Below are positions 1-64,000 of a stretch of 64,000 nt of DNA, in pieces (position 1 is the first letter of the stretch; each line of letters begins with the position of its first letter). The notes beneath the pieces were generated by a model. That model made no database searches and was not told where the DNA came from. It saw only the letters and a list, made by a program, of their open reading frames with translations. Source of the DNA: Alphaproteobacteria bacterium (GTDB lineage: Bacteria; Pseudomonadota; Alphaproteobacteria; UBA6615); the NCBI GenBank assembly GCA_028279245.1, contig JANQOE010000112.1, positions 1-64,000 on the forward strand, in the 5' to 3' direction. The position numbers and the translations under genes were made by a program.

Positions 1-1432
1 CTTCGGCCGGCGCGCTCTCCTCTCGAACGATGGCCGCCAAGTACTCGGTCGCCAGAGGATGACCCTGCGCCGCAGCCCGCCGATGCCAATCCGCAGCGAT
101 CCGCGCGTCTCGTGCGACGCCACGTCCTTCGGCATACATGATGCCCAGATTGAATTGCGCCGAAGCAAGCCCACGCTCCGCCGCTGCCTCAAACAACGCG
201 ACCGCCCGAGCATAGTCTTGCTCGACAAACAGCCCCTTCTCGAACATCGCGCCCAGATTACTCTGCGCCTCAGGAACACCCTGGGCCGCCAGTTGCTCCC
301 AAATCTCCACCGCGCGCGCGAAGTTGCCAGCGGCATAGGCGTCTAAGGCTTCAACAAAAGCCAGTTGCGTATCAACGACCTCTTCTTGAGCCGGTGCAGG
401 AACTGGCTCCACCTCGTCATCAACCGGCGTAGCCGCAACGACCTTTGCTTGCTCGTCTGCGGCAACGGGAGTGGTCACTGCAGCTGTTTCAGCAACAACA
501 GGCGCCGGAGTCACAGCTGCAACTTGCCGTCTTGGATTCGGAACCGGCCCAACGAACTGCGGCAACTCCGCCGAAAGCATCGGCAACGCAGGCTTCGGCA
601 CCGGGACGGGAATCGAACCGGAGGCGTCAGCACCAGGCAAGAGTGATGACGCCACCTGCCGCTCAATGGCCGGCTCGACGGGCTCAACCGGTGGGATCTC
701 CCTTACTGTCGGAGCCGCCTCAGCGACAGCCGGCGCCTCGGCCACAGCAGGTGCCGGTGCAGGGGCGGGTGGCTGAACAGGTCGTGGTGCATCCAAAGAG
801 TTAACCGCACCGCGAGAGCTGAGCGCGATGTCTGGCCTGCTGGAACTGAGCTGAAACGCAGCTTCTTCGCTGCCCTGGGCAGCCGCGGCCTCGTACCAGC
901 TACGTGCAACAGCTGCGTTCGCCTCGACACCGACGCCGTCGCGGTACCGTTCCGCCAACTCGACTTGAGCCGACATGACCCCGGCTGTCCCCGCCGCTTC
1001 TAACCACCGAATCGACTCGGCGGGATCCGTTTCCCGATAGAAGTCGACCAACGCTAACAGCGCATTAGCCTGACCCTGCGCCGCCGCTGCTTCGAACCAG
1101 CCGAGAGCCGTCGCTTCATTCCGGAAGGGTGCGTCGTCGACCAGATACAGCTTGCCCAGTTCGTATTGCGCACTTGCGTTGCCGGCATCTGCGGCACGAG
1201 CAAACCACTCCAGCGCCTCCGTCAGGTCACGCCGAACCCCGCGCCCATCCCGGTACATCACCGCCAGGTTTCGCTGCGCGGCTATATTCCCTTCATCGGC
1301 AAGCGGCAACCACTCGTCCAGTGCAGCTTGGTAGTCGCCGCGAACATATGCCGCAAACCCCGAACTGTAGTCGGCTTGCGCAGACCCGAGTACCAAGCCA
1401 AGGAAGCCGACTGAAGCAATGATGAGTCTCAT
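1..1432 (-). CDS. Sel1/TPR-like repeat protein with Pro/Ala-rich central linker (3' end beyond window)
   Basis: Manual minus-strand translation from ATG at 1432: MRLIIASVGFLGLVLGSAQADYSSGFAAYVRGDYQAALDEWLPLADEGNIAAQRNLAVMYRDGRGV...; repeated Sel1 motifs (AxxxLGxxYxxGxGVxxD). Open to window edge, so absent from the ORF track. Confidence 0.85.
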   Translation of the reverse strand, partial: MRLIIASVGFLGLVLGSAQADYSSGFAAYVRGDYQAALDEWLPLADEGNIAAQRNLAVMYRDGRGVRRDLTEALEWFARAADAGNASAQYELGKLYLVDDAPFRNEATALGWFEAAAAQGQANALLALVDFYRETDPAESIRWLEAAGTAGVMSAQVELAERYRDGVGVEANAAVARSWYEAAAAQGSEEAAFQLSSSRPDIALSSRGAVNSLDAPRPVQPPAPAPAPAVAEAPAVAEAAPTVREIPPVEPVEPAIERQVASSLLPGADASGSIPVPVPKPALPMLSAELPQFVGPVPNPRRQVAAVTPAPVVAETAAVTTPVAADEQAKVVAATPVDDEVEPVPAPAQEEVVDTQLAFVEALDAYAAGNFARAVEIWEQLAAQGVPEAQSNLGAMFEKGLFVEQDYARAVALFEAAAERGLASAQFNLGIMYAEGRGVARDARIAADWHRRAAAQGHPLATEYLAAIVREESAPAE

Positions 1433-1783
1433 AAGAACTACTATGAATCGTGTTGGTCCGCGATCAAGGCTGTCGAATAGCGTAACAACCAACCTCTCAT
1501 ACGACCTAAAAACCTCCCTCGCGAAAAAACTATTGGATAGGCAATCAGCCCATTGGGGTAGTCATTGGGAGGCATACCCCTTAACTATTGCGCTCACCTG
1601 CCCCGATCAGATGCATGTAGTTTTCCGCAGGCAAAACGCTGGTATCTGCTACGCAGCAAAGAGACAGTACACCTTCGCGTCGTAGTCGGCACTGGGTATT
1701 GCATGTTAACCTTAATTTTCGCTACGACGCTCCAGCAAGACAAGCAGAGCGTCAGGTGTTTGGACAAAAGGGGTAAAGAGATA

Positions 1784-2368
1784 ATGCACAAACGGCTGGC
1801 ATGGATCCCATTGCTATTTGCTACGCTCTTTGTCATAGCCGCTTGCGTCCCACAGGAGGGCTCTTTGATCGTCGATGCGCCGGTGACAGGGCCAGCGCTT
1901 GACGAAAACTACCTTCTGGGACCGGGTGATGCTCTGAACCTTGTGGTATTCAACCAACCGGAACTGTCAGGCGAACACCTCGTCGACGAGGCGGGTAAGA
2001 TTTCGGTGCCGTTGATCGGCCCAGTACCCGCGGCGAACCGAACGACTGAGCAGGTTCGGCAAGAGATACGAGATCGGTTTCTTGACGATCTACTAAAAGA
2101 TCCAAAGGTAACGCTATCGATCACGAGATACCGCCCGTTCTTCATTGTCGGTGGTGTCAGGACGCCAGGCGCTTATGAATACCAAACAGGCCTGACAGTT
2201 CTTCACGCAATTGCACTGGCCGGTGGCCACAGTGAGCTCGCGCTCCGCACGGTCCAGCCGGAAATCCTTCGCGCCTCCGGACCTCAACCGGTTGGCGTCA
2301 ACGTATACACCCCAGTTCTCCCCGGCGACATTGTCGAAATCCCGGAGCGACGCCGACCGGTCAACTAG
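1784..2368 (+). CDS. Polysaccharide export outer-membrane lipoprotein (Wza-like)
   Basis: MHKRLAWIPLLFATLFVIAACVPQEGS lipobox; YLLGPGDALNLVVFNQPELSGEHLVDEAGKISVPLIGPV is typical of Poly_export/SLBB proteins. Internal ATG at 1784 preferred over the ORF start. Confidence 0.9.
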   Translation: MHKRLAWIPLLFATLFVIAACVPQEGSLIVDAPVTGPALDENYLLGPGDALNLVVFNQPELSGEHLVDEAGKISVPLIGPVPAANRTTEQVRQEIRDRFLDDLLKDPKVTLSITRYRPFFIVGGVRTPGAYEYQTGLTVLHAIALAGGHSELALRTVQPEILRASGPQPVGVNVYTPVLPGDIVEIPERRRPVN

Positions 2369-2422
2369 TTCAGCACCTAATCGATTTGGAACGTCTCGCA
2401 TTATAGATCGACTGGATAGAGT

Positions 2423-4693
2423 ATGCCTGTTTTACAATACAAAAACGCTGACTCGGGCACTGCCGACCGCACACCACCAGCATCGATGCCCGCCCCACGC
2501 GTAAGCTTCGAGGCCGCTGGCGGCCTGCAACTCCGCGACCTCGTCCTAATGATCAGGCGGCGGGGCATAGTCCTGCTCGCCGCCGTATTCACCATTACAG
2601 CAGTGTCCGCGATCCTCGCCGCCAAGCTGCCGTCCCGCTACACGGCAAGCGCAACCGTGCTGATGTCAGGTCAATCCAACACCGTCGTCGACATCGACTC
2701 TGTCGCCGTCGGCACAGAAGTTCGGCGCGATGTGGATGAGACTCTGAATAGCGAGATGCAAGTCCTGCGCTCGCGGGGACTCGCCGAACGTGTTGTCGAA
2801 CAGACCGGCCTTGCGAACCTGCCGGAATTCAACGCGACGCTGCGGGAGCGGTCGCAACTCGGCAAGATCAGGTCTTGGGTCACCGGCATCTTCGCCGCTG
2901 ACTCGGCAAACGCCAACGCCGTCTCACCGGAACTGAGGTCTGAGCAGGTTCGCAACTCTGTCGTGAGCCGATATCTGAATGCACTCAGCATCACACCGCG
3001 CGCCAACTCGCTGGTGATCGCACTTCGTTTCGAATCATCAGATCCGGTTATTGCGGCAAACGCCGTCAACACACTCGCCGACCAGTACATCGCGCTCCAG
3101 GTTGAGCAGAAAGCGCAAGTCACAACAGACGCGCAGGCATGGTTGGCCGGAAGGCTTGAGAACGTCCGGACAGAGGTCGAAGCGGCCGAGCGTGCCGTGG
3201 AAACCTACCGTTCCGAGAACGATCTCATCCAGGTTGGATCGGAGACGGTCGTCGCCCAGCAGGTAGCGGAACTGAATTCCCAGCTTGTATTGGCGCGAGC
3301 GGACCTTGCCGAACAGGAATCCCGCTTTGCCGAGTTGGATCGCCTGGCACAAAGCAGCGATGCAGGGTCTTCAAACAATGCACTGGACTCAGCAGTGATC
3401 CAGAACCTCCGCGCGCAGGAAGCGGAGATTGCCCGCCAGGAAGCGGAACTTGCCTCGCAGTACGGCCCGCGCCACCCGCTGCTCATCAATACGCGGGCAG
3501 AGTTGGCTGAGATCCGCGGCCGTATACAGGGCGAGCTCGGCCTGTTGGTATCCAATCAGCGTAATGAGCTTCAGGTCGCCCGTGCTCGGGTTGCCGCGCT
3601 CGATACTGACCTCCGACGCCTGCAGGGCCAGGCTTCGGACGCCAATCAGTCCCAGGTCAGGCTGCGTGAGCTGGAACGTGAGGCCGAGTCCGCTCGCCAA
3701 TTGTTCCAAACATTCCTGAACCGATACAAGGAAATCGAGGACCAGGAAGGGCTGCAAACGCCGGACGCCCGCATCATTTCTTACGCCGCGGTTCCGAATA
3801 ACCCTTCAAGCCCGAATCGTCAGTTGATCGTTGCGGTCGCATTCTTGATGTCAACGATTGTCGGACTGCTGCTGGTGTTCGCTGTGGAGCATTTCGACCG
3901 CGGTTTCCGGAGTTCCGACCAGATCGATGCCGAGATGGGTGTCCCCTCACTCGGACTTGTTCCAGGGCTGGAACGGGCTGACCTTAAGCGCGGTCCGGCT
4001 GAATCGTTTGTTCTCTCTAACCCGACCTCAGCCTTCGCCGAATCCTTCCGCACCTTGCGGACGAATCTGCACCTTGCGGATAGGCAGACGCCACCAAAGG
4101 TCATTCTCTTCACCTCGGCACTCCCGGGAGAGGGCAAAACGACGTCAGCCGTCTCGTTGGCACGGCTTGCCGCGGCGATGGGCGAAAGCGTGCTCCTCAT
4201 CGATGCGGACAATCGCCGGCCCCGTGCGCACGATGCTTTGGGTCTGAGCAAAGAGCCGGGCATCGTCGAGTACCTCGAAGATCAAGCGAGCCTCTGGGAC
4301 ATCATCCAGTCCGATACAGAGTCTCCGCTCCACTTCGTCTCGGCTGGCCGCCCGATCACGAACAGCATAGAGCTGTGGCGTTCGGACCAACTCAAATACT
4401 TCCTCTCCCAGCTACAGAGTCGCTACGACCTCATTATCATCGACTCCTCGCCAGTCCTTGCCGTAGCCGACGCGCGAATCCTATCGTCTGTGGCCGACGC
4501 GACAGTATTCGTTACCAAATGGCGCGACACAAAGCGCGAAGCGGCGATCCACGGCGTGCAACAGACGCTGGAGGCAGGCGCAAATCTAGCGGGCGTACTT
4601 CTCACCCAGGTGAACGTCCGAGAGCACGCGCGATATGGGTTCAGCGACTCTGGATACTACCAGTCCTACTACACCGGCTACGCCGACAGCTGA
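2423..4693 (+). CDS. Polysaccharide co-polymerase / tyrosine autokinase (Wzc/GumC-ExoP type)
   Basis: N-terminal Wzz-like domain, coiled-coil, Walker A SALPGEGKTTSAVSLA, Walker A' LLIDADNRRP, C-terminal Tyr cluster YGFSDSGYYQSYYTGYADS. Confidence 0.92.
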   Translation: MPVLQYKNADSGTADRTPPASMPAPRVSFEAAGGLQLRDLVLMIRRRGIVLLAAVFTITAVSAILAAKLPSRYTASATVLMSGQSNTVVDIDSVAVGTEVRRDVDETLNSEMQVLRSRGLAERVVEQTGLANLPEFNATLRERSQLGKIRSWVTGIFAADSANANAVSPELRSEQVRNSVVSRYLNALSITPRANSLVIALRFESSDPVIAANAVNTLADQYIALQVEQKAQVTTDAQAWLAGRLENVRTEVEAAERAVETYRSENDLIQVGSETVVAQQVAELNSQLVLARADLAEQESRFAELDRLAQSSDAGSSNNALDSAVIQNLRAQEAEIARQEAELASQYGPRHPLLINTRAELAEIRGRIQGELGLLVSNQRNELQVARARVAALDTDLRRLQGQASDANQSQVRLRELEREAESARQLFQTFLNRYKEIEDQEGLQTPDARIISYAAVPNNPSSPNRQLIVAVAFLMSTIVGLLLVFAVEHFDRGFRSSDQIDAEMGVPSLGLVPGLERADLKRGPAESFVLSNPTSAFAESFRTLRTNLHLADRQTPPKVILFTSALPGEGKTTSAVSLARLAAAMGESVLLIDADNRRPRAHDALGLSKEPGIVEYLEDQASLWDIIQSDTESPLHFVSAGRPITNSIELWRSDQLKYFLSQLQSRYDLIIIDSSPVLAVADARILSSVADATVFVTKWRDTKREAAIHGVQQTLEAGANLAGVLLTQVNVREHARYGFSDSGYYQSYYTGYADS

Positions 4694-4725
4694 GCTGACC
4701 GGATTATTTGAACGGTGATGACATT

Positions 4726-5484
4726 ATGCAGAACACAGTACCGTCCTATTTTGGACTGAAGATCTATACCGATACGCAGAAATCAGCGATTTCCACTATT
4801 CAACAAAACATCGAAACGAAGACCCCAACTTTTATCGCCTGCCTCAATGTCTACAAGATGTCCTATGCATTTCGTATGCCAGGCTTCTCGAAGATCTTGA
4901 GTAAGGCAAACATGCTGATAACTGACGGTGTAAGTGTCTTGTTGACAGCCCGTCTTCTCGGCTGCCCAGTCAAAGAGCGCATTACCGGTGTTCAACTCTT
5001 TTGCGATCTGCTGGAGGTCGCCCACCAGCACCGCTACCGCATCTTCTTCCTCGGCAGCCAGGAGGCGGTTCTCCAGAAGGTGCTAGACAAGATCAGGGCA
5101 GAGTACCCGAACTTGATTGTCGCCGGATACCAGAACGGCTTTTTCGAGGATGAAGCGGCAATAGCAGACAGGATTCGCGAGAGCAACTCCGACATCCTTT
5201 TTGTCGCGATGGGTTCGCCCAAGCAAGAACTGTTTATGGAGCAGTACGCGGATCGCCTTGGTGTACCTATTCGAATGGGTGTCGGCGGATCATTCGACGT
5301 CTTCAGCGGCCTGACCCCTCGCGCGCCCCTTCTTTCACAGAAGCTTGGCCTAGAGTGGCTCTATCGGTGTGTTGTTGAGCCCAAGAAATACTTACGCCGC
5401 TATTCACAAACGATACCGATTTTTCTTTATGAATTCACCAAGCATTATCTGTCGTTCGGGCGATCGCGACGAAGCACTTCATAG
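4726..5484 (+). CDS. WecG/TagA/CpsF family glycosyltransferase
   Basis: ITDGVSVLLTARLLGCPVKERITGVQL; RIFFLGSQEAVLQKVLDKI; VAMGSPKQELFM; GVGGSFDVFSG motifs. TTG at 4708 is an alternative start. Confidence 0.9.
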   Translation: MQNTVPSYFGLKIYTDTQKSAISTIQQNIETKTPTFIACLNVYKMSYAFRMPGFSKILSKANMLITDGVSVLLTARLLGCPVKERITGVQLFCDLLEVAHQHRYRIFFLGSQEAVLQKVLDKIRAEYPNLIVAGYQNGFFEDEAAIADRIRESNSDILFVAMGSPKQELFMEQYADRLGVPIRMGVGGSFDVFSGLTPRAPLLSQKLGLEWLYRCVVEPKKYLRRYSQTIPIFLYEFTKHYLSFGRSRRSTS

Positions 5485-6682
5485 TCTGGGCAGCACAGCC
5501 ATAGCCATCAGTCCGAACAAGGCTGACCTCCACGGCATCTACCACGCCCTCGAGGTACGGCTGCGCGCGGCAGACTACAAGGGCTGGGACCCATTCGACG
5601 GCCTCAACAGCCAAGTATTCAATGCGCTGGGCATGAATCGCAGTGCCCTGTTGAGGCTCATCTGGATCCAGCTATTCAAACGTTCGCCAGTAAACTTCCG
5701 TCGACTGGCGGCTGTCCCGCCCACCCAGAACCCCAAAGCCATCGCACTCATGTCGATGGCATACGCGAAAATGGGGGACACCAGCCGCCAGCGTGAGCTG
5801 ATCCAACGCCTACTTGCGACCCAGCTCCCAAGCGGTGGATGGGGCTATCCGTTCGATTGGCAGGCCCGCGCCTTCTATGTTCCGACTGGTACGCCCAACG
5901 TCATTTGCACGGCCTATGCCGTTCAGGCTCTCTGTGAACATACGCGTGCGACTGGAGCCGACCATCGGGATCCAATCGGCCGCGCCGCCGACTTTATCGC
6001 AGCCCAACTTGTGCGCCGGAACGACGGACAAGCATACATCGCCTACATCCCCACCACGGACGCCCTTGTTCACAACGCTAGTTTGTGGGGCGCCTACGTA
6101 CTTGCAGCAGCCATTGGCCTCAGCGCTAGCCACGAACGCTCCCTAGTTCAAGAAGTCGTCCGGAACTCGACATCCGCGCAAGGAAAGGACGGCTCTTGGG
6201 TGTATGGGAACAGGTCTCATCACCAGTTCGTCGACAGCTTTCACACTGGGTTCAATCTCCACGCCCTGAGACTGATAGACGGTCTGATTCCCGAGCTGGA
6301 ACTAGCGGGGCCAATCGACAAGGGTCTGGAATACTACGTGGCGAATTTCTTCGAAGAGGATGGCAGGCCCAAGTACTACAACAGCTCTGCCTGGCCAGCT
6401 GACTGCCACTGTACCGCCCAAGCTTGCGTGACCCTACTTCACGAAACATCGCCCATGGCGCATCGTGAACTCGCGACCAAGGTCCTATTCTGGACAATCA
6501 AGAACATGTGGAGATCGAACCAGGGCTATTTCAGATATCAGCGCCATCGTTTCTACACAAACAGCATCGACTATATCCGGTGGACGCAAGCTTGGATGTT
6601 CTTGGCCATTGCCCACAGTCTCACCAGTTCTAATGAGCCTGACAGCCCCGGAATCCACGTTGGTCATCTCCCGAAAGAATAG
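5429..6682 (+). CDS. Prenyltransferase/terpene-cyclase-like alpha-alpha toroid repeat protein, function unknown
   Basis: Repeated helix-pair motifs (LPSGGWGYPFDWQ, GKDGSWVYG, DCHCTAQACVTLL). First 56 nt overlap the preceding glycosyltransferase in another frame. Confidence 0.6.
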   Translation: MNSPSIICRSGDRDEALHSLGSTAIAISPNKADLHGIYHALEVRLRAADYKGWDPFDGLNSQVFNALGMNRSALLRLIWIQLFKRSPVNFRRLAAVPPTQNPKAIALMSMAYAKMGDTSRQRELIQRLLATQLPSGGWGYPFDWQARAFYVPTGTPNVICTAYAVQALCEHTRATGADHRDPIGRAADFIAAQLVRRNDGQAYIAYIPTTDALVHNASLWGAYVLAAAIGLSASHERSLVQEVVRNSTSAQGKDGSWVYGNRSHHQFVDSFHTGFNLHALRLIDGLIPELELAGPIDKGLEYYVANFFEEDGRPKYYNSSAWPADCHCTAQACVTLLHETSPMAHRELATKVLFWTIKNMWRSNQGYFRYQRHRFYTNSIDYIRWTQAWMFLAIAHSLTSSNEPDSPGIHVGHLPKE

Positions 6683-6761
6683 CCAAACCAAAGAAACGCA
6701 TACTACCTCGGCGCCGTGGAACGGCGCTTTGTTTCACCTTATTTAGTGTTACCACGCTGAG

Positions 6762-8312
6762 GTGAAGTTGTATCCGCAAAAGCGCCCGGATAGCCAACCG
6801 AAACAATCGATCGACCGGAGCCAACGAGTGTTGACGACCAACGCGCAAGACGCTGCGACATTCACAAGTGCCGGCCAATCACGATCGGCTCGATTGCCCG
6901 TATCCCGTGTAGTTTTCCTCGACTTCGTGCGGCTTGCAGATATCCTCGCCGTCTCGCTAGGCGCCGTTGCTGCCTACGTGATTTATGTGGTCGGTATTCA
7001 GGAAGCCGCACTGAGGATTTGGGAACCGGAATTCAGTGCAGCCACGCTTGTCGGTATCTTTGTTGCGGTTGTCAGCCTAAACCTCTCCGGCACCTATCGA
7101 TTTGACCGGCTGGGAAGTCTCCCGTTCCAAGTCTCCCGCGCGTCGATTGCTTGGGCGATTGCATTGGCAATCCTGCTGTTGCTGGCATTCATGACGAAGA
7201 CCTCGGCGCTTTTCTCACGCGGTTGGTTCGTTGTGTGGTTTGCCACCACCTCTGGGCTCATCTTCGTCGTCCGCTATGCCGCCTATCAGCGGGTGCAGCA
7301 GTGGCAACGGGAAGGACGCCTACAAACGACAGTCGCCATTGTCGGCAGCGGCGAGGAGGGAGCACGCCTCGTTCGAAGTCTCCGGGCGATGCCAACCGAT
7401 GACATCCGCATATCAGGCATTTATGACGACCGTGAAAGCCGTCGGCCAACCGCCATTGACGGCATCCCGGTTCTCGGCACCGTGAGCGAATTGATTGAGG
7501 CGGGTAAAGACGACTCAATCGACCGAATCCTAATTGCGTTGCCACTCGCCGCAGAGCAGCGCATCAAACACATCTCGCACAGTCTTCAGCAACTGCCGAC
7601 TGATATTGAACTCAGCCTCGATGTCGCTGGCCGCGGTTTCTTGCATTCTGGACTGGTGCAGGTAGGTACCGCACCCGCACTACGACTAGTGCGGAAGCCG
7701 CTGTCAGACTGGCATGCGGTACTCAAAGCAGTCGAAGACAAGGCAGTTTCGGCGCTCATCCTCGTCACGATTATGCCTGTCCTCGCCGCCATCGCCACAG
7801 CAATCAAGCTGGACAGTCCGGGGCCTGTCCTATTCCGGCAGCGACGTTTCGGCTTCAATAATCGAGAAATCGTCGTCTACAAGTTCCGGACCATGTTCCA
7901 AGATCTTGGCGACCCGTCAGGTGCGAAGCAGACCGTTCGGAACGACCCACGCGTTACGCGGGTCGGTCGCTTCCTCCGCCGCTCGAACCTCGACGAGCTG
8001 CCTCAATTCATAAACGTACTGCAGGGACGGCTGTCGGTCGTTGGCCCCCGCCCACACGCACTTACCATGCGCGCCGCGGACAAACTCTATCATGAAGCGG
8101 TCGACGACTACGCGGTGCGCCACCGCGTCAAACCAGGCATCACCGGGTGGGCGCAGGTCAATGGCCTACGCGGTGAAACCGACACGATGGAGAAGGCAAC
8201 GAACCGCGTCCGGTACGACCTCTACTACATCGACAATTGGTCATTGTTCTTCGACATCAAGATTATCTTTTTGACTGTGCTCCGCGGGTTCCGCGACCCG
8301 AACGCCTACTAG
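6762..8312 (+). CDS. Undecaprenyl-phosphate sugar phosphotransferase (WcaJ-type polyprenyl glycosylphosphotransferase)
   Basis: N-terminal TM helices, CoA-binding-like domain, C-terminal PGPVLFRQRRFGFNNREIVVYKFRTM and LDELPQFINVLQGRLSVVGPRPH ... KPGITGWAQVNGLRGET. Confidence 0.93.
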   Translation: MKLYPQKRPDSQPKQSIDRSQRVLTTNAQDAATFTSAGQSRSARLPVSRVVFLDFVRLADILAVSLGAVAAYVIYVVGIQEAALRIWEPEFSAATLVGIFVAVVSLNLSGTYRFDRLGSLPFQVSRASIAWAIALAILLLLAFMTKTSALFSRGWFVVWFATTSGLIFVVRYAAYQRVQQWQREGRLQTTVAIVGSGEEGARLVRSLRAMPTDDIRISGIYDDRESRRPTAIDGIPVLGTVSELIEAGKDDSIDRILIALPLAAEQRIKHISHSLQQLPTDIELSLDVAGRGFLHSGLVQVGTAPALRLVRKPLSDWHAVLKAVEDKAVSALILVTIMPVLAAIATAIKLDSPGPVLFRQRRFGFNNREIVVYKFRTMFQDLGDPSGAKQTVRNDPRVTRVGRFLRRSNLDELPQFINVLQGRLSVVGPRPHALTMRAADKLYHEAVDDYAVRHRVKPGITGWAQVNGLRGETDTMEKATNRVRYDLYYIDNWSLFFDIKIIFLTVLRGFRDPNAY

Positions 8313-8323
8313 GTGTCAGTCCG

Positions 8324-9862
8324 ATGCAAGACGGAGCAGGGCCAGTCGCGCACCACAACCTAACGGCCGTCTCCATATTCGGCGCAGCGACGATGATCGC
8401 CGGTTCGGGCGGGCGGCTGGTACTGCAGTTCTTGATGCTGGCCATCCTCGCGCGAATATTGACACCAGCAGACTTTGGCCTGGTGGGCGCAACAACAGTG
8501 GTGATGGGGATTGGTGAGATTCTCGTTACAATTGGCTTTGGCGCTGCCCTGGTTCAGCGTCCCGATCTGACAGAGCAGCACATTCGAACGGCTTTCTCCG
8601 TAACGATTGTTCTTGGCATCGCGCTGACCACGCTGACAATTCTGATGTCAGATGAGATTGCCGGGCTGTTTCGCATCCCCGAGTTGTCAGACCTGGTCAA
8701 GCTCGGCGCATTCATGCTCTTGATAAAGAGCAGTGCTGTTGTCGCCGAGGCGTTGTTGTTCCGGAAGAGACGGTTCAAGGCATTAGCCCTGGTTCTATTC
8801 ATCTCCAATTTCATCGGCTTGGTAATAGTAGGATTACCACTCGCGCTGGCAGGTTTTGGCGCTTGGTCTCTGGTTGCCGCGACCATAACAACAGCAGCCG
8901 TCACGGCCGGCGCACAACTCTGGATGGCCGGCCATCCGAAGAAACCGATGTTTGACAGGAAAGCAGCCGGGCAACTGATGCGGTACGGTGGCGGCCAATC
9001 GCTATCTGCAGTGTTCAACAGCGTCTCCCGTCAGGTCGATAACCTTGTTGTGGGCCGGGTCCTCGGAGCAGAGGCACTCGGTTTGTATGGCCGCGCCTAT
9101 CAAATCATGTCGCTTCCCGGGATTCTCATCGGAGACGCAATCCAGTCGGTCTTTTTCCCGGTGTTTTCGAACGTACAGACCAACAACCGGCGACTGTCGC
9201 GCGGCTATAGAACCGCCCTCGCCGCCATCGCAATCGGCGTCGCGCCGGCATCGGTTCTCCTTGCTATCCTCGCCCCGGAACTGATTCTGCTTGTCTTGGG
9301 ACCAGGATGGGAGGGCATCGTCACCCCCCTTCAGATATTGGCGGCTGCGATGGTTTTTCGTGTTGGCCAGAAGGTTGGCGACGCAATTGTCAAAGCAAAG
9401 GCGGCAGTGTATCGGCGTGCTTTCCTTGTTGGCATGTTTGCTCTGTCGGTCTTCCTCTTCTCCTGGGCCGGAACGCCATGGGGTCTCACCGGCGTTGCGA
9501 TCGGTGTCCTAGTTGCCATCGTCGCCTATTACGTCTCCATGAGCGTTTTCGCGGCGCGCCTGACCGAGACATCGATCCTCGATCTCATTGCAACTCACCG
9601 CGGGGGAGCGGCGATCGCAGCGGTGGTTGGAGCTATCGCTTTGCCAGCCGCCTATTACCTGCGGACCATTGACGCCGCTCCTATCACGATTGTCATCGGC
9701 ACAACTCTAGCGGCCTTTGTCTTCGTTTCCTTGGTGGTTCGAACCGCTCCCAGGACGGTTCTCGGTAGCGACGGCCTACAAGCTTCGGCACAGATCTTCG
9801 ATACGGCCCCGCAACTGCATCGAATTCAGCAGTTTCTGTTGCCCGTCACCAAACTGGGTTAG
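8324..9862 (+). CDS. Oligosaccharide flippase / lipopolysaccharide biosynthesis protein (Wzx-like, MOP superfamily)
   Basis: Polytopic membrane protein; ILARILTPADFGLVGATTVV ... FGAALVQRPDLT typical of WzxC-type flippases. Start at internal ATG 8324. Confidence 0.9.
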   Translation: MQDGAGPVAHHNLTAVSIFGAATMIAGSGGRLVLQFLMLAILARILTPADFGLVGATTVVMGIGEILVTIGFGAALVQRPDLTEQHIRTAFSVTIVLGIALTTLTILMSDEIAGLFRIPELSDLVKLGAFMLLIKSSAVVAEALLFRKRRFKALALVLFISNFIGLVIVGLPLALAGFGAWSLVAATITTAAVTAGAQLWMAGHPKKPMFDRKAAGQLMRYGGGQSLSAVFNSVSRQVDNLVVGRVLGAEALGLYGRAYQIMSLPGILIGDAIQSVFFPVFSNVQTNNRRLSRGYRTALAAIAIGVAPASVLLAILAPELILLVLGPGWEGIVTPLQILAAAMVFRVGQKVGDAIVKAKAAVYRRAFLVGMFALSVFLFSWAGTPWGLTGVAIGVLVAIVAYYVSMSVFAARLTETSILDLIATHRGGAAIAAVVGAIALPAAYYLRTIDAAPITIVIGTTLAAFVFVSLVVRTAPRTVLGSDGLQASAQIFDTAPQLHRIQQFLLPVTKLG

Positions 9863-9893
9863 GACGTCGTGAGAGTGGAATAGTGGAGCAGAC

Positions 9894-10913
9894 ATGAAGC
9901 CCCAACTCGTCTTCCTACTCTATGTGAACCGTTCCGGGTCAACCTTCCTGGCGTCTCAGGTTGCCAGATACGATGGTATGGCCGTCTCTGTAGAGAGTTC
10001 CTTCCTCTGCAGTTTGCTAGCACGAGGCATATCCGTCGTTCGAAACCAAACCGAACTGAAATCAGCAATTGACGTCGTCTATGATGATCCGAGTTTTCAG
10101 AACTGGGAGATCGACAAGAGCGAGTTGCTGAACGACCTGGTCGCACGGCCGCTACCCATGACGGTCGAGACCTTGCTTCGAGCCATTCTTGACCACTACC
10201 CGTCCACCGACGGCAACATCAACGCATGGCTCCTGAAGATTCCAGCCCTGTCTCACTACGTGCCAACGGTACGCTCGGCGATCCCAGGCGCGAAGTTCAT
10301 TCATGTTGTTCGGGACCCGAGAGCAGTTATCAGTTCTCAGGCGCGCTCGAGATCCTCGAACACTGGCATGGCAATGTCTATCAATCCCGCCACCTCGGCC
10401 GCGCGGTGGAGGAAGCTGGTTCGCACATTGCACGGTCAGCACGGTCCGGACTTTCTCGAGGTTCGGTACGAGGACCTCGTCACAGAGTACGACCGAACAA
10501 TTCAGACAGTCATCGACTTCATTGGCGGCTCAGGATTGCCACCGAAGCTTGGAAATGCCGGCGACGTCGGCTCTTACTATGGCAAGATACCGGCGGCGCA
10601 GCGGCACCTGCACGCAAATGTAGCCAAAGGCAGGCCCATGCCGAAGCGCATCGATGGCTGGCGGACCGAGCTCGAACCCACCGACATTCATATTGTGCAG
10701 AACAGTCTAAGGCCAGAGATGAGCCGGCTTGGCTACGAGGCCATCGCTATCCCGGATCGGCACCGGACACTGCGCCGCACATTCCTACGCCGACTCCAAA
10801 ATCAGCTCCGGTCACTGGTAGCCGCCCCTCGTAGGTATCTACGGTATGCCTCCGACCCCAGGGTCCTGAAGACCAAGCTTGCAACTAAGTTGTTTGAGCT
10901 GAAGCACTCATAA
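9894..10913 (+). CDS. Sulfotransferase family protein
   Basis: N-terminal RSGSTFLASQVARYDG (5'-PSB-like loop) and FIHVVRDPRAVISSQARSRSSN (3'-PB-like); RYEDLV motif. Confidence 0.85.
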   Translation: MKPQLVFLLYVNRSGSTFLASQVARYDGMAVSVESSFLCSLLARGISVVRNQTELKSAIDVVYDDPSFQNWEIDKSELLNDLVARPLPMTVETLLRAILDHYPSTDGNINAWLLKIPALSHYVPTVRSAIPGAKFIHVVRDPRAVISSQARSRSSNTGMAMSINPATSAARWRKLVRTLHGQHGPDFLEVRYEDLVTEYDRTIQTVIDFIGGSGLPPKLGNAGDVGSYYGKIPAAQRHLHANVAKGRPMPKRIDGWRTELEPTDIHIVQNSLRPEMSRLGYEAIAIPDRHRTLRRTFLRRLQNQLRSLVAAPRRYLRYASDPRVLKTKLATKLFELKHS

Positions 10914-11021
10914 CGAGTGGAAAAAAGGTAAAAATATACCATAAGGTATCAAAAATTAACGAGTACGTCTGACACACTCGTCCCGGACACGTCGGCTAAG
11001 GCACCAGCCATAAAGAGAATA

Positions 11022-12263
11022 TTGACCGACCTCGCTTATATGGCCCGAAACACAGGAACAAGAGCAGCGCATATGCCCCGCAGTGCAGCAAATCCGACTC
11101 AAGTCATGCTTGTAACCAGCCCCCTCGCGAATGGTGGAGGCGTTGCGGTTTTTAGTGAGCTTCTTCTGTCCAAACTATCAGGTGGCTTCGATGTCCATCA
11201 TGTGGAGGTCGGTGCGCGGAACACATTTGGTGCAACACCAGTCAGACCGGGTGCGTCCAGGACAATTGCGCGGCTGGTCCAAGACTTCTTCAAGCTCGTT
11301 TACACGCACCATAGGCACAAGTGCCAAGTCGTCCACATCAATCCGTCGCTGCAGACCAAGTCGCTTCTACGGGATGGATTCTTTCTACTCTACCTTCGCC
11401 TTATCGGGTTCCGTCGCGTAGTCGTATTCTATCGCGGTTGGTCGCCGCAACTTGCCGACCGAATACTATCGAACCCGCGCCTGACCCGCCTCTTTCGCCT
11501 CGCCTTCGGCTGGGTAGCATGCTCGATAGTTCTATCAGGTACGTTCAGAGACAGGCTGGAGGAGATGGGGCTTGGACGTTCGAACATCGTGCTGGGTTCA
11601 ACCATGTTCGACGGTTCGGTCCTAGAAACCGGCCAGAGCCAAGCTCGGCAGCAAAAGACCCAAGCCATGGAAGTGCTCTTCATGTCCCGGGTCGAACGGA
11701 ACAAGGGCGTCTTTGAGCTCATTGATGCCATAGGCGCTCTCATAGCCGAAAACCGAGCTGTTCATCTAACGGTTGCCGGTGATGGCACGGCACTCAGCGA
11801 CGCGAAGGAATATGCGCAGAAGAAGCATCTTTCAGAACATATCTCGTTCCTCGGCTATGTGCGCTCGCCATCCGAGAAGGCAGAGTTGATGCACAGCGCA
11901 CAGGTGTTTTGTCTGCCGACATCACACGATGAAGGCTTGCCGGTGTCTCTGATGGAAGCGATGGGCGCAGGCTTGGCGGTCATCAGTACCCGCGTCGGCG
12001 GGATTCCCGAGGCGCTAGGCGAGCATGGCGGACTACTTCTATCCAACCCAGTAGATGCAGCTCATCTCACTTCCGCAATCAGAACACTTCTCGATGATCC
12101 GGCTTCGCGCGAATCAATGCAGACCAACAACCGCAAGAGAGCCTGGCAACGATACGAAGCGACGGCCGTGGCGAAACGGATCGAGGCCATCTATCAAGCT
12201 GTCGCGCGGGACGATTTCCATAGCGAAGCCATTGAGTCTGTGGAAGCCCTACCACAGGCCTAG
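11022..12263 (+). CDS. Glycosyltransferase family 4 (GT-B)
   Basis: TSPLANGGGVAVFSELLLSKL; VLFMSRVERNKGVFELIDAI; PTSHDEGLPVSLMEAMGAGLAVISTRVGGIPE. First codon is TTG; ATG at 11040 is an alternative. Confidence 0.9.
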   Translation: MTDLAYMARNTGTRAAHMPRSAANPTQVMLVTSPLANGGGVAVFSELLLSKLSGGFDVHHVEVGARNTFGATPVRPGASRTIARLVQDFFKLVYTHHRHKCQVVHINPSLQTKSLLRDGFFLLYLRLIGFRRVVVFYRGWSPQLADRILSNPRLTRLFRLAFGWVACSIVLSGTFRDRLEEMGLGRSNIVLGSTMFDGSVLETGQSQARQQKTQAMEVLFMSRVERNKGVFELIDAIGALIAENRAVHLTVAGDGTALSDAKEYAQKKHLSEHISFLGYVRSPSEKAELMHSAQVFCLPTSHDEGLPVSLMEAMGAGLAVISTRVGGIPEALGEHGGLLLSNPVDAAHLTSAIRTLLDDPASRESMQTNNRKRAWQRYEATAVAKRIEAIYQAVARDDFHSEAIESVEALPQA

Positions 12264-12284
12264 ACTTATGGCGCGCTCAGTCCC

Positions 12285-13583
12285 CTAAGGACGCCCAGCG
12301 GCGAAACGAAGACCGCCCCGCAGTCGGGATGGAATTGACTGCAAGTGCGGGCTGAATTGCACGCGCTGCACCATCATTCCGACGGCAAGCCAGAACAGCA
12401 TATATGCCATGGCCCGATGCATAATGCCGCTGCCAACCAGAGATCCGGCCAGCATCGCCGCCAAGAACGGCAGATAGGGGCGTCCAAGCACCGCCAGCGG
12501 TGCCAGGATGATCGCGTGAAGCACGATCGTCCCCACGACGCCAGCCTCAAGCATGTAGGTCAGAATCAAGTTGTGCGAGTGGGTGAGTTTGGGCCAGGTC
12601 GGACTGCTATAGTTGTCTGTCGCTATGCCCTCGCCAATCAAAAGCTGGGTAGCATTTCGATTCTGCAGGCGATCAATTCGGTCAATCCATGTACCAACGC
12701 GGCCCGTCCCGGCTGAAGACGCCTCGTAGGCAGCCGCACCCCTATCCTCCAAGCCACGGCTTTCTTTTTCTATGATCAGGGCACCAACAATGCCTACAAA
12801 AACCAAGCCGGCAATAAACCTGGTGCCCCAAGAGACACGCTTATACATCAGTGTATGCACACCGAAGTAGGCAACCAACGCCAGTTGCACCTGGCTCGAC
12901 CAGTATCCAACGATCAAGACAACGCCCGCCGCGACAAAGCCCCAGCCCAATGTCTTCGGGATCTGACGGCCAAGCAACGCCTGGTGCGTAATAAGGACGC
13001 AAGCAAGTATGATGTAACTGCTCGCATGCGCGTTCTTTTCGTCACCGCCGTGAAACGGCGCGAAGCGCGACAAATCAGAACCGGAGCCATGAAAGTAGGA
13101 GGGCTGGAGGGCTGCCCAAACCACGGCAAACGCTATCGAGGCACAGGCACCAAATGCGAGGAATCTAGATGGCAGTTTGTCGGCAAAACCGATGAACAAC
13201 AACGCAGCGAGGACTGGCGCTAGCCGCCGCAACGCGATCTCAGCCTGAAACGGGTTCCCGAGAACAGCATGAGATATCAGCCAGACGCTGACCAGGAGTA
13301 TTATCAGCCCGAATACTCTGATCCGCCAAAGATCTATCCGAAACAGAAGGCTGGCAATCCCAAGCAAACCCTGCCCAAGGAACAGCGTACCAATGATGAC
13401 CAGGCGCACTTCATCTGGAAGTAGGTTGAAGGACACCGCATAGACGAAATCGAGAATCGCGAACACGGCAATGATCCACACAAGAGGATCGGCCCAACTA
13501 ACCGTTGGGCCATAATCCGCAACACGCTGGCGGCTATGTCCGGCCGTCGCCATGGTCGAGAATTCCTGTCGGGCTACGCGCAT
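12285..13583 (-). CDS. O-antigen ligase/polymerase family membrane protein (Wzy/WaaL-like)
   Basis: Many TM segments; periplasmic-loop-like IGEGIATDNYSSPTWPKLTHSHNLILTYMLEAGVVGTIVL. Confidence 0.8.
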   Translation of the reverse strand: MRVARQEFSTMATAGHSRQRVADYGPTVSWADPLVWIIAVFAILDFVYAVSFNLLPDEVRLVIIGTLFLGQGLLGIASLLFRIDLWRIRVFGLIILLVSVWLISHAVLGNPFQAEIALRRLAPVLAALLFIGFADKLPSRFLAFGACASIAFAVVWAALQPSYFHGSGSDLSRFAPFHGGDEKNAHASSYIILACVLITHQALLGRQIPKTLGWGFVAAGVVLIVGYWSSQVQLALVAYFGVHTLMYKRVSWGTRFIAGLVFVGIVGALIIEKESRGLEDRGAAAYEASSAGTGRVGTWIDRIDRLQNRNATQLLIGEGIATDNYSSPTWPKLTHSHNLILTYMLEAGVVGTIVLHAIILAPLAVLGRPYLPFLAAMLAGSLVGSGIMHRAMAYMLFWLAVGMMVQRVQFSPHLQSIPSRLRGGLRFAAGRP

Positions 13584-13711
13584 GGGGTCCCAATTCCGGC
13601 CTCAGACGAAACTTCTGAGTAGGCTAGACGGTTAAGTCTGTAAATCCCTGGTCCAGAGGTATTACAAATCAACGCTCGGCTATCCAGAAAGAGGTAGACA
13701 GCACACCAGTA

Positions 13712-14596
13712 TCAGCGGCCGCCCTCGCTCTCACCGTTGGCCAAGTCGAGCACATATTGGCCGTAGTCGCTCTTGGCGAGCCGCTCTCCATTCTTCCTCA
13801 GCTGCTCAAGATCGATGAAACCCATTCGGTACGCAATCTCCTCCACACAGGATATCCGCCAGTTCTGGCGTGTTTGTAAGATGCGCACATACTCAGCCGC
13901 CTCGTGCAGAGAATCGAACGTACCGCCATCCAACCAGGCGATACCGCGTCCCAACTGCTCGACGGTCAACAGGCCCTTCTCCAGATACCAACGGTTAACG
14001 TCGGTAATCTCGACCTCGCCGCGGGCGGAAGGCGCCAAATCAGCGGCAACGTCGCACACTTGGTGATCGTAGAAGTACAACCCGATGACCGCCCATGGGG
14101 ACTTCGGAGCTGTTGGCTTCTCCTCCAAGCTGATGGCCCTCTTGTCCGGACCGATTTCGACGATCCCGAAGCGCTCCGGATCGTGCACTTCATAACCGAA
14201 GACAACCGCGCCTTCCTTGATGGCGGAGGCGCGCTGAAGCATCTCGGGCAAACTATGCCCGTACAAAATGTTGTCGCCGAGAACGAGCGCACAAGCTTCG
14301 CCATTGACGAACGAGCGCCCAACCCTGAAAGCATCAGCAATCCCAGCCGGTCGCTCCTGAACAGCGTACTCGAAATGCAGCCCGAGACTTGATCCGTCTC
14401 CCAGCAATGCTTCGAACTTCGGCGTATCGCGCGGCGTTGAGATAACTAGAATTTCGCGAATACCGGCCAGCATGAGCAGCGACAAGGGGTAGTAGACCAT
14501 CGGCTTGTCGTAGACCGGCAGTAACTGTTTGCTAACCACGTTCGTAACGGGGTGAAGCCGGGTATTCGCGCCGCCGGCAAGGATTATGCCCTTCAT
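13712..14596 (-). CDS. rfbA: Glucose-1-phosphate thymidylyltransferase
   Basis: MKGIILAGGANTRLHPVTNVVSKQLLPVYDKPMVYYPLS ... GDNILYGHSLPEML ... WLDGGTFDSLHEA. Confidence 0.96.
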   Translation of the reverse strand: MKGIILAGGANTRLHPVTNVVSKQLLPVYDKPMVYYPLSLLMLAGIREILVISTPRDTPKFEALLGDGSSLGLHFEYAVQERPAGIADAFRVGRSFVNGEACALVLGDNILYGHSLPEMLQRASAIKEGAVVFGYEVHDPERFGIVEIGPDKRAISLEEKPTAPKSPWAVIGLYFYDHQVCDVAADLAPSARGEVEITDVNRWYLEKGLLTVEQLGRGIAWLDGGTFDSLHEAAEYVRILQTRQNWRISCVEEIAYRMGFIDLEQLRKNGERLAKSDYGQYVLDLANGESEGGR

Positions 14597-14660
14597 GGTC
14601 TTTCGCCTCCTATGGTCCGATGATCGTAGGCGCGAGGCCCTGCAGCATAGTTAACAGGCA

Positions 14661-15827
14661 TTATGCGGACGCCACCGCAACCTGATGACCTGACGCATGC
14701 CTTCCTGCATCCAGCAGTTGTCGCGTGTGTTCCGCTATGGCCAAGGAAGCCGTCAGACCCGGCGATTCGATACCAAAATGGTTAACCAACCCAGCGACCC
14801 CATGCTGGTCGTAGCCTTGGATAACGAAATCCGCCACAGCTGTTCCCGGCCCATGGATCTTGGGCCTCACGCCGGCATAGTCCGGCACCAGCGCACCATC
14901 AGGCAGGCCGGGCCAGTACCGCCGGATGGCCTCGTAGAAGGCGTCACCCCGTTCCTCCGAGACATCGTAATTCGGCTCATCGAGCCACTCGACATCCGGC
15001 CCGAACTTCGCTCGCCCGATGAGGTCCAGCGTCAGGTGAGTTCCCAGGCCCCCCGGAACCGGTACGGGATAAACCAGATGCCGGAACGGACTGCGGCCCG
15101 AAAGCGAGAAGTAGTTGCCCTTGGCATAGTAGGGTTTCGGGACAAAGCTGTCGGGCAAACCATGAAGGTTACTTGCCAGTCGGCACGCGCCCAATCCCGC
15201 TGCGTTAACCACTTCGCGGCAAAGGAATTCCGCCTCCTCGGCCCCGCCAATGGTTAACACGATCCCTTCCGGCACGATCTCGCCCCGTAGTACCGGGCTG
15301 CGGAAGGCAATTGACGCCCCGTGAGCCTCTGCATCGCCCTCCAGAGCCAACCCAAAGGCGTGGCTATCGATTATCCCTGTCGACGGCGAGAACAGCGCTC
15401 CAGTCACGTCTAACGCCGGCTCCATATCCCGGAGTTCGACCTCGTCGACCCAGCGCAGATCATCGACACCATTCGCCGAGGCCCTCTGACGAATGCCATC
15501 GAGCGCGGCCAGTTCACTTCCGTCAGTTGCGACGATCAGCTTTCCGAGCCGTCGGAACGGCACCGCAAAGTCGTTGCAAAAGGCATACAACTTTTGTTTG
15601 CCCTCCACGCACAATCGCGCCTTTAGACTACCTTTTGGGTAGTAGATACCGGCATGAATGACTTCGGAGTTGCGGGAGCTCACACCGGAGTTGATCGTAT
15701 CTTGCCCCTCCACGACGACCACCTCTCGCCCGGATCGAGCCAACTCTCGACCAACTGCGAGGCCAACCACGCCGGCGCCGACAACGACGGTCTCCACCTG
15801 CTCCACTTTAGAGTCGCCAGCCCCCAC
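14661..15827 (-). CDS. FAD-dependent oxidoreductase (DAO / L-2-hydroxyglutarate oxidase-like)
   Basis: VETVVVGAGVVGLAVGRELARSGREVVVVE Rossmann; NSGVSSRNSEVIHAGIYYPKGSLKARLCVEG typical of LhgO-like proteins. Confidence 0.88.
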   Translation of the reverse strand: MGAGDSKVEQVETVVVGAGVVGLAVGRELARSGREVVVVEGQDTINSGVSSRNSEVIHAGIYYPKGSLKARLCVEGKQKLYAFCNDFAVPFRRLGKLIVATDGSELAALDGIRQRASANGVDDLRWVDEVELRDMEPALDVTGALFSPSTGIIDSHAFGLALEGDAEAHGASIAFRSPVLRGEIVPEGIVLTIGGAEEAEFLCREVVNAAGLGACRLASNLHGLPDSFVPKPYYAKGNYFSLSGRSPFRHLVYPVPVPGGLGTHLTLDLIGRAKFGPDVEWLDEPNYDVSEERGDAFYEAIRRYWPGLPDGALVPDYAGVRPKIHGPGTAVADFVIQGYDQHGVAGLVNHFGIESPGLTASLAIAEHTRQLLDAGRHASGHQVAVASA

Positions 15828-15995
15828 CTACGCCCGTTGAAACGAGGCGTACTCTAGGCCTGATAACAGCCTCATTTGGATCATCCAGTCGGCCATCGCC
15901 AGAAGCTCTTTCGACAATCAAACCCGGTCCGGCCGTCGATACAGCGAGTCGGGAACAAGTAATCCACACCCAAGGCCAGCTAGGGCTAGACCAAA

Positions 15996-16553
15996 TCAGG
16001 AGGTGAATGGACTCCGAAACGTGCGGAACTTTGGTTGCGCCTTATCCTTCGCCGAAAGAATCACCTCACTCCCTGGGATAGGCCAATCAATACCCAGGTC
16101 TGGATCATTCCAAATGAGGCCGCCCGTGTTCTCCGGCGAATAGTGTGCGGTTACCTTGTAGAGGACTTCAGTATCCGGCTCCATTGTGACGAACCCATGA
16201 GCGAACCCGGCCGGCACCAGGATCTGATTGAATTCATCCGCACTCAATTCAGCAACGACATGCTGACCGTAACTGGGCGACCCCATACGGAGGTCAACTG
16301 CAACATCAAGAACGCGGCCGCGGGATACACGGAGCAGTTTGTGTTCCGCGTACGGCGGCTTCTGGAAGTGCAGCCCTCTAAGCGTCCCGCGTTTCGAGCT
16401 GAACACGTGGTTATCTTGCACAAAATCAAGCTCAATGCCGCACTCGGCAAGCACTCTCTGATTGTAGGTCTCCGAGTAGAAGCCCCGCTCATCACTGAAT
16501 CTGCGCGGCCGAAGAATCTTAACATCGGGAATCTGAAGTTCTTGCAGATCCAT
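15996..16553 (-). CDS. rfbC: dTDP-4-dehydrorhamnose 3,5-epimerase
   Basis: FSDERGFYSETYNQ; FVQDNHVFSSKRGTLRGLHFQKPPYAEHKLLRVSRGRVLDVAVDLR. Confidence 0.95.
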   Translation of the reverse strand: MDLQELQIPDVKILRPRRFSDERGFYSETYNQRVLAECGIELDFVQDNHVFSSKRGTLRGLHFQKPPYAEHKLLRVSRGRVLDVAVDLRMGSPSYGQHVVAELSADEFNQILVPAGFAHGFVTMEPDTEVLYKVTAHYSPENTGGLIWNDPDLGIDWPIPGSEVILSAKDKAQPKFRTFRSPFTS

Positions 16554-16630
16554 ATATTGGACTTTCCCACAAGGAGTTAGCAGGCACCTTGGTCTGGCCA
16601 GACTCTGCCCTCACCACCAGTACCTGGGGC

Positions 16631-16703
16631 GTGTCAAATGGAATAATCGAGGTTTCTGTCCGGAAGAGGCCGGTACCTCGATTTCACTAATCCAGTCTGA
16701 CAC
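16631..16703. repeat. Imperfect long inverted repeat (MITE/REP-like)
   Basis: gtgtcaAatggaataatcgaggt ... acctcgatttcactaatccagtctgacac: arms share GTGTCA, TGGA-TA and ATCGAGGT. Confidence 0.6.
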
Positions 16704-16821
16704 TTGCATCCACAAAAGTGCGATGAACGACCTCACTGAGGTAGTGCAGAATGCCAAACTCAGCCGATCGATCCTGCGGCACAATAGCTCTGATAGTCAA
16801 ACTATGATTTTGGAGCCCAGG

Positions 16822-17433
16822 ATGAAGCGAGGATTACTGTTCGCATTACCTCTGGCGATTTCTTTGACCGGATTTGCCGGTGTCGCATTTGGCGAGACCA
16901 ACTTCCCCCAGCTCGTCAGCGGCAATGGCAGCGAGCGGTTATGCTCGCTGAGACCAGCTAAGAAGTGCGTCGATCATATTTGGAAAGTGGTTGACCGGAA
17001 CGGCGACGACTTGCTGTCGCCAGAAGAAATCGACGATTTCGCCTCCCACGTTCGTCGCTGGTACGAAAGCTCGGATCGAGAGCTAGCCGATCTCACCACC
17101 GCGCGGATCGCACATCTATCGTTCAATGTGGTCGGCGCCAAGCGGATCGTCCGCAGTTACGACATGGACGGTGACGGCATGTTGAACATGGCGGAGGCAA
17201 CAGCCGACATGACCGACTTTGAGACGGAGGAGCGGCCACTCGCTGCCCTTCTGCTCGATCCCGATGCCATGGACCACGAGGCACTGGCTGACCGCTTCGG
17301 CATCATGGGCGCCAAGCTCGTCAACCTCGCGCAGAGCGTCGGTTCGAGCCTGATTGGCAATGGCGACGTTGAGGTAGCCGGCGCACTCGCCGACGAAGCT
17401 CGTGCGAGCGATCAGCTGAGTGAAGCTAACTAG
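16822..17433 (+). CDS. Secreted EF-hand calcium-binding protein
   Basis: Signal peptide MKRGLLFALPLAISLTGFAGVAFGET; EF loops DRNGDDLLSPEE and DMDGDGMLNMAE. Start chosen at 16822. Confidence 0.75.
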   Translation: MKRGLLFALPLAISLTGFAGVAFGETNFPQLVSGNGSERLCSLRPAKKCVDHIWKVVDRNGDDLLSPEEIDDFASHVRRWYESSDRELADLTTARIAHLSFNVVGAKRIVRSYDMDGDGMLNMAEATADMTDFETEERPLAALLLDPDAMDHEALADRFGIMGAKLVNLAQSVGSSLIGNGDVEVAGALADEARASDQLSEAN

Positions 17434-17450
17434 CCAACTGTTGGCGGAGA

Positions 17451-17468
17451 GGCTGTCAACGGACAGCC
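17451..17468 (+). terminator. Possible stem-loop terminator after the EF-hand gene
   Basis: GGCTGTC-aacg-GACAGCC stem; no clear T-tract. Confidence 0.4.
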
Positions 17469-17717
17469 CTCCGTCACACATCTGTTGAATAACTCTCGGG
17501 AGCAAGAGCAAAGCGCTCCATCGAGCAGCCTGTCCAACAGCCAGAGCGCCCAAGCTCTGTACGCTCAACGAAATCACCTAACATAACCAACCGGCCACGT
17601 TGTTGAGGGGCGTCGCCCTTCGTCCATTATCCCGTGTAGCAAGACAAGCTGAACCAAGACGACTGCGCCCTGATTCCTTGGCTCTGCCGGCGCTAACGCA
17701 GACAGAACCCGGCCAAG

Positions 17718-19061
17718 TCAGGCACGCACGACTGTGGGACCGTTTGGCACTGTATTCCTCGTATCGACCACCAGCGGCATCGCCGCGACCAGCGCTTCGT
17801 AGTCGACATCGCTATGATCGGTGCAGATCAGCGCGGCATCGAAGTCGCCTGAGGACACATCCTGCCAACTAACGCTTCGCCGTCCTTCCAATGCCGGGTG
17901 CTCTCGTGTCTTTGGTATCACGGGAACAAACGGATCATAGTATTCGACCTTGGCGCCTCGAGCCTCGATCAACTCCGTTAGCCGGAAAGCCGGACTCTCT
18001 CGTTCGTCAGCCACATCGGGCTTGTAGGAAAAGCCGACCAGCAGAATGCGAGTTCCCTTTAGTCCCTTACCAAAGCGGTCGTTCATCGCCTCAGCCAACT
18101 GGCCAACCACATACTGCGGCATCGCCGAGTTGATTTCGCCGGCCAACTCGATGAAACGAGTCTGAATACCGTATTCTCGCGCCTTCCAGGTCAGGTAGAA
18201 CGGATCGATCGGAATGCAGTGCCCCCCAAGCCCGGGGCCGGGGTAGAAGGCCATAAACCCAAACGGCTTCGTCTTCGCGGCCTCGATGACCTCCCAGACG
18301 TTAATACCCATCTGCGAGTAGATCACCTTCAGCTCATTGACGAGCGCGATGTTGACCGACCGAAAGATGTTCTCGGTAAGCTTCACCGCCTCCGCCGTCG
18401 CTGCCGAGGAAACCGGCACTGTCCGCGTCACGATCTGGTCGTAAAGGGCGCATGCCAGTTCGGTAGCCTCCGGCCCATCACCGCCGACGACCTTCGGAAT
18501 CGTTCCGGTGCTGAACCGTGGGTTCCCTGGATCCTCTCGCTCGGGCGAAAAGGCAACGAAAACGTCTTCACCCGACTTACAGCCACCAGACTCAATCACC
18601 GGTCTGAACTCTTCCAGCGTGGTCCCGGGATAGGTCGTCGATTCCAGAACGATCAGTTGGCCCGCGCGGACGTGTGGCGCGATCGACCGTCCCGTGCCCA
18701 GGACGTAACTCAAGTCCGGCTCACGATGTTTGGTTAACGGGGTCGGGACACAGACGACGATCGCGTCCGCCTTGCCCACCTCGCCAAAATCTAAAGTAGC
18801 GATAAATTGGTTATTATCAATTAAAGATTGAATTGTGCGGCTGTCGATATGGCGGATGTACGATTCACCGCGGTTCAGCTGCTCAACCTTTGCGGGGTCC
18901 ACATCTACGCCGACAATCTTGAATCCAGCGGCACCAAACTCCCGCACTAAAGGCAAGCCTACATAACCAAGGCCAATTACGGCTACAGTCGCCTCTCGCC
19001 GCAGAAATAGGCCCTTGAGCGCGTCACTCTTCGACACAGGAAATCCCCTCTGCTCCGCCAT
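17718..19061 (-). CDS. Nucleotide-sugar dehydrogenase (UDP-N-acetyl-hexosamine 6-dehydrogenase, WbpA/TviB type)
   Basis: VAVIGLGYVGLPLVREFGAAGFKIVGVDVD; FSPEREDPGN; PFGFMAFYPGPGLGGHCIPIDPFYLTWKA. Confidence 0.9.
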   Translation of the reverse strand: MAEQRGFPVSKSDALKGLFLRREATVAVIGLGYVGLPLVREFGAAGFKIVGVDVDPAKVEQLNRGESYIRHIDSRTIQSLIDNNQFIATLDFGEVGKADAIVVCVPTPLTKHREPDLSYVLGTGRSIAPHVRAGQLIVLESTTYPGTTLEEFRPVIESGGCKSGEDVFVAFSPEREDPGNPRFSTGTIPKVVGGDGPEATELACALYDQIVTRTVPVSSAATAEAVKLTENIFRSVNIALVNELKVIYSQMGINVWEVIEAAKTKPFGFMAFYPGPGLGGHCIPIDPFYLTWKAREYGIQTRFIELAGEINSAMPQYVVGQLAEAMNDRFGKGLKGTRILLVGFSYKPDVADERESPAFRLTELIEARGAKVEYYDPFVPVIPKTREHPALEGRRSVSWQDVSSGDFDAALICTDHSDVDYEALVAAMPLVVDTRNTVPNGPTVVRA

Positions 19062-19218
19062 TCAGAACCGCGCTTCTATACAGTGAATCCGGCGACATTC
19101 TGCACTTTCTTTCGGCCTATACCGAATTCATCCGCCCATGCCGGCAACCTCCAAGCTAGCATGTCCGAGGTTTGTCGAGGCGCCAGCACAACTGCGTGCT
19201 CAATTCATGGAGAATGGA

Positions 19219-20349
19219 ATGACTTCGGTCTCAAAGAGCACCCTCAAAGTGCATCTGATCGCCGCCGCACGCCCAAACTTTATGAAGGTTGCGCCGGCCT
19301 ATCACGCCCTGACGCGTCAATCATGGTGCGAGCCGCTTCTCGTTCATACCGGCCAGCACTACGACGCCAAGATGTCAGACACCTTCCTCCAGGAACTAGG
19401 GCTTCCACAGCCTCACTTTCATCTCGGCATCGGCAGCGGCACGCACGCGGAGCAGACCGGTGGGGTCATGGTGGCGTACGAGAAGGTCTGCTTAGACCAG
19501 CGGCCGGACTGGGTGATTGTCGTCGGTGATGTCAACTCCACGCTCGCCTGCACCCTGACAGCGAAGAAGCTGCACCTGCCCGTTGCTCATCTGGAGGCAG
19601 GATTGCGCAGCAACGATCGCACCATGCCGGAAGAGATCAATCGCTTGGCAACCGACGCCATCGCAGACCTGCTCTGGACGCCATCACCGGATGCAGACGA
19701 GAACTTGCTGGGCGAAGGTGTTCCGGCGGCAAAAATAGATCGCATCGGCAACATCATGATCGACTCTTTCGAGATGATGCGCCCCCGCATTGAAGCATCT
19801 TCTTCCGCGGAGAAGTTCGGTGTCCGCGCCAACAACTACGCTGTCGTGACGCTGCACCGCCCGGCCAATGTCGACAACGCCGAAACGTTGGGGCGACTGG
19901 TTGACACCCTGTGCAAGACGGCCAAGGACTTGCCCATCGTCTTTGCGGTCCATCCGCGCACTCGCAGCCGGCTGGAGCAAACCGGACTTATGGCCCGGCT
20001 CACCATGGCGCCGGACCTGCACCTGACCGAACCGCTCGGCTATGTAGAGTTCATGTCCCTGGTTCGGGAAAGCCGGTTGGTTCTGACCGACTCTGGCGGC
20101 ATCCAGGAAGAGACGACCTATCTGGGCATCCCCTGTCTAACCCTCCGCGACACGACGGAACGTCCGATCACCATCACCCACGGCACCAACAAGCTGGTTA
20201 CGCCGGACAGTGTCGACCGCCACATACAAGTAGTCCTGGCCGGCCAGTGGCGTACCGGTAACAAGCCCGACCGCTGGGATGGACAGACTGCCGAACGTCT
20301 GGCGGACAGCCTGTACAGAGTGTCATTGGCATGTGCAGAGGCCGCGTGA
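19219..20349 (+). CDS. wecB: UDP-N-acetylglucosamine 2-epimerase (non-hydrolysing)
   Basis: VHTGQHYDAKMSDTF; VVGDVNSTLACTLTAKKL; HLEAGLRSNDRTMPEEINR; DSGGIQEE. Start at internal ATG 19219. Confidence 0.92.
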   Translation: MTSVSKSTLKVHLIAAARPNFMKVAPAYHALTRQSWCEPLLVHTGQHYDAKMSDTFLQELGLPQPHFHLGIGSGTHAEQTGGVMVAYEKVCLDQRPDWVIVVGDVNSTLACTLTAKKLHLPVAHLEAGLRSNDRTMPEEINRLATDAIADLLWTPSPDADENLLGEGVPAAKIDRIGNIMIDSFEMMRPRIEASSSAEKFGVRANNYAVVTLHRPANVDNAETLGRLVDTLCKTAKDLPIVFAVHPRTRSRLEQTGLMARLTMAPDLHLTEPLGYVEFMSLVRESRLVLTDSGGIQEETTYLGIPCLTLRDTTERPITITHGTNKLVTPDSVDRHIQVVLAGQWRTGNKPDRWDGQTAERLADSLYRVSLACAEAA

Positions 20350-20571
20350 GCAACCGGCAGCTGGCTGAATGGAACGGACAATGGGGCACCGCTCCATTAA
20401 TCCCGGAAGGAACCCACACGCGCCAAGATCGCCAATATTACTTCCGATATAGCGGATCACATGACTCTCATGCGAACGATAGTAAGGGCCTTGATCTGAC
20501 AAGCATCGAACGCTAATCCCACGCCGCAGATCGCCCCAGCGGCGCGCCAGCGGAAACTTGAAAGTCACGAA

Positions 20572-21555
20572 ATGGTTGTTCTCGTTACCGGAGTTGCCGG
20601 TTTCATCGGCATGCACCTGGCCCTAGCCCTTGGGGAGCAGGGCCGCGAGATCGTCGGAGTAGATAATCTGAACGACTACTACGACCCGTCTCTGAAACGT
20701 GCCCGCCTGGCCAAGCTTGCCGAAATCGAAGGGTTCTCTTTTGTCGAAGGAGATATCGCAGACCAAGCGACCTTCGGTGAGATCAAAAACAAGCACCCCC
20801 AAATCGGACAAATTGTGCACCTCGCCGCTCAAGCCGGCGTTCGATACAGTCTGGAGAGCCCGCGCTCATACATCCGGGCGAATATCGATGGTCACCTCAA
20901 TATCTTGGAATTCGCCCGCGAACTGGGCGGCGGGCTCAACCACCTTGTCTATGCGAGCTCCTCCTCAGTCTACGGCGGGAACAAGAAGCAACCCTTCTCA
21001 ATAGAAGACCGGGTTGATCGACCGGTATCGCTTTATGCCGCCACCAAGCGCGCTGACGAACTCATGAGCTACACTTACGGCCATTTGTTCGACGTTCGCT
21101 CGACGGGCCTCCGGTTTTTCACGGTCTACGGGCCCTGGGGACGCCCAGACATGGCGGCCTATATCTTCACCCGAAAGATGTTCGCCGGCGAGGTACTGGA
21201 CGTTTACAATCACGGTGAGTCACGGCGGGATTTCACCTATATCGATGACATTGTTTCGGGGGTCCTCGCGGTCCTCGACCGGCCGCCGCCCCGCGATCCG
21301 GACGGCGTGCCACACCGAGTTTACAACCTCGGCAACAACCGCACGGAACGGCTCAAGGATTTCATCGGTGAAATTGAGGCCGCCACCGGTCGTGAAGCGA
21401 AACTGCGGCTATTGCCGTTGCAGCCAGGAGACGTACCTGAGACCTATGCCGATATCGACGCAAGTAAGCGGGATCTTGGTTACGAACCTGCTACTACTAT
21501 CAAAGAGGGCATACCACGCTTTGTCGACTGGTATCGGTCCTATCACAAAGTCTAG
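20572..21555 (+). CDS. NAD-dependent epimerase/dehydratase, UDP-glucuronate 4-epimerase-like
   Basis: VTGVAGFIGMHLALALGEQGREIVGVDNLNDYYDPSLKRARL; YASSSSVYGGN; SLYAATKRADELM; GLRFFTVYGPWGRPDMA. Confidence 0.9.
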   Translation: MVVLVTGVAGFIGMHLALALGEQGREIVGVDNLNDYYDPSLKRARLAKLAEIEGFSFVEGDIADQATFGEIKNKHPQIGQIVHLAAQAGVRYSLESPRSYIRANIDGHLNILEFARELGGGLNHLVYASSSSVYGGNKKQPFSIEDRVDRPVSLYAATKRADELMSYTYGHLFDVRSTGLRFFTVYGPWGRPDMAAYIFTRKMFAGEVLDVYNHGESRRDFTYIDDIVSGVLAVLDRPPPRDPDGVPHRVYNLGNNRTERLKDFIGEIEAATGREAKLRLLPLQPGDVPETYADIDASKRDLGYEPATTIKEGIPRFVDWYRSYHKV

Positions 21556-21560
21556 CATCC

Positions 21561-21620
21561 GCTCCGTCGCAAGCGGCAACCCGTTTGCTCGTCGCAATAC
21601 CAACGCCTTAACGACGGAGC
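21561..21620 (+). promoter_or_regulatory. Stem-loop leader or intercistronic structure upstream of cysD
   Basis: Perfect 9-bp inverted repeat GCTCCGTCG (21561-21569)/CGACGGAGC (21612-21620) enclosing GCAAGCGG-CAAC-CCGTTTGC (wobble-paired), ending 13 nt before the cysD start. Confidence 0.5.
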
Positions 21621-21633
21621 CTAGAGCCGAAAC

Positions 21634-22446
21634 ATGGAGCCAAGTGTGCGCCAATCCCATCTAGATCAGCTCGAGGCCGAGAGCATCTACATCTTCCGTG
21701 AGATGTTCGCGCAGATCGAGAAACCGGCGATGCTGTGGTCGCTCGGCAAGGACTCCAACGTCATGCTGTGGCTGGCGCGGAAGGCCTTTTTTGGGCACGT
21801 CCCGTTCCCGCTGGTCCATGTCGACACCGGCAAGAAGTTCCCGGAGATGTACGCGTTCCGCGAGAAGTATGAGAAAGAGTGGAACCTGAACCTGATCCGC
21901 GGCGGCTGCCCCCCGGTCGAAGATATCGACGACTCCCTGCCGCCAGCCGCCCGCTCGGCCGCCCGCAAGACCGAGGGCCTCAAGTGGATCCTGGCTGAGC
22001 ACCAGTTCACCGGTGTCGTCGCCGGCATTCGCCGCGACGAGCAGGCAATCCGTGCCAAAGAGCGGGTTTTCAGCCCGCGCAGCGATTCCGGCGAGTGGTC
22101 ATTCAAGGACCAGCCGCCGGAGCTTTGGGATCATTACAAGACCGAGTTCCCGCCGGGCACCCACGTTCGCATCCATCCACTCCTGCAGTGGACCGAGATC
22201 GATATCTGGCGCTACATCCAGCGTGAGAACATCCCGGTCGTTGATCTGTATTTTGCCAAGGACGGTCTGCGCTACCGCTCACTCGGCGATCAGGACATCA
22301 CCAACCCGGTCCCCAGCACCGCGAGCACCATCGCCGAGATCATCGAGGAGCTCGAACACACCTCGGTCTCTGAGCGGGCCGGCCGTGCCATGGATCACGA
22401 AGCTGAAGACGCCTTCGAACGTCTCCGTACAGATGGGTACATGTAG
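21634..22446 (+). CDS. cysD: Sulfate adenylyltransferase subunit 2
   Basis: [76 protein letters not shown]. Confidence 0.97.
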
Positions 22447-24353
22447 TGACTCAGAACGTCGTTGAACTGAAGCCGACTTCTCAGCCTGCGCCGACGGGCC
22501 AGCGCGAAGTCCTCCGCATTGTCATCGTTGGCCATGTTGACCATGGCAAATCGACGCTGATCGGACGCCTCCTTTACGACACGAACTCGATACCGCCCGA
22601 GAAGGTGAAGGCCCTCGAAGAGGTCTCGAAGAAGCGTGGCAAGGGCATCGAGTGGGCCTATCTGCTCGACGCCCTACAGGCTGAGCGCGACCAGGGCATC
22701 ACCATCGATGTGTCCCATATCTGGTTCAAAAGCCCCCAGCGCGACTACGTCATCATCGACGCCCCGGGCCACAAGGAATTCATCACCAATATGGTCAGCG
22801 GCGCCGCCAGCGCCGACGGCGCCTTATTGGTGGTCGACGCCAACGAGGGTGTGCGCGAACAGACCCGCCGCCACGGCTATCTGCTGCAGATGCTCGGCAT
22901 CGACCAGGTCACGGTCGTCATCAACAAGATGGACCAGGTGGACTACGCGGAAGACCGATTCTACGTCCTGGAACGCGAGGTCACGCAATACCTGCGCGAG
23001 ATCGGCATCACCCCCCGTTTCATCCTGCCAATCTCCGCCTACGTCGGCTCCAACGTCGCCAAGACGTCGGATCAGATGGAGTGGCATCACGGCCCGACCC
23101 TGCTGTCGGCCCTCGACAAGATGGAGGTGCGCCCCTCGGCAGAGCACCTGCCGCTCCGCGTGCCGCTACAGGACATCTACAAATTCGACGACCGCCGCAT
23201 CTTCGCCGCCCGCATCGAAAGCGGTGTCCTCCGCGTCGGCGATGAACTGGTGTTCTCGCCCTCCAACAAGACCTCACGCGTCAAGACAATCGAGGCCTGG
23301 AGCAGCCCAGTCGAACCCGTCGTGGCCCGCGCCGGCCAAACGGTCGGTTTCACACTGGAGGAGCAGATCTTCGTCGAACGCGGCGAAGTCGCCAGCCATG
23401 CGGCCGACGCGCCATTCGAGTCCAACGTCTTCAAGGCCCACCTGTTCTGGCTCGGCCGCGAACCGCTGAAGGTCGGCAAGCGCTACCGGATGAAACTGGC
23501 CACCGCCCGCCATGACATCGTGATCGAACAGGTGGACCGGCTGGTCGACACCGACACCCTACAATCCCAGCAGGGCGAAAGTGTCGCCCGACACGGCATC
23601 GCCGATGTCGTCGTCCGTTCCCGCTCGATGGTTGCCTTGGACGAGTACCGCGCGCTGCCGAAACTCGGCCGCTTCGTCCTGCTGGATGGCTACGACGTCG
23701 TTGGTGGCGGCCTGATCAGTACCGAAGGCTACCCGGACCAGCGCGACGCCACGACCATACGGTCGACCAATATCACCCACGTCGACCTGCGCGTCACCGG
23801 CGCCATGCGGTCGGCGCAGAACGGCCACCGCGGCGGCGTCCTCTGGTTCACCGGACTATCCGGCGCCGGCAAATCGACCCTGGCGGTCGAACTAGAACGT
23901 CGCCTCCACCAGCGCGGCTACCATGTCTACGTGCTCGATGGCGACAATGTGCGCGAAGGCCTCAACGCCAACCTCGGCTTCTCGCCGGAAGACCGGGCGG
24001 AGAACATCCGCCGCGTCGGTGAGGTCGCCGGCCTATTCGCCGATGCTGGCCTGATCGTCATAACGGCCTTCATCTCCCCCTACCGGGCCGACCGGGACCG
24101 CGCCCGCGACGCCGCTAGGGACGCCTTCCACGAGATCTACATCAAGTCAGACTTGGCGACCTGCGAACAGCGCGATCCAAAGGGTCTGTACGAACGCGCC
24201 CGGCGTGGCGAGATCAAGGAGTTCACGGGCATTTCCGCACCCTATGAAGAGCCGGAAACGCCGGAACTCGTCGTTGATACGTCAGTCGCGGACGAAGACG
24301 CCTGCATGCAGCAGCTGATGAGCTTCGTCGAGGGGCGGTTCCGCCAAGCCTAG
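22446..24353 (+). CDS. cysNC: Bifunctional sulfate adenylyltransferase subunit 1 / adenylylsulfate kinase
   Basis: EF-Tu-like GTPase [19 protein letters not shown]-terminal APS kinase [18 protein letters not shown]...[35 protein letters not shown]. Confidence 0.97.
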
Positions 24354-25702
24354 TTGGTCGGTTCGGCGCACTCGGGACTGTAGGTCAGCAGGCCCCAGCC
24401 GTAGACACTATCCTTGCCGGGCGCCCCAAGGTCCCGCACGGAGAGGCTGAGGTTGTCCCGCAACGCCGCTGGGCTGCGCTCCGTTCCGGTGGCCATCTGC
24501 ATCGCCACAGCGGCGGTCAGGAACGGCACGGCAAATGACGTGCCGCTTTGGAAGCGTCCGCCATCGGTCGTCGCGGTCCACAAGCTCACCCCAGGCGCCG
24601 CAAAGTCGATGTAGTCGCCTCGATTGGCATGGGCATAAGCCCGCAGCTCCGGATCTACCGCCGTCACCGCCAAGACATCAGGATGCGCCGCCGGATGGGC
24701 CGGCCGCGCCTCGGCGCCGCCATTCCCCGCCGCCGCAGTAATCACGATGTCCTTGGCCATCGCCTTCTCCAGCGCCACCGACAGAATGTCGTTCCTGCCT
24801 GTCTCCAGACTGAGATTGAGCACATCGACCCTGGACCGGATCATCCAGTCGAAGGCACCGACCAGTGCAAACACGTTGCCCAGCGCCTGTCCAGTTTGTG
24901 TCTCTTCGAAGATATTGGCTGCAAACAGTCGGGCCCCAGGCAACAGCCCGTCAAACGCCGGACTTGAATTGCCGATCAGCAAGCCCGCGATAGCCGTCCC
25001 GTGATCCCGCCGCGCCGGCATCTTCTCCTCTGGCAGAAACGACCGCTGAACCAGCCGGTTCGAGGTAATGGCGTTATCCGGATTGTGCACACCTGTATCG
25101 ATCATGCCGATCGAAATCCCCTGACCACAGAGCCGCGCCCCCCGCGGCCAGCCAACGGTACCTAAGGCGTCCCACCCCCGAACATCGGCTGCCAGGTGAA
25201 CGAACCCGTTCAGGTCGGCAATTGCCGACGGGAAAACTGTTCGGAAGGTCAACAGCGCGTCCGGTGCGGGCAGGGCGGCCGGCGTACGCAGGCGATAAAC
25301 CGTGAGATCCAGGTTCGCCAGTTCCGCTCGTTGCAGGACCGGGAACCCAAGGCCGCGCACCCGCCCGGCAAAGTCCGGTGCGTCGCTCACCGCCAGGATC
25401 TCCCCGGGCACGTGGTCGTCCACGGGCCCCGCGGCTGGGCTCACCGGCGCCAGCGGCTGCGTCGGCTCGGCCTCCAGCAACGCCGGCTCGTTGGAGCGAC
25501 CGCTGAACTCGCGCTTGATACGCCCGATGACCCGGCCTTCCTCATCATATTGCAGAATTGTACCGGTGGATTTGGCCGGCGCGGCAGTACCCGGTGCAAC
25601 CGAAGCAATGGCACCGGTCAGCAGGATCGCCGCCCAGAGAGCGCTTCGCTTCGACGGACCAGATGGCCAGAATTGCTTGGTTTGAGGAGACTTCGTCGAC
25701 AT
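24350..25702 (-). CDS. S8 family serine peptidase (subtilisin-like), exported
   Basis: [15 protein letters not shown] (Asp), [14 protein letters not shown] (His), [18 protein letters not shown] (Ser); N-terminal signal-like segment. Confidence 0.88.
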
Positions 25703-25759
25703 CCGCTCTCCCGTCCAACCCGACGGAATCTGCGGCCACCGGAACTAACGAAACGTAAA

Positions 25760-26923
25760 CTACGGCAAGTTGTCTCGGCCAAATGAAAGGGTAGCGACGG
25801 CCTGCGCGGCGATCCCCTCCTTTCGGCCGGCAAAGCCCAAATGGTCGGTGGTGGTTGCCTTGACGCTGACCCGGCCCAAGTCGACCCCCAGGATGTCGGC
25901 AATGCATTGGCGCATTGCCGGCACCGCCGGCGACACCCGGGGCACCTGGCAAATCAGCGTGACATCCACATGGACCAAGCGCGCGCCGGCCTCTGCCGCC
26001 AGATCGGCGGCGTGGCGCAGGAACACCGACGAATCCCGTCCCCGCAACTGGTCGTCCGAGGATGGGAAATGTGTCCCGATATCCCCTGCCCCAAACGCCC
26101 CCAAGATCGCGTCGGTCAACGCGTGCAACCCGACATCCGCGTCCGAATGGCCGGCCAGACCGTGATCATGGGGGACGTCGACGCCGCATAGCCGAACCGT
26201 CGTACCGGGTCCGAACTTATGCACGTCGAACCCCGACCCGACCCGCATTTCCTCTTGGCCGCCAAGCATCCGCTCCGCCTGTTTCAGGTCATTCATCGTT
26301 GTGATCTTGAGGTTATCGGGATCGCCCGGCACCAACGCGACCGGCACGCCGGAATGCTCGGCGACTGCCGCATCGTCCGTCAACTGCAGATCCGCCGCGG
26401 CCTCATGCGCCTGCATTATCGTCTCATACCGGAAGCCCTGCGGGGTCTGCGCGGACCAAACGGTCCGGCGGTCCATCGTCCGCCCAACCAACCGCCCATC
26501 GTCCGAAACCTTGATCGTATCCGTCGCCGGACAAGCAGCAACCGATGCATCGGCGTCGCCCAGCGCGTCGAGCGTACGCCCGATCAGATCGGCTGAAACC
26601 AACGGCCGCGCCGCGTCATGGATCAGCACGTGGCTAACACCCCGCCCCGCCAAGCTCTCTAGGCCCAACCGGCAACTCTCCTGCCGCGATTGCCCACCGG
26701 TGACAGGCGGCAACAGATCCATCCCGTCGACAGCTTCGGCATAGGCCGCAGCGTGAGTTTCATGAATAACCGCGCGCACCAGACTGATGCGGGGATGCCC
26801 GACGAACGCCGCGAGACTGCGCCGCAACACCGGCTGTCCTGCTAGCATCTCATATTGCTTGGGGCGCGCGCCCCCGAACCGTTCGCCGACCCCTGCCGCG
26901 ACGATCAGCGTCGCGGTGACCAC
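25760..26923 (-). CDS. ispDF: Bifunctional IspD/IspF (MEP cytidylyltransferase / MECDP synthase)
   Basis: IspD: LIVAAGVGERFGGARPKQYEMLAGQPVLRRSL, HDAARPLVS; IspF: RVGSGFDVHKFGPG...GHSDADVGLHALTDAILGA, KATTTDHLGFAGRKEGIAAQA. GTG start abuts the dxs stop. Confidence 0.97.
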   Translation of the reverse strand: MVTATLIVAAGVGERFGGARPKQYEMLAGQPVLRRSLAAFVGHPRISLVRAVIHETHAAAYAEAVDGMDLLPPVTGGQSRQESCRLGLESLAGRGVSHVLIHDAARPLVSADLIGRTLDALGDADASVAACPATDTIKVSDDGRLVGRTMDRRTVWSAQTPQGFRYETIMQAHEAAADLQLTDDAAVAEHSGVPVALVPGDPDNLKITTMNDLKQAERMLGGQEEMRVGSGFDVHKFGPGTTVRLCGVDVPHDHGLAGHSDADVGLHALTDAILGAFGAGDIGTHFPSSDDQLRGRDSSVFLRHAADLAAEAGARLVHVDVTLICQVPRVSPAVPAMRQCIADILGVDLGRVSVKATTTDHLGFAGRKEGIAAQAVATLSFGRDNLP

Positions 26924-28840
26924 TCAGGCCCGCGATTTGGCCGGCAACGTGTCCTTGCCGACAGCGGCCAATGCCGCCCCCATGATATGCTCGGCATCGA
27001 GTTCCGCCTGCGCGTACATCGCCGCCGGCGCGTCCTGGTCGATAAACCGATCCGGCAGCATCATCGGTCGAACCCGCAGCCCATCACAGAGATCGTTCCG
27101 CGCCAGGAAGTCGATAACCTGGGTCGCAAACCCGCCGATCGCCCCCTCTTCCACGATCAGCAGCACTTCATGCTCACGTGCCAAGCGCCCCACCAGATCC
27201 TCATCGAGCGGCTTGGCAAATCGCGCATCGGCGACCGTGCTCGTGAAACCGTGCGCCGCCAGTTCGTCGGCGGCCTTGAGGCACTCCGCCAACCGTCCGC
27301 CGAAGGACAGCATCGCAATCGAAGACCCTTCCCGCAGCACCCGGCCACGCCCGATCTCGAGCGGCTCGCCGCGCGTCGGCATTTCAACACCGACACCCTC
27401 GCCCCGCGGATAACGGAAGGCGGAGGGGCGGTCATCGATCGCCGCCGCCGTCGCCACCATGTGCCGTAGCTCGGCTTCGTCGGCCGCCGCCATCACCACA
27501 AACCCAGGCAGGCAGGCCAGGTATGTCGTGTCATACGCACCGGCATGCGTCGGCCCATCCGCACCCACGAGCCCGGCGCGGTCTATCGCAAAACGTACGG
27601 GCAGCCGCTGGATCGCCACATCGTGCACGACCTGGTCGTAGGCACGCTGCAGAAACGTCGAGTAGATCGCCGCGAACGGCTTGTAACCCTCGCTCGCCAT
27701 GCCCGCGGCGAATGTCACACCGTGCTGCTCCGCGATTCCGACATCGAAGCACCGATCCGGGAAACGGGCACCGAACTTGTCGAGCCCCGTCCCGGCCGGC
27801 ATCGCCGCCGTGACGGCAACGATGCGGTCATCCTCTTCAGCCTGCTGGATCAGGCTGTCCGCGAACACGGAAGTGTAGGAAGGCGTATTCCCCTTCTTCT
27901 TCACCTGGGTCCCGGTGATGACGTCGAACTTCGACACCCCGTGATACTTGTCCGCCGACTCTTCCGCCGGTTGGTAGCCCTTGCCCTTCTGCGTCACGAT
28001 GTGAATCAGGAACGGGCCCGGCCCTTCCGCGTCCCTGACGTTCTTCAACACCGGCAACAGGTGGTCGAGGTTATGTCCATCAATCGGCCCGACATAGTAG
28101 AAGCCAAGTTCCTCGAACAGAGTTCCGCCGCCGGCCACAAAGCCCCGCGTGAACTCTTCCGCCTGCGCCGCGGCTCGCTCCACCCGCTTCGGCAACACCC
28201 TGGCAACCTGCTTCGCGGCATGCCGGAACGACCGGTACATGTCGGATGAAATGAGCCGTGACAAGTAGGCGCTCATGGCCCCGACCGGCGGCGCGATCGA
28301 CATGTCGTTGTCGTTCAGGATCACGATCAGCCGGCTATCCCGCGAACCGGCGTTATTCATGGCCTCGTAGGCCATGCCAGCGCTCATCGCACCGTCGCCG
28401 ATCACCGCGATCACGTTGTTGTCTTTTCCGGACAGCCGGCTCGCCACCTCCATCCCCAAACCGGCGGAGATGGACGTGGAGCTGTGTGCAGCCCCAAACG
28501 GATCGTACACACTCTCCGAACGTTTGGTGAAGCCCGACAGCCCACCGCCCTGCCGCAGCGTCCGAATCCGGTCACGCCGGCCGGTCAGGATCTTGTGCGG
28601 ATAGGCCTGGTGGCCGACATCCCAGATCAACCGGTCCGTCGGCGTCTCAAAAACGTAGTGCAAGGCAACGGTCAGTTCGACCACGCCCAGCCCGGCGCCA
28701 AGATGGCCACCGGTCCCTGAAACCGCGCTGACGGTTTCGGTCCGCAACTCATCGGCCAGCTGCCGAAGTTCCTCTTCTTCCAAGTCTCGGAGATCAGTTG
28801 GAACGCTGACCCGGTCCAGCAACGGTGTCTTAGAACTCAT
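26924..28840 (-). CDS. dxs: 1-deoxy-D-xylulose-5-phosphate synthase
   Basis: [88 protein letters not shown]. Confidence 0.98.
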
Positions 28841-28848
28841 GGCCTACC

Positions 28849-29775
28849 TTATCTGCCCTGGGGCCGACGAACGCCACCCTCTTCAGCCGGAGCGACTTGC
28901 CGCTCAAAAGGACCGTGGGATCTTAGCGATGTTGGCATAAACCACCAACCATTATGGGTAATCTCCTCCGCCGCGCGCTGCGCGGCCCCTTCGTCATCGA
29001 ATAAGCCAAAGCACGTAGCGCCACTCCCGCTCATCCCGGCGTATCGACAACCCGGCAGATCAGCCAATCGCTCCACAATCACCCCAATCTCCGGACAGAT
29101 CGAAACGGCCGACCCAAGCAGGTCGTTCCCACCCGCTCTGAGAAGATCGGCCAAGCCGCGCAGTCCGCCGATCCGATCCGGGCAGCCAAGCGGACGACTA
29201 AATCCACCGCTGCGCGCTCCGAACACGTCCGGCGTGGCAATCATGACACCCGGATTGACCAATAGCAGCCCTGCCTCGGGCAGAGTCGGCACCCCGCGCA
29301 CCTTCTCGCCAACCCCCGTCATCACCGCCGGCCGACCGAACAGACAAACCGGTACATCCGCACCAAGCCGCGACCCAATAGACGCCAGGTCCACCTGCGA
29401 TCGATCGACACTCCACAAATCGCACAAGCCAAGCAGGGTAGCCGCTGCATCGGCCGACCCTCCGCCCAGGCCGGCAGCCACTGGAATATCTTTTGTGATG
29501 TGGATACGGACTGCGGGCTTTTCACCTAGTTCAGCGGCAAGATGCCGCGCCGCCTTGGCCACCAAGTTGTCTTCTGGGTCGGTCAGCGCATCGGCAAACG
29601 GGCCATCGACCGTGACCTTAAGCGTGTCCGCGGGCTCCATCCGCAGAACGTCATGAAAGCCAGCAAAGGCGACCAGCGACTCCAACTCGTGATAGCCGTC
29701 ATCCCGCCGGCCCGTCACCCGCAGATAGAGGTTCAGTTTCGCCGGCGCTTCCAGAACAATTGGTTTAGCCAACAA
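28849..29775 (-). CDS. ispE: 4-diphosphocytidyl-2-C-methyl-D-erythritol kinase
   Basis: APAKLNLYLRVTGRRDDGYHELESLV; KDIPVAAGLGGGSADAAATL; GMSGSGATCFGLF. Confidence 0.96.
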   Translation of the reverse strand: MLAKPIVLEAPAKLNLYLRVTGRRDDGYHELESLVAFAGFHDVLRMEPADTLKVTVDGPFADALTDPEDNLVAKAARHLAAELGEKPAVRIHITKDIPVAAGLGGGSADAAATLLGLCDLWSVDRSQVDLASIGSRLGADVPVCLFGRPAVMTGVGEKVRGVPTLPEAGLLLVNPGVMIATPDVFGARSGGFSRPLGCPDRIGGLRGLADLLRAGGNDLLGSAVSICPEIGVIVERLADLPGCRYAGMSGSGATCFGLFDDEGAAQRAAEEITHNGWWFMPTSLRSHGPFERQVAPAEEGGVRRPQGR

Positions 29776-29777
29776 AC

Positions 29778-30800
29778 TCAGTCGGCCAGCCGGACCACAT
29801 CGCCGGTGCGTGCTGAGTCGTATGCCGCCTCGACCAACGCCATTGTTCGCAGATTGTCGGCGCCACTCGGCGACGGTGCCTCACTGTTGCGCAGGCAGTC
29901 AGCCCAGTGTTGCTGCGTATTAAACACGCTTTCCTGCACCATGTGCCAAGGCGGCGATGCCCAATCCAACAGGCGCGGACCGACCTCGGTGGTTTCGGTC
30001 CCACCCGGCCAATGCACAGTCAGCTTAAAGGCCGGATCGAGACGAATGGACCCGGTTGGACCATCGATCTCGATCAGTGTTTCGGGGAAGTAATCCGGGT
30101 CACGCCGCGCGGCATAGGAGCAGTCGACGACACTGGTAGCGCCGCCAACATGCTTCAACAGCATCGTCGCGCTGTCCTCGCCGCGGATACCCTGGCGGGT
30201 TCGGGAAACCTGGGCGACGAGGCTCTCGACCTCCCCGAGCAGGAATCGGGACACGTCTAGCAGGTGAATGCCCAAATCGAGGATGATGAGGCGCTCGACC
30301 TCCGCGAGGTACGGTTGATTGGCGAACACGTCGAAACCAGTCCGCCAGGAAATGCGAGCGAAAAAAGGGTCGCCGATCCGCCCGCTGTCGAGCGCTGCCC
30401 TGACCGCCAGCATAGGAGTTTGCCAGCGGAAGTTCTCATGCACCATCAGCGGCAACCGTGCCTCGGCAAACGTCGAAACGATCGCCCTGGCCTCGTCAAT
30501 CGTCGGCGCAAACGGCTTCTGGCAGATCACCGGAACCCCAAGTCTTGCACAGAGTTCCGCCAAAGCCCGGTGTGTCTCCATGGTCGTCGCAATATCGACG
30601 AAGTCGAGATCGGTTTGCGCCAACATCGCTTCGGCGTCATTGAAACGTTCGGAGATGCCGAACCGGTCGCCAGCTTCCTTCAGCCGGCTGTCGTCCCGGT
30701 CGCAGACGGCAACAATGTCGGCCCCGTCAACATCTCCCCAGGCATGCAGGTGGTTCTGCGCAAAGAAACCGCAACCGATGAGTCCGCCGCGCAGTGCCAT
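29778..30800 (-). CDS. Gfo/Idh/MocA family oxidoreductase
   Basis: GLIGCGFFAQNHLHAWGDVDGADIVAVCDRD; VICQKPFAPTIDEA. Confidence 0.93.
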   Translation of the reverse strand: MALRGGLIGCGFFAQNHLHAWGDVDGADIVAVCDRDDSRLKEAGDRFGISERFNDAEAMLAQTDLDFVDIATTMETHRALAELCARLGVPVICQKPFAPTIDEARAIVSTFAEARLPLMVHENFRWQTPMLAVRAALDSGRIGDPFFARISWRTGFDVFANQPYLAEVERLIILDLGIHLLDVSRFLLGEVESLVAQVSRTRQGIRGEDSATMLLKHVGGATSVVDCSYAARRDPDYFPETLIEIDGPTGSIRLDPAFKLTVHWPGGTETTEVGPRLLDWASPPWHMVQESVFNTQQHWADCLRNSEAPSPSGADNLRTMALVEAAYDSARTGDVVRLAD

Positions 30801-30803
30801 CCG

Positions 30804-31550
30804 CTAGCGCCCGCCAGAGACGGTCAGGACATGCCCGGTCACGTATCGCGCCGCATCCGACATCAGCCAGATCACCGCCTCGGCAATCTCCTCGGCGGTC
30901 CCAGTGCGCCCCATGGGCACGGTCGGGCCGATGCGCGCCAGTCGGTCCGGGTCTTCCGCGGACCGGTTCATGTCCGTGTCGATCAGTCCGGGTCGTACCG
31001 CGTTCACCCGGATCCCCTCTTTACCGAGCTCGCGGCCCAGGCCAAGCGTGAACGCGTCAATGGCGCCTTTCGAGGCGGCGTAGTGCACCCGTTCCCCACC
31101 GGCGCCCATCACTGCCGCCACCGACGAGATGTTAACGATCGAACCGCCCTGCCCGCCCGAGCTCAGCGACATGCGATTGATGGCTTCGCGCGCGCAGTAG
31201 AAAGGCCCGTACACATTGGTCTCGAAAACCCGTTGCAGCGTCACTGTATCCAGCGACCGCACTTCCGCCTTCCCACCGGTAATCCCGGCGTTGTTTACCA
31301 GCGCCGTAATTGGACCAAGCGCCTTGGTCACCTTGGCGAACAACTCGGCGACCTGTGCCTCGTCCGACACTGTGGCCTGCACGGCCACGGCATGCTGACC
31401 GGCCTTCTCCACCTCCGCCACCACGGACGCGGCGGCGGCAGCGTCCTTGTTGTAGTTGACCCCGACGGAATAGCCGCCACGTGCGGCCAACCGGGCAACC
31501 GCCGCGCCTATGCCCCGGCTGCCGCCGGTGATCAAAACGACCTTCTGCAT
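30804..31550 (-). CDS. SDR family oxidoreductase
   Basis: VLITGGSRGIGAAVARLAA (TGxxxGIG); YAASKGAIDAFTLGLGREL (YxxxK). Confidence 0.94.
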   Translation of the reverse strand: MQKVVLITGGSRGIGAAVARLAARGGYSVGVNYNKDAAAAASVVAEVEKAGQHAVAVQATVSDEAQVAELFAKVTKALGPITALVNNAGITGGKAEVRSLDTVTLQRVFETNVYGPFYCAREAINRMSLSSGGQGGSIVNISSVAAVMGAGGERVHYAASKGAIDAFTLGLGRELGKEGIRVNAVRPGLIDTDMNRSAEDPDRLARIGPTVPMGRTGTAEEIAEAVIWLMSDAARYVTGHVLTVSGGR

Positions 31551-31593
31551 GCGTCTCCTCTTCGCCGAAACCTAGGGTATCGCCGTCGCCGGG

Positions 31594-32646
31594 CTACCGG
31601 CCGGCGAACGCCTCTTTGTAACTTGCGAGCTTGGCCTGCCAAGCCGAGTTATCGGTAATGCCCCGGTTCACGATACCGGTCGGTACGCGACCCTCGACCA
31701 CGGCCAACACCGCCTTCACATCCGCGGCGCCAATGCCACCGAAGCACTGGTTGGTCCAGCACAGCGAATGCGGCGCGCAGATAACGTTGTCCAGCTTGAA
31801 GATCGGATCGTCCGCGCTGGATGGCTCGTCCTGAAACACGTCGAGCCCTGCCCCGGCGATCCGCCCCTCTTGCAACACCTTGGTCAGCGCCGGCTGATCG
31901 ACAATCGGTCCGCGCGCCGTGTTGATGAAGTAGGCTGTCGGCTTCATCAGGGCGAGCCGTTCGGCGTTGACGAGTCCGCGGGTCTGCTCGGTCAGCGGAC
32001 AGTTGATCGTCACCACGTCCGCCTCGCGAAACACGTCGTCCACGTCGACCAAGCGGATGCCGAGGTCGCGCGCCACCACGGGGTCAGCATAAGGATCATG
32101 CGCGACGAAGTTCATGTCGAAGACCTTCGCCAGGCGGAACATCTCCGCGCCGATGTTACCGATGCCGATCGACCCAAGGGTCTGCCCGACCAGGCCAACA
32201 CCCATATAGTCGCTTCGTTGCGCCCAACCCTCGGGACCCTGCCGCGTGATCGCATCCTTCTTCATCAGCTTGCCGGTCAGTGCCAGCATGAAGGTGATGA
32301 TCGCCACGGCGACCGGCCGCCGCACGCCGTCGGGGGTGATCACCACGGCAATCCCGTTGTCGTCGCACGCACCGACATCGACGTTGTCGTAACCAACGCC
32401 AAACCGCGCGACCATGGAGAGCCGTCCATCACCGGGAACGCTCTCGCGCTTGAACTGTGCCCCCAACAGGATCAGCGCATCGAAACCATCAAGCGCCCCT
32501 GCCGTCACCATATTGTCGGTGACCGGCACAAAGCTGTGCGCAATCGCCGGATGGTCCTCCAACGGACCGAGATCGAAATCGGGATACGCCATCGATCCAT
32601 CGGGCCGCTGGAAATCGCCGCTTATCGCGACCTTGAACTTGTCCAT
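31594..32646 (-). CDS. D-2-hydroxyacid dehydrogenase family protein
   Basis: LGSIGIGNIGAEMFRLAKVF; NCPLTEQTRGLVNAERLALMKPTAYFINTARGPIVDQ. Start trimmed to ATG 32646 (MDKFKVAISGDF). Confidence 0.92.
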   Translation of the reverse strand: MDKFKVAISGDFQRPDGSMAYPDFDLGPLEDHPAIAHSFVPVTDNMVTAGALDGFDALILLGAQFKRESVPGDGRLSMVARFGVGYDNVDVGACDDNGIAVVITPDGVRRPVAVAIITFMLALTGKLMKKDAITRQGPEGWAQRSDYMGVGLVGQTLGSIGIGNIGAEMFRLAKVFDMNFVAHDPYADPVVARDLGIRLVDVDDVFREADVVTINCPLTEQTRGLVNAERLALMKPTAYFINTARGPIVDQPALTKVLQEGRIAGAGLDVFQDEPSSADDPIFKLDNVICAPHSLCWTNQCFGGIGAADVKAVLAVVEGRVPTGIVNRGITDNSAWQAKLASYKEAFAGR

Positions 32647-32657
32647 GACTAACCTCC

Positions 32658-33428
32658 CTACGACCCGGTCAATTCCCGGATCTTGGCAACGCCGGCTGTC
32701 ATCGCGGCCTGATAGGCCCAGACATCGCCTGAGTACATGATCAGGTCGAAACCGGCTTCGTACAGGTCGCGGCCTTCTTCCGGCGTCGCCGCCAACCGTC
32801 CCAGTTTCTTGTTGTTCGCCTTGCCGGCACTGATGATCCGGTCGACCGCCGCCTTGAAGTCCGGGTGATCGAACTGTGCGTTGATGCCCATAGAGCACGT
32901 CAGGTCGAAGTGACCAATCAACAGGCCGTCGACAGCGTCCATCGCGGCGATGCGCTCGACGTCAGCAAGCCCGGCAGCGGTCTCAATCAACGCGATGAAC
33001 ACCGTATCGTTGTTGGCCTGCGCGAGTTTCTCCGCAGGCGGCCCGGGCTTGTAACCGTCATGCGCGATACCCAAGGCAACGCCGCGCCCGCCCGCCGGCG
33101 GGTACTTCATGAAACCGGCAACCCGCTCGGCCTCGGCTGCCGTCATCATCGGCGGCACGACCCCCTGCGCCCCAACGTCGAGCGCCCGGGAGATATCGTG
33201 GTAGGAACGGGACGGCGGCCGAACGATACTCGCAATGCCGGCGGCATGCAGATGCGCCAGCGTCGCCTTCACCGTTTCGAACGAAAAACCGCTGTGTTCC
33301 ATGTCGAGGAACACGAACTCGACCCCTGTGGGCGCGAGGATCTGCCCGATCCCCGATGTCACGAATTCCCCCAGGTAGGTCCCCAGCCGCAAGCCCGGGC
33401 CGGAAACGACCTCCCGCATTGTCGTCAT
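32658..33428 (-). CDS. HpcH/HpaI aldolase family protein
   Basis: GVEFVFLDMEHSGFSFETVKATLAHLHAAGIASIVRPPS; GAQGVVPPMMTAAEAERV; ALIETAAGLADVERIA. Confidence 0.92.
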   Translation of the reverse strand: MTTMREVVSGPGLRLGTYLGEFVTSGIGQILAPTGVEFVFLDMEHSGFSFETVKATLAHLHAAGIASIVRPPSRSYHDISRALDVGAQGVVPPMMTAAEAERVAGFMKYPPAGGRGVALGIAHDGYKPGPPAEKLAQANNDTVFIALIETAAGLADVERIAAMDAVDGLLIGHFDLTCSMGINAQFDHPDFKAAVDRIISAGKANNKKLGRLAATPEEGRDLYEAGFDLIMYSGDVWAYQAAMTAGVAKIRELTGS

Positions 33429-33452
33429 GTCTCCTCCCCCTGACCCCCGATG

Positions 33453-33755
33453 TCAGCCGATATGCGTCAGGTTATACTGTTCGATGCGCTTATCCTCGAC
33501 CATCGCCGCGGTAGCCGCATCGAAGGCCTTGAAGTGCGCAGTCTGCAAATGAGCCTGGAAAGCGTCGGCACTATCGTAGATTTCGTACAGGACAACAACA
33601 TCCGCATCGCCATCCCGCGGAACTGCCACATCAAACCGGCTACATCCGGGCTCGTCTCGAACGGATGTTGTCGCATTCTGGCTCACCAGTTCGAGAAACC
33701 GGTCCCGCGTACCTGGCCGCAGCCGAAAAACCACCCAAATCACAAAGCCTGACAA
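33453..33755 (-). CDS. ABM-domain protein (putative quinol monooxygenase-like)
   Basis: RDRFLELVSQNATTSVRDEPGCSRFDVAVPRDGDADVVVLYEIYDSADAFQAHLQTAHF. Confidence 0.85.
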   Translation of the reverse strand: MSGFVIWVVFRLRPGTRDRFLELVSQNATTSVRDEPGCSRFDVAVPRDGDADVVVLYEIYDSADAFQAHLQTAHFKAFDAATAAMVEDKRIEQYNLTHIG

Positions 33756-33823
33756 GGCGCTCCTCCCATCGTTCCTTTGGGCCGCATGCTATAAACACCA
33801 ACCTCCAATCACAACGGCACCCC

Positions 33824-34753
33824 GTGACCAGCACGCCCCAAGATCAGCCGGAGACGGCCAACACCTCCCCGGCGGAAGCGACCCTGCCGCCTTTGGGCAT
33901 CGCACTGCTGGTCGGCCTCACCCTGGGCTGGGGACTGACTTGGCCGATCATGAAGATAGGGGTCACCGCCATCCCGCCGGTCACCTTTCGCGCGTTCACC
34001 ACGCCCCTGGCCGCGCTGGCCATGATCCTCATCATGATGGGCTTCCGAGTGCCCCTGCGGCTGCCGATTGGCCGCTGGGGGCCCCTAGCGCTCGGCTCCC
34101 TCCTAAACATGGTGGCTTGGTTCATTCTGATGTCGATCGGCGTCCTGCTGATCGATTCCGGCGAAGCCGCCATCCTTGCCTACACCATGCCCCTGTGGGC
34201 CGCCATTCTCGGCGCCCTAATCCTGAAGGAGCGGCTGAACGCCAAACGAGCCGCGGCTCTTGGCGCCGGACTTGCCGGAATTCTGTTGCTGGCCACCGAC
34301 CAGGTCGCCGCCGTACGGGCGTCCCCGCTCGGTGCTGCGGTAATGCTGGGCGCCGCAATGACATGGGCCGCCGGCACCATCCTGCAGAAACGTGTGCAGT
34401 GGAACATGCCGATCCTGGCGGTGACGACGTGGCAGCTCATCATCGCAACGCCGCCCATGATCCTGGCCGGCCTCATTCTCCGGCCCAGCGAGCCGATCGT
34501 CTTCAGCGGCGCGGCCGTCTTCTCCATTATCTGGGTTGTCCTGGTCGCTCACGCCTACTGCTTCACGGCCTGGTTCAAGATCATCAGCATGGTGCCCGCA
34601 ACGGTTTCGGCCCTCAGCGTCCTGGTCATACCGGCGGTCGGCGTCATCAGCGGGGCGCTGATCCTCGGGGAAACGGTGAGTTGGCGCGAGTGGGTCGCGC
34701 TCGCTTTTGTATCGAGCGCCGTCGCCCTAACCCTGACCGGCGCCCGCCGCTAG
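33824..34753 (+). CDS. DMT (EamA) family transporter
   Basis: Ten predicted TM segments; LTLGWGLTWPIMKIGVTAIPPVTFRAF. Probable GTG start at 33824. Confidence 0.88.
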   Translation: MTSTPQDQPETANTSPAEATLPPLGIALLVGLTLGWGLTWPIMKIGVTAIPPVTFRAFTTPLAALAMILIMMGFRVPLRLPIGRWGPLALGSLLNMVAWFILMSIGVLLIDSGEAAILAYTMPLWAAILGALILKERLNAKRAAALGAGLAGILLLATDQVAAVRASPLGAAVMLGAAMTWAAGTILQKRVQWNMPILAVTTWQLIIATPPMILAGLILRPSEPIVFSGAAVFSIIWVVLVAHAYCFTAWFKIISMVPATVSALSVLVIPAVGVISGALILGETVSWREWVALAFVSSAVALTLTGARR

Positions 34754-34755
34754 CC

Positions 34756-35025
34756 TCAGGCCGTTTCCGCCAGCACCTTGGTTGAGGTCAGGACGAGATC
34801 AACGGTCGGGATCTGCCGCATCGCGTCCGCCACACAGCCAGCTTCGAACTCGGTCAGCGCGGCGATTTCCAGGTCCACATGTTGCCGGGCGAGATGCCCG
34901 ACATGGCTATGCACGCGGTCGGGCACGAGCCCACGCTTGGCAAACAGCTCCAGCACCCGCGGCAGCGTGCCCGGGTCGGCGTGGGCTTGAACGAAAAAAC
35001 AGGTGGTGGGGTTAGGCGAGGTCAT
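34756..35025 (-). CDS. Small ACT-domain-like protein
   Basis: CFFVQAHADPGTLPRVLELFAKRGLVPDRVHSHV resembles ACT/IlvN-type domains; start at ATG 35025. Confidence 0.6.
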   Translation of the reverse strand: MTSPNPTTCFFVQAHADPGTLPRVLELFAKRGLVPDRVHSHVGHLARQHVDLEIAALTEFEAGCVADAMRQIPTVDLVLTSTKVLAETA

Positions 35026-35027
35026 CG

Positions 35028-35123
35028 GATACAGGCTCCAAACGGGAGGTGAACGGACAGGCGAAAACATCCGGGCGCCCCATGGACACCCGGCCCCTAA
35101 TTCGTCCGTTCAGGGCCTGTATC
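35028..35123 (-). promoter_or_regulatory. Nested inverted-repeat 5' leader of the ACT-like gene (candidate cis-regulatory RNA)
   Basis: Outer GATACAGGC (35028-35036)/GCCTGTATC (35115-35123), inner TGAACGGAC (35050-35058)/GTCCGTTCA (35104-35112), plus an apical CCGGG/CCCGG hairpin. Confidence 0.55.
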
Positions 35124-35171
35124 TGCAACATCGTCTGACAACGCTACAGCACCGCGCCTGGGCGGTCCAGC

Positions 35172-36827
35172 CTACTCCGCCAGCAACTCACGAAGCGCCG
35201 CCATCGCCGGGTCACGGCCCGCCAGGTAATCCTTTGAGGATATGGCCGCCGGGAGCGCCATCGGAATGAACGGCCGCCGGTCGCCAGGCTGGGAATCCTG
35301 CCAGTAGTTCGAGGATATGCTGATCCGGATGCCAGAGTAGGGAAGCTCAACCGATGTCGTTTCACCAGTGAAATTGGGCCGTGAGCTTGAAGGCTCGCCT
35401 ACGAACACAGCGTCCGTCATCTGCTCCAGCCGATTGATGAAGTTCTGCGCCGCCGAGAAGGTCCGCTGCCCTGTGATCACGAACAGCTGGTGATCCCGCG
35501 CCTGTTCCTCATGCCAGACCGCCAACCGCACCAACGGCCGAACCAGGAAGTTGTTCCCACCGCCATTGTGCCGAACATCCAGGATCAGACTGCTGAAGCC
35601 CTGGTCCCGCAGCACATCCTTCAGCTCAGCCGCATAGTCGGCGATCGACTGGTCCGCCTTGTCCCGCACCCGATTGAATTGCACATAGAGCGCATCCAGG
35701 TCCGGCAGCGGTTCGTGCCAATAGTTGTCCCCCGGCGCACGCAGCCAAAGCGGCACTGTCTCGGCACCGGGAAGCGCCGACAGACCTCGCGGTGCATCGA
35801 ACTGCGCCGGAACAAGCTCAACCTGCTCCGCGCCCAACTCATCTGTCAGCGTCAACAGCACCGGCGCGCCGGCATCGGCGTAGCCCATCGCCTGCAGGAT
35901 GGAGGGATAGCGCATGAGTAGAACCCCGACGGCCGCCAGGCCAAAGTCGTTGTCCCGGCTAACGTAGTCCCGCAGATCTTCGTGCAGCTGATCGAGTGGC
36001 CGGCCCCCGACAGCGGTCACCCGTTTGCCAACCAGACTCGGATCGCCGGCAGCCGTAACAATGATCGCGTCATCGAACCAATAGAACGCCACCGGCAGGG
36101 TCTCAAACGCCACCTTCTCCGTCGGGATCGGGATCAGCGAGCTATGCCCATCGCCCAGGCCGACCATGATCGCTTGCAGCGCTACCGCAATCTGCTCATC
36201 CGTCAGTTCGTTGATCCTGCCTTTGAGCGTCTCGACCGCCTGCTCGATCTCGGCCGAATGCGCAGCCCTATCGGGCGCGGCATGCAGCCGCCGCGCCTCG
36301 TCCAGGAACAGGTCGAGATCGGAGGTCCAGCCCGTTTCCCGCGTCGTCGCATCCGCTGGCAATAGTCCCGCAATGTCCCGAAACCGCGGATCGTCCATCA
36401 GTGTCTCGAACGCCGGCTCAGCCTTAATTGTCGCTTGATCTTCGTACCCGGCGGCCAGCGCCCGCTGCAGCCAACCAAGCGCACCATCCGTCTCACCGAT
36501 AGCCGCCAACTCCCGGGCAATCTCGTACGCCGCCCCTGGTTCATTGCCGAAACCTTGGGCCAGCGCCTCCGCCGCAAGCGTCAACGCCCCCGGGTCGCCG
36601 GTCTCGAACAACGCCAGCGCCAGCAACAACCGTAGATCACCGTCCGCCGGATTGGCTTCCGCCAAACGCCCGTACAGCGCCGCCGCCTTATCGGCCTCGC
36701 CCTCCGCAAAGCGTTGATCGGCCTGTTGCCGGAGCTTGTAGTACTGCACCGGCGTCAACGGCTCCGCCGACGCGATTGTGGCCACGCCGACCAGCGCCAG
36801 CAGTCCGAGACCCAGTGTTTTCAGCAT
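35172..36827 (-). CDS. TPR-containing S41-like peptidase/exported protein
   Basis: Signal peptide MLKTLGLGLLALVGVATIASAEP; TPR-like YYKLRQQADQRFAEGEADKAAALYGRLAE; C-terminal LDVRHNGGGNNFLVRPLV resembles a tail-specific protease domain. The catalytic Ser-Lys dyad is not obvious. Confidence 0.65.
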   Translation of the reverse strand: MLKTLGLGLLALVGVATIASAEPLTPVQYYKLRQQADQRFAEGEADKAAALYGRLAEANPADGDLRLLLALALFETGDPGALTLAAEALAQGFGNEPGAAYEIARELAAIGETDGALGWLQRALAAGYEDQATIKAEPAFETLMDDPRFRDIAGLLPADATTRETGWTSDLDLFLDEARRLHAAPDRAAHSAEIEQAVETLKGRINELTDEQIAVALQAIMVGLGDGHSSLIPIPTEKVAFETLPVAFYWFDDAIIVTAAGDPSLVGKRVTAVGGRPLDQLHEDLRDYVSRDNDFGLAAVGVLLMRYPSILQAMGYADAGAPVLLTLTDELGAEQVELVPAQFDAPRGLSALPGAETVPLWLRAPGDNYWHEPLPDLDALYVQFNRVRDKADQSIADYAAELKDVLRDQGFSSLILDVRHNGGGNNFLVRPLVRLAVWHEEQARDHQLFVITGQRTFSAAQNFINRLEQMTDAVFVGEPSSSRPNFTGETTSVELPYSGIRISISSNYWQDSQPGDRRPFIPMALPAAISSKDYLAGRDPAMAALRELLAE

Positions 36828-36972
36828 GGCGGCTCCTCTCATGCGTCCATCAAACCAACGAGACGGTCCGCACTTAGAGCCCAGTCCGCCAGGCCGGGCA
36901 ACTCCCGCAAAGATGGAGAGGAATTTGCAGCTATTGCCCGCCCCCGCCGTTACCAAGGCGGGCGAACCGGTT

Positions 36973-38595
36973 CTATCGCTGCTGCAGGCGCCACCGGGCG
37001 ATTGTGTCGGCGATCAAGGCCCGCGTATCCGCCTCGGACCGCCACGCGTCCGAGAACGCAGCGGAACTACTGCGCGGCTGGTATTGCGATGCGAGTTCGT
37101 TGAACCGCAACCGCATCGGCACGCTGACCCCCTCGCCAACCACCACCGCGTCCCGCGTCCGCAGTGAGGCAAGCGCCCCGAGAAAGCCCTTGGCGCTCTC
37201 CGGCAACGCGCGGCTGACGAAGTCCTGGTCCTGATCGTTGCTCATCCGCAGCGCAAACAGCGTGTTGCACTGGGAGAGGATACTGCTCGACAGCTCCGAC
37301 GGCCGTTGGCTCACCAGGCACAGGGAAACCCCGTACTTGCGGCCTTCCTTGGCGATCTGCGAGATCACCCGGCGGGTCGGGTTGAAGCCAAGGCTCTCGT
37401 CGCTCGGCACGTAGCGCTGCGCCTCCTCGCACACCAGCAGCACCGGCGTCGCGTTGTCCCGCGCGCTCCAGACCGCGAAGTCGAAGATCATCCGGCACAA
37501 CACCGACACCACCACATCGACGATTTCCGACGGCACACCGGACAAGTCGACCACCGTCAGCGGCTTCCCGTCGACCGGGATACGCAGGATCCGCGCCAGG
37601 ATGTCCGCCAGATTGTCCCGCACCACCAGACCGGAGAACATGAACCCATAGCGCCGGTCCGCCTTCAGCGACTCGATCCGCGCCTTCAGCCGCAGATACG
37701 GCACCGAATTCTCCGGCTTATCGAGCTGCCCCATCGCCTCGTCGAGGATCCGCATCAGGTCGCCCAGCCGATACGGCACCGGCGTATCAACCGTAATGTG
37801 CTCGACCGAAGCGCCATCCCCGGCAAACTTGATCTTCGCGGCGACGATCGCCTCTTTCAGGATCGCTGCCTGGGTCACCGTGTCGGCACCACGGTCACCG
37901 ATCAGCACCTGCACGACCTCTTCGAAGTTCAGCAGCCAATAGGGCAGTTGCAGATCCTCGGGGCTCACCCCCTCCGCCCGGTCGGCAAAGGCCTGCGAAT
38001 ACTCGTTATGGGGATCGAGCAGAACGATGTGGCCGCTTGGATGTTCGGCCAGGATTGCGCGCAGGATCAGCGCGAGCGCGCATGACTTGCCGACGCCGGT
38101 GGTTCCCAGCACCGCGAAATGCTTGCCCAACAATTCGTCGGTAATCAGATAGGCCGGCACCTGATCGTCTTGAAATAGCGCGCCCACACAAACATTCGTC
38201 TCCGACGGCCGCGCATAGACCTGCGCCAAGTCGCTGCGCACGGCGAGATGGATCGGCGCGCCGAGCGTCGGATAGTCGGAAACACCGCGCTGGAAACTCA
38301 AGGTCTCGCTCTCGATGCCCGCCCCGACAGCCTCGCCCAATAACTCAATCTCGACGAACTGCTTTTCGCCGTCGCCCCGATCAAGCACGGGATCATCGAC
38401 GCCCAACGCGCTCACAACACCAAACAGCACCGACCGGGGCGTGGCGATCTTCAGCAATCCACCGATTCGCACCGTGCTGTTCGCCGAGTCGCTTGCGCTG
38501 ATATCGAGCAACCCCCGGGCTGTCGATCCTGAGATGGAAACCACGCGTCCCACGCGAACCGCTTGATCCACTGAGATATTCTGACCATCCGGCAT
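36973..38595 (-). CDS. HerA/DUF87-like ATP-binding protein
   Basis: Walker A FAVLGTTGVGKSCALALILRAIL; Walker B-like VLLVCEEAQRYVP; HIVLLDPHNEYSQAF. Confidence 0.85.
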   Translation of the reverse strand: MPDGQNISVDQAVRVGRVVSISGSTARGLLDISASDSANSTVRIGGLLKIATPRSVLFGVVSALGVDDPVLDRGDGEKQFVEIELLGEAVGAGIESETLSFQRGVSDYPTLGAPIHLAVRSDLAQVYARPSETNVCVGALFQDDQVPAYLITDELLGKHFAVLGTTGVGKSCALALILRAILAEHPSGHIVLLDPHNEYSQAFADRAEGVSPEDLQLPYWLLNFEEVVQVLIGDRGADTVTQAAILKEAIVAAKIKFAGDGASVEHITVDTPVPYRLGDLMRILDEAMGQLDKPENSVPYLRLKARIESLKADRRYGFMFSGLVVRDNLADILARILRIPVDGKPLTVVDLSGVPSEIVDVVVSVLCRMIFDFAVWSARDNATPVLLVCEEAQRYVPSDESLGFNPTRRVISQIAKEGRKYGVSLCLVSQRPSELSSSILSQCNTLFALRMSNDQDQDFVSRALPESAKGFLGALASLRTRDAVVVGEGVSVPMRLRFNELASQYQPRSSSAAFSDAWRSEADTRALIADTIARWRLQQR

Positions 38596-38883
38596 AGCGA
38601 ACCCAATGAGATGAGGGGCGACGCCTTGGTCAGTAAATCAAAATGCTTTCAGTTCCGTTTGTTGCGGAACAGTCATTACGTCGAATAACACATTGATTTT
38701 GCATGGAGTTCGTGGGATTCGCTCGAAAACCAGCGAAAAACAACGCTCTAGCAATGGCTTAAGGAACACCTTCCAACCAAGAAGCCAAGCAGTCCGGGAA
38801 TCTCACGGCAAAACCGCACCCAAGTCATAAGACCAGCCAACCGATCCTCGAAAAGCGCTACCGGCCCCCATCCACCAGCCCTT

Positions 38884-40569
38884 ATGTTCCGTCTCGTGGA
38901 TAGCGAGATGCTCGATTTTCCAGAGTCGGTCGCCGGCACCAACCTATTCGACGTGGACGCCAATCTGCGGGCTCTGCTGGCGCGCCGGTCCCCCGACATG
39001 CTCGCGAAACATGGGGAGCGCCTGTCCGATTTCGGCGCTTGGGTCGGCGGAGCCCTCGATGAGCAAGCCACCTATACCGACCGCTACGCCCCACCCCAAT
39101 TGGAAACCCACGGCACTGACAGCCGTCCCCTCGGCCGCGTGGTGCTCAACCCGCTCTATCAACAGGCCCATGCCGAAGCATACGAACGCGGCGTCATCGG
39201 TCTCGCCTTCACCGGGCGCGCCCCCCACCTGCTGTCCTTCACGATGGGCTACCTCCTGTCCCAGACCGACATCTCCATCCACTGCCCCGTCACCATGACC
39301 GGCGCCGTCGCCTACGTGCTGGACCGGCTCGCGCCCAGTGCCGTGCGCGACGTGTATCTGCCGGAGCTGATCCGCATGGACGGCAAGGCTCTAAGCGGCG
39401 GCACCTGGGCAACCGAGCACCATGGCGGTTCCGACGTCGGCGCCACCACGACCGAAGCCCGCCCGGACGGCGACGCCTGGCGCCTGAATGGCTTGAAGTG
39501 GTTCACCAGCAACGCCGGTTCCGGCATCGCGGTCGCCACCGCGCGCCCCACCGGCGCCCCAAGCGGCAGCAAGGGACTGGGACTCTATCTGATCCCGGAC
39601 CGCCTGCCGAACGGCAAGAGCAATGCTCACTGGGTCCGGCGGCTCAAAGACAAACTCGGCACCCGCGGCCTGGCGACCGGCGAGATCGAACTGAACGGCA
39701 CCTGGGCGCTCGAAATCGCCCCCCCGCCCCATGGTCTGAAAGCCATGATGGAGGCGTTGGAGTACAGCCGCATCCACAACGCCGTCGCCGCCTGCGGCGC
39801 CCATCGCCGTGCCTTCCTGGAGACGATGTGCTGGGCTACCCACCGCCAGGCGTTCGGCGGCCCCATTGCTGACTTCCCGATGGTGCGCGATCTGGCCCTG
39901 GACACGCTGGCGGATCTGGAGGCCGGCATGGCCCTCGCCTTCGAAGCCGCCGCCACTTTCGACCAGGCGCTTGATGACGATGAAGCGCGCCCGTGGCTGC
40001 GCCTGACCACCGCCCTCGCCAAGTATCTCACTGCTGAATACGTCAACCAGGCGACGACCCGCGCCGTCGAAACAGTTGGCGGCAACGGCTACACCGAGGA
40101 ATGGCCAACCGCCCGCCTGCTCCGCGATGCACTTGTCTTGTCGGTGTGGGAGGGCCCGGCCAACATCCAGGCTCTCGAACTCCTCCGCATGGTCGCCGGC
40201 AAGGTGCCGGGCAACCAGCTTTTCGTGGCCCGCATCCGCGAGACGCTAGGCCGGCTGCCGCCGGAACTCGACGGCGCGGCCCAAACCCTCAGGCGCACCC
40301 TCGAAGACTGTGAGAACACCTTCGCCCATCTCCGCCAGGCACCGGCCGAGGGACCGCTGCATGCGCGCCGCCTGCTCGACACCATGGCGCGTCTGCTCAG
40401 CGCATGTCTGCTAATCGATGAAGCCGCCACCGACATGGATCGCCGCAAAGCGCTGATCGCCGCCAGATACGTCAACAATCGGCTTGCCGGTCGGCAGAGT
40501 GTTGTCGCCTATGACCCGCTGCAAGACAGGTTTCCGGCGGCCGTGATGTACCAGCCGATTCCTGCCTAG
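38884..40569 (+). CDS. Acyl-CoA dehydrogenase family protein (AidB-like)
   Basis: GGTWATEHHGGSDVGATTTEARPDGDAWRLNGLKWFTSNAGSGIAVATARP; ETVGGNGYTEEWPTARLLRDALVLSVWEGPANI. Confidence 0.9.
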   Translation: MFRLVDSEMLDFPESVAGTNLFDVDANLRALLARRSPDMLAKHGERLSDFGAWVGGALDEQATYTDRYAPPQLETHGTDSRPLGRVVLNPLYQQAHAEAYERGVIGLAFTGRAPHLLSFTMGYLLSQTDISIHCPVTMTGAVAYVLDRLAPSAVRDVYLPELIRMDGKALSGGTWATEHHGGSDVGATTTEARPDGDAWRLNGLKWFTSNAGSGIAVATARPTGAPSGSKGLGLYLIPDRLPNGKSNAHWVRRLKDKLGTRGLATGEIELNGTWALEIAPPPHGLKAMMEALEYSRIHNAVAACGAHRRAFLETMCWATHRQAFGGPIADFPMVRDLALDTLADLEAGMALAFEAAATFDQALDDDEARPWLRLTTALAKYLTAEYVNQATTRAVETVGGNGYTEEWPTARLLRDALVLSVWEGPANIQALELLRMVAGKVPGNQLFVARIRETLGRLPPELDGAAQTLRRTLEDCENTFAHLRQAPAEGPLHARRLLDTMARLLSACLLIDEAATDMDRRKALIAARYVNNRLAGRQSVVAYDPLQDRFPAAVMYQPIPA

Positions 40570-41360
40570 GCGGCTACCGGCGCATCGGCCAAGCTATCGA
40601 GACAGTCGTCATCCAAGGGTTGGATCGCGGAGAAATCGCGGTGAGCGACCCATTCGGGACGTTTGAACAGGCGAATGTGATTGTCCACATGGCAAAGCGA
40701 CAAGTAGACGATCGTTCGTCCGAACGGCGAGATGTTCGGCGGACTCGCGTGCACGATCAGCGATGAGAACACCAACATGCTGCCGGCAGGACCGGTCGGC
40801 GCGACACAACCGCCGCGTTCCGCCAGCCGTGTCACGGTCTCCCGATCGAGCGTCCACAGCGGATAGCTGGTGGTCTCAAGATCATGCCCGGCGTCCAGCA
40901 CACCGTGCTTGTGGCTGCCGGGGATCAGCAGCAAGGGCCCGTTCGCCGCAGTGACCTCGTCCAGGAAGACGGCGATATTCATCGCGCGCGGCTCCGGCAT
41001 CCCATCGTCGCGGTGCCATGTCCCGAAGTCCTGATGCCACTGCCAGACATCGCCATCAAAGGCGGCCTTCGCGTTCACCTTGAACTGATGCATGTAAACC
41101 GGTCCATCGACCAGTCGCATGACTGGCTCAATCAAACGCGGATGCGCACCCAGGCGGCGAAAGCCCTCGTTGTAGGTGTGCGCCGCAAACGCGGTCCGCG
41201 CCACGCCGGAACTCTCGCGCCAGACCTCCGGTCTTTCGAGCCCATAGACCACGTCGGCCTCGCGCCGCAGCACGGCGGCTTCACGCGGCGTGAACCGACC
41301 CGGAAAGAAGAGAAAGCCATCCCGATGGAATGTATCCAATTCGGCCGATGTAAGAGTCAT
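40566..41360 (-). CDS. Phytanoyl-CoA dioxygenase family protein
   Basis: FHRDGFLFFPGRFTPREAAVLRREAD; WHQDFGTWHRDDGMPEPRAMNIAVFLDEVTAANGPLLLIPGSHKHG; distal His in IVHASPPN. Confidence 0.92.
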   Translation of the reverse strand: MTLTSAELDTFHRDGFLFFPGRFTPREAAVLRREADVVYGLERPEVWRESSGVARTAFAAHTYNEGFRRLGAHPRLIEPVMRLVDGPVYMHQFKVNAKAAFDGDVWQWHQDFGTWHRDDGMPEPRAMNIAVFLDEVTAANGPLLLIPGSHKHGVLDAGHDLETTSYPLWTLDRETVTRLAERGGCVAPTGPAGSMLVFSSLIVHASPPNISPFGRTIVYLSLCHVDNHIRLFKRPEWVAHRDFSAIQPLDDDCLDSLADAPVAA

Positions 41361-41585
41361 GACTGCCTCGTCATTGCCGGCACAATCAGACTAGCACTGC
41401 ATAAGTAGTAACTGACGTTCCAGCGGAGAGAAACCTCTCGCCTACTACAGGCGCAGTGGGCGCGCCGTCTCTCTCCCACGAGCTCGCAGCGGACATAGTC
41501 TTTCTTGCCAAATTGATCGGCGCCGGACGAACTGGCATCATGCTTGGCAAACGGCAAGAGAAGACCGTGGTGGGGAGGCACAGCG

Positions 41586-42596
41586 ATGACCGACACAACT
41601 TTGGGCGTGAGGAACAAGCTCGGCGACTGGCGCCCGCCCTACACCCTTGAGGTCCCGGCGCCGATTGCCTGGCCGCCGAAGCCGCGCGCTGTGCTACGCT
41701 GGTTCTTCGGCTTCCCCGGATACCTCTGGCCGTGGAACGCCGCCTACCTCGCGATTGCCACGTTCACCTGGTTCTTCCTCACCCCTTCCCTCGCCAGCAT
41801 GCAAAGCTTCGAGTTGTGGTGGGTCGCCCTCGTCTACGGCCGCAATCTCGGCTTGGCGGTGCTCATCTACGGCGCCTGGCACCTGTATCTCTACATCTTC
41901 AGGATGCAAGGCGACGACTTCAAATACACGACCCGGCGCCAGGACAAACACAACAAGATCTTCACCTTCAACAACCAGGTCCACGACAACATGTTCTGGA
42001 CCCTCGGCAGCGGCGTGGCGCTGTGGACCGCCTACGAAGTCGTCACCCTATGGGCCTACGCCAACGGCCTATTGCCCTTCATCAATTGGGAAACCAACCC
42101 CGTCTGGTTCGTCGTCTTGCTGGTGCTGATCCCGGCATTCCGCGACATCCACTTCTACCTGCTGCATCGCCTGCTGCACTGGCGGCCGTTGTACGAGTAC
42201 GCGCACAAGCTGCACCATCGGAACGTCAATCCCGGCCCATGGTCCGGCATCTCGATGCACCCGTTCGAGCATTTCCTCTATTTCTCGGGCGTGATCCTGC
42301 ATTGGGTTGTGGCATCCCACCCGATCCATGCCTTGTTCCACCTGCAACATGCCGCCCTCTCGCCACCCCAAGGCCACACCGGCTTTGAGAGCGTGTCCTA
42401 CAAGGGCAAAAGCATCTCGGTCGGCACCTACGGCCACTACCTCCACCACAAGTATTTCGAGTGCAACTACAGCGGCGACGGCTTCCCGGTGTTCGACATT
42501 CTGTTTGGGACCTGGCACGACGGCTCGGACGAAGCCCATGCCCGCATGAACAAGCGGCTTCAGGAGCGCCAATGGGCCAAGCGTGCGGCCACCTGA
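41586..42596 (+). CDS. Sterol desaturase / fatty acid hydroxylase family protein
   Basis: His-box motifs FYLLHRLLHW, YEYAHKLHHRNVNPGPWSG, GHYLHHKYFECNY. Start at ATG 41586. Confidence 0.93.
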   Translation: MTDTTLGVRNKLGDWRPPYTLEVPAPIAWPPKPRAVLRWFFGFPGYLWPWNAAYLAIATFTWFFLTPSLASMQSFELWWVALVYGRNLGLAVLIYGAWHLYLYIFRMQGDDFKYTTRRQDKHNKIFTFNNQVHDNMFWTLGSGVALWTAYEVVTLWAYANGLLPFINWETNPVWFVVLLVLIPAFRDIHFYLLHRLLHWRPLYEYAHKLHHRNVNPGPWSGISMHPFEHFLYFSGVILHWVVASHPIHALFHLQHAALSPPQGHTGFESVSYKGKSISVGTYGHYLHHKYFECNYSGDGFPVFDILFGTWHDGSDEAHARMNKRLQERQWAKRAAT

Positions 42597-42718
42597 CCGC
42601 TCCTGCTGGGAGACAGCCGCCGGGTCCCTTCATTGACGGCGCCGACGTGCTAGGCTAGCCACCGACAACTCGATAAGACCCAGTCCAACAAGCAACAAAC
42701 TAAGTGTGGAGGAAGTTT

Positions 42719-43759
42719 ATGCGACATATTTCGCTTGTCAGCCTGACGGCCGGTGCGGCTTTGCTGGCATCGGGGGCGGCATTCGCCCAGACGATCACCC
42801 CGAAGCCCGGCGAATCGGCCGACCTCGTGCTGCTGCCCAAGTTCCTCGGCATTCTCCCTTTCGATCAAGCCAATCAAGGTGCGCAGGAGGCCCACGCCGA
42901 ACTGCAGAATCCGGGTGAGCTGCTGTATGTCGGTCCGACCCCCGAAAACAGCGTCGCCGGTCAGATTGAGATCGTGACCACCGCAGCCACCCAAGGCCAG
43001 GCGGGCGTCATGCTGTCCAACAACTCCGGCGACCAGATCGTCCCGGCTGCCAAGGCCGCCATGGAGGCCGGCGTCAAGATGGTCACCTGGGATTCACCGA
43101 TCCCGTCGGCCGAAGGCGAAGTCCTGTTCGTCGCCCAAGTCGACTTCAACGACATCGGCGTGGTCATGGCCGACATGGCCCACAGCATCCTCGGTGGCGA
43201 AGGCAAGTTTGCGGTCCTCTCGGCAACACCGGATGCCGCGAACCAGAACGCCTGGATCGCTGCGATGGAAACCGCGTTGCAGGACAGCAAGTACGCCAAT
43301 ATCGAGCTGCTCGACACCGTCTACGGCGACGACCAGTCGGAGCTTAGCTACAATCGTGCGCTGGCGTTGGTCGACAAGTACCCGGACATGGAACTGATCA
43401 TGGCCCCGACCTCGGTCGGCATTCAGGCCGCCGCCAAGGCCATGCAGGACGAAGGCCTGTGCGACACGGTGAAGATCAGCGGCCTCGGCGTTCCGGCCGA
43501 GATGGTGTCCTACACTCTGAACGGCTGCGCCCCTGAGTTCGCGCTCTGGGACTTCGTCGACCTCGGCTACCTCACCTACTACACGACCTACCTGATCGCC
43601 ACGGGGCAGATGCAGGGCGAGGTTGGTGAGACCTTCGAAGCCGGCCGCATGGGCACCTACACCATCGAGAAGGATCCGACCCGCGACGCCGGCAACCGCG
43701 TCCTGATGGGTCCGTTCACGGTCTACACGAAGGACAACGTCGAGGCCGCCGCGCAATAG
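42719..43759 (+). CDS. Sugar ABC transporter substrate-binding protein (CUT2; rhamnose/AI-2-like)
   Basis: Signal peptide [24 protein letters not shown]; periplasmic-binding-protein-like fold; followed by CUT2 ATPase and permeases. Confidence 0.88.
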
Positions 43760-43785
43760 CGGCATCGCTTCGGCGACTACCTACC

Positions 43786-43833
43786 GGCGGATTGCCGGAT
43801 CGCGTGCAACAAGACCGCGACCGGCAATCCGCC
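43786..43833 (+). terminator. Strong intercistronic stem-loop between SBP and ATPase genes
   Basis: GGCGGATTGCCGGATCGCG ... CGCGACCGGCAATCCGCC, about 18 bp with a single bulge. Confidence 0.65.
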
Positions 43834-43862
43834 GCTTCTTTAGCGGGGGACAAGATCAGCAC

Positions 43863-45371
43863 ATGAAGACGCCGGTCATGGAAATGAAGAGTGTTTCCAA
43901 ACACTTCGCCATGACCGCGGCGCTCAGCAAGGTATCCTTAGCGCTCTACCCCGGTGAGGTGCACGCGCTCGTCGGCGAAAACGGCGCCGGCAAGTCGACC
44001 CTTATCAAGATCATGACCGGCATCCACCGCGCCACCGAGGGCGAAATCCTGCTCGATGGCGACCCGGTCACGATCCAGAACACCCAGCAGGCGCAAGCCC
44101 TCGGCGTCGCCGCCATCTACCAGGAACCGATGGTGTTCCCCGACCTCGACGTCGCCGAGAACATCTTCATCAGCCACCGCGACCTCGGCCCGTTCGTCAA
44201 ATGGCGGGACATGTACGACAACGCCCGCGACATCATCCGCACGCTCGGCGTGACCCTGGATGTCGACATCCCAGCCAGCGGCCTCACCCTGGCGGAACAA
44301 CAGACCGTCGAGATCGCCCGCGCCATTTCGCTGAAGGTCCGCGTCCTCATCATGGACGAACCCACCGCGTCCCTCTCGGCCCACGAAGTCACGCAACTAA
44401 TGAACGTGGTGCGCACCCTGCGGGAGCAAGGTGTGGCCATCCTCTACATCAGCCACCGCCTGGAAGAGGTTTTTGAGATCGCCGACCGCGTCACCGTGCT
44501 CCGCGACGGCCAGCACATCTCCACCAACCCGATCGCCGACGTGACCAGCGACGGCTTGATCCGCGACATGGTCGGGCGCGAAATCGACGACTTCTTCGGC
44601 AAACGAACCAAGCGCACCCGTCAGGACGTGCTGCTTTCCGTCCGTGGCCTGACCAAAGAGAACGTCTTCACCGACATCAACTTCGACATCCACCGCGGCG
44701 AAGTCCTATGCTTCGCCGGCCTGATCGGCGCAAGGCGCACCGATGTCGGCCTCGCCCTGTTCGGTATCGAGCCCGCCGACAGAGGCGAGGTCTCCTTCGA
44801 AGGCCAGCCCGTCGAGATCACCACGCCCGAACAAGCCATTGCGTTGGGCATCGCCTACTCGTCAGAGGATAGGCGCAAACTCGGCCTGGCGATGAGCATG
44901 TCGATCACCGCCAACGCGTCCCTGCCGACCCTGCGCAAATACTTGTCCGGTCTCGGCCTGATCCACCGCAGCGACGAAAGCGCCATGGCCGAGTCCTACC
45001 GGCAGAAGCTCAACATCCGCACGCCGTCGATCCACACCACGGTCGGCACCCTCTCCGGCGGTAACCAGCAGAAGGTGATGTTGAGCAAGTGGCTTAACGT
45101 CAAGCCGAAACTGCTCATCTTCGACGAACCGACCCGCGGCATCGACGTCGGCGCCAAGGCCGAAGTCCACCAGATCGTCAACGAACTCGCCGCGGAGGGC
45201 GTGGCGGTCATCGTCATTTCATCGGACCTGCCCGAGGTTCTGGCCATGGCCGACCGCATCCTCGTCATGCGCGAAGGCCAGCAAATGGGGATCTTCGATG
45301 CGGAGGACGCCACCCAAGAGAACATCATGAGCCTCGCCACCGGCCAAACCACCCTCGCCGCCGCTGGCTGA
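43863..45371 (+). CDS. Sugar ABC transporter ATP-binding protein (CUT2, tandem ABC domains)
   Basis: [29 protein letters not shown]; second-half [35 protein letters not shown]. Confidence 0.96.
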
Positions 45372-45375
45372 CCCG

Positions 45376-46422
45376 ATGGATATCAGCAAACTCCACCCCC
45401 AGCTGCTGCGCGTCCTGGCCCTGCTGTTCGTCCTAGTCCTCGTCGTGCTGTTCTTCAGCGTCGTCGTCGACAACTACCTCAACGCGCGCCTGTTCAACCG
45501 CGTCTCCACCAGCGTCGCGATCATCGCCATGATCGCCGTCGGCCAGACCCTGGTGGTTCTGACCCGCAACATCGACCTGTCCGTCGGCTCGATCGTCGGT
45601 TTCACCGCCTATTTCGTCGGCCAACTGCTTGCCGACCATGGCGATCTGCACCCGCTGCTAGCCGTGCTCGCTGCCGTCGGCGTGGGCGGCGTGCTCGGCG
45701 CATTCAACGGCGTCCTTGTCGCCTACGGCCGCGTCCCGGCAATCATCGTCACCCTCGGCACCCTCGCTTTGTTCCGCACCATGCTGGTCGAGTATGCCGA
45801 CGCCGGATCGATCACTACGATCATGCTACCCCCCTGGCTCCTCGAGTTGCCGCGCACCAACATCTTCAGCATCGGCCGCCTCGACTTCCGCCTGACCGTC
45901 GGCATTGCCCTGGTCGTTGTCCTAATCTTCCACCTGATGCTGACCCGCCTGCGTTTCGGCCGACGCCTCTACGCCGTCGGCTCCAACCCGGAAGCCGCAG
46001 TCGTTGCCGGCATTCCGTCCCAGCATGTGGTCTTCTTTGCCTTCGTCCTGTGCGGCGCCCTGGCCGGCCTCGCAGGGTTCATGTTCCTCGCCAAGTTCGG
46101 CAACATCACCGTCGTCGCCGGCTTGGGTCTGGAACTCAGATCCGTCGCCGCGGTCGTGGTCGGCGGCGTCAACATCTTCGGCGGGTCCGGCACCATCTTC
46201 GGTGTGCTGCTCGGCGCGGTCCTGGTCGACCTGATCGACAACAGCCTGATCCGTTGGGCCGCCATCAGTGAGTTCTGGCGCGACGCCCTGTTGGGCATGC
46301 TGATCCTGCTGGCGGTCGCCACCGACACGGTCGTCCTCCGCCAGCTCAACCGCCTCCGCCGCCATCGCGCGACCAAACTAACGGACCAGTCGACGGAACC
46401 CGCTGCGGAGAGCCGCCAATGA
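45376..46422 (+). CDS. Sugar ABC transporter permease
   Basis: [62 protein letters not shown]2 permease. Confidence 0.95.
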
Positions 46423-47402
46423 ACCTCGTCCGCGCCGCTGCCGCCAAGCTCCGCAGTTGGGAGGGCTTTCTCCTTCTCATTCTGATCATCACCGTCATCG
46501 GCAACGCCATTCAATCGCCGGTCTTTCTGACCGTCGGCAATCAGATCAACCTGTTCCAGCTCTCGATCGAAAAGATCATCGTCGCCCTGATGATGACCCT
46601 CATCATCATCAATGCGGAGATCGACCTGTCGGTCGCCTCAATGATGGGCCTGTCGGCCTGTGCCTTCGGCTGGCTATTCCTGCACGGCATCCCGGTGCCC
46701 CTGGCGATGATCGCCGCCATTCTGGTCGGCACCCTCGGCGGCGCGTTCAACGCATTCTGGATCACCCGGGTCGGGATCCCATCCCTGGTGGTGACCCTGG
46801 CGATGCTGATCGGCTTCCGCGGCCTGGCGCGCGTGCTGGTCGAGGACCGCGGGATCACCGGCTTCCCGGAATGGTTCGACGCCATGGGCCAACAGCCGAT
46901 CATCGGCCCATTCCCCCTGGCCCTACTGATCTTCTTCGCGCTGCTGATCCTGCTGATCGTCGTGCTGCACTTCTCCGCATTCGGCCGCTACGTCTATGTC
47001 ATCGGCAACAACGCCCAGATGGCGCGCTACTCCGGTGTCGATATCCTGCGGGTGAAGTCGATACTCTTCATCGCCTCGGGCACGGTCGCCGCCCTCGCCG
47101 GACTGCTATTCGCCGCCCGCGTCGGCGCGGTCCGCGGCGATGTCGCCCTCGGTTTCGAGCTCGACATCATCACCATCGTCCTGCTCGGCGGCGTCAGCAT
47201 CTTCGGCGGGTCGGGCTCGATCTTCGGGGTCCTGTTGTCGATCCTGATCGTGCTCAACCTGCGCAACGGCATGGCCCTCGCCAATATCACCGGCCATTTG
47301 CAGACCGGTGTCATCGGCTCGCTGCTCATTTTGTCGGTACTCATCCCGAACATCCGCCAGCGGATTCGGGACGCATTGGAGCGCTATCAGGCGGCTCGCT
47401 AG
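46419..47402 (+). CDS. Sugar ABC transporter permease
   Basis: [63 protein letters not shown]. Confidence 0.95.
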
Positions 47403-47413
47403 CCACCACGCAC

Positions 47414-48958
47414 CTACATCTTGGCGGTGCTGACCTCGTAGACCTTCTTGTCGGAGCCGCGGTCGATCCCGGCCATGGTCACGTCGTAGCCCCATAGCAC
47501 TTTGATGTGCTTCATCACCTCGTCGCGGGTCGCGGAATCGAGCCGAATACCGTCGCGCATGGTGTGCTGCAATCGCAGCCGCCGGTCGCCGCGCAGATCC
47601 ACATCGCCGACCTGTATATCCGGCTCCACCATGCTCAGGTCATAGGTCTGCGCCAATGAGTTGCGCAGGTCCTCATAGCCCCGTTCATTGTGGATTGCCG
47701 TCACTGTGTAGTGGGAGTCATCCTCCCGGTCGGTCAGGCTGAACAGCTTGAGCTGCCGCATCATGTGCGGGCTGAGATATTGCCGGATGAAGGACTCGTC
47801 GCGGTAGTTGGCCCACGCATCCTTCAGCACCTCGCGCCAATCGCCGGTACCGGCAATCTCCGGGAACCAATCCTTGTCCTCGTCGGTCGGCTCCGTGGAG
47901 ATCCGCTTGATATCGTCCATCATCCCGAAGCCCAAGGCGTACGGATTGACGCCGCTGAAGCGCCGGTCATCGTAGCCCGGCTGGAACACGACGTTCGAGT
48001 GGCTATGCAGGATCTCCAGCAGCGCGCCCTCGGTTAGCAAACCGCGGTCATACAAGGTGTTGACGATGTAGTGGTGCACGAACGTCGCGCAGCCTTCGTT
48101 CATCACCTTGGTCTGCTTCTGCGCATAGAAGTATTGCGAGATATTGCGCACGATCCGCAGGATTTCCCGCTGCCAGGGTTCCAGCGTCGGGCTGTTCTTT
48201 TCCAGGAAGTACAGCAGGTTCTCTTCCGGCAGCTTCAGCTTGCGCCGCCGCTCCGTCGCCGCCTCCTCGGCCTCCGACGGCTCTTCCTTGTCCGGCCGTT
48301 TCGGCAGCGTCCGCCAGAGATCGCTGAAGGTCCGGTCCTCATATTCCTGCCGGTCCCGTTCCCGCTCGATCTGATCGCGCAGGCTCAGCTTCGGCGGCCG
48401 GCGGTACCGGAACACGCCGTAGTCCATGATAGCATGCGCGGAGTCGAGCACCTCTTCGACGGCTGCGTGGCCGTGCTTGTCCTCGCATTGAGAGACGTAG
48501 CTCTTGGCGAACTGTAGATAGTCAAGGATGCCCTCGGCGTCCGTCCATTGCCGGAACACGTTGTTATTCTTGAAGAAATGATTGTGGCCGAACGCGGCGT
48601 GGGCCATGACGAGCGTCTGCATCGCCATGGTGTTGTCTTCAAGATTGTAGCTGATGCAGGGATTCGAATTGATGACAATCTCGTAGGCGAGACCGGTGTA
48701 ACCCTTGCTGTACATGCGCTCTTCGCGCACGAAATGCTTGCCGAACGACCAGTGCTTGTACATCAACGGCAGGCCCACCGACGCATATGCGTCGAGCATC
48801 TGCTCGGACGAGATGATCTCGATCTGGTTCGGGTAGATGTCGAGCCCCAGATCCTCGAACGCCACCTCCTGGATAGCGTCGTACGCCCGCTGCATCGTAG
48901 CGAAGTCCCACTCGCTGCCTTCGAACAGCGGTTTCTCCTTCTTTTTGCGTGCGGCCAT
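47414..48958 (-). CDS. spoVR: SpoVR family protein
   Basis: LDIYPNQIEIISSEQMLDAYASVGLPLMYKHWSFGKHF; NPCISYNLEDNTMAMQTLVMAHAAFGHNHFFKNN; next to the yeaH and prkA homologues. Confidence 0.97.
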   Translation of the reverse strand: MAARKKKEKPLFEGSEWDFATMQRAYDAIQEVAFEDLGLDIYPNQIEIISSEQMLDAYASVGLPLMYKHWSFGKHFVREERMYSKGYTGLAYEIVINSNPCISYNLEDNTMAMQTLVMAHAAFGHNHFFKNNNVFRQWTDAEGILDYLQFAKSYVSQCEDKHGHAAVEEVLDSAHAIMDYGVFRYRRPPKLSLRDQIERERDRQEYEDRTFSDLWRTLPKRPDKEEPSEAEEAATERRRKLKLPEENLLYFLEKNSPTLEPWQREILRIVRNISQYFYAQKQTKVMNEGCATFVHHYIVNTLYDRGLLTEGALLEILHSHSNVVFQPGYDDRRFSGVNPYALGFGMMDDIKRISTEPTDEDKDWFPEIAGTGDWREVLKDAWANYRDESFIRQYLSPHMMRQLKLFSLTDREDDSHYTVTAIHNERGYEDLRNSLAQTYDLSMVEPDIQVGDVDLRGDRRLRLQHTMRDGIRLDSATRDEVMKHIKVLWGYDVTMAGIDRGSDKKVYEVSTAKM

Positions 48959-48964
48959 GCCGGG

Positions 48965-50272
48965 CTAGCTCGGCTGCTTGGCGAACAGTTCGCGGAACAC
49001 CGGATAGATGTCGGCGGGCGTCGCGATGCGTTTCATAGCGAAGTTCTTCCAGTCGGCGGCCACGGCGCGGTAGCAGCGCCACAGCGCGGCGCCTTCCTCG
49101 GAGTTGCGGAACAACTCCATCTCCCGCTCGTCGAGGATCTCCACATAAGCGTAGTACTGGCACATCGGCATCAGCTCTTGGCTTAGAAGCGCCGTGCACT
49201 TCTCGGCATCGCCGGCGAAGTTGTCGCCGTCCGAGGCCTGCGCCGCATAGATGTTCCACTCACCCGGTGAATACCGGTCCTTGACGATGCTCAGCATCTC
49301 GCGCAAGGCCGTGCTGACCACCGTGCCGCCAGTCTCCCGGCTGTAGAAGAAGGTCTCTTCGTCGACTTCCTGCGCCTGGTGCGTGTGGCGAATGAACACC
49401 ACCTCGATCCGTTCGTAGCGCCGCTTCAGGAACAGATGCAGCAGCACGAAGAACCGCTTCGCCAGGTCCTTCTCCCGCTCACCCATCGATCCGGAAACGT
49501 CCATCAGACAGAACATCACCGCCTTGGTCGACGGCTCCGGCTTCTGCACGAACTGGTTGTAGCGGATGTCCAGCGGATCGATGTACGGCACGCCCTTTTG
49601 CCGCCGTTTCAGCTCTTCCAGTTCGGCGTGTAGAGCCGCCAGCTTTTCCCGTTCGTCCGAGGTCGGCGAGCTCTTGTTCTCCAGCGCGAAGATCTGGCGC
49701 TCGACCTCCATCACATCATCGCTGCGCGGCCGCTTCAGCGCCAACCGGCGCCCCATGGCCATCCGCATGGTCCGGATCACGTTGATGTTGGTCGGTGTGC
49801 CGGTCGTGCCGATACCGGCCCGCTGCGGTTTGATGTTTTCCAGTTCCTTGAGCGTGGTCTTCACCAACTCCGGCAGCTCAAGGTCCTCAAAGAACAGATC
49901 CAGGAACTCGTCCCGCGACAGCGCGAATTCGAACTCGTCCGTGCCTTCGCCCTGGTCGGAGCCCTTCTTGCCCCGCCCTTCCCCGCCGCCCTTCGGCGGC
50001 TTCGGCAGACGGTCGCCGGCATCGAACTCTTTGTTGCCGGGAAAGATGCGGTCGCGATCGCCGCCGGTCGGCGAGAGCCGAAACCGCGGCTCGGCGATGC
50101 CCTTGGTCGGGATGCTGATGGTCTCGCCGCTCAGCGTGTCGGAGACGTTGCGGTTCTTTAGCGCCTTGTTGACCGCCTCTTTGATCTGCGCGCGGGCCCG
50201 CCGCAAAAACCGCTGCCGGTTCCCGAGGCTCTTGTCCTTCGGATTGAGCCGGCGATCGATGAAATAGGGCAT
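48965..50272 (-). CDS. YeaH/YhbH (DUF444) family protein
   Basis: IDRRLNPKDKSLGNRQRFLRRARAQIKEAVNKAL; vWA-like AVMFCLMDVSGSMGEREKDLAKRFFVLLHLFL. Confidence 0.97.
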   Translation of the reverse strand: MPYFIDRRLNPKDKSLGNRQRFLRRARAQIKEAVNKALKNRNVSDTLSGETISIPTKGIAEPRFRLSPTGGDRDRIFPGNKEFDAGDRLPKPPKGGGEGRGKKGSDQGEGTDEFEFALSRDEFLDLFFEDLELPELVKTTLKELENIKPQRAGIGTTGTPTNINVIRTMRMAMGRRLALKRPRSDDVMEVERQIFALENKSSPTSDEREKLAALHAELEELKRRQKGVPYIDPLDIRYNQFVQKPEPSTKAVMFCLMDVSGSMGEREKDLAKRFFVLLHLFLKRRYERIEVVFIRHTHQAQEVDEETFFYSRETGGTVVSTALREMLSIVKDRYSPGEWNIYAAQASDGDNFAGDAEKCTALLSQELMPMCQYYAYVEILDEREMELFRNSEEGAALWRCYRAVAADWKNFAMKRIATPADIYPVFRELFAKQPS

Positions 50273-50294
50273 AGCCCCCCGCGCACAGTTTGCG

Positions 50295-52229
50295 TTATCC
50301 GGCCTTGTCCACCCGCATGTACCACTCGACCAACCGGCGCACCTGCCGTTCGGTATAGCCGCGCTCGGTCATCCGCTGCACGAACTCCTTGTGCTGCTTA
50401 TCCGTGGCGCTGTCCTTCTTCGAACCAAAGCTGATGATCGGCAATAACTCTTCGACCTGGCTGAACATCCGCTTCTCAATGACGTCACGCAACTTTTCGT
50501 AGCTCGTCCAGCTCGGGTTCTTGCCGCCATGCTTGGCGCGGGCGCGCAGGGCAAACTTGACGACCTCGTTGCGGAAGTCCTTCGGATTGGCGATCCCCGC
50601 CGGCTTCTCGATCTTTGACAGCTCGGCATCCAGGATTTCCCGATTGAAGATCTGGCCCGTATCGGGATCCTTGTAATCCTGTTCTTCGATCCACGCATCC
50701 GCGTAGGTGATGTAACGGTCGAACAGGTTCTGGCCATACTCGGTATAGGATTCCAGATAGGCCTTTTGGATCTCGTGGCCGATGAACTCGGCATAGCGGC
50801 CGGACAGATCGGACTTCACGAACTCCAGATAGTTCTTCTCCAACTCGTCCTGGAACTGCTCGCGTTTGATCGACTGCTCCAGCACATACATCATATGCAC
50901 CGGATCGGCGGCGACCTCTTCGTTGTCGTAGTTGAAGGTCTCCGACAGCACCTTGAAGGCGAATCGCGTGCTCACGCCGTTCATGCCCTCATCGACCCCC
51001 GCGGCCTCGCGATACTCCTGCACCGACTTAGCCTTCGGATCCGTGTCCTTAAGGTTTTGGCCGTCATACACCCGCATTTTTGAATACAGGCTGGAATTCT
51101 CGTGCTCCAGCAACCGGGTGAGCACGCAGAACTGCGCCAGTAGCGACAACGTCTCCGGCGCGCACTTGGCTTCTCCCAGCTCGCTGGAATGCAGCAGCTT
51201 GTCGTAGATGTGCCGCTCTTCCGTGACCCGCAGGCAATACGGCACCTTGATCACACTGATCCGGTCGAGGAACGCTTCGTTGTTGCGGTTGTTCTTGAAC
51301 TGCTGCCACTCCGCTTCGTTGGAGTGGGCCAGCACCACGCCCTGGAACGGGAAGGCGCCGAAATTCTCGGTACCGACATAGTTCCCTTCCTGCGTCGCGG
51401 TCAGCAACGGATGCAACACCTTGATCGGCGCCTTGAACATCTCGACGAATTCGAGCAGCCCCTGGGTCGTGCGGTTCAGACCGCCGCTGTAGCTGTAGGA
51501 GTCCGGATCGTCCTGGCTGAAATGCTCCAGCTTGCGAATGTCGACCTTGCCGACCAGCGCAGAGACGTCCTGGTTGTTTTCGTCGCCCGGTTCCGTCTTG
51601 GCGATCGCGATTTGACGGATCTTCGACGGCTGCAGCCGCACCACCGAGAACTTCGAGATGTCGCCGTCATACTCGTCCAGGCGTTTGACCGCCCACGGCG
51701 ACATCAAACCGGACAGCCGGCGCTTCGCCACGCCATACTTGTCTTCCAGCAGATCACCCATGCGGTCCGGGTTGAACAGCACCAGCGGTGACTCGAACAG
51801 CGGGCTGATCTGATCGCCGGCTGCCAGCACATAGATCGGATGGGTTTCCATCAGCGCCTTGAGCCGTTCCGCGAGGGACGACTTGCCGCCGCCGACCGGC
51901 CCGAGCAGATAAAGGATCTGCTTCTTCTCTTCGAGGCCCTGCGCCGCGTAGTTGAAGTAGCCGACGATCCGCTCGACCGTGTCTTCCATGCCGAAGAAGT
52001 CTTTGAAAGCCGGGTACCGCTTGATGGTGCGGTTCATAAAGATCCGGCTCAACCGCTGATCGCTGCTGGTATCGATCACTTCGGGTTCGCCGATGGCAGC
52101 AACCATCCGCTCCGCCGCGCTCGCATACAGCATTGAATCGTCGCGGCAGCTCAACAGGTAGTCCTGCACGGACATGCGCTCCTGCTTTTCCTGCCGGTAG
52201 TGTTCGGAAAAGATGTCGAATACGTCCAT
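50295..52229 (-). CDS. prkA: PrkA family serine protein kinase
   Basis: LLGPVGGGKSSLAERLKALMETHPIY; first gene of a prkA-yeaH-spoVR operon. Confidence 0.97.
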   Translation of the reverse strand: MDVFDIFSEHYRQEKQERMSVQDYLLSCRDDSMLYASAAERMVAAIGEPEVIDTSSDQRLSRIFMNRTIKRYPAFKDFFGMEDTVERIVGYFNYAAQGLEEKKQILYLLGPVGGGKSSLAERLKALMETHPIYVLAAGDQISPLFESPLVLFNPDRMGDLLEDKYGVAKRRLSGLMSPWAVKRLDEYDGDISKFSVVRLQPSKIRQIAIAKTEPGDENNQDVSALVGKVDIRKLEHFSQDDPDSYSYSGGLNRTTQGLLEFVEMFKAPIKVLHPLLTATQEGNYVGTENFGAFPFQGVVLAHSNEAEWQQFKNNRNNEAFLDRISVIKVPYCLRVTEERHIYDKLLHSSELGEAKCAPETLSLLAQFCVLTRLLEHENSSLYSKMRVYDGQNLKDTDPKAKSVQEYREAAGVDEGMNGVSTRFAFKVLSETFNYDNEEVAADPVHMMYVLEQSIKREQFQDELEKNYLEFVKSDLSGRYAEFIGHEIQKAYLESYTEYGQNLFDRYITYADAWIEEQDYKDPDTGQIFNREILDAELSKIEKPAGIANPKDFRNEVVKFALRARAKHGGKNPSWTSYEKLRDVIEKRMFSQVEELLPIISFGSKKDSATDKQHKEFVQRMTERGYTERQVRRLVEWYMRVDKAG

Positions 52230-52646
52230 GGACTAGCTCCCGTTGGACACGGAACGGTGTGAGAAGGAACGAAAGACCGGAAGGCGTCGGATGCTCAACC
52301 CGCCGAGACGATGTGACGCGCTCGTCGAAGAGAGAGCGGCGGCAGCGCGTCGGGCGCCCGCAAAGACTGCGTTCGATGTGTTGCCGGCGGTTCTGCCGAC
52401 AATCAAGGCAAGCATGTAACGACTCGCTGCTTGTCCGGCCATAACCGAAAATTAACCACGAAAGCTGAACAATTAATTAATGTGAATCGCATCGATGACA
52501 ATCTTTGAATGTTATGGAACGACTTGCGAATACCAAGCGTTGTCTTGTTTTCTCGATGCAGTTCACAATATCGAATCGAATTGGTGCCAGTGTGCAAACT
52601 TCGATAGCCACTATCGCGCTGTCCCCCACTGAGGAGCGTCACAGTC

Positions 52647-53789
52647 ATGCATAAAAAGGTCGTGATCGCCGGTTACGCGCGCTCTCCCTTTCATTTCGCC
52701 CACAAAGGAGAGCTGAAACGCGTCCGTGCTGACGAACTTGCTGCACAGACGGTACGCGGTCTTCTTGACAGTACGTGTGTAGATGCACGTGACATCGAAG
52801 ATTTGATCGTCGGCTGCGCGTTTCCGGAGGGCGAACAAGGACTTAACGTCGCACGCCTCATCGGCTTCCTTTCTGATCTCCCACTTAGCGTAGCCGGCAT
52901 GACGATCAACCGGTTTTGCGGTTCGTCGATGCAGTCCGTGCACGTCGCCGCCGGCGCCATCCAGATGAATGCCGGAGAAGCGTTTTTGTGCGCAGGTGTC
53001 GAATCGATGTCGCGTGTGCCGATGTCGGGTTTCAATCCCCTGCCGCACCCAGGCCTCACCGAACGCATGCCGCATGCCTACATTTCGATGGGAGAAACCG
53101 CCGAAAATGTGGCAAAGAAATACGGCCTGTCCCGTGAGCGCATGGACCAGATGGCCGTCGACAGTCACAGAAAGGCGGCCGCCGCGCGCGATCAAGGCAA
53201 ACTTGGGGACGAAATCGTCACAATTCGCGACGGCAACCATGTCATCGATGCCGATGGCTGCATTCGTGACGACACCTCCGCGGACGCGCTGGCGGGTTTG
53301 AAGCCGGCTTTTAAGACCGACGGCACCGTCACCGCGGGCACATCCTCGCCCCTAACCGACGGCGCCGCCGCCGTGCTGGTGACAAGCGAAGACTATGCCA
53401 AAGCCAACGGCCTGAAGCCGCTGGCCCGCATCCGCGGTGTCGCCGTTGCCGGTTGCGCCCCGGAAATCATGGGCATCGGCCCGGTCGCCGCGTCGTAGAA
53501 GGCGATGGAGCGCGCCGGCGTGTCGATCCAGCACATCGGCGTGATTGAACTGAATGAGGCATTCGCTGCCCAAGCCTTGGCCTGCATCGACGATTTGCAG
53601 ATCGACGAGTCCAAGGTGAACCTCGACGGCGGCGCCATGGCCCTCGGTCATCCCCTCGGCGCCACCGGCGCCCGCATTACCGGCAAGGCCGCGTCCCTGA
53701 TGCAACGCGAGAAGAAAGAACTCGCCCTCGCCACCCAGTGCATCGGCGGCGGTCAGGGCATCGCCACCGTGCTGGAAGCCGTCGCATGA
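52647..53789 (+). pseudogene. Thiolase (acetyl-CoA acyltransferase) interrupted by an in-frame TAG
   Basis: ORF 52647-53498 (N-terminal thiolase incl. MTINRFCGSSMQSVH) ends TAG at 53496-53498. Same frame continues [31 protein letters not shown] ... [22 protein letters not shown] ... [13 protein letters not shown] to 53789. Confidence 0.85.
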
Positions 53790-56125
53790 GCAAGCCTGCC
53801 ATCAATCGCGTCGCGGTGATCGGCGCGGGCGTGATGGGCAGCGGCATCGCCGCGCACATCGCCAACGCCGGCGCACGCGTCATGTTGCTCGACATCGTTC
53901 CTGGCGGTGCGAGCGACCGCAATCAGGTCGCCGCCGGCGCCGTCGCCCGCATGCTGAAGGCCGACCCCGCGCCGTTTATGAGCAAGACCGCCGCCAAACG
54001 CATCACCGCCGGCAACATCGAAGACGACCTCGACAAACTCGCCGAATGCGACTGGATCGTCGAAGCGGTCATCGAACGCCTCGACATCAAGCAGGACCTC
54101 TATAAGAAGATCGACGCCGTGCGCCGCAAAGGCAGCATCGTCTCTTCCAACACCTCGACGCTACCCCTGGCCAAACTCGTCGACGGCCTACCCAAGAGCT
54201 TCGCCCAAGACTTCCTCATCACACACTTCTTCAACCCGCCACGCTATATGCGCTTGCTGGAGGTCGTCACCGGCCAGCAGACCCGTACCGCCGCCCGCGA
54301 CACCATCGTCGCCTTCGCCGACGAACAGCTCGGCAAGGGCATCGTCCACTGCAACGACACGCCCGGCTTTGTCGCCAACCGCATCGGCACCTTCTGGCTG
54401 CAATGCGCCGTCATCGAAGCCCTCGACCGCGGTCTCAGCGTCGAGGAAGCCGACGCGGTCATGAGCCGCCCCATCGGCGTCCCCAAGACCGGCGTGTTCG
54501 CACTCATCGACCTGGTCGGCCTCGACCTGATGCCCCACGTCGACAAGAACCTGGCAGACAACCTGCCCCAATCCGACGCCTACCAGGCGATCCGGCGCGA
54601 GGTCCCGCAGATCAAGGAGATGATCGCCAGCGGCTACACCGGCCGCAAAGGCAAGGGCGGCTTCTACCGCCTCAACAAGGACGGCGGCAAACGCGTAAAG
54701 GAAGCGCGCAACATGCAAACGGGCGACTACGCCCCGGCGCAACGCGTCCACCTGGAAAGCCTCGCCGCCTCCAAAGCCAACGGCCTGCTCGCCCTCGTCG
54801 AACATCAGGACAAGGGCGGCCAGTACGCCTGGGCCGTGCTGTCGAAGACCCTCGCCTACGCCGCGTCACTGGTGCCGGAGATCGCCGCCGACATTCACGC
54901 CGTCGATCGCGCCATGCAGCTCGGCTACAACTGGAAATACGGCCCGTTCCAACTGATCGACCGCATCGGCGCCAAAGCCTTCGCTGACAAGCTCGCCGCC
55001 GACAACCAGCCGATCCCGACGCTGCTCGAAAAGGCCGCGGCCGCTGACGGCTTCTACCGCACCCATGACGGCGCGCTGCAATTCATCGCCTCCGACGACA
55101 GCTATCAGGACATCGCCCGCCCCGAAGGCGTTACCCTGCTCGCCGACATCCAGCGCCGCAGCCAACCCCTGGCAAAAAACGGCTCCGCCCGCCTCTGGGA
55201 CATTGGCGACGGCGTCGTCTGCCTGGAAGTCCGCACCAAGCTGAACACCATCGACCCCGACGTCCTGGCGATGATGCAGAAGGCGCTGAAGATCGTGCCC
55301 AAAGAGCACAAGGCGCTGGTCATCTATAATGAAGGCGACCATTTCTCCGCCGGCGCCAATCTCGGCCTCGCCCTGTTCGCCGCCAACACCGCCCTATGGC
55401 CGATGATCGAAGACATGGTTGGCCAGGGCCAGAAAGCCTACAAGGCGCTCAAATACGCGCCCTTCCCGGTCGTCGCCGCACCGTCAGGCCTCGCCCTCGG
55501 CGGCGGCTGCGAGATCCTGCTCGCCAGCGACGCCGTGCAAGCCCACGCCGAAAGCTATGTCGGCCTGGTCGAAGCCGGCGTCGGTGTCGTCCCCGGCTGG
55601 GGCGGCTGTAAGGAGCTGCTCGCCCGCCACGCCGCCGACCCATCGAAACCAAAGGGCCCGATGCCCCCGGTCGCCGCGGCGTTCGAGACCATCGGCACGG
55701 CCAAGGTCGCCAAGTCCGCTTTCGAAGCCCGCGAGCTCGGCTTCCTGCGCAAATCCGACGGCATCACCTTCAACCGCGAACGCCTGTTGGCCGACGCCAA
55801 GGCCAAGGCCCTCGAACTCGCCGCCGACTACACCCCGCCCGAGCCGCCCGAGTTCACCCTCCCCGGCAAGTCCGGCAAGGCGGCCCTCGGCCTCGCCATC
55901 CACGACTTCAAGCTCAAAGGCCTCGTCACCCCCCACGACGAAGTCGTCGTCGACGCCCTCGCCGACGTCCTCACCGGCGGCCCCGGTGCCGATGTCACCG
56001 AACCGGTCTCCGAGGACGACCTGCTGAAGCTGGAACACGACGCCTTCATGCGCCTGGTCAAAACCGACGCCACCCTGGCCCGCATGGAACACACCCTCGT
56101 AACCGGCAAACCACTGCGGAACTAG
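53786..56125 (+). CDS. 3-hydroxyacyl-CoA dehydrogenase / enoyl-CoA hydratase (FadB/FadJ-like)
   Basis: [72 protein letters not shown] overlaps the thiolase stop (ATGA). Confidence 0.95.
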
Positions 56126-56143
56126 GCCCGTGCGCACCGCTCC

Positions 56144-56220
56144 TGGATCCCGGGTCAAGCCCGGGATGACAATCAAAGAACTGTCATCCCGGCCGCAGCG
56201 CAGCGGAGAGCCGGGATCCA
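56144..56220. repeat. Palindromic intergenic repeat (REP-like)
   Basis: TGGATCCCGG...CCGGGATGACA ... TGTCATCCCGG...CCGGGATCCA, a long inverted repeat. Confidence 0.8.
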
Positions 56221-56247
56221 CGCATCAACCGCCTCAAACCCCTCCCC

Positions 56248-56272
56248 TCATGCTGAGCTTGTCGAAGCATGA
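56248..56272. repeat. Second, unrelated palindromic repeat
   Basis: TCATGCTgagcttgtcgaAGCATGA, of the ATGCTGAGCTTGTCGAAGCAT type. Confidence 0.7.
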
Positions 56273-56318
56273 GCATCGCTCCGCCCGCGCCCCCTACGCG
56301 CCAAAAGGAAGCTGACGA

Positions 56319-58112
56319 ATGGTCACCTACACCGCCCCCCTTGAGGACATCCGCTTCCTCCTCACCGAGCTGTTCGACTATGAGAACACCGTCGCCACCC
56401 TCCCCGGCTACGAGGAAGCGACCCAGGACATGGTCGACGCCATCCTCGAGGAAGGCGCCAAGTTCTGCCAAAACGAACTCCTCCCCCTCAACCTCTCCGG
56501 CGACGCCGAAGGCTGCATTCTCGAAAACGGCGTCGTCCGCACCCCAAAGGGCTTCAAGGAGGCCTACAACGCCTTCACCGAAGCCGGCTGGTCCGGCCTC
56601 GCCTGCGATCCGGAATATGGCGGTCAGGGTCTGCCCCGCACCCTGAACTTCATCCTGCAGGAGATGATCTGCTCGACCAATCTCAGCTTCGGCACCTATC
56701 CGGGCCTGACCCAGGGCGTGTATGACGCCCTCATCAGCCACGGCGACGACGCCCAAAAACAGACCTACTTGCCGAAACTCACCGACGGCACCTGGTCCGG
56801 CACCATGTGTTTGACGGAACCCCATTGCGGCACCGACCTCGGCCTCATCAAAACCCGCGCCGTCCCGGACCCGGCAGACCCCAACAAATACAAAGTCACC
56901 GGCACCAAAATCTTCATCTCCGGCGGCGAGCAGGACCTGACGGAGAACATCATCCACCTCGTCCTGGCGAAACTGCCCGACGCCCCGCCCGGCAGCCGCG
57001 GCATCTCCCTGTTCCTGGTGCCCAAGTTCCTGGTGAAGCCCGACGGCACCCTGGGCCCGCGCAACGGCGTCGCCATCGGCTCGCTGGAGCACAAGATGGG
57101 CATCAAGGCCTCCGCCACCTGCGTCATGAACTTCGACGATGCCGAGGGCTATCTGGTCGGCGAGCCCCACAAGGGCATGCGCTACATGTTCACGATGATG
57201 AACTCGGAGCGGCTCAGCGTCGGCATTCAGGGCCTCGGCCTGGGCGAAACCGCCTATCAGTCGGCCGTCCAATACGCCAAGGAGCGTCTGCAGGGCCGCA
57301 GCCTCGCCGGCCCCAAACACCCGGACAAGCCGGCCGACCCCATCATCGTCCACCCCGACATCCGCAAGAACCTGATGAAGATGCGGGTGTTGTTGGAGGC
57401 CTCCCGCGCCCTCGGCATTTGGGTCGGCATGTCCCTCGACGTGTCGGAGAAGCACCCCGACCCGCAAGTCCGTCAGGAGGCGGAAGACTTCGTCGCCCTG
57501 ATGACACCGATCATCAAGGCGTACTTCACCGACATGGGCTTCGACGTCACCAACATCGGCATGCAGGTTTATGGCGGCCATGGCTACATCCACGAACACG
57601 GCATGGAGCAGCTCGTCCGCGACGCCCGCATCGCCCAGTTGTATGAAGGCGCCAACGGCATCCAGGCCCTCGACCTCGTCGGCCGCAAACTCGGCGCCCA
57701 TGTCGGCCGCTACCTGCGCCGCTTCTTCCACCCGGTGATGGCCTTCATCGAGGAACACCAGGAAGACGCCGACCTGGCCGAATTCGTCCTGCCATTGGCG
57801 AAGGTCTTCAGCCGCCTGCAACAGGCGACGGCCTGGATCGCCCAGAAAGGCCTCGCCGACCCCGAAGAAGCCGGCGCCGCCGCCAGCGATTATCTCCGCC
57901 TGTTCGCTCTCACCGCCCTCGCCTACATCTGGGTCCGCATGGTGAAGGAGAGCGGCAAGAAGCTAAACGGCGAACAGCCCGTGTTCTACCGCGCGAAGGT
58001 CGACAGCGCCCGCTTCTTCATGACCCGCATCCTCCCGGAAAGCTCGTCGCTGTTCGCCAGCATCATGGCGGGCAAGGCATCAACGATGGCGCTGGACGAG
58101 ACAGCGTTTTAG
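56319..58112 (+). CDS. Acyl-CoA dehydrogenase with C-terminal domain
   Basis: GTMCLTEPHCGTDLGLIKTRAVPD; YGGHGYIHEHGMEQLVRDARIAQLYEGANGIQALDLVGRKL. Confidence 0.95.
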   Translation: MVTYTAPLEDIRFLLTELFDYENTVATLPGYEEATQDMVDAILEEGAKFCQNELLPLNLSGDAEGCILENGVVRTPKGFKEAYNAFTEAGWSGLACDPEYGGQGLPRTLNFILQEMICSTNLSFGTYPGLTQGVYDALISHGDDAQKQTYLPKLTDGTWSGTMCLTEPHCGTDLGLIKTRAVPDPADPNKYKVTGTKIFISGGEQDLTENIIHLVLAKLPDAPPGSRGISLFLVPKFLVKPDGTLGPRNGVAIGSLEHKMGIKASATCVMNFDDAEGYLVGEPHKGMRYMFTMMNSERLSVGIQGLGLGETAYQSAVQYAKERLQGRSLAGPKHPDKPADPIIVHPDIRKNLMKMRVLLEASRALGIWVGMSLDVSEKHPDPQVRQEAEDFVALMTPIIKAYFTDMGFDVTNIGMQVYGGHGYIHEHGMEQLVRDARIAQLYEGANGIQALDLVGRKLGAHVGRYLRRFFHPVMAFIEEHQEDADLAEFVLPLAKVFSRLQQATAWIAQKGLADPEEAGAAASDYLRLFALTALAYIWVRMVKESGKKLNGEQPVFYRAKVDSARFFMTRILPESSSLFASIMAGKASTMALDETAF

Positions 58113-58270
58113 AGTGCAACCCGTATAGATAGCACACAGTCACTCGGCCCCCTTTACACGAGTACCCCTTTTGAGGTACGTTCGCGCTATGTTCTCAGCG
58201 GGGCGATGAGTGATGCGAATCGAACAAGCGAAGTATTGTGCTGGCGCTGGAGGAAGTCTCAACATGCGCC

Positions 58271-58684
58271 ATGGCCGATACCCTGAGCCCGAAGGAACGC
58301 AGCGAACGGATGAGTCGCGTTCGGGGTACCAACACCAAGCCCGAGATGACAGTCCGTCGGCTAGTTCACGGGATGGGATATCGGTATCGGCTTCACCGAC
58401 GCGACCTTCCCGGAAAGCCAGACCTGGTGTTTCCGGCTCGCAAGAAGGCAATCCTGGTACACGGATGCTACTGGCACAGACATCCGGATCCGGCATGCCC
58501 ATTTGCTCGGCTGCCGAAGTCCCGCCTGGATTTCTGGCTACCGAAACTCGAAGGCAACCGACGGCGGGACCTACTCAATCAAACAAGGCTCGAGGAACTC
58601 GGTTGGCACACGATGGTCATCTGGGAATGTCAGCTGAAAGACAAAGAAAGGCTAGCGGATCGCATCAAGGCGTTTCTCGATTAG
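58271..58684 (+). CDS. vsr: Very short patch repair endonuclease
   Basis: MADTLSPKERSERMSRVRGTNTKPEMTVRRLVHGMGYRYRLHRRDLPGKPDLVFPARKKAILVHGCYWHRH. Confidence 0.96.
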   Translation: MADTLSPKERSERMSRVRGTNTKPEMTVRRLVHGMGYRYRLHRRDLPGKPDLVFPARKKAILVHGCYWHRHPDPACPFARLPKSRLDFWLPKLEGNRRRDLLNQTRLEELGWHTMVIWECQLKDKERLADRIKAFLD

Positions 58685-59871
58685 TCCGGTCAGTCGAGCT
58701 ATTCGTCGGAGCCGGCGGTTTAGGCATCGGCGCATGCCGAGCGGGCTGTGTGCCGATGGCGGTCGTGGACTGGAACAAGTGGGCCTGCGATACAATCCGT
58801 CGAAACGCCGAACGGGGACTCGCCCCATTCAGCCACTGGCCCCTGTTTCAAGAGGACGTTAGGGGGTTCAATTACGATTACGTCAGTGGCCCAATTGATA
58901 TCGTAACAGGTGGCCCACCGTGCCAGCCGTTCTCGCTGGGTGGAAAACATGCAAGTCATCTCGACGAACGAGACATGTTCCCAGAAGCAATACGAGCGGT
59001 CCGTGAGTTGCAGCCGAGGGCCTTCGTATTTGAGAACGTCAAAGGGTTGGCACGCAGTTCATTTGCCACTTATCATAAGTACGTCTGTCTTCAGCTTCGG
59101 TACCCACAGCTCACAAGAAGAACGGATGAGGCCTGGCAAGATCATCTTGCTCGCCTGGAGAATCATCGAGAACATGGCAAAGAGACAGGTTTGGAGTATC
59201 GCCTCCGTTCAGCTGTCTTGAACGCCGCCAACTTCGGCGTCCCACAAAAGAGAGAACGAATCTTCTTCGTAGGCTTCCGCACCGACACAGGCATTGCGCC
59301 AAAGCCAATCGGGGAAACTCACTCACGAGACGCGCTGGCCTGGAGCCAATGGCGTTCCAGTGAGTATTGGGACCTGTACGAGGTTAGCAGTCGCGATCGG
59401 CCCACCGACGATCGAGCAAGAGCACGTGCGCTTCGGCTTACTGACAAGCCACAAGAACGCCCCTGGCGCACGGTTAGAGAAGCTGTTCTGGGACTACCTG
59501 ACCCCGAGCGATCCCCTTTCGCCGCAAAAGCATTCCACGACCATCGTTTTCAGCCCGGCGCTCGGTCGTATCCCGGACATACGGGAAGCCCGTTGGATGA
59601 ACCGGCGAAGACCCTCAAAGCTGGAGTACACGGCGTACCTGGAGGAGAAAACATGTTGCGCCGCCCTGACGGTTCGGTACGCTATTTCACGATTCGCGAG
59701 AGTGCGCGTCTCCAGACGTTTCCGGACGAGATGGTATTCGATGGCAGCTGGACCGAGATAATGCGACAGCTCGGAAACGCGGTTCCGGCGCACCTAGCCG
59801 ATGTTGTTGTTGGACACACGATCAACGAGCTCTGCGCGGCACACGTTTCCCCTCAGCCAAAAGCTGCCTAA
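58627..59871 (+). CDS. DNA (cytosine-5-)-methyltransferase
   Basis: VELFVGAGGLGIGACRAG; TGGPPCQPFSLGGKH; FENVKGL; C-terminal IRESARLQTFPDEMVF...RQLGNAVPAHLA. In-frame ATG at 58627 overlaps vsr. Confidence 0.94.
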   Translation: MSAERQRKASGSHQGVSRLVRSVELFVGAGGLGIGACRAGCVPMAVVDWNKWACDTIRRNAERGLAPFSHWPLFQEDVRGFNYDYVSGPIDIVTGGPPCQPFSLGGKHASHLDERDMFPEAIRAVRELQPRAFVFENVKGLARSSFATYHKYVCLQLRYPQLTRRTDEAWQDHLARLENHREHGKETGLEYRLRSAVLNAANFGVPQKRERIFFVGFRTDTGIAPKPIGETHSRDALAWSQWRSSEYWDLYEVSSRDRPTDDRARARALRLTDKPQERPWRTVREAVLGLPDPERSPFAAKAFHDHRFQPGARSYPGHTGSPLDEPAKTLKAGVHGVPGGENMLRRPDGSVRYFTIRESARLQTFPDEMVFDGSWTEIMRQLGNAVPAHLADVVVGHTINELCAAHVSPQPKAA

Positions 59872-59887
59872 GGAACGATCCCGAGAG

Positions 59888-60577
59888 TCAGACAAAGCGC
59901 ATGACACGACGAAACATCTTTTGAAGCTTAGGATCTTCAGGCTCATTTTGGAGTTCCGAAACCCGGTCCAAGATTAGTCGCTCAGCTTCGGCCGCTCGCC
60001 TGCTTGAACCAGCCGGACGCCCGCCCCTTCCCGGATGAAGGGAATCCCAGAGCGCAGGCTCACCAGCCATACGATTTCTTCCGACAGGGTTACTCCCAAG
60101 ACTCATTCCATTCCAAGGAGGTCGAAACACCCGGATCATCACTGATTCAGCAAGGGATATATATGCATCGTTGAGAACGAGATACCTACACCTGAAGTCG
60201 GAGAGCACCAGGTTGGCGGCCTGCTCAATTGACGAGGCGTGCTTTCGAATTCTCTGAAGCAGCTTCCGCTTACCACTCACCTTGGGGCTAAATCCCTGTT
60301 TCGAGCTCTCCCCTGCTGCCTTACCGATATAGACCGGGTACTTGCAATGTCCCCCATCAAGCGACACGAGCGATTGATAGGCCGGATGTCCACCCAAGTA
60401 GTACAACGCGTACACCCCCGCGCCCGGAAACGCTGAGGTCGGAGGCACCTGATGGATGCTCTGTTCCAACAGTTCCACCGCAAGAGTCACACCTACGTTC
60501 TCAACCGCAAGTGGGTCAAACGCCTCATCATCTTCACCGCGGGGTCGCGAAGCGAGCTCCGACCTTTTCACCATCAC
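59888..60577 (-). CDS. Eco29kI-like GIY-YIG restriction endonuclease
   Basis: PLAVENVGVTLAVELLEQ ... FPGAGVYALYYLGGHPAYQSL (GIY-like), YPVYIGKAAG (YIG), convergent with the C5 methyltransferase. Confidence 0.82.
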   Translation of the reverse strand: MMVKRSELASRPRGEDDEAFDPLAVENVGVTLAVELLEQSIHQVPPTSAFPGAGVYALYYLGGHPAYQSLVSLDGGHCKYPVYIGKAAGESSKQGFSPKVSGKRKLLQRIRKHASSIEQAANLVLSDFRCRYLVLNDAYISLAESVMIRVFRPPWNGMSLGSNPVGRNRMAGEPALWDSLHPGRGGRPAGSSRRAAEAERLILDRVSELQNEPEDPKLQKMFRRVMRFV

Positions 60578-60686
60578 CGGTCTCTAATGCCAACCAAACG
60601 AGACAATGCTCTGCTAGAAGAACGGATTGCGCAACTAACAATTGTACCGCCAAAGCCACCCATCTCCCACGTTGGATTGATGCCCA

Positions 60687-61050
60687 TGCAAAACCCCGAC
60701 ACCCACTTCATGCAGCAAGCCATCGCCCAGGCCCACAAGAGTGCCGGCGAGGGCGGCGTGCCGGTCGGTGCGTGCCTCGCCCATGACGGCGCCATCATCG
60801 CCGTCGGTCATAAGTCTCTCACCGACCCAAGGTGTCGGTGGTCTCCCATCGACCCGAAGGTGTCGAGGAGGACGGCTGCCTCCGCCAGGCCGGGTTGTTC
60901 GGCCGCTGGGCGGAGACCACGCTCTACACGACCCTCAGCCCCTGCATGATGTGTGCGGGCACCATCGTCCAGTTCCGCATCCCCCGCGTCGTCATCGGCG
61001 ACGCCACCAACTTGGGCGGCAAGGAAGGAACAGATCACAACTATAAGTAG
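60687..61050 (+). pseudogene. Nucleoside/cytosine deaminase remnant 1 (frameshifted, 3' truncated)
   Basis: N-terminal MQNPDTHFMQQAIAQAHKSAGEGGVPVGACLAHDGAIIAVGHKS in one frame; EEDGCLRQAGLFGRWAETTLYTTLSPCMMCAGTIVQFRIPRVVIGDATNLGG in another. The HxE zinc motif expected between them is absent. Confidence 0.8.
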
Positions 61051-61053
61051 CGA

Positions 61054-61086
61054 GTTATACGCACAATTTGTTACAAAGCGTATAAC
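61054..61086. promoter_or_regulatory. Palindrome copy 1 upstream of the nucleotidyltransferase
   Basis: GTTATACGC (61054-61062) acaatttgttacaaa GCGTATAAC (61078-61086): perfect 9-bp arms. Confidence 0.6.
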
Positions 61087-61121
61087 CAGACATAAAACAT
61101 TGAAACCAAAACGAAAGACAG

Positions 61122-61154
61122 GTTATACATCTCATCTCTATACAAGCGTATATC
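61122..61154. promoter_or_regulatory. Palindrome copy 2, 3 nt before the nucleotidyltransferase ATG
   Basis: GTTATACAT (61122-61130)...GCGTATATC (61146-61154); same 24-nt half-site spacing as copy 1. Confidence 0.5.
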
Positions 61155-61157
61155 AAC

Positions 61158-62165
61158 ATGCCAGCCACAAAGCCAGCCAAGCTGCCCCTTGCCATCAGCA
61201 CGCTTTACGCCGAGTTGCTTGATCTCAGCGAAGATGACTATCTGCTCGGTTATGCTGCGGGCAGCTACGTCTCCAAGAACATAAAGGGAAAGGCGTACTG
61301 GTATTACCAGCAAACCGTCGGCAAAGAACGGCAGCAGAAATACCTCGGGCCCGAGACACCGGAACTGCTTGACGAGATCAAAAGTCGCAAAAGCAAACAA
61401 ATGGACCGACGCAAAGAGTTAAGCCGGCGAAAGGAGATCTGTCAGGCACTCACCGCCGGCGCCCGCATCCGCATGGATTCGACAACCGCAAGAATTCTGA
61501 AGGCACTCGCCGAGGCCGGTGCCTACGCGGCCGGCGCGGTCCTCATCGGCAGTCATGCCTACGGGATCTACCCTGCCATGCTCGGCCGCAAGTTTTCCGC
61601 CGCCAACCTTAGAACAGGAGATGTCGATTTCGCCGCCATCCACATCGCCGTCAGTGAACCGGTTTCCTTTGCCGAGGTCATCACGACGGCCGAAAAGAAC
61701 ATGCTGCTGGTGCCGCCGGCCCCGCACGCCAAGATCTCGACCAAGCTGAAGATGCGCGGCGCGGATTATCGGATCGAACTACTCACCCCCGCCCACGGCA
61801 ACCAGAAGAAACCCATCGTCCTGAACAACCTGAAGTTTGGCGCGCAGCCGCTGCCATATCTCGATTTTCTGATCGAAGACCCGGTTGATGCCGTTGCACC
61901 CGTCGACGTGGGGATCAGAGTCAAGGTCCCGGCGCCTGAGAAATACGCGCTGCACAAGCTAATCGTCGCGCAAGCGCGCGAGACAAGCCAATTCGCCAAG
62001 CGCGAGAAAGATCTCGCACAAGCAATGGAGCTTCTGTCTATTCTTCAAACGGATCTTCCTGCGGAACTCTCGCAGGCATGGGACAACCTCGTCGACCGCG
62101 GCCCAGACTATTCAGCAAAGGCAATAACATCTCTCGACCAACTAGGCATTGCCCCGCCGACCTGA
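61158..62165 (+). CDS. Nucleotidyltransferase-fold protein (GSU2403-like)
   Basis: GAVLIGSHAYGIYPAMLG...TGDVDFA (NTase G-S...DxD-like); ADYRIELLTP; PAPEKYALHKLIVAQ. Confidence 0.75.
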   Translation: MPATKPAKLPLAISTLYAELLDLSEDDYLLGYAAGSYVSKNIKGKAYWYYQQTVGKERQQKYLGPETPELLDEIKSRKSKQMDRRKELSRRKEICQALTAGARIRMDSTTARILKALAEAGAYAAGAVLIGSHAYGIYPAMLGRKFSAANLRTGDVDFAAIHIAVSEPVSFAEVITTAEKNMLLVPPAPHAKISTKLKMRGADYRIELLTPAHGNQKKPIVLNNLKFGAQPLPYLDFLIEDPVDAVAPVDVGIRVKVPAPEKYALHKLIVAQARETSQFAKREKDLAQAMELLSILQTDLPAELSQAWDNLVDRGPDYSAKAITSLDQLGIAPPT

Positions 62166-62186
62166 CGCCTTCGGAAGTCACCGTAT

Positions 62187-62371
62187 ATGCAAAACACCGA
62201 CACCCACTTCATGCAGCAGGCCATCCCCAGGCCAAAAAGAGCGCCGGGGAGGGCGGCGTTCCGGTCGGTGCATGCCTCGCCCATGACGGCGCCGTCATCG
62301 CCGTCGGTCATAAGTCTCTCGCGGACCTGAGGTGTTCGCCCGGATGCTGGAACGGCGACATCGGCCTCTAG
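62187..62371 (+). pseudogene. Deaminase remnant 2 (N-terminal repeat fused to a C-terminal tail)
   Basis: atgcaaaacaccgacacccacttcatgcagca... about 150 bp similar to 60687-60836, then CWNGDIGL stop, resembling a deaminase C-terminus. Confidence 0.7.
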
Positions 62372-62384
62372 CCCCGCCCCTCCT

Positions 62385-62519
62385 CGTCATTGCGGTCTCT
62401 CGTGGACCCAAGGTGTCCACGAGGACAGGCGGCAATCCATCCCTGATCGTCAACGCAAGCGCAAACCGCGCCGTCGAGAGCTGGATCGCCACGGCGCGCT
62501 AGCGCACCTCGCGATGACG
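62385..62519. repeat. MITE/REP-like element with terminal inverted repeats
   Basis: CGTCATTGCG...GGCAATCCATCC ... GCTGGATCGCC...CTCGCGATGACG; internal hairpin CGTGGAC-ccaagGT-GTCCACG. Confidence 0.65.
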
Positions 62520-62714
62520 CCCTAAGAACACATCGCCAATGTCTGTGTCAGAACAGGGTCCCTTTGTATGGGGTCTTTCTTTGCTTTCTGTCTGGCTCCA
62601 TCAGCCGGCAAGACATAGAATTGATATCAGTCAAATCGCCAGCGACGCGCCCGGATCACACTTCCGCATCAGAAATGATCTGGGGAGGGCTCCTCGCGGG
62701 CATCACGAAACGAC

Positions 62715-63035
62715 ATGGCCACCAAATCCCTAAACCGGTTCTGGCGTCGGCTTAGCGATTCATTGATCACCCAAGTGCCGGACGACATCGCATTGTGCGA
62801 GTACGACTGCCGGAAACGGCAGTGCAAGACTGGCGAGTGGTCGACATGCGAACGCCGGCTGAAGCTGCTGCAAAAAAGCCTCGGAGGACACCAGCAACCA
62901 AAGTACCTAGCCGAGCGTTACCCCGGCGCGATCATCAACCGCTGCGGCCTGTTACATCCGCCCTGGCGGCGCAAATCTGTCCTCGGCCAGCTTCACCCCC
63001 GCGTCGGTCAGCCGCTTGCGCAGGCTTTCGTCTAG
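62715..63035 (+). CDS. Small Cys-containing hypothetical protein (3' part uncertain)
   Basis: MATKSLNRFWRRLSDSLITQVPDDIALCEYDCRKRQCKTGEWSTCERRLKLLQKS looks coding, but the end overlaps the antisense PhyH gene. Confidence 0.35.
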   Translation: MATKSLNRFWRRLSDSLITQVPDDIALCEYDCRKRQCKTGEWSTCERRLKLLQKSLGGHQQPKYLAERYPGAIINRCGLLHPPWRRKSVLGQLHPRVGQPLAQAFV

Positions 63036-63800
63036 CCGCCAGCGTGACCCGCCAGTCAACTCTAGCGCCCGGTCCATGTTCCGCGCGGCGAACGTAATGG
63101 TATGCGCATCGTCCCGGCCGATTGTGAAGAACACGGCGAGTCGCATCGGTCCCGGCCGGCTTTGCCGCAACAGCGAATAGATCGAATGCCCAGTCTGGCC
63201 GAACGGCGCGCAACCACGCCATACGGCTCGGCTGGCGAGCGAGGCCTCCCGGCCCGCGTGCTGCGTCCGCACATCGAAAATGGCGACGTCCCCCAGCCGC
63301 GTGGTCAGGTCGACCGTCTGCCGCGCCGCAGCATCCAGGTGCGACCCGGGGCGCACCGACAAGCCCGATCCGTCCGAACCATGGTCCTGTAAGTAGATCC
63401 CCAACTTGTAAACCCGCGGTGCATGCAACGGCGCATCCCCAAAGTAGCCGCCACCGGCCCGCCCGCCCGTGTCGTCGTGCCAGCCGGACGTCGTGTTGAG
63501 ATGAACATCACAATGGCTGGTGAACACCGGCACCCCATCGGCGACCGCTCGCCGGCAGATCGCGACAATGCTCGGATGGTGGAACAACGGGGCCAGCGTC
63601 GGGATCTCCACAGCTGCATTCGGCTGTGACTTGCCACCGAACCGCCGGATGCCGTTCCGGCGAAAGTGGCTCAGAAGTGTGGACCGCAACGCCCTAAGCC
63701 GCTCGGGCTCGAGCGCATGGCGAACAACCGCAAACCCCTCGACATGCAGTTGTTCCCCAAGGCGGTCCTTGGCGGCCGCCAAATGAGAACCCTGTGTCAT
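62952..63800 (-). CDS. Phytanoyl-CoA dioxygenase-like Fe(II)/2OG oxygenase
   Basis: LHVEGFAVVRHALEPERLRALRSTL; TSGWHDDTGG (HxD); YKLGIYLQDHGSDGSGLSVRPGSH; distal QHAGREA. Confidence 0.8.
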   Translation of the reverse strand: MTQGSHLAAAKDRLGEQLHVEGFAVVRHALEPERLRALRSTLLSHFRRNGIRRFGGKSQPNAAVEIPTLAPLFHHPSIVAICRRAVADGVPVFTSHCDVHLNTTSGWHDDTGGRAGGGYFGDAPLHAPRVYKLGIYLQDHGSDGSGLSVRPGSHLDAAARQTVDLTTRLGDVAIFDVRTQHAGREASLASRAVWRGCAPFGQTGHSIYSLLRQSRPGPMRLAVFFTIGRDDAHTITFAARNMDRALELTGGSRWRLDESLRKRLTDAGVKLAEDRFAPPGRM

Positions 63801-64000
63801 CGGACACTTATGTCTAAGCGCACAAATCCACTTGGAACAGGACGCACTCGAATAGGAACAGCACTTTCGAGTTAGAGGCCCCTACCGTCCGACTCCTTTT
63901 CGGCCCACGCGCATCAGTTCGTGTCTATCGACTCTGTGGCCGCTGCGTACCATCGGGCCCCGTAGGCTCGGCCGAACGCCCTACGCCGCCAACTCCACCG

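Follow-up and report, generated by a model that had tools for sequence, protein, structure and literature searches.

A putative codon-reading leader upstream of ACT-domain, ileS and leuA genes in Alphaproteobacteria

The trp, his, ilv and leu attenuators place a short leader peptide with codons for the end product, followed by RNA hairpins, in front of biosynthetic or synthetase genes. In Alphaproteobacteria, the uORFC-8-2 motif, located upstream of cysS in Rhodobacterales, includes a terminator (PMC8632094), whereas the rnTrpL/peTrpL system of Sinorhizobium meliloti has a leaderless leader peptide, the message beginning with AUG (PMC10117765). In addition, CCNA_03934 of Caulobacter crescentus is a ribosome-profiled leader CDS of ileS (PMC4117421), and the ileS transcript of Methylorubrum extorquens starts 150 nt upstream of ileS (PMC9320726). 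Here, we describe a leader from a 64,000-nt stretch of alphaproteobacterial DNA (contig JANQOE010000112.1, positions 1 to 64,000; hereafter, the window) and its relatives, which share with the classical attenuators the succession of a short reading frame with cognate codons, a hairpin and a biosynthetic or synthetase gene.

The leader lies between the stop codon of an S41 peptidase gene (35172) and an 89-aa ACT-like ORF, all on the minus strand (Table 1). The preliminary description of this region reported perfect inverted repeats nested around an apical hairpin, did not recognize a known riboswitch class, and proposed translational control by RNA folding, conceivably with ligand feedback. The nested stems are present, the inverted repeat was also recovered mechanically, and the leader RNA is predicted to fold stably (−61.9 kcal/mol, z = −2.63, with 5 of 200 dinucleotide shuffles equally stable). 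Rfam searches of the window and the homologous loci yielded nothing relevant, neither a known riboswitch class nor a T-box, in agreement with that description; a near-threshold match to the cspA thermoregulator (58.4 bits versus a gathering score of 78) was obtained in locus L005 (1175-1554, minus strand). The leader has no other DNA copy in the same genome, and we therefore rejected a repeat or mobile element. It does, however, contain a previously unannotated reading frame of 39 codons, which encompasses the 5′ arms of all nested stems and starts 9 nt downstream of a weak promoter that was not called by a consensus promoter scanner.

Table 1. Features of the leader and the ACT gene in the window; stems were read from the window sequence, and R1 is the covariance model introduced in the text.
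Feature	Position	Strand	Remarks
Weak sigma-70-like promoter TGGACC-N17-TAGCGT	35141..35169 (35169-35164, 35146-35141)	−	spacing and place as in the strong promoters of homologues
Leader ORF, 39 codons, MLQIQALNGRIRGRVSMGRPDVFACPFTSRLEPVSDDLA*	35012..35131	−	ATG 35131-35129, stop at 35012; overlaps the ACT start by 14 nt, +1 frame
Outer 9-bp stem, 5′ arm GATACAGGC	35115..35123	−	pairs with GCCTGTATC; lineage-specific
Inner 9-bp stem, 5′ arm TGAACGGAC	35104..35112	−	pairs with GTCCGTTCA; lineage-specific
Core CGA-ATT-A	35098..35104	−	ATT 35101-35099, putative isoleucine specifier codon
Conserved 10-bp apical hairpin, CCGGGTGTCC-ATG-GGGCGCCCGG	35071..35093	−	loop ATG; covariation; R1 52.6 bits
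Inner 9-bp stem, 3′ arm GTCCGTTCA	35050..35058	−	
Outer 9-bp stem, 3′ arm GCCTGTATC	35028..35036	−	
GGAG, candidate Shine-Dalgarno of the ACT gene	35036..35039	−	AGGAG-like sites at the same place in homologues
ACT-domain protein, 89 aa, acetolactate synthase small subunit-like	34756..35025	−	

The product of the downstream gene, judged by its modelled structure, is a stand-alone ACT domain similar to the small subunit of acetohydroxyacid synthase (AHAS). The AlphaFold model displays a confident beta-alpha-beta-beta-alpha-beta fold (pLDDT 93.6) and, in Foldseek searches, retrieved ACT domains including valine-bound IlvN (5ypp), bearing out the initial annotation as ACT-like. The best solved relatives in profile searches are acetolactate synthase small subunits (E = 0.011 to 2fgc); PF22629 was matched below threshold by 7 of 28 family members but not by the window protein alone. 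An EamA-family transporter gene (33683-34753, plus strand) is convergent with the ACT gene in the window, and locus L150 likewise has an EamA-like gene downstream of the ACT gene.

A family-level search with the ACT protein produced 15 matches, the window included. A single-sequence scan of the genome contigs found no relative, but the alignment-based search recovered 43 loci from Kiloniellaceae, Pelagibius, other Rhodospirillales, Enhydrobacter, Elioraea and others. We built a covariance model of the leader (R1), which itself favours AATT, that is, an AUU codon, and a second model with the specifier codon masked (R2), the sole search free of this codon bias. Matches to R1 were detected in 93 of 385 genomes sampled across the class (about a quarter of the sampled species), and the ACT protein in 78 of these 385 (about a fifth). 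In a phylum-wide sample, eight genomes contained a match, all eight from the class of the window.

Among the 108 classified model matches, 54 precede an ACT gene, 32 precede ileS, three an ACT-ileS pair and one a ribF-ileS pair, such that, in total, an AHAS small subunit-like ACT gene is the target in 57 cases and ileS in 36, with both in three. The window's own genome carries a second element directly before ileS, with the promoter TTGACC...TATGGT and the leader MAPSRMIHGRITRPAFV*. Further targets are a small P-loop kinase (three matches) and a proline iminopeptidase (two); the remaining 13 include threonine dehydratase-like genes (L195, L203, L212), leuA (L204, L210), another kinase (L199), a small uncharacterized gene (L191, L198, L214) and chance matches. 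In the case of the kinase-like gene (motif GKIAAGKST), an element with an Ile codon is found at four loci (L162, L167, L168, L199); the small gene encodes a conserved protein of ~170 aa (LQLFFKAYDAANLDFDADAVVALYDLPC) that is NTF2-like in appearance. The two iminopeptidase loci (L155, L156), both from one genus, have a CGAATTC hairpin and no in-frame ATG, and may represent either chance matches or a reduced form of the element; being doubtful, they were excluded from the frame statistics below. Twelve loci with low R1/R2 scores and neither frame nor gene, and three others with CGAATTT and no in-frame ATG, were set aside as chance. In one genus (g43; L227, L230, L234), two elements with CGAATTA and a hairpin lie ~180-200 nt apart before a single ACT gene, the second lacking an ATG of its own in two of the three cases.

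The conserved core of the leader consists of CGA-AUU-A, 4 nt and a hairpin of the CCCGG type. The heptamer CGAATTA and a hairpin with the base CCCGG/CCGGG occur in almost all leaders of the ACT homologues; two genera of the same family have CTTATTG or CTAATTG in place of the heptamer, retaining ATT without the CGA codon. The spacing from the C of CGA to the first nucleotide of the hairpin base is 11 nt in most leaders. Among 18 aligned leaders that had not been chosen for good hairpins, 7 of 10 hairpin pairs have changes on both sides, and the covariation score is 0.319 compared to 0.168 in shuffles (reached in 0 of 500), a signal that is destroyed by sliding the partners; the count from another alignment (A7) is favourable by selection, its leaders having been picked for good hairpins. 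Thus, by covariation among homologous sequences, the hairpin is an RNA structure, and its placement appears suited to responding to ribosome position, as in attenuators. What homologues retain is the hairpin together with CGAATTA; both outer 9-bp stems are confined to the lineage of the window. Sequence varies outside CGA-NUU-A and the base of the hairpin, the arms covary freely and the loops differ. A further stem, P1, would pair CGAATTA with a later ATTCG. Its 3′ side, TTCG, is marked in ACT leaders alone (48 of 77, versus 8 of 31 ileS leaders and a background of 18%), and we rejected P1 as a family-wide stem. An intrinsic terminator was likewise rejected as a general rule because 108 of 118 hairpins are not followed by a U-tract (at least five T in eight).

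The second shared property is a conserved reading frame. In 118 of the 127 distinct leaders, an open ATG is in frame with CGA, compared to 5 and 5 in the other two frames, which points to a genuine leader ORF before the target gene, the arrangement of ribosome-mediated attenuators. Across the same set, ATGs located 15-60 nt upstream of CGA are distributed among the frames 159:10:7, the in-frame count being 159, and the spacing from ATG to CGA varies among homologues solely in multiples of three. In most leaders, a TAnnnT −10 box ends 6-10 nt upstream of the leader ATG, with the −35 element at 35-39 nt, and a Shine-Dalgarno-like sequence precedes this ATG in merely 4 of 118. Given this combination, the leader message most likely starts at or beside the AUG, that is, it would be leaderless.

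The identity of the codon following CGA tracks the target gene. All five leuA leaders, which come from four families and include three found with the codon-masked R2, have the core CGA-CTT (Leu), and two genomes (G116 and G181) combine a CTT element before leuA with ATT elements before ileS and ACT genes. The association of Leu versus Ile codons with leuA versus ileS is significant with leaders counted regardless of their relatedness (Fisher p = 1e-6), and R2 matches before such genes contain NTT codons exclusively. Within the ileS genes themselves, 49 of 778 Ile codons are AUU, yet every ileS leader recovered has this codon. Upstream of CGA, further Ile codons cluster at positions −1 to −3 (15-26%). 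The leaders thus appear to carry codons that match the pathway of the gene they precede, AUU with ileS and ACT genes and CUU with leuA, and this codon logic is, at the level of sequence comparison, well supported. Two genomes (G052 and G182) have two consecutive ACT genes, one preceded by an AUU leader. The other lies behind one long frame in which a CGA-CUU core is succeeded by a CGA-GUU core, both with a hairpin of their own downstream, an arrangement that is clearer in G182; this Leu-then-Val frame (L220 on G052:C41 and L223 on G182:C5) is possibly a two-input sensor.

Two architectures can be distinguished. Leaders of the short type (28 of 31 before ileS, 39 of 77 before ACT genes) have the stop codon of their frame within the hairpin, whereas in the long type, represented by the other ACT leaders including that of the window, the frame traverses the hairpin and overlaps the ACT start. 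The frame of long leaders relative to the ACT frame is the same in 25 of 25 genome matches and in 12 of 12 named loci; the corresponding figures for the short type are 7, 8 and 10. Because a drifting non-coding stretch would not hold a fixed overlap frame, translation of the long-type leader is likely coupled to that of the ACT gene.

We consider it probable, at roughly 75%, that the element is a leaderless, ribosome-read leader of the attenuator type that adjusts branched-chain amino acid supply and in which the NUU specifier codon is swappable. Sensing by a translating ribosome, that is, of tRNA charging, is suggested by the concordance between the reading frame, the specifier codon and the gene that follows. 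Transcription would start at or next to the leader AUG, and a ribosome would load at the 5′ end. When charged tRNA-Ile is scarce, the ribosome would wait with the single AUU in the A site. A ribosome positioned with the NUU codon in the A site covers the base of the hairpin, located 11 nt after the C of CGA; the stalled footprint would extend over CGAAUUA and the CCCGG base, such that the hairpin and, in the window, the outer stems could not close, leaving the ACT start open and the gene ON. With plentiful Ile-tRNA, the ribosome on a short-type leader would pass the codon, stop within the hairpin and leave, and the fold would close (gene OFF). On the long-type leader of the window, the frame would cross the fold and end 14 nt into the ACT gene, coupling ACT translation to that of the leader.

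For the leader in the window, the 5′ arms fall inside or close to the putative footprint of the stalled ribosome, and the 3′ arms of the outer stems are between this footprint and the ACT start, the modelled accessibility of which rises from 0.32 in the free to 0.49 in the stalled state. Across ACT leaders, the modelled change on stalling is from 0.32 to 0.38 (p = 0.06), with the stall closing the start in some of them, and occlusion of the Shine-Dalgarno sequence, a mere trend, was rejected as a general rule. From the rarity of U-tracts after the hairpin, together with the accessibility modelling, we infer that translation rather than Rho-dependent transcription would be the controlled step, with stalling switching the gene on under shortage. 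Several observations run counter to the attenuator-type reading: in the short type, the start codon is not covered by the hairpin itself; a well-translated leader of the long type could, through coupling, raise rather than lower ACT expression; the average opening of the ACT start is slight; classical attenuators have more than one specifier codon; the promoter in the window is weak; and the R1 searches were biased to AATT, with R2 alone being free of this bias.

The main rival is Rho-dependent or other transcription control: the same codon-reading leader would act on transcription, the hairpin promoting pausing or Rho-dependent, rarely intrinsic, termination, which a stalled ribosome would prevent. 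Precedents for this version exist, since both classical attenuation and the uORF motif before cysS in Rhodobacterales act on transcription (PMC8632094). Short leaders, ending within the hairpin, would also leave RNA untranslated, the window hairpin is terminator-like in a loose scan, and 10 of 118 leaders, such as L029, have a T-rich stretch after the hairpin. However, all the other hairpins lack a U-tract, and the constant frame in which the long type overlaps the ACT start points to translation. We regard control at transcription as possible but doubtful. An alternative sensor would be the nascent peptide, R-I-S/T-x-P, arresting the ribosome upon binding of a free amino acid in the manner of SpeFL or TnaC. 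Arg-Ile is almost invariant and is often followed by S/T-x-P, but the window has R-I-R-G-R, and the preceding residues vary in both length and kind. Furthermore, conservation of CGA and of a codon ending in U extends to the nucleotides themselves, beyond what a peptide would require, and the Leu and Val variants agree with the gene, rendering peptide arrest improbable.

Still less credible is an RNA aptamer for isoleucine or a related metabolite that would occlude the ACT start. The stable fold adjoining the start codon and the targets, ACT and other genes related to branched-chain amino acids, would suit a riboswitch, yet the element has no conserved loops or junction, such as an aptamer core outside the helices, the hairpin arms and loop vary freely, Rfam provides no match, the leaders preserve their frame and the codon changes in step with the target. 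Of the original description, the structure and its role as a cis-regulatory leader, which is conserved in homologues, are upheld; the stems are, however, no free-standing riboswitch, the leader itself being coding. Amino acid status is the likely signal, but direct ligand binding by the RNA is disfavoured by the joint behaviour of frame, codon and gene. Finally, the hairpin is located downstream of the S41 peptidase stop on the same strand and is terminator-like (one match versus 0.4 expected), as might be anticipated if it merely terminated the peptidase transcript or were an inert repeat. Across families, however, the element is associated with the ACT, ileS and leuA genes rather than with an upstream gene, and the lack of another DNA copy in the genome speaks against a repeat, making this explanation highly implausible.

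Beyond the attenuator-type reading itself, a broader proposal, to which we assign about even odds, is that CGA-NUU-A and the hairpin constitute a modular, leaderless, ribosome-read sensor across Alphaproteobacteria, re-addressed among Ile, Leu and Val by a one-base codon change and stackable within one frame (Leu, then Val). Its targets would be a synthetase, enzymes of biosynthesis and an unnamed protein with a single ACT domain, and control would be exerted chiefly on translation, with no terminator involved. If true, this compact, codon-addressed leader would do for ileS in Alphaproteobacteria what T-boxes do in Gram-positive bacteria, and would have a natural one-base switch of specificity. 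It would also tie the unnamed IlvN-like ACT protein, sometimes in an operon with ileS, to isoleucine supply, making its function directly testable.

In the open literature, we found one already known probable case, the Caulobacter ileS leader CDS, and no description of the leader family or of the codon switch. CCNA_03934, a small alphaproteobacterial CDS that is translated and sits immediately upstream of ileS, is probably a member of the family; it served as a control construct in the main text of that study, in which no motif, codon rule or other targets are described (PMC4117421). The transcription start of ileS in M. extorquens fits such a leader (PMC9320726). The element resembles uORFC-8-2 in being an alphaproteobacterial synthetase leader with a uORF and conserved cognate codons, but the latter has two tandem Cys codons inside the stem, a U-tract terminator, a single target and a different sequence (PMC8632094). 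With one NUU codon (AUU, CUU or GUU) before the hairpin, several targets and no general terminator, our element does not belong to that motif. With rnTrpL/peTrpL it would have in common a leaderless leader peptide, whereas the Trp codons, the trpE target and the attenuation of transcription set that system apart (PMC10117765). Compared to the trp, his, ilv and leu attenuators, the element appears to be leaderless, has a single fixed NUU codon that follows an invariant CGA and keeps a constant spacing to one hairpin, mostly lacks an intrinsic terminator and, in its long form, overlaps the start of the target gene. As in the T-box leaders of Gram-positive synthetase genes, an exchangeable specifier codon would set the specificity, and the targets include both synthetase and biosynthesis genes; however, T-boxes bind tRNA directly with a large RNA, whereas the codon of the element would be read in a translated frame.
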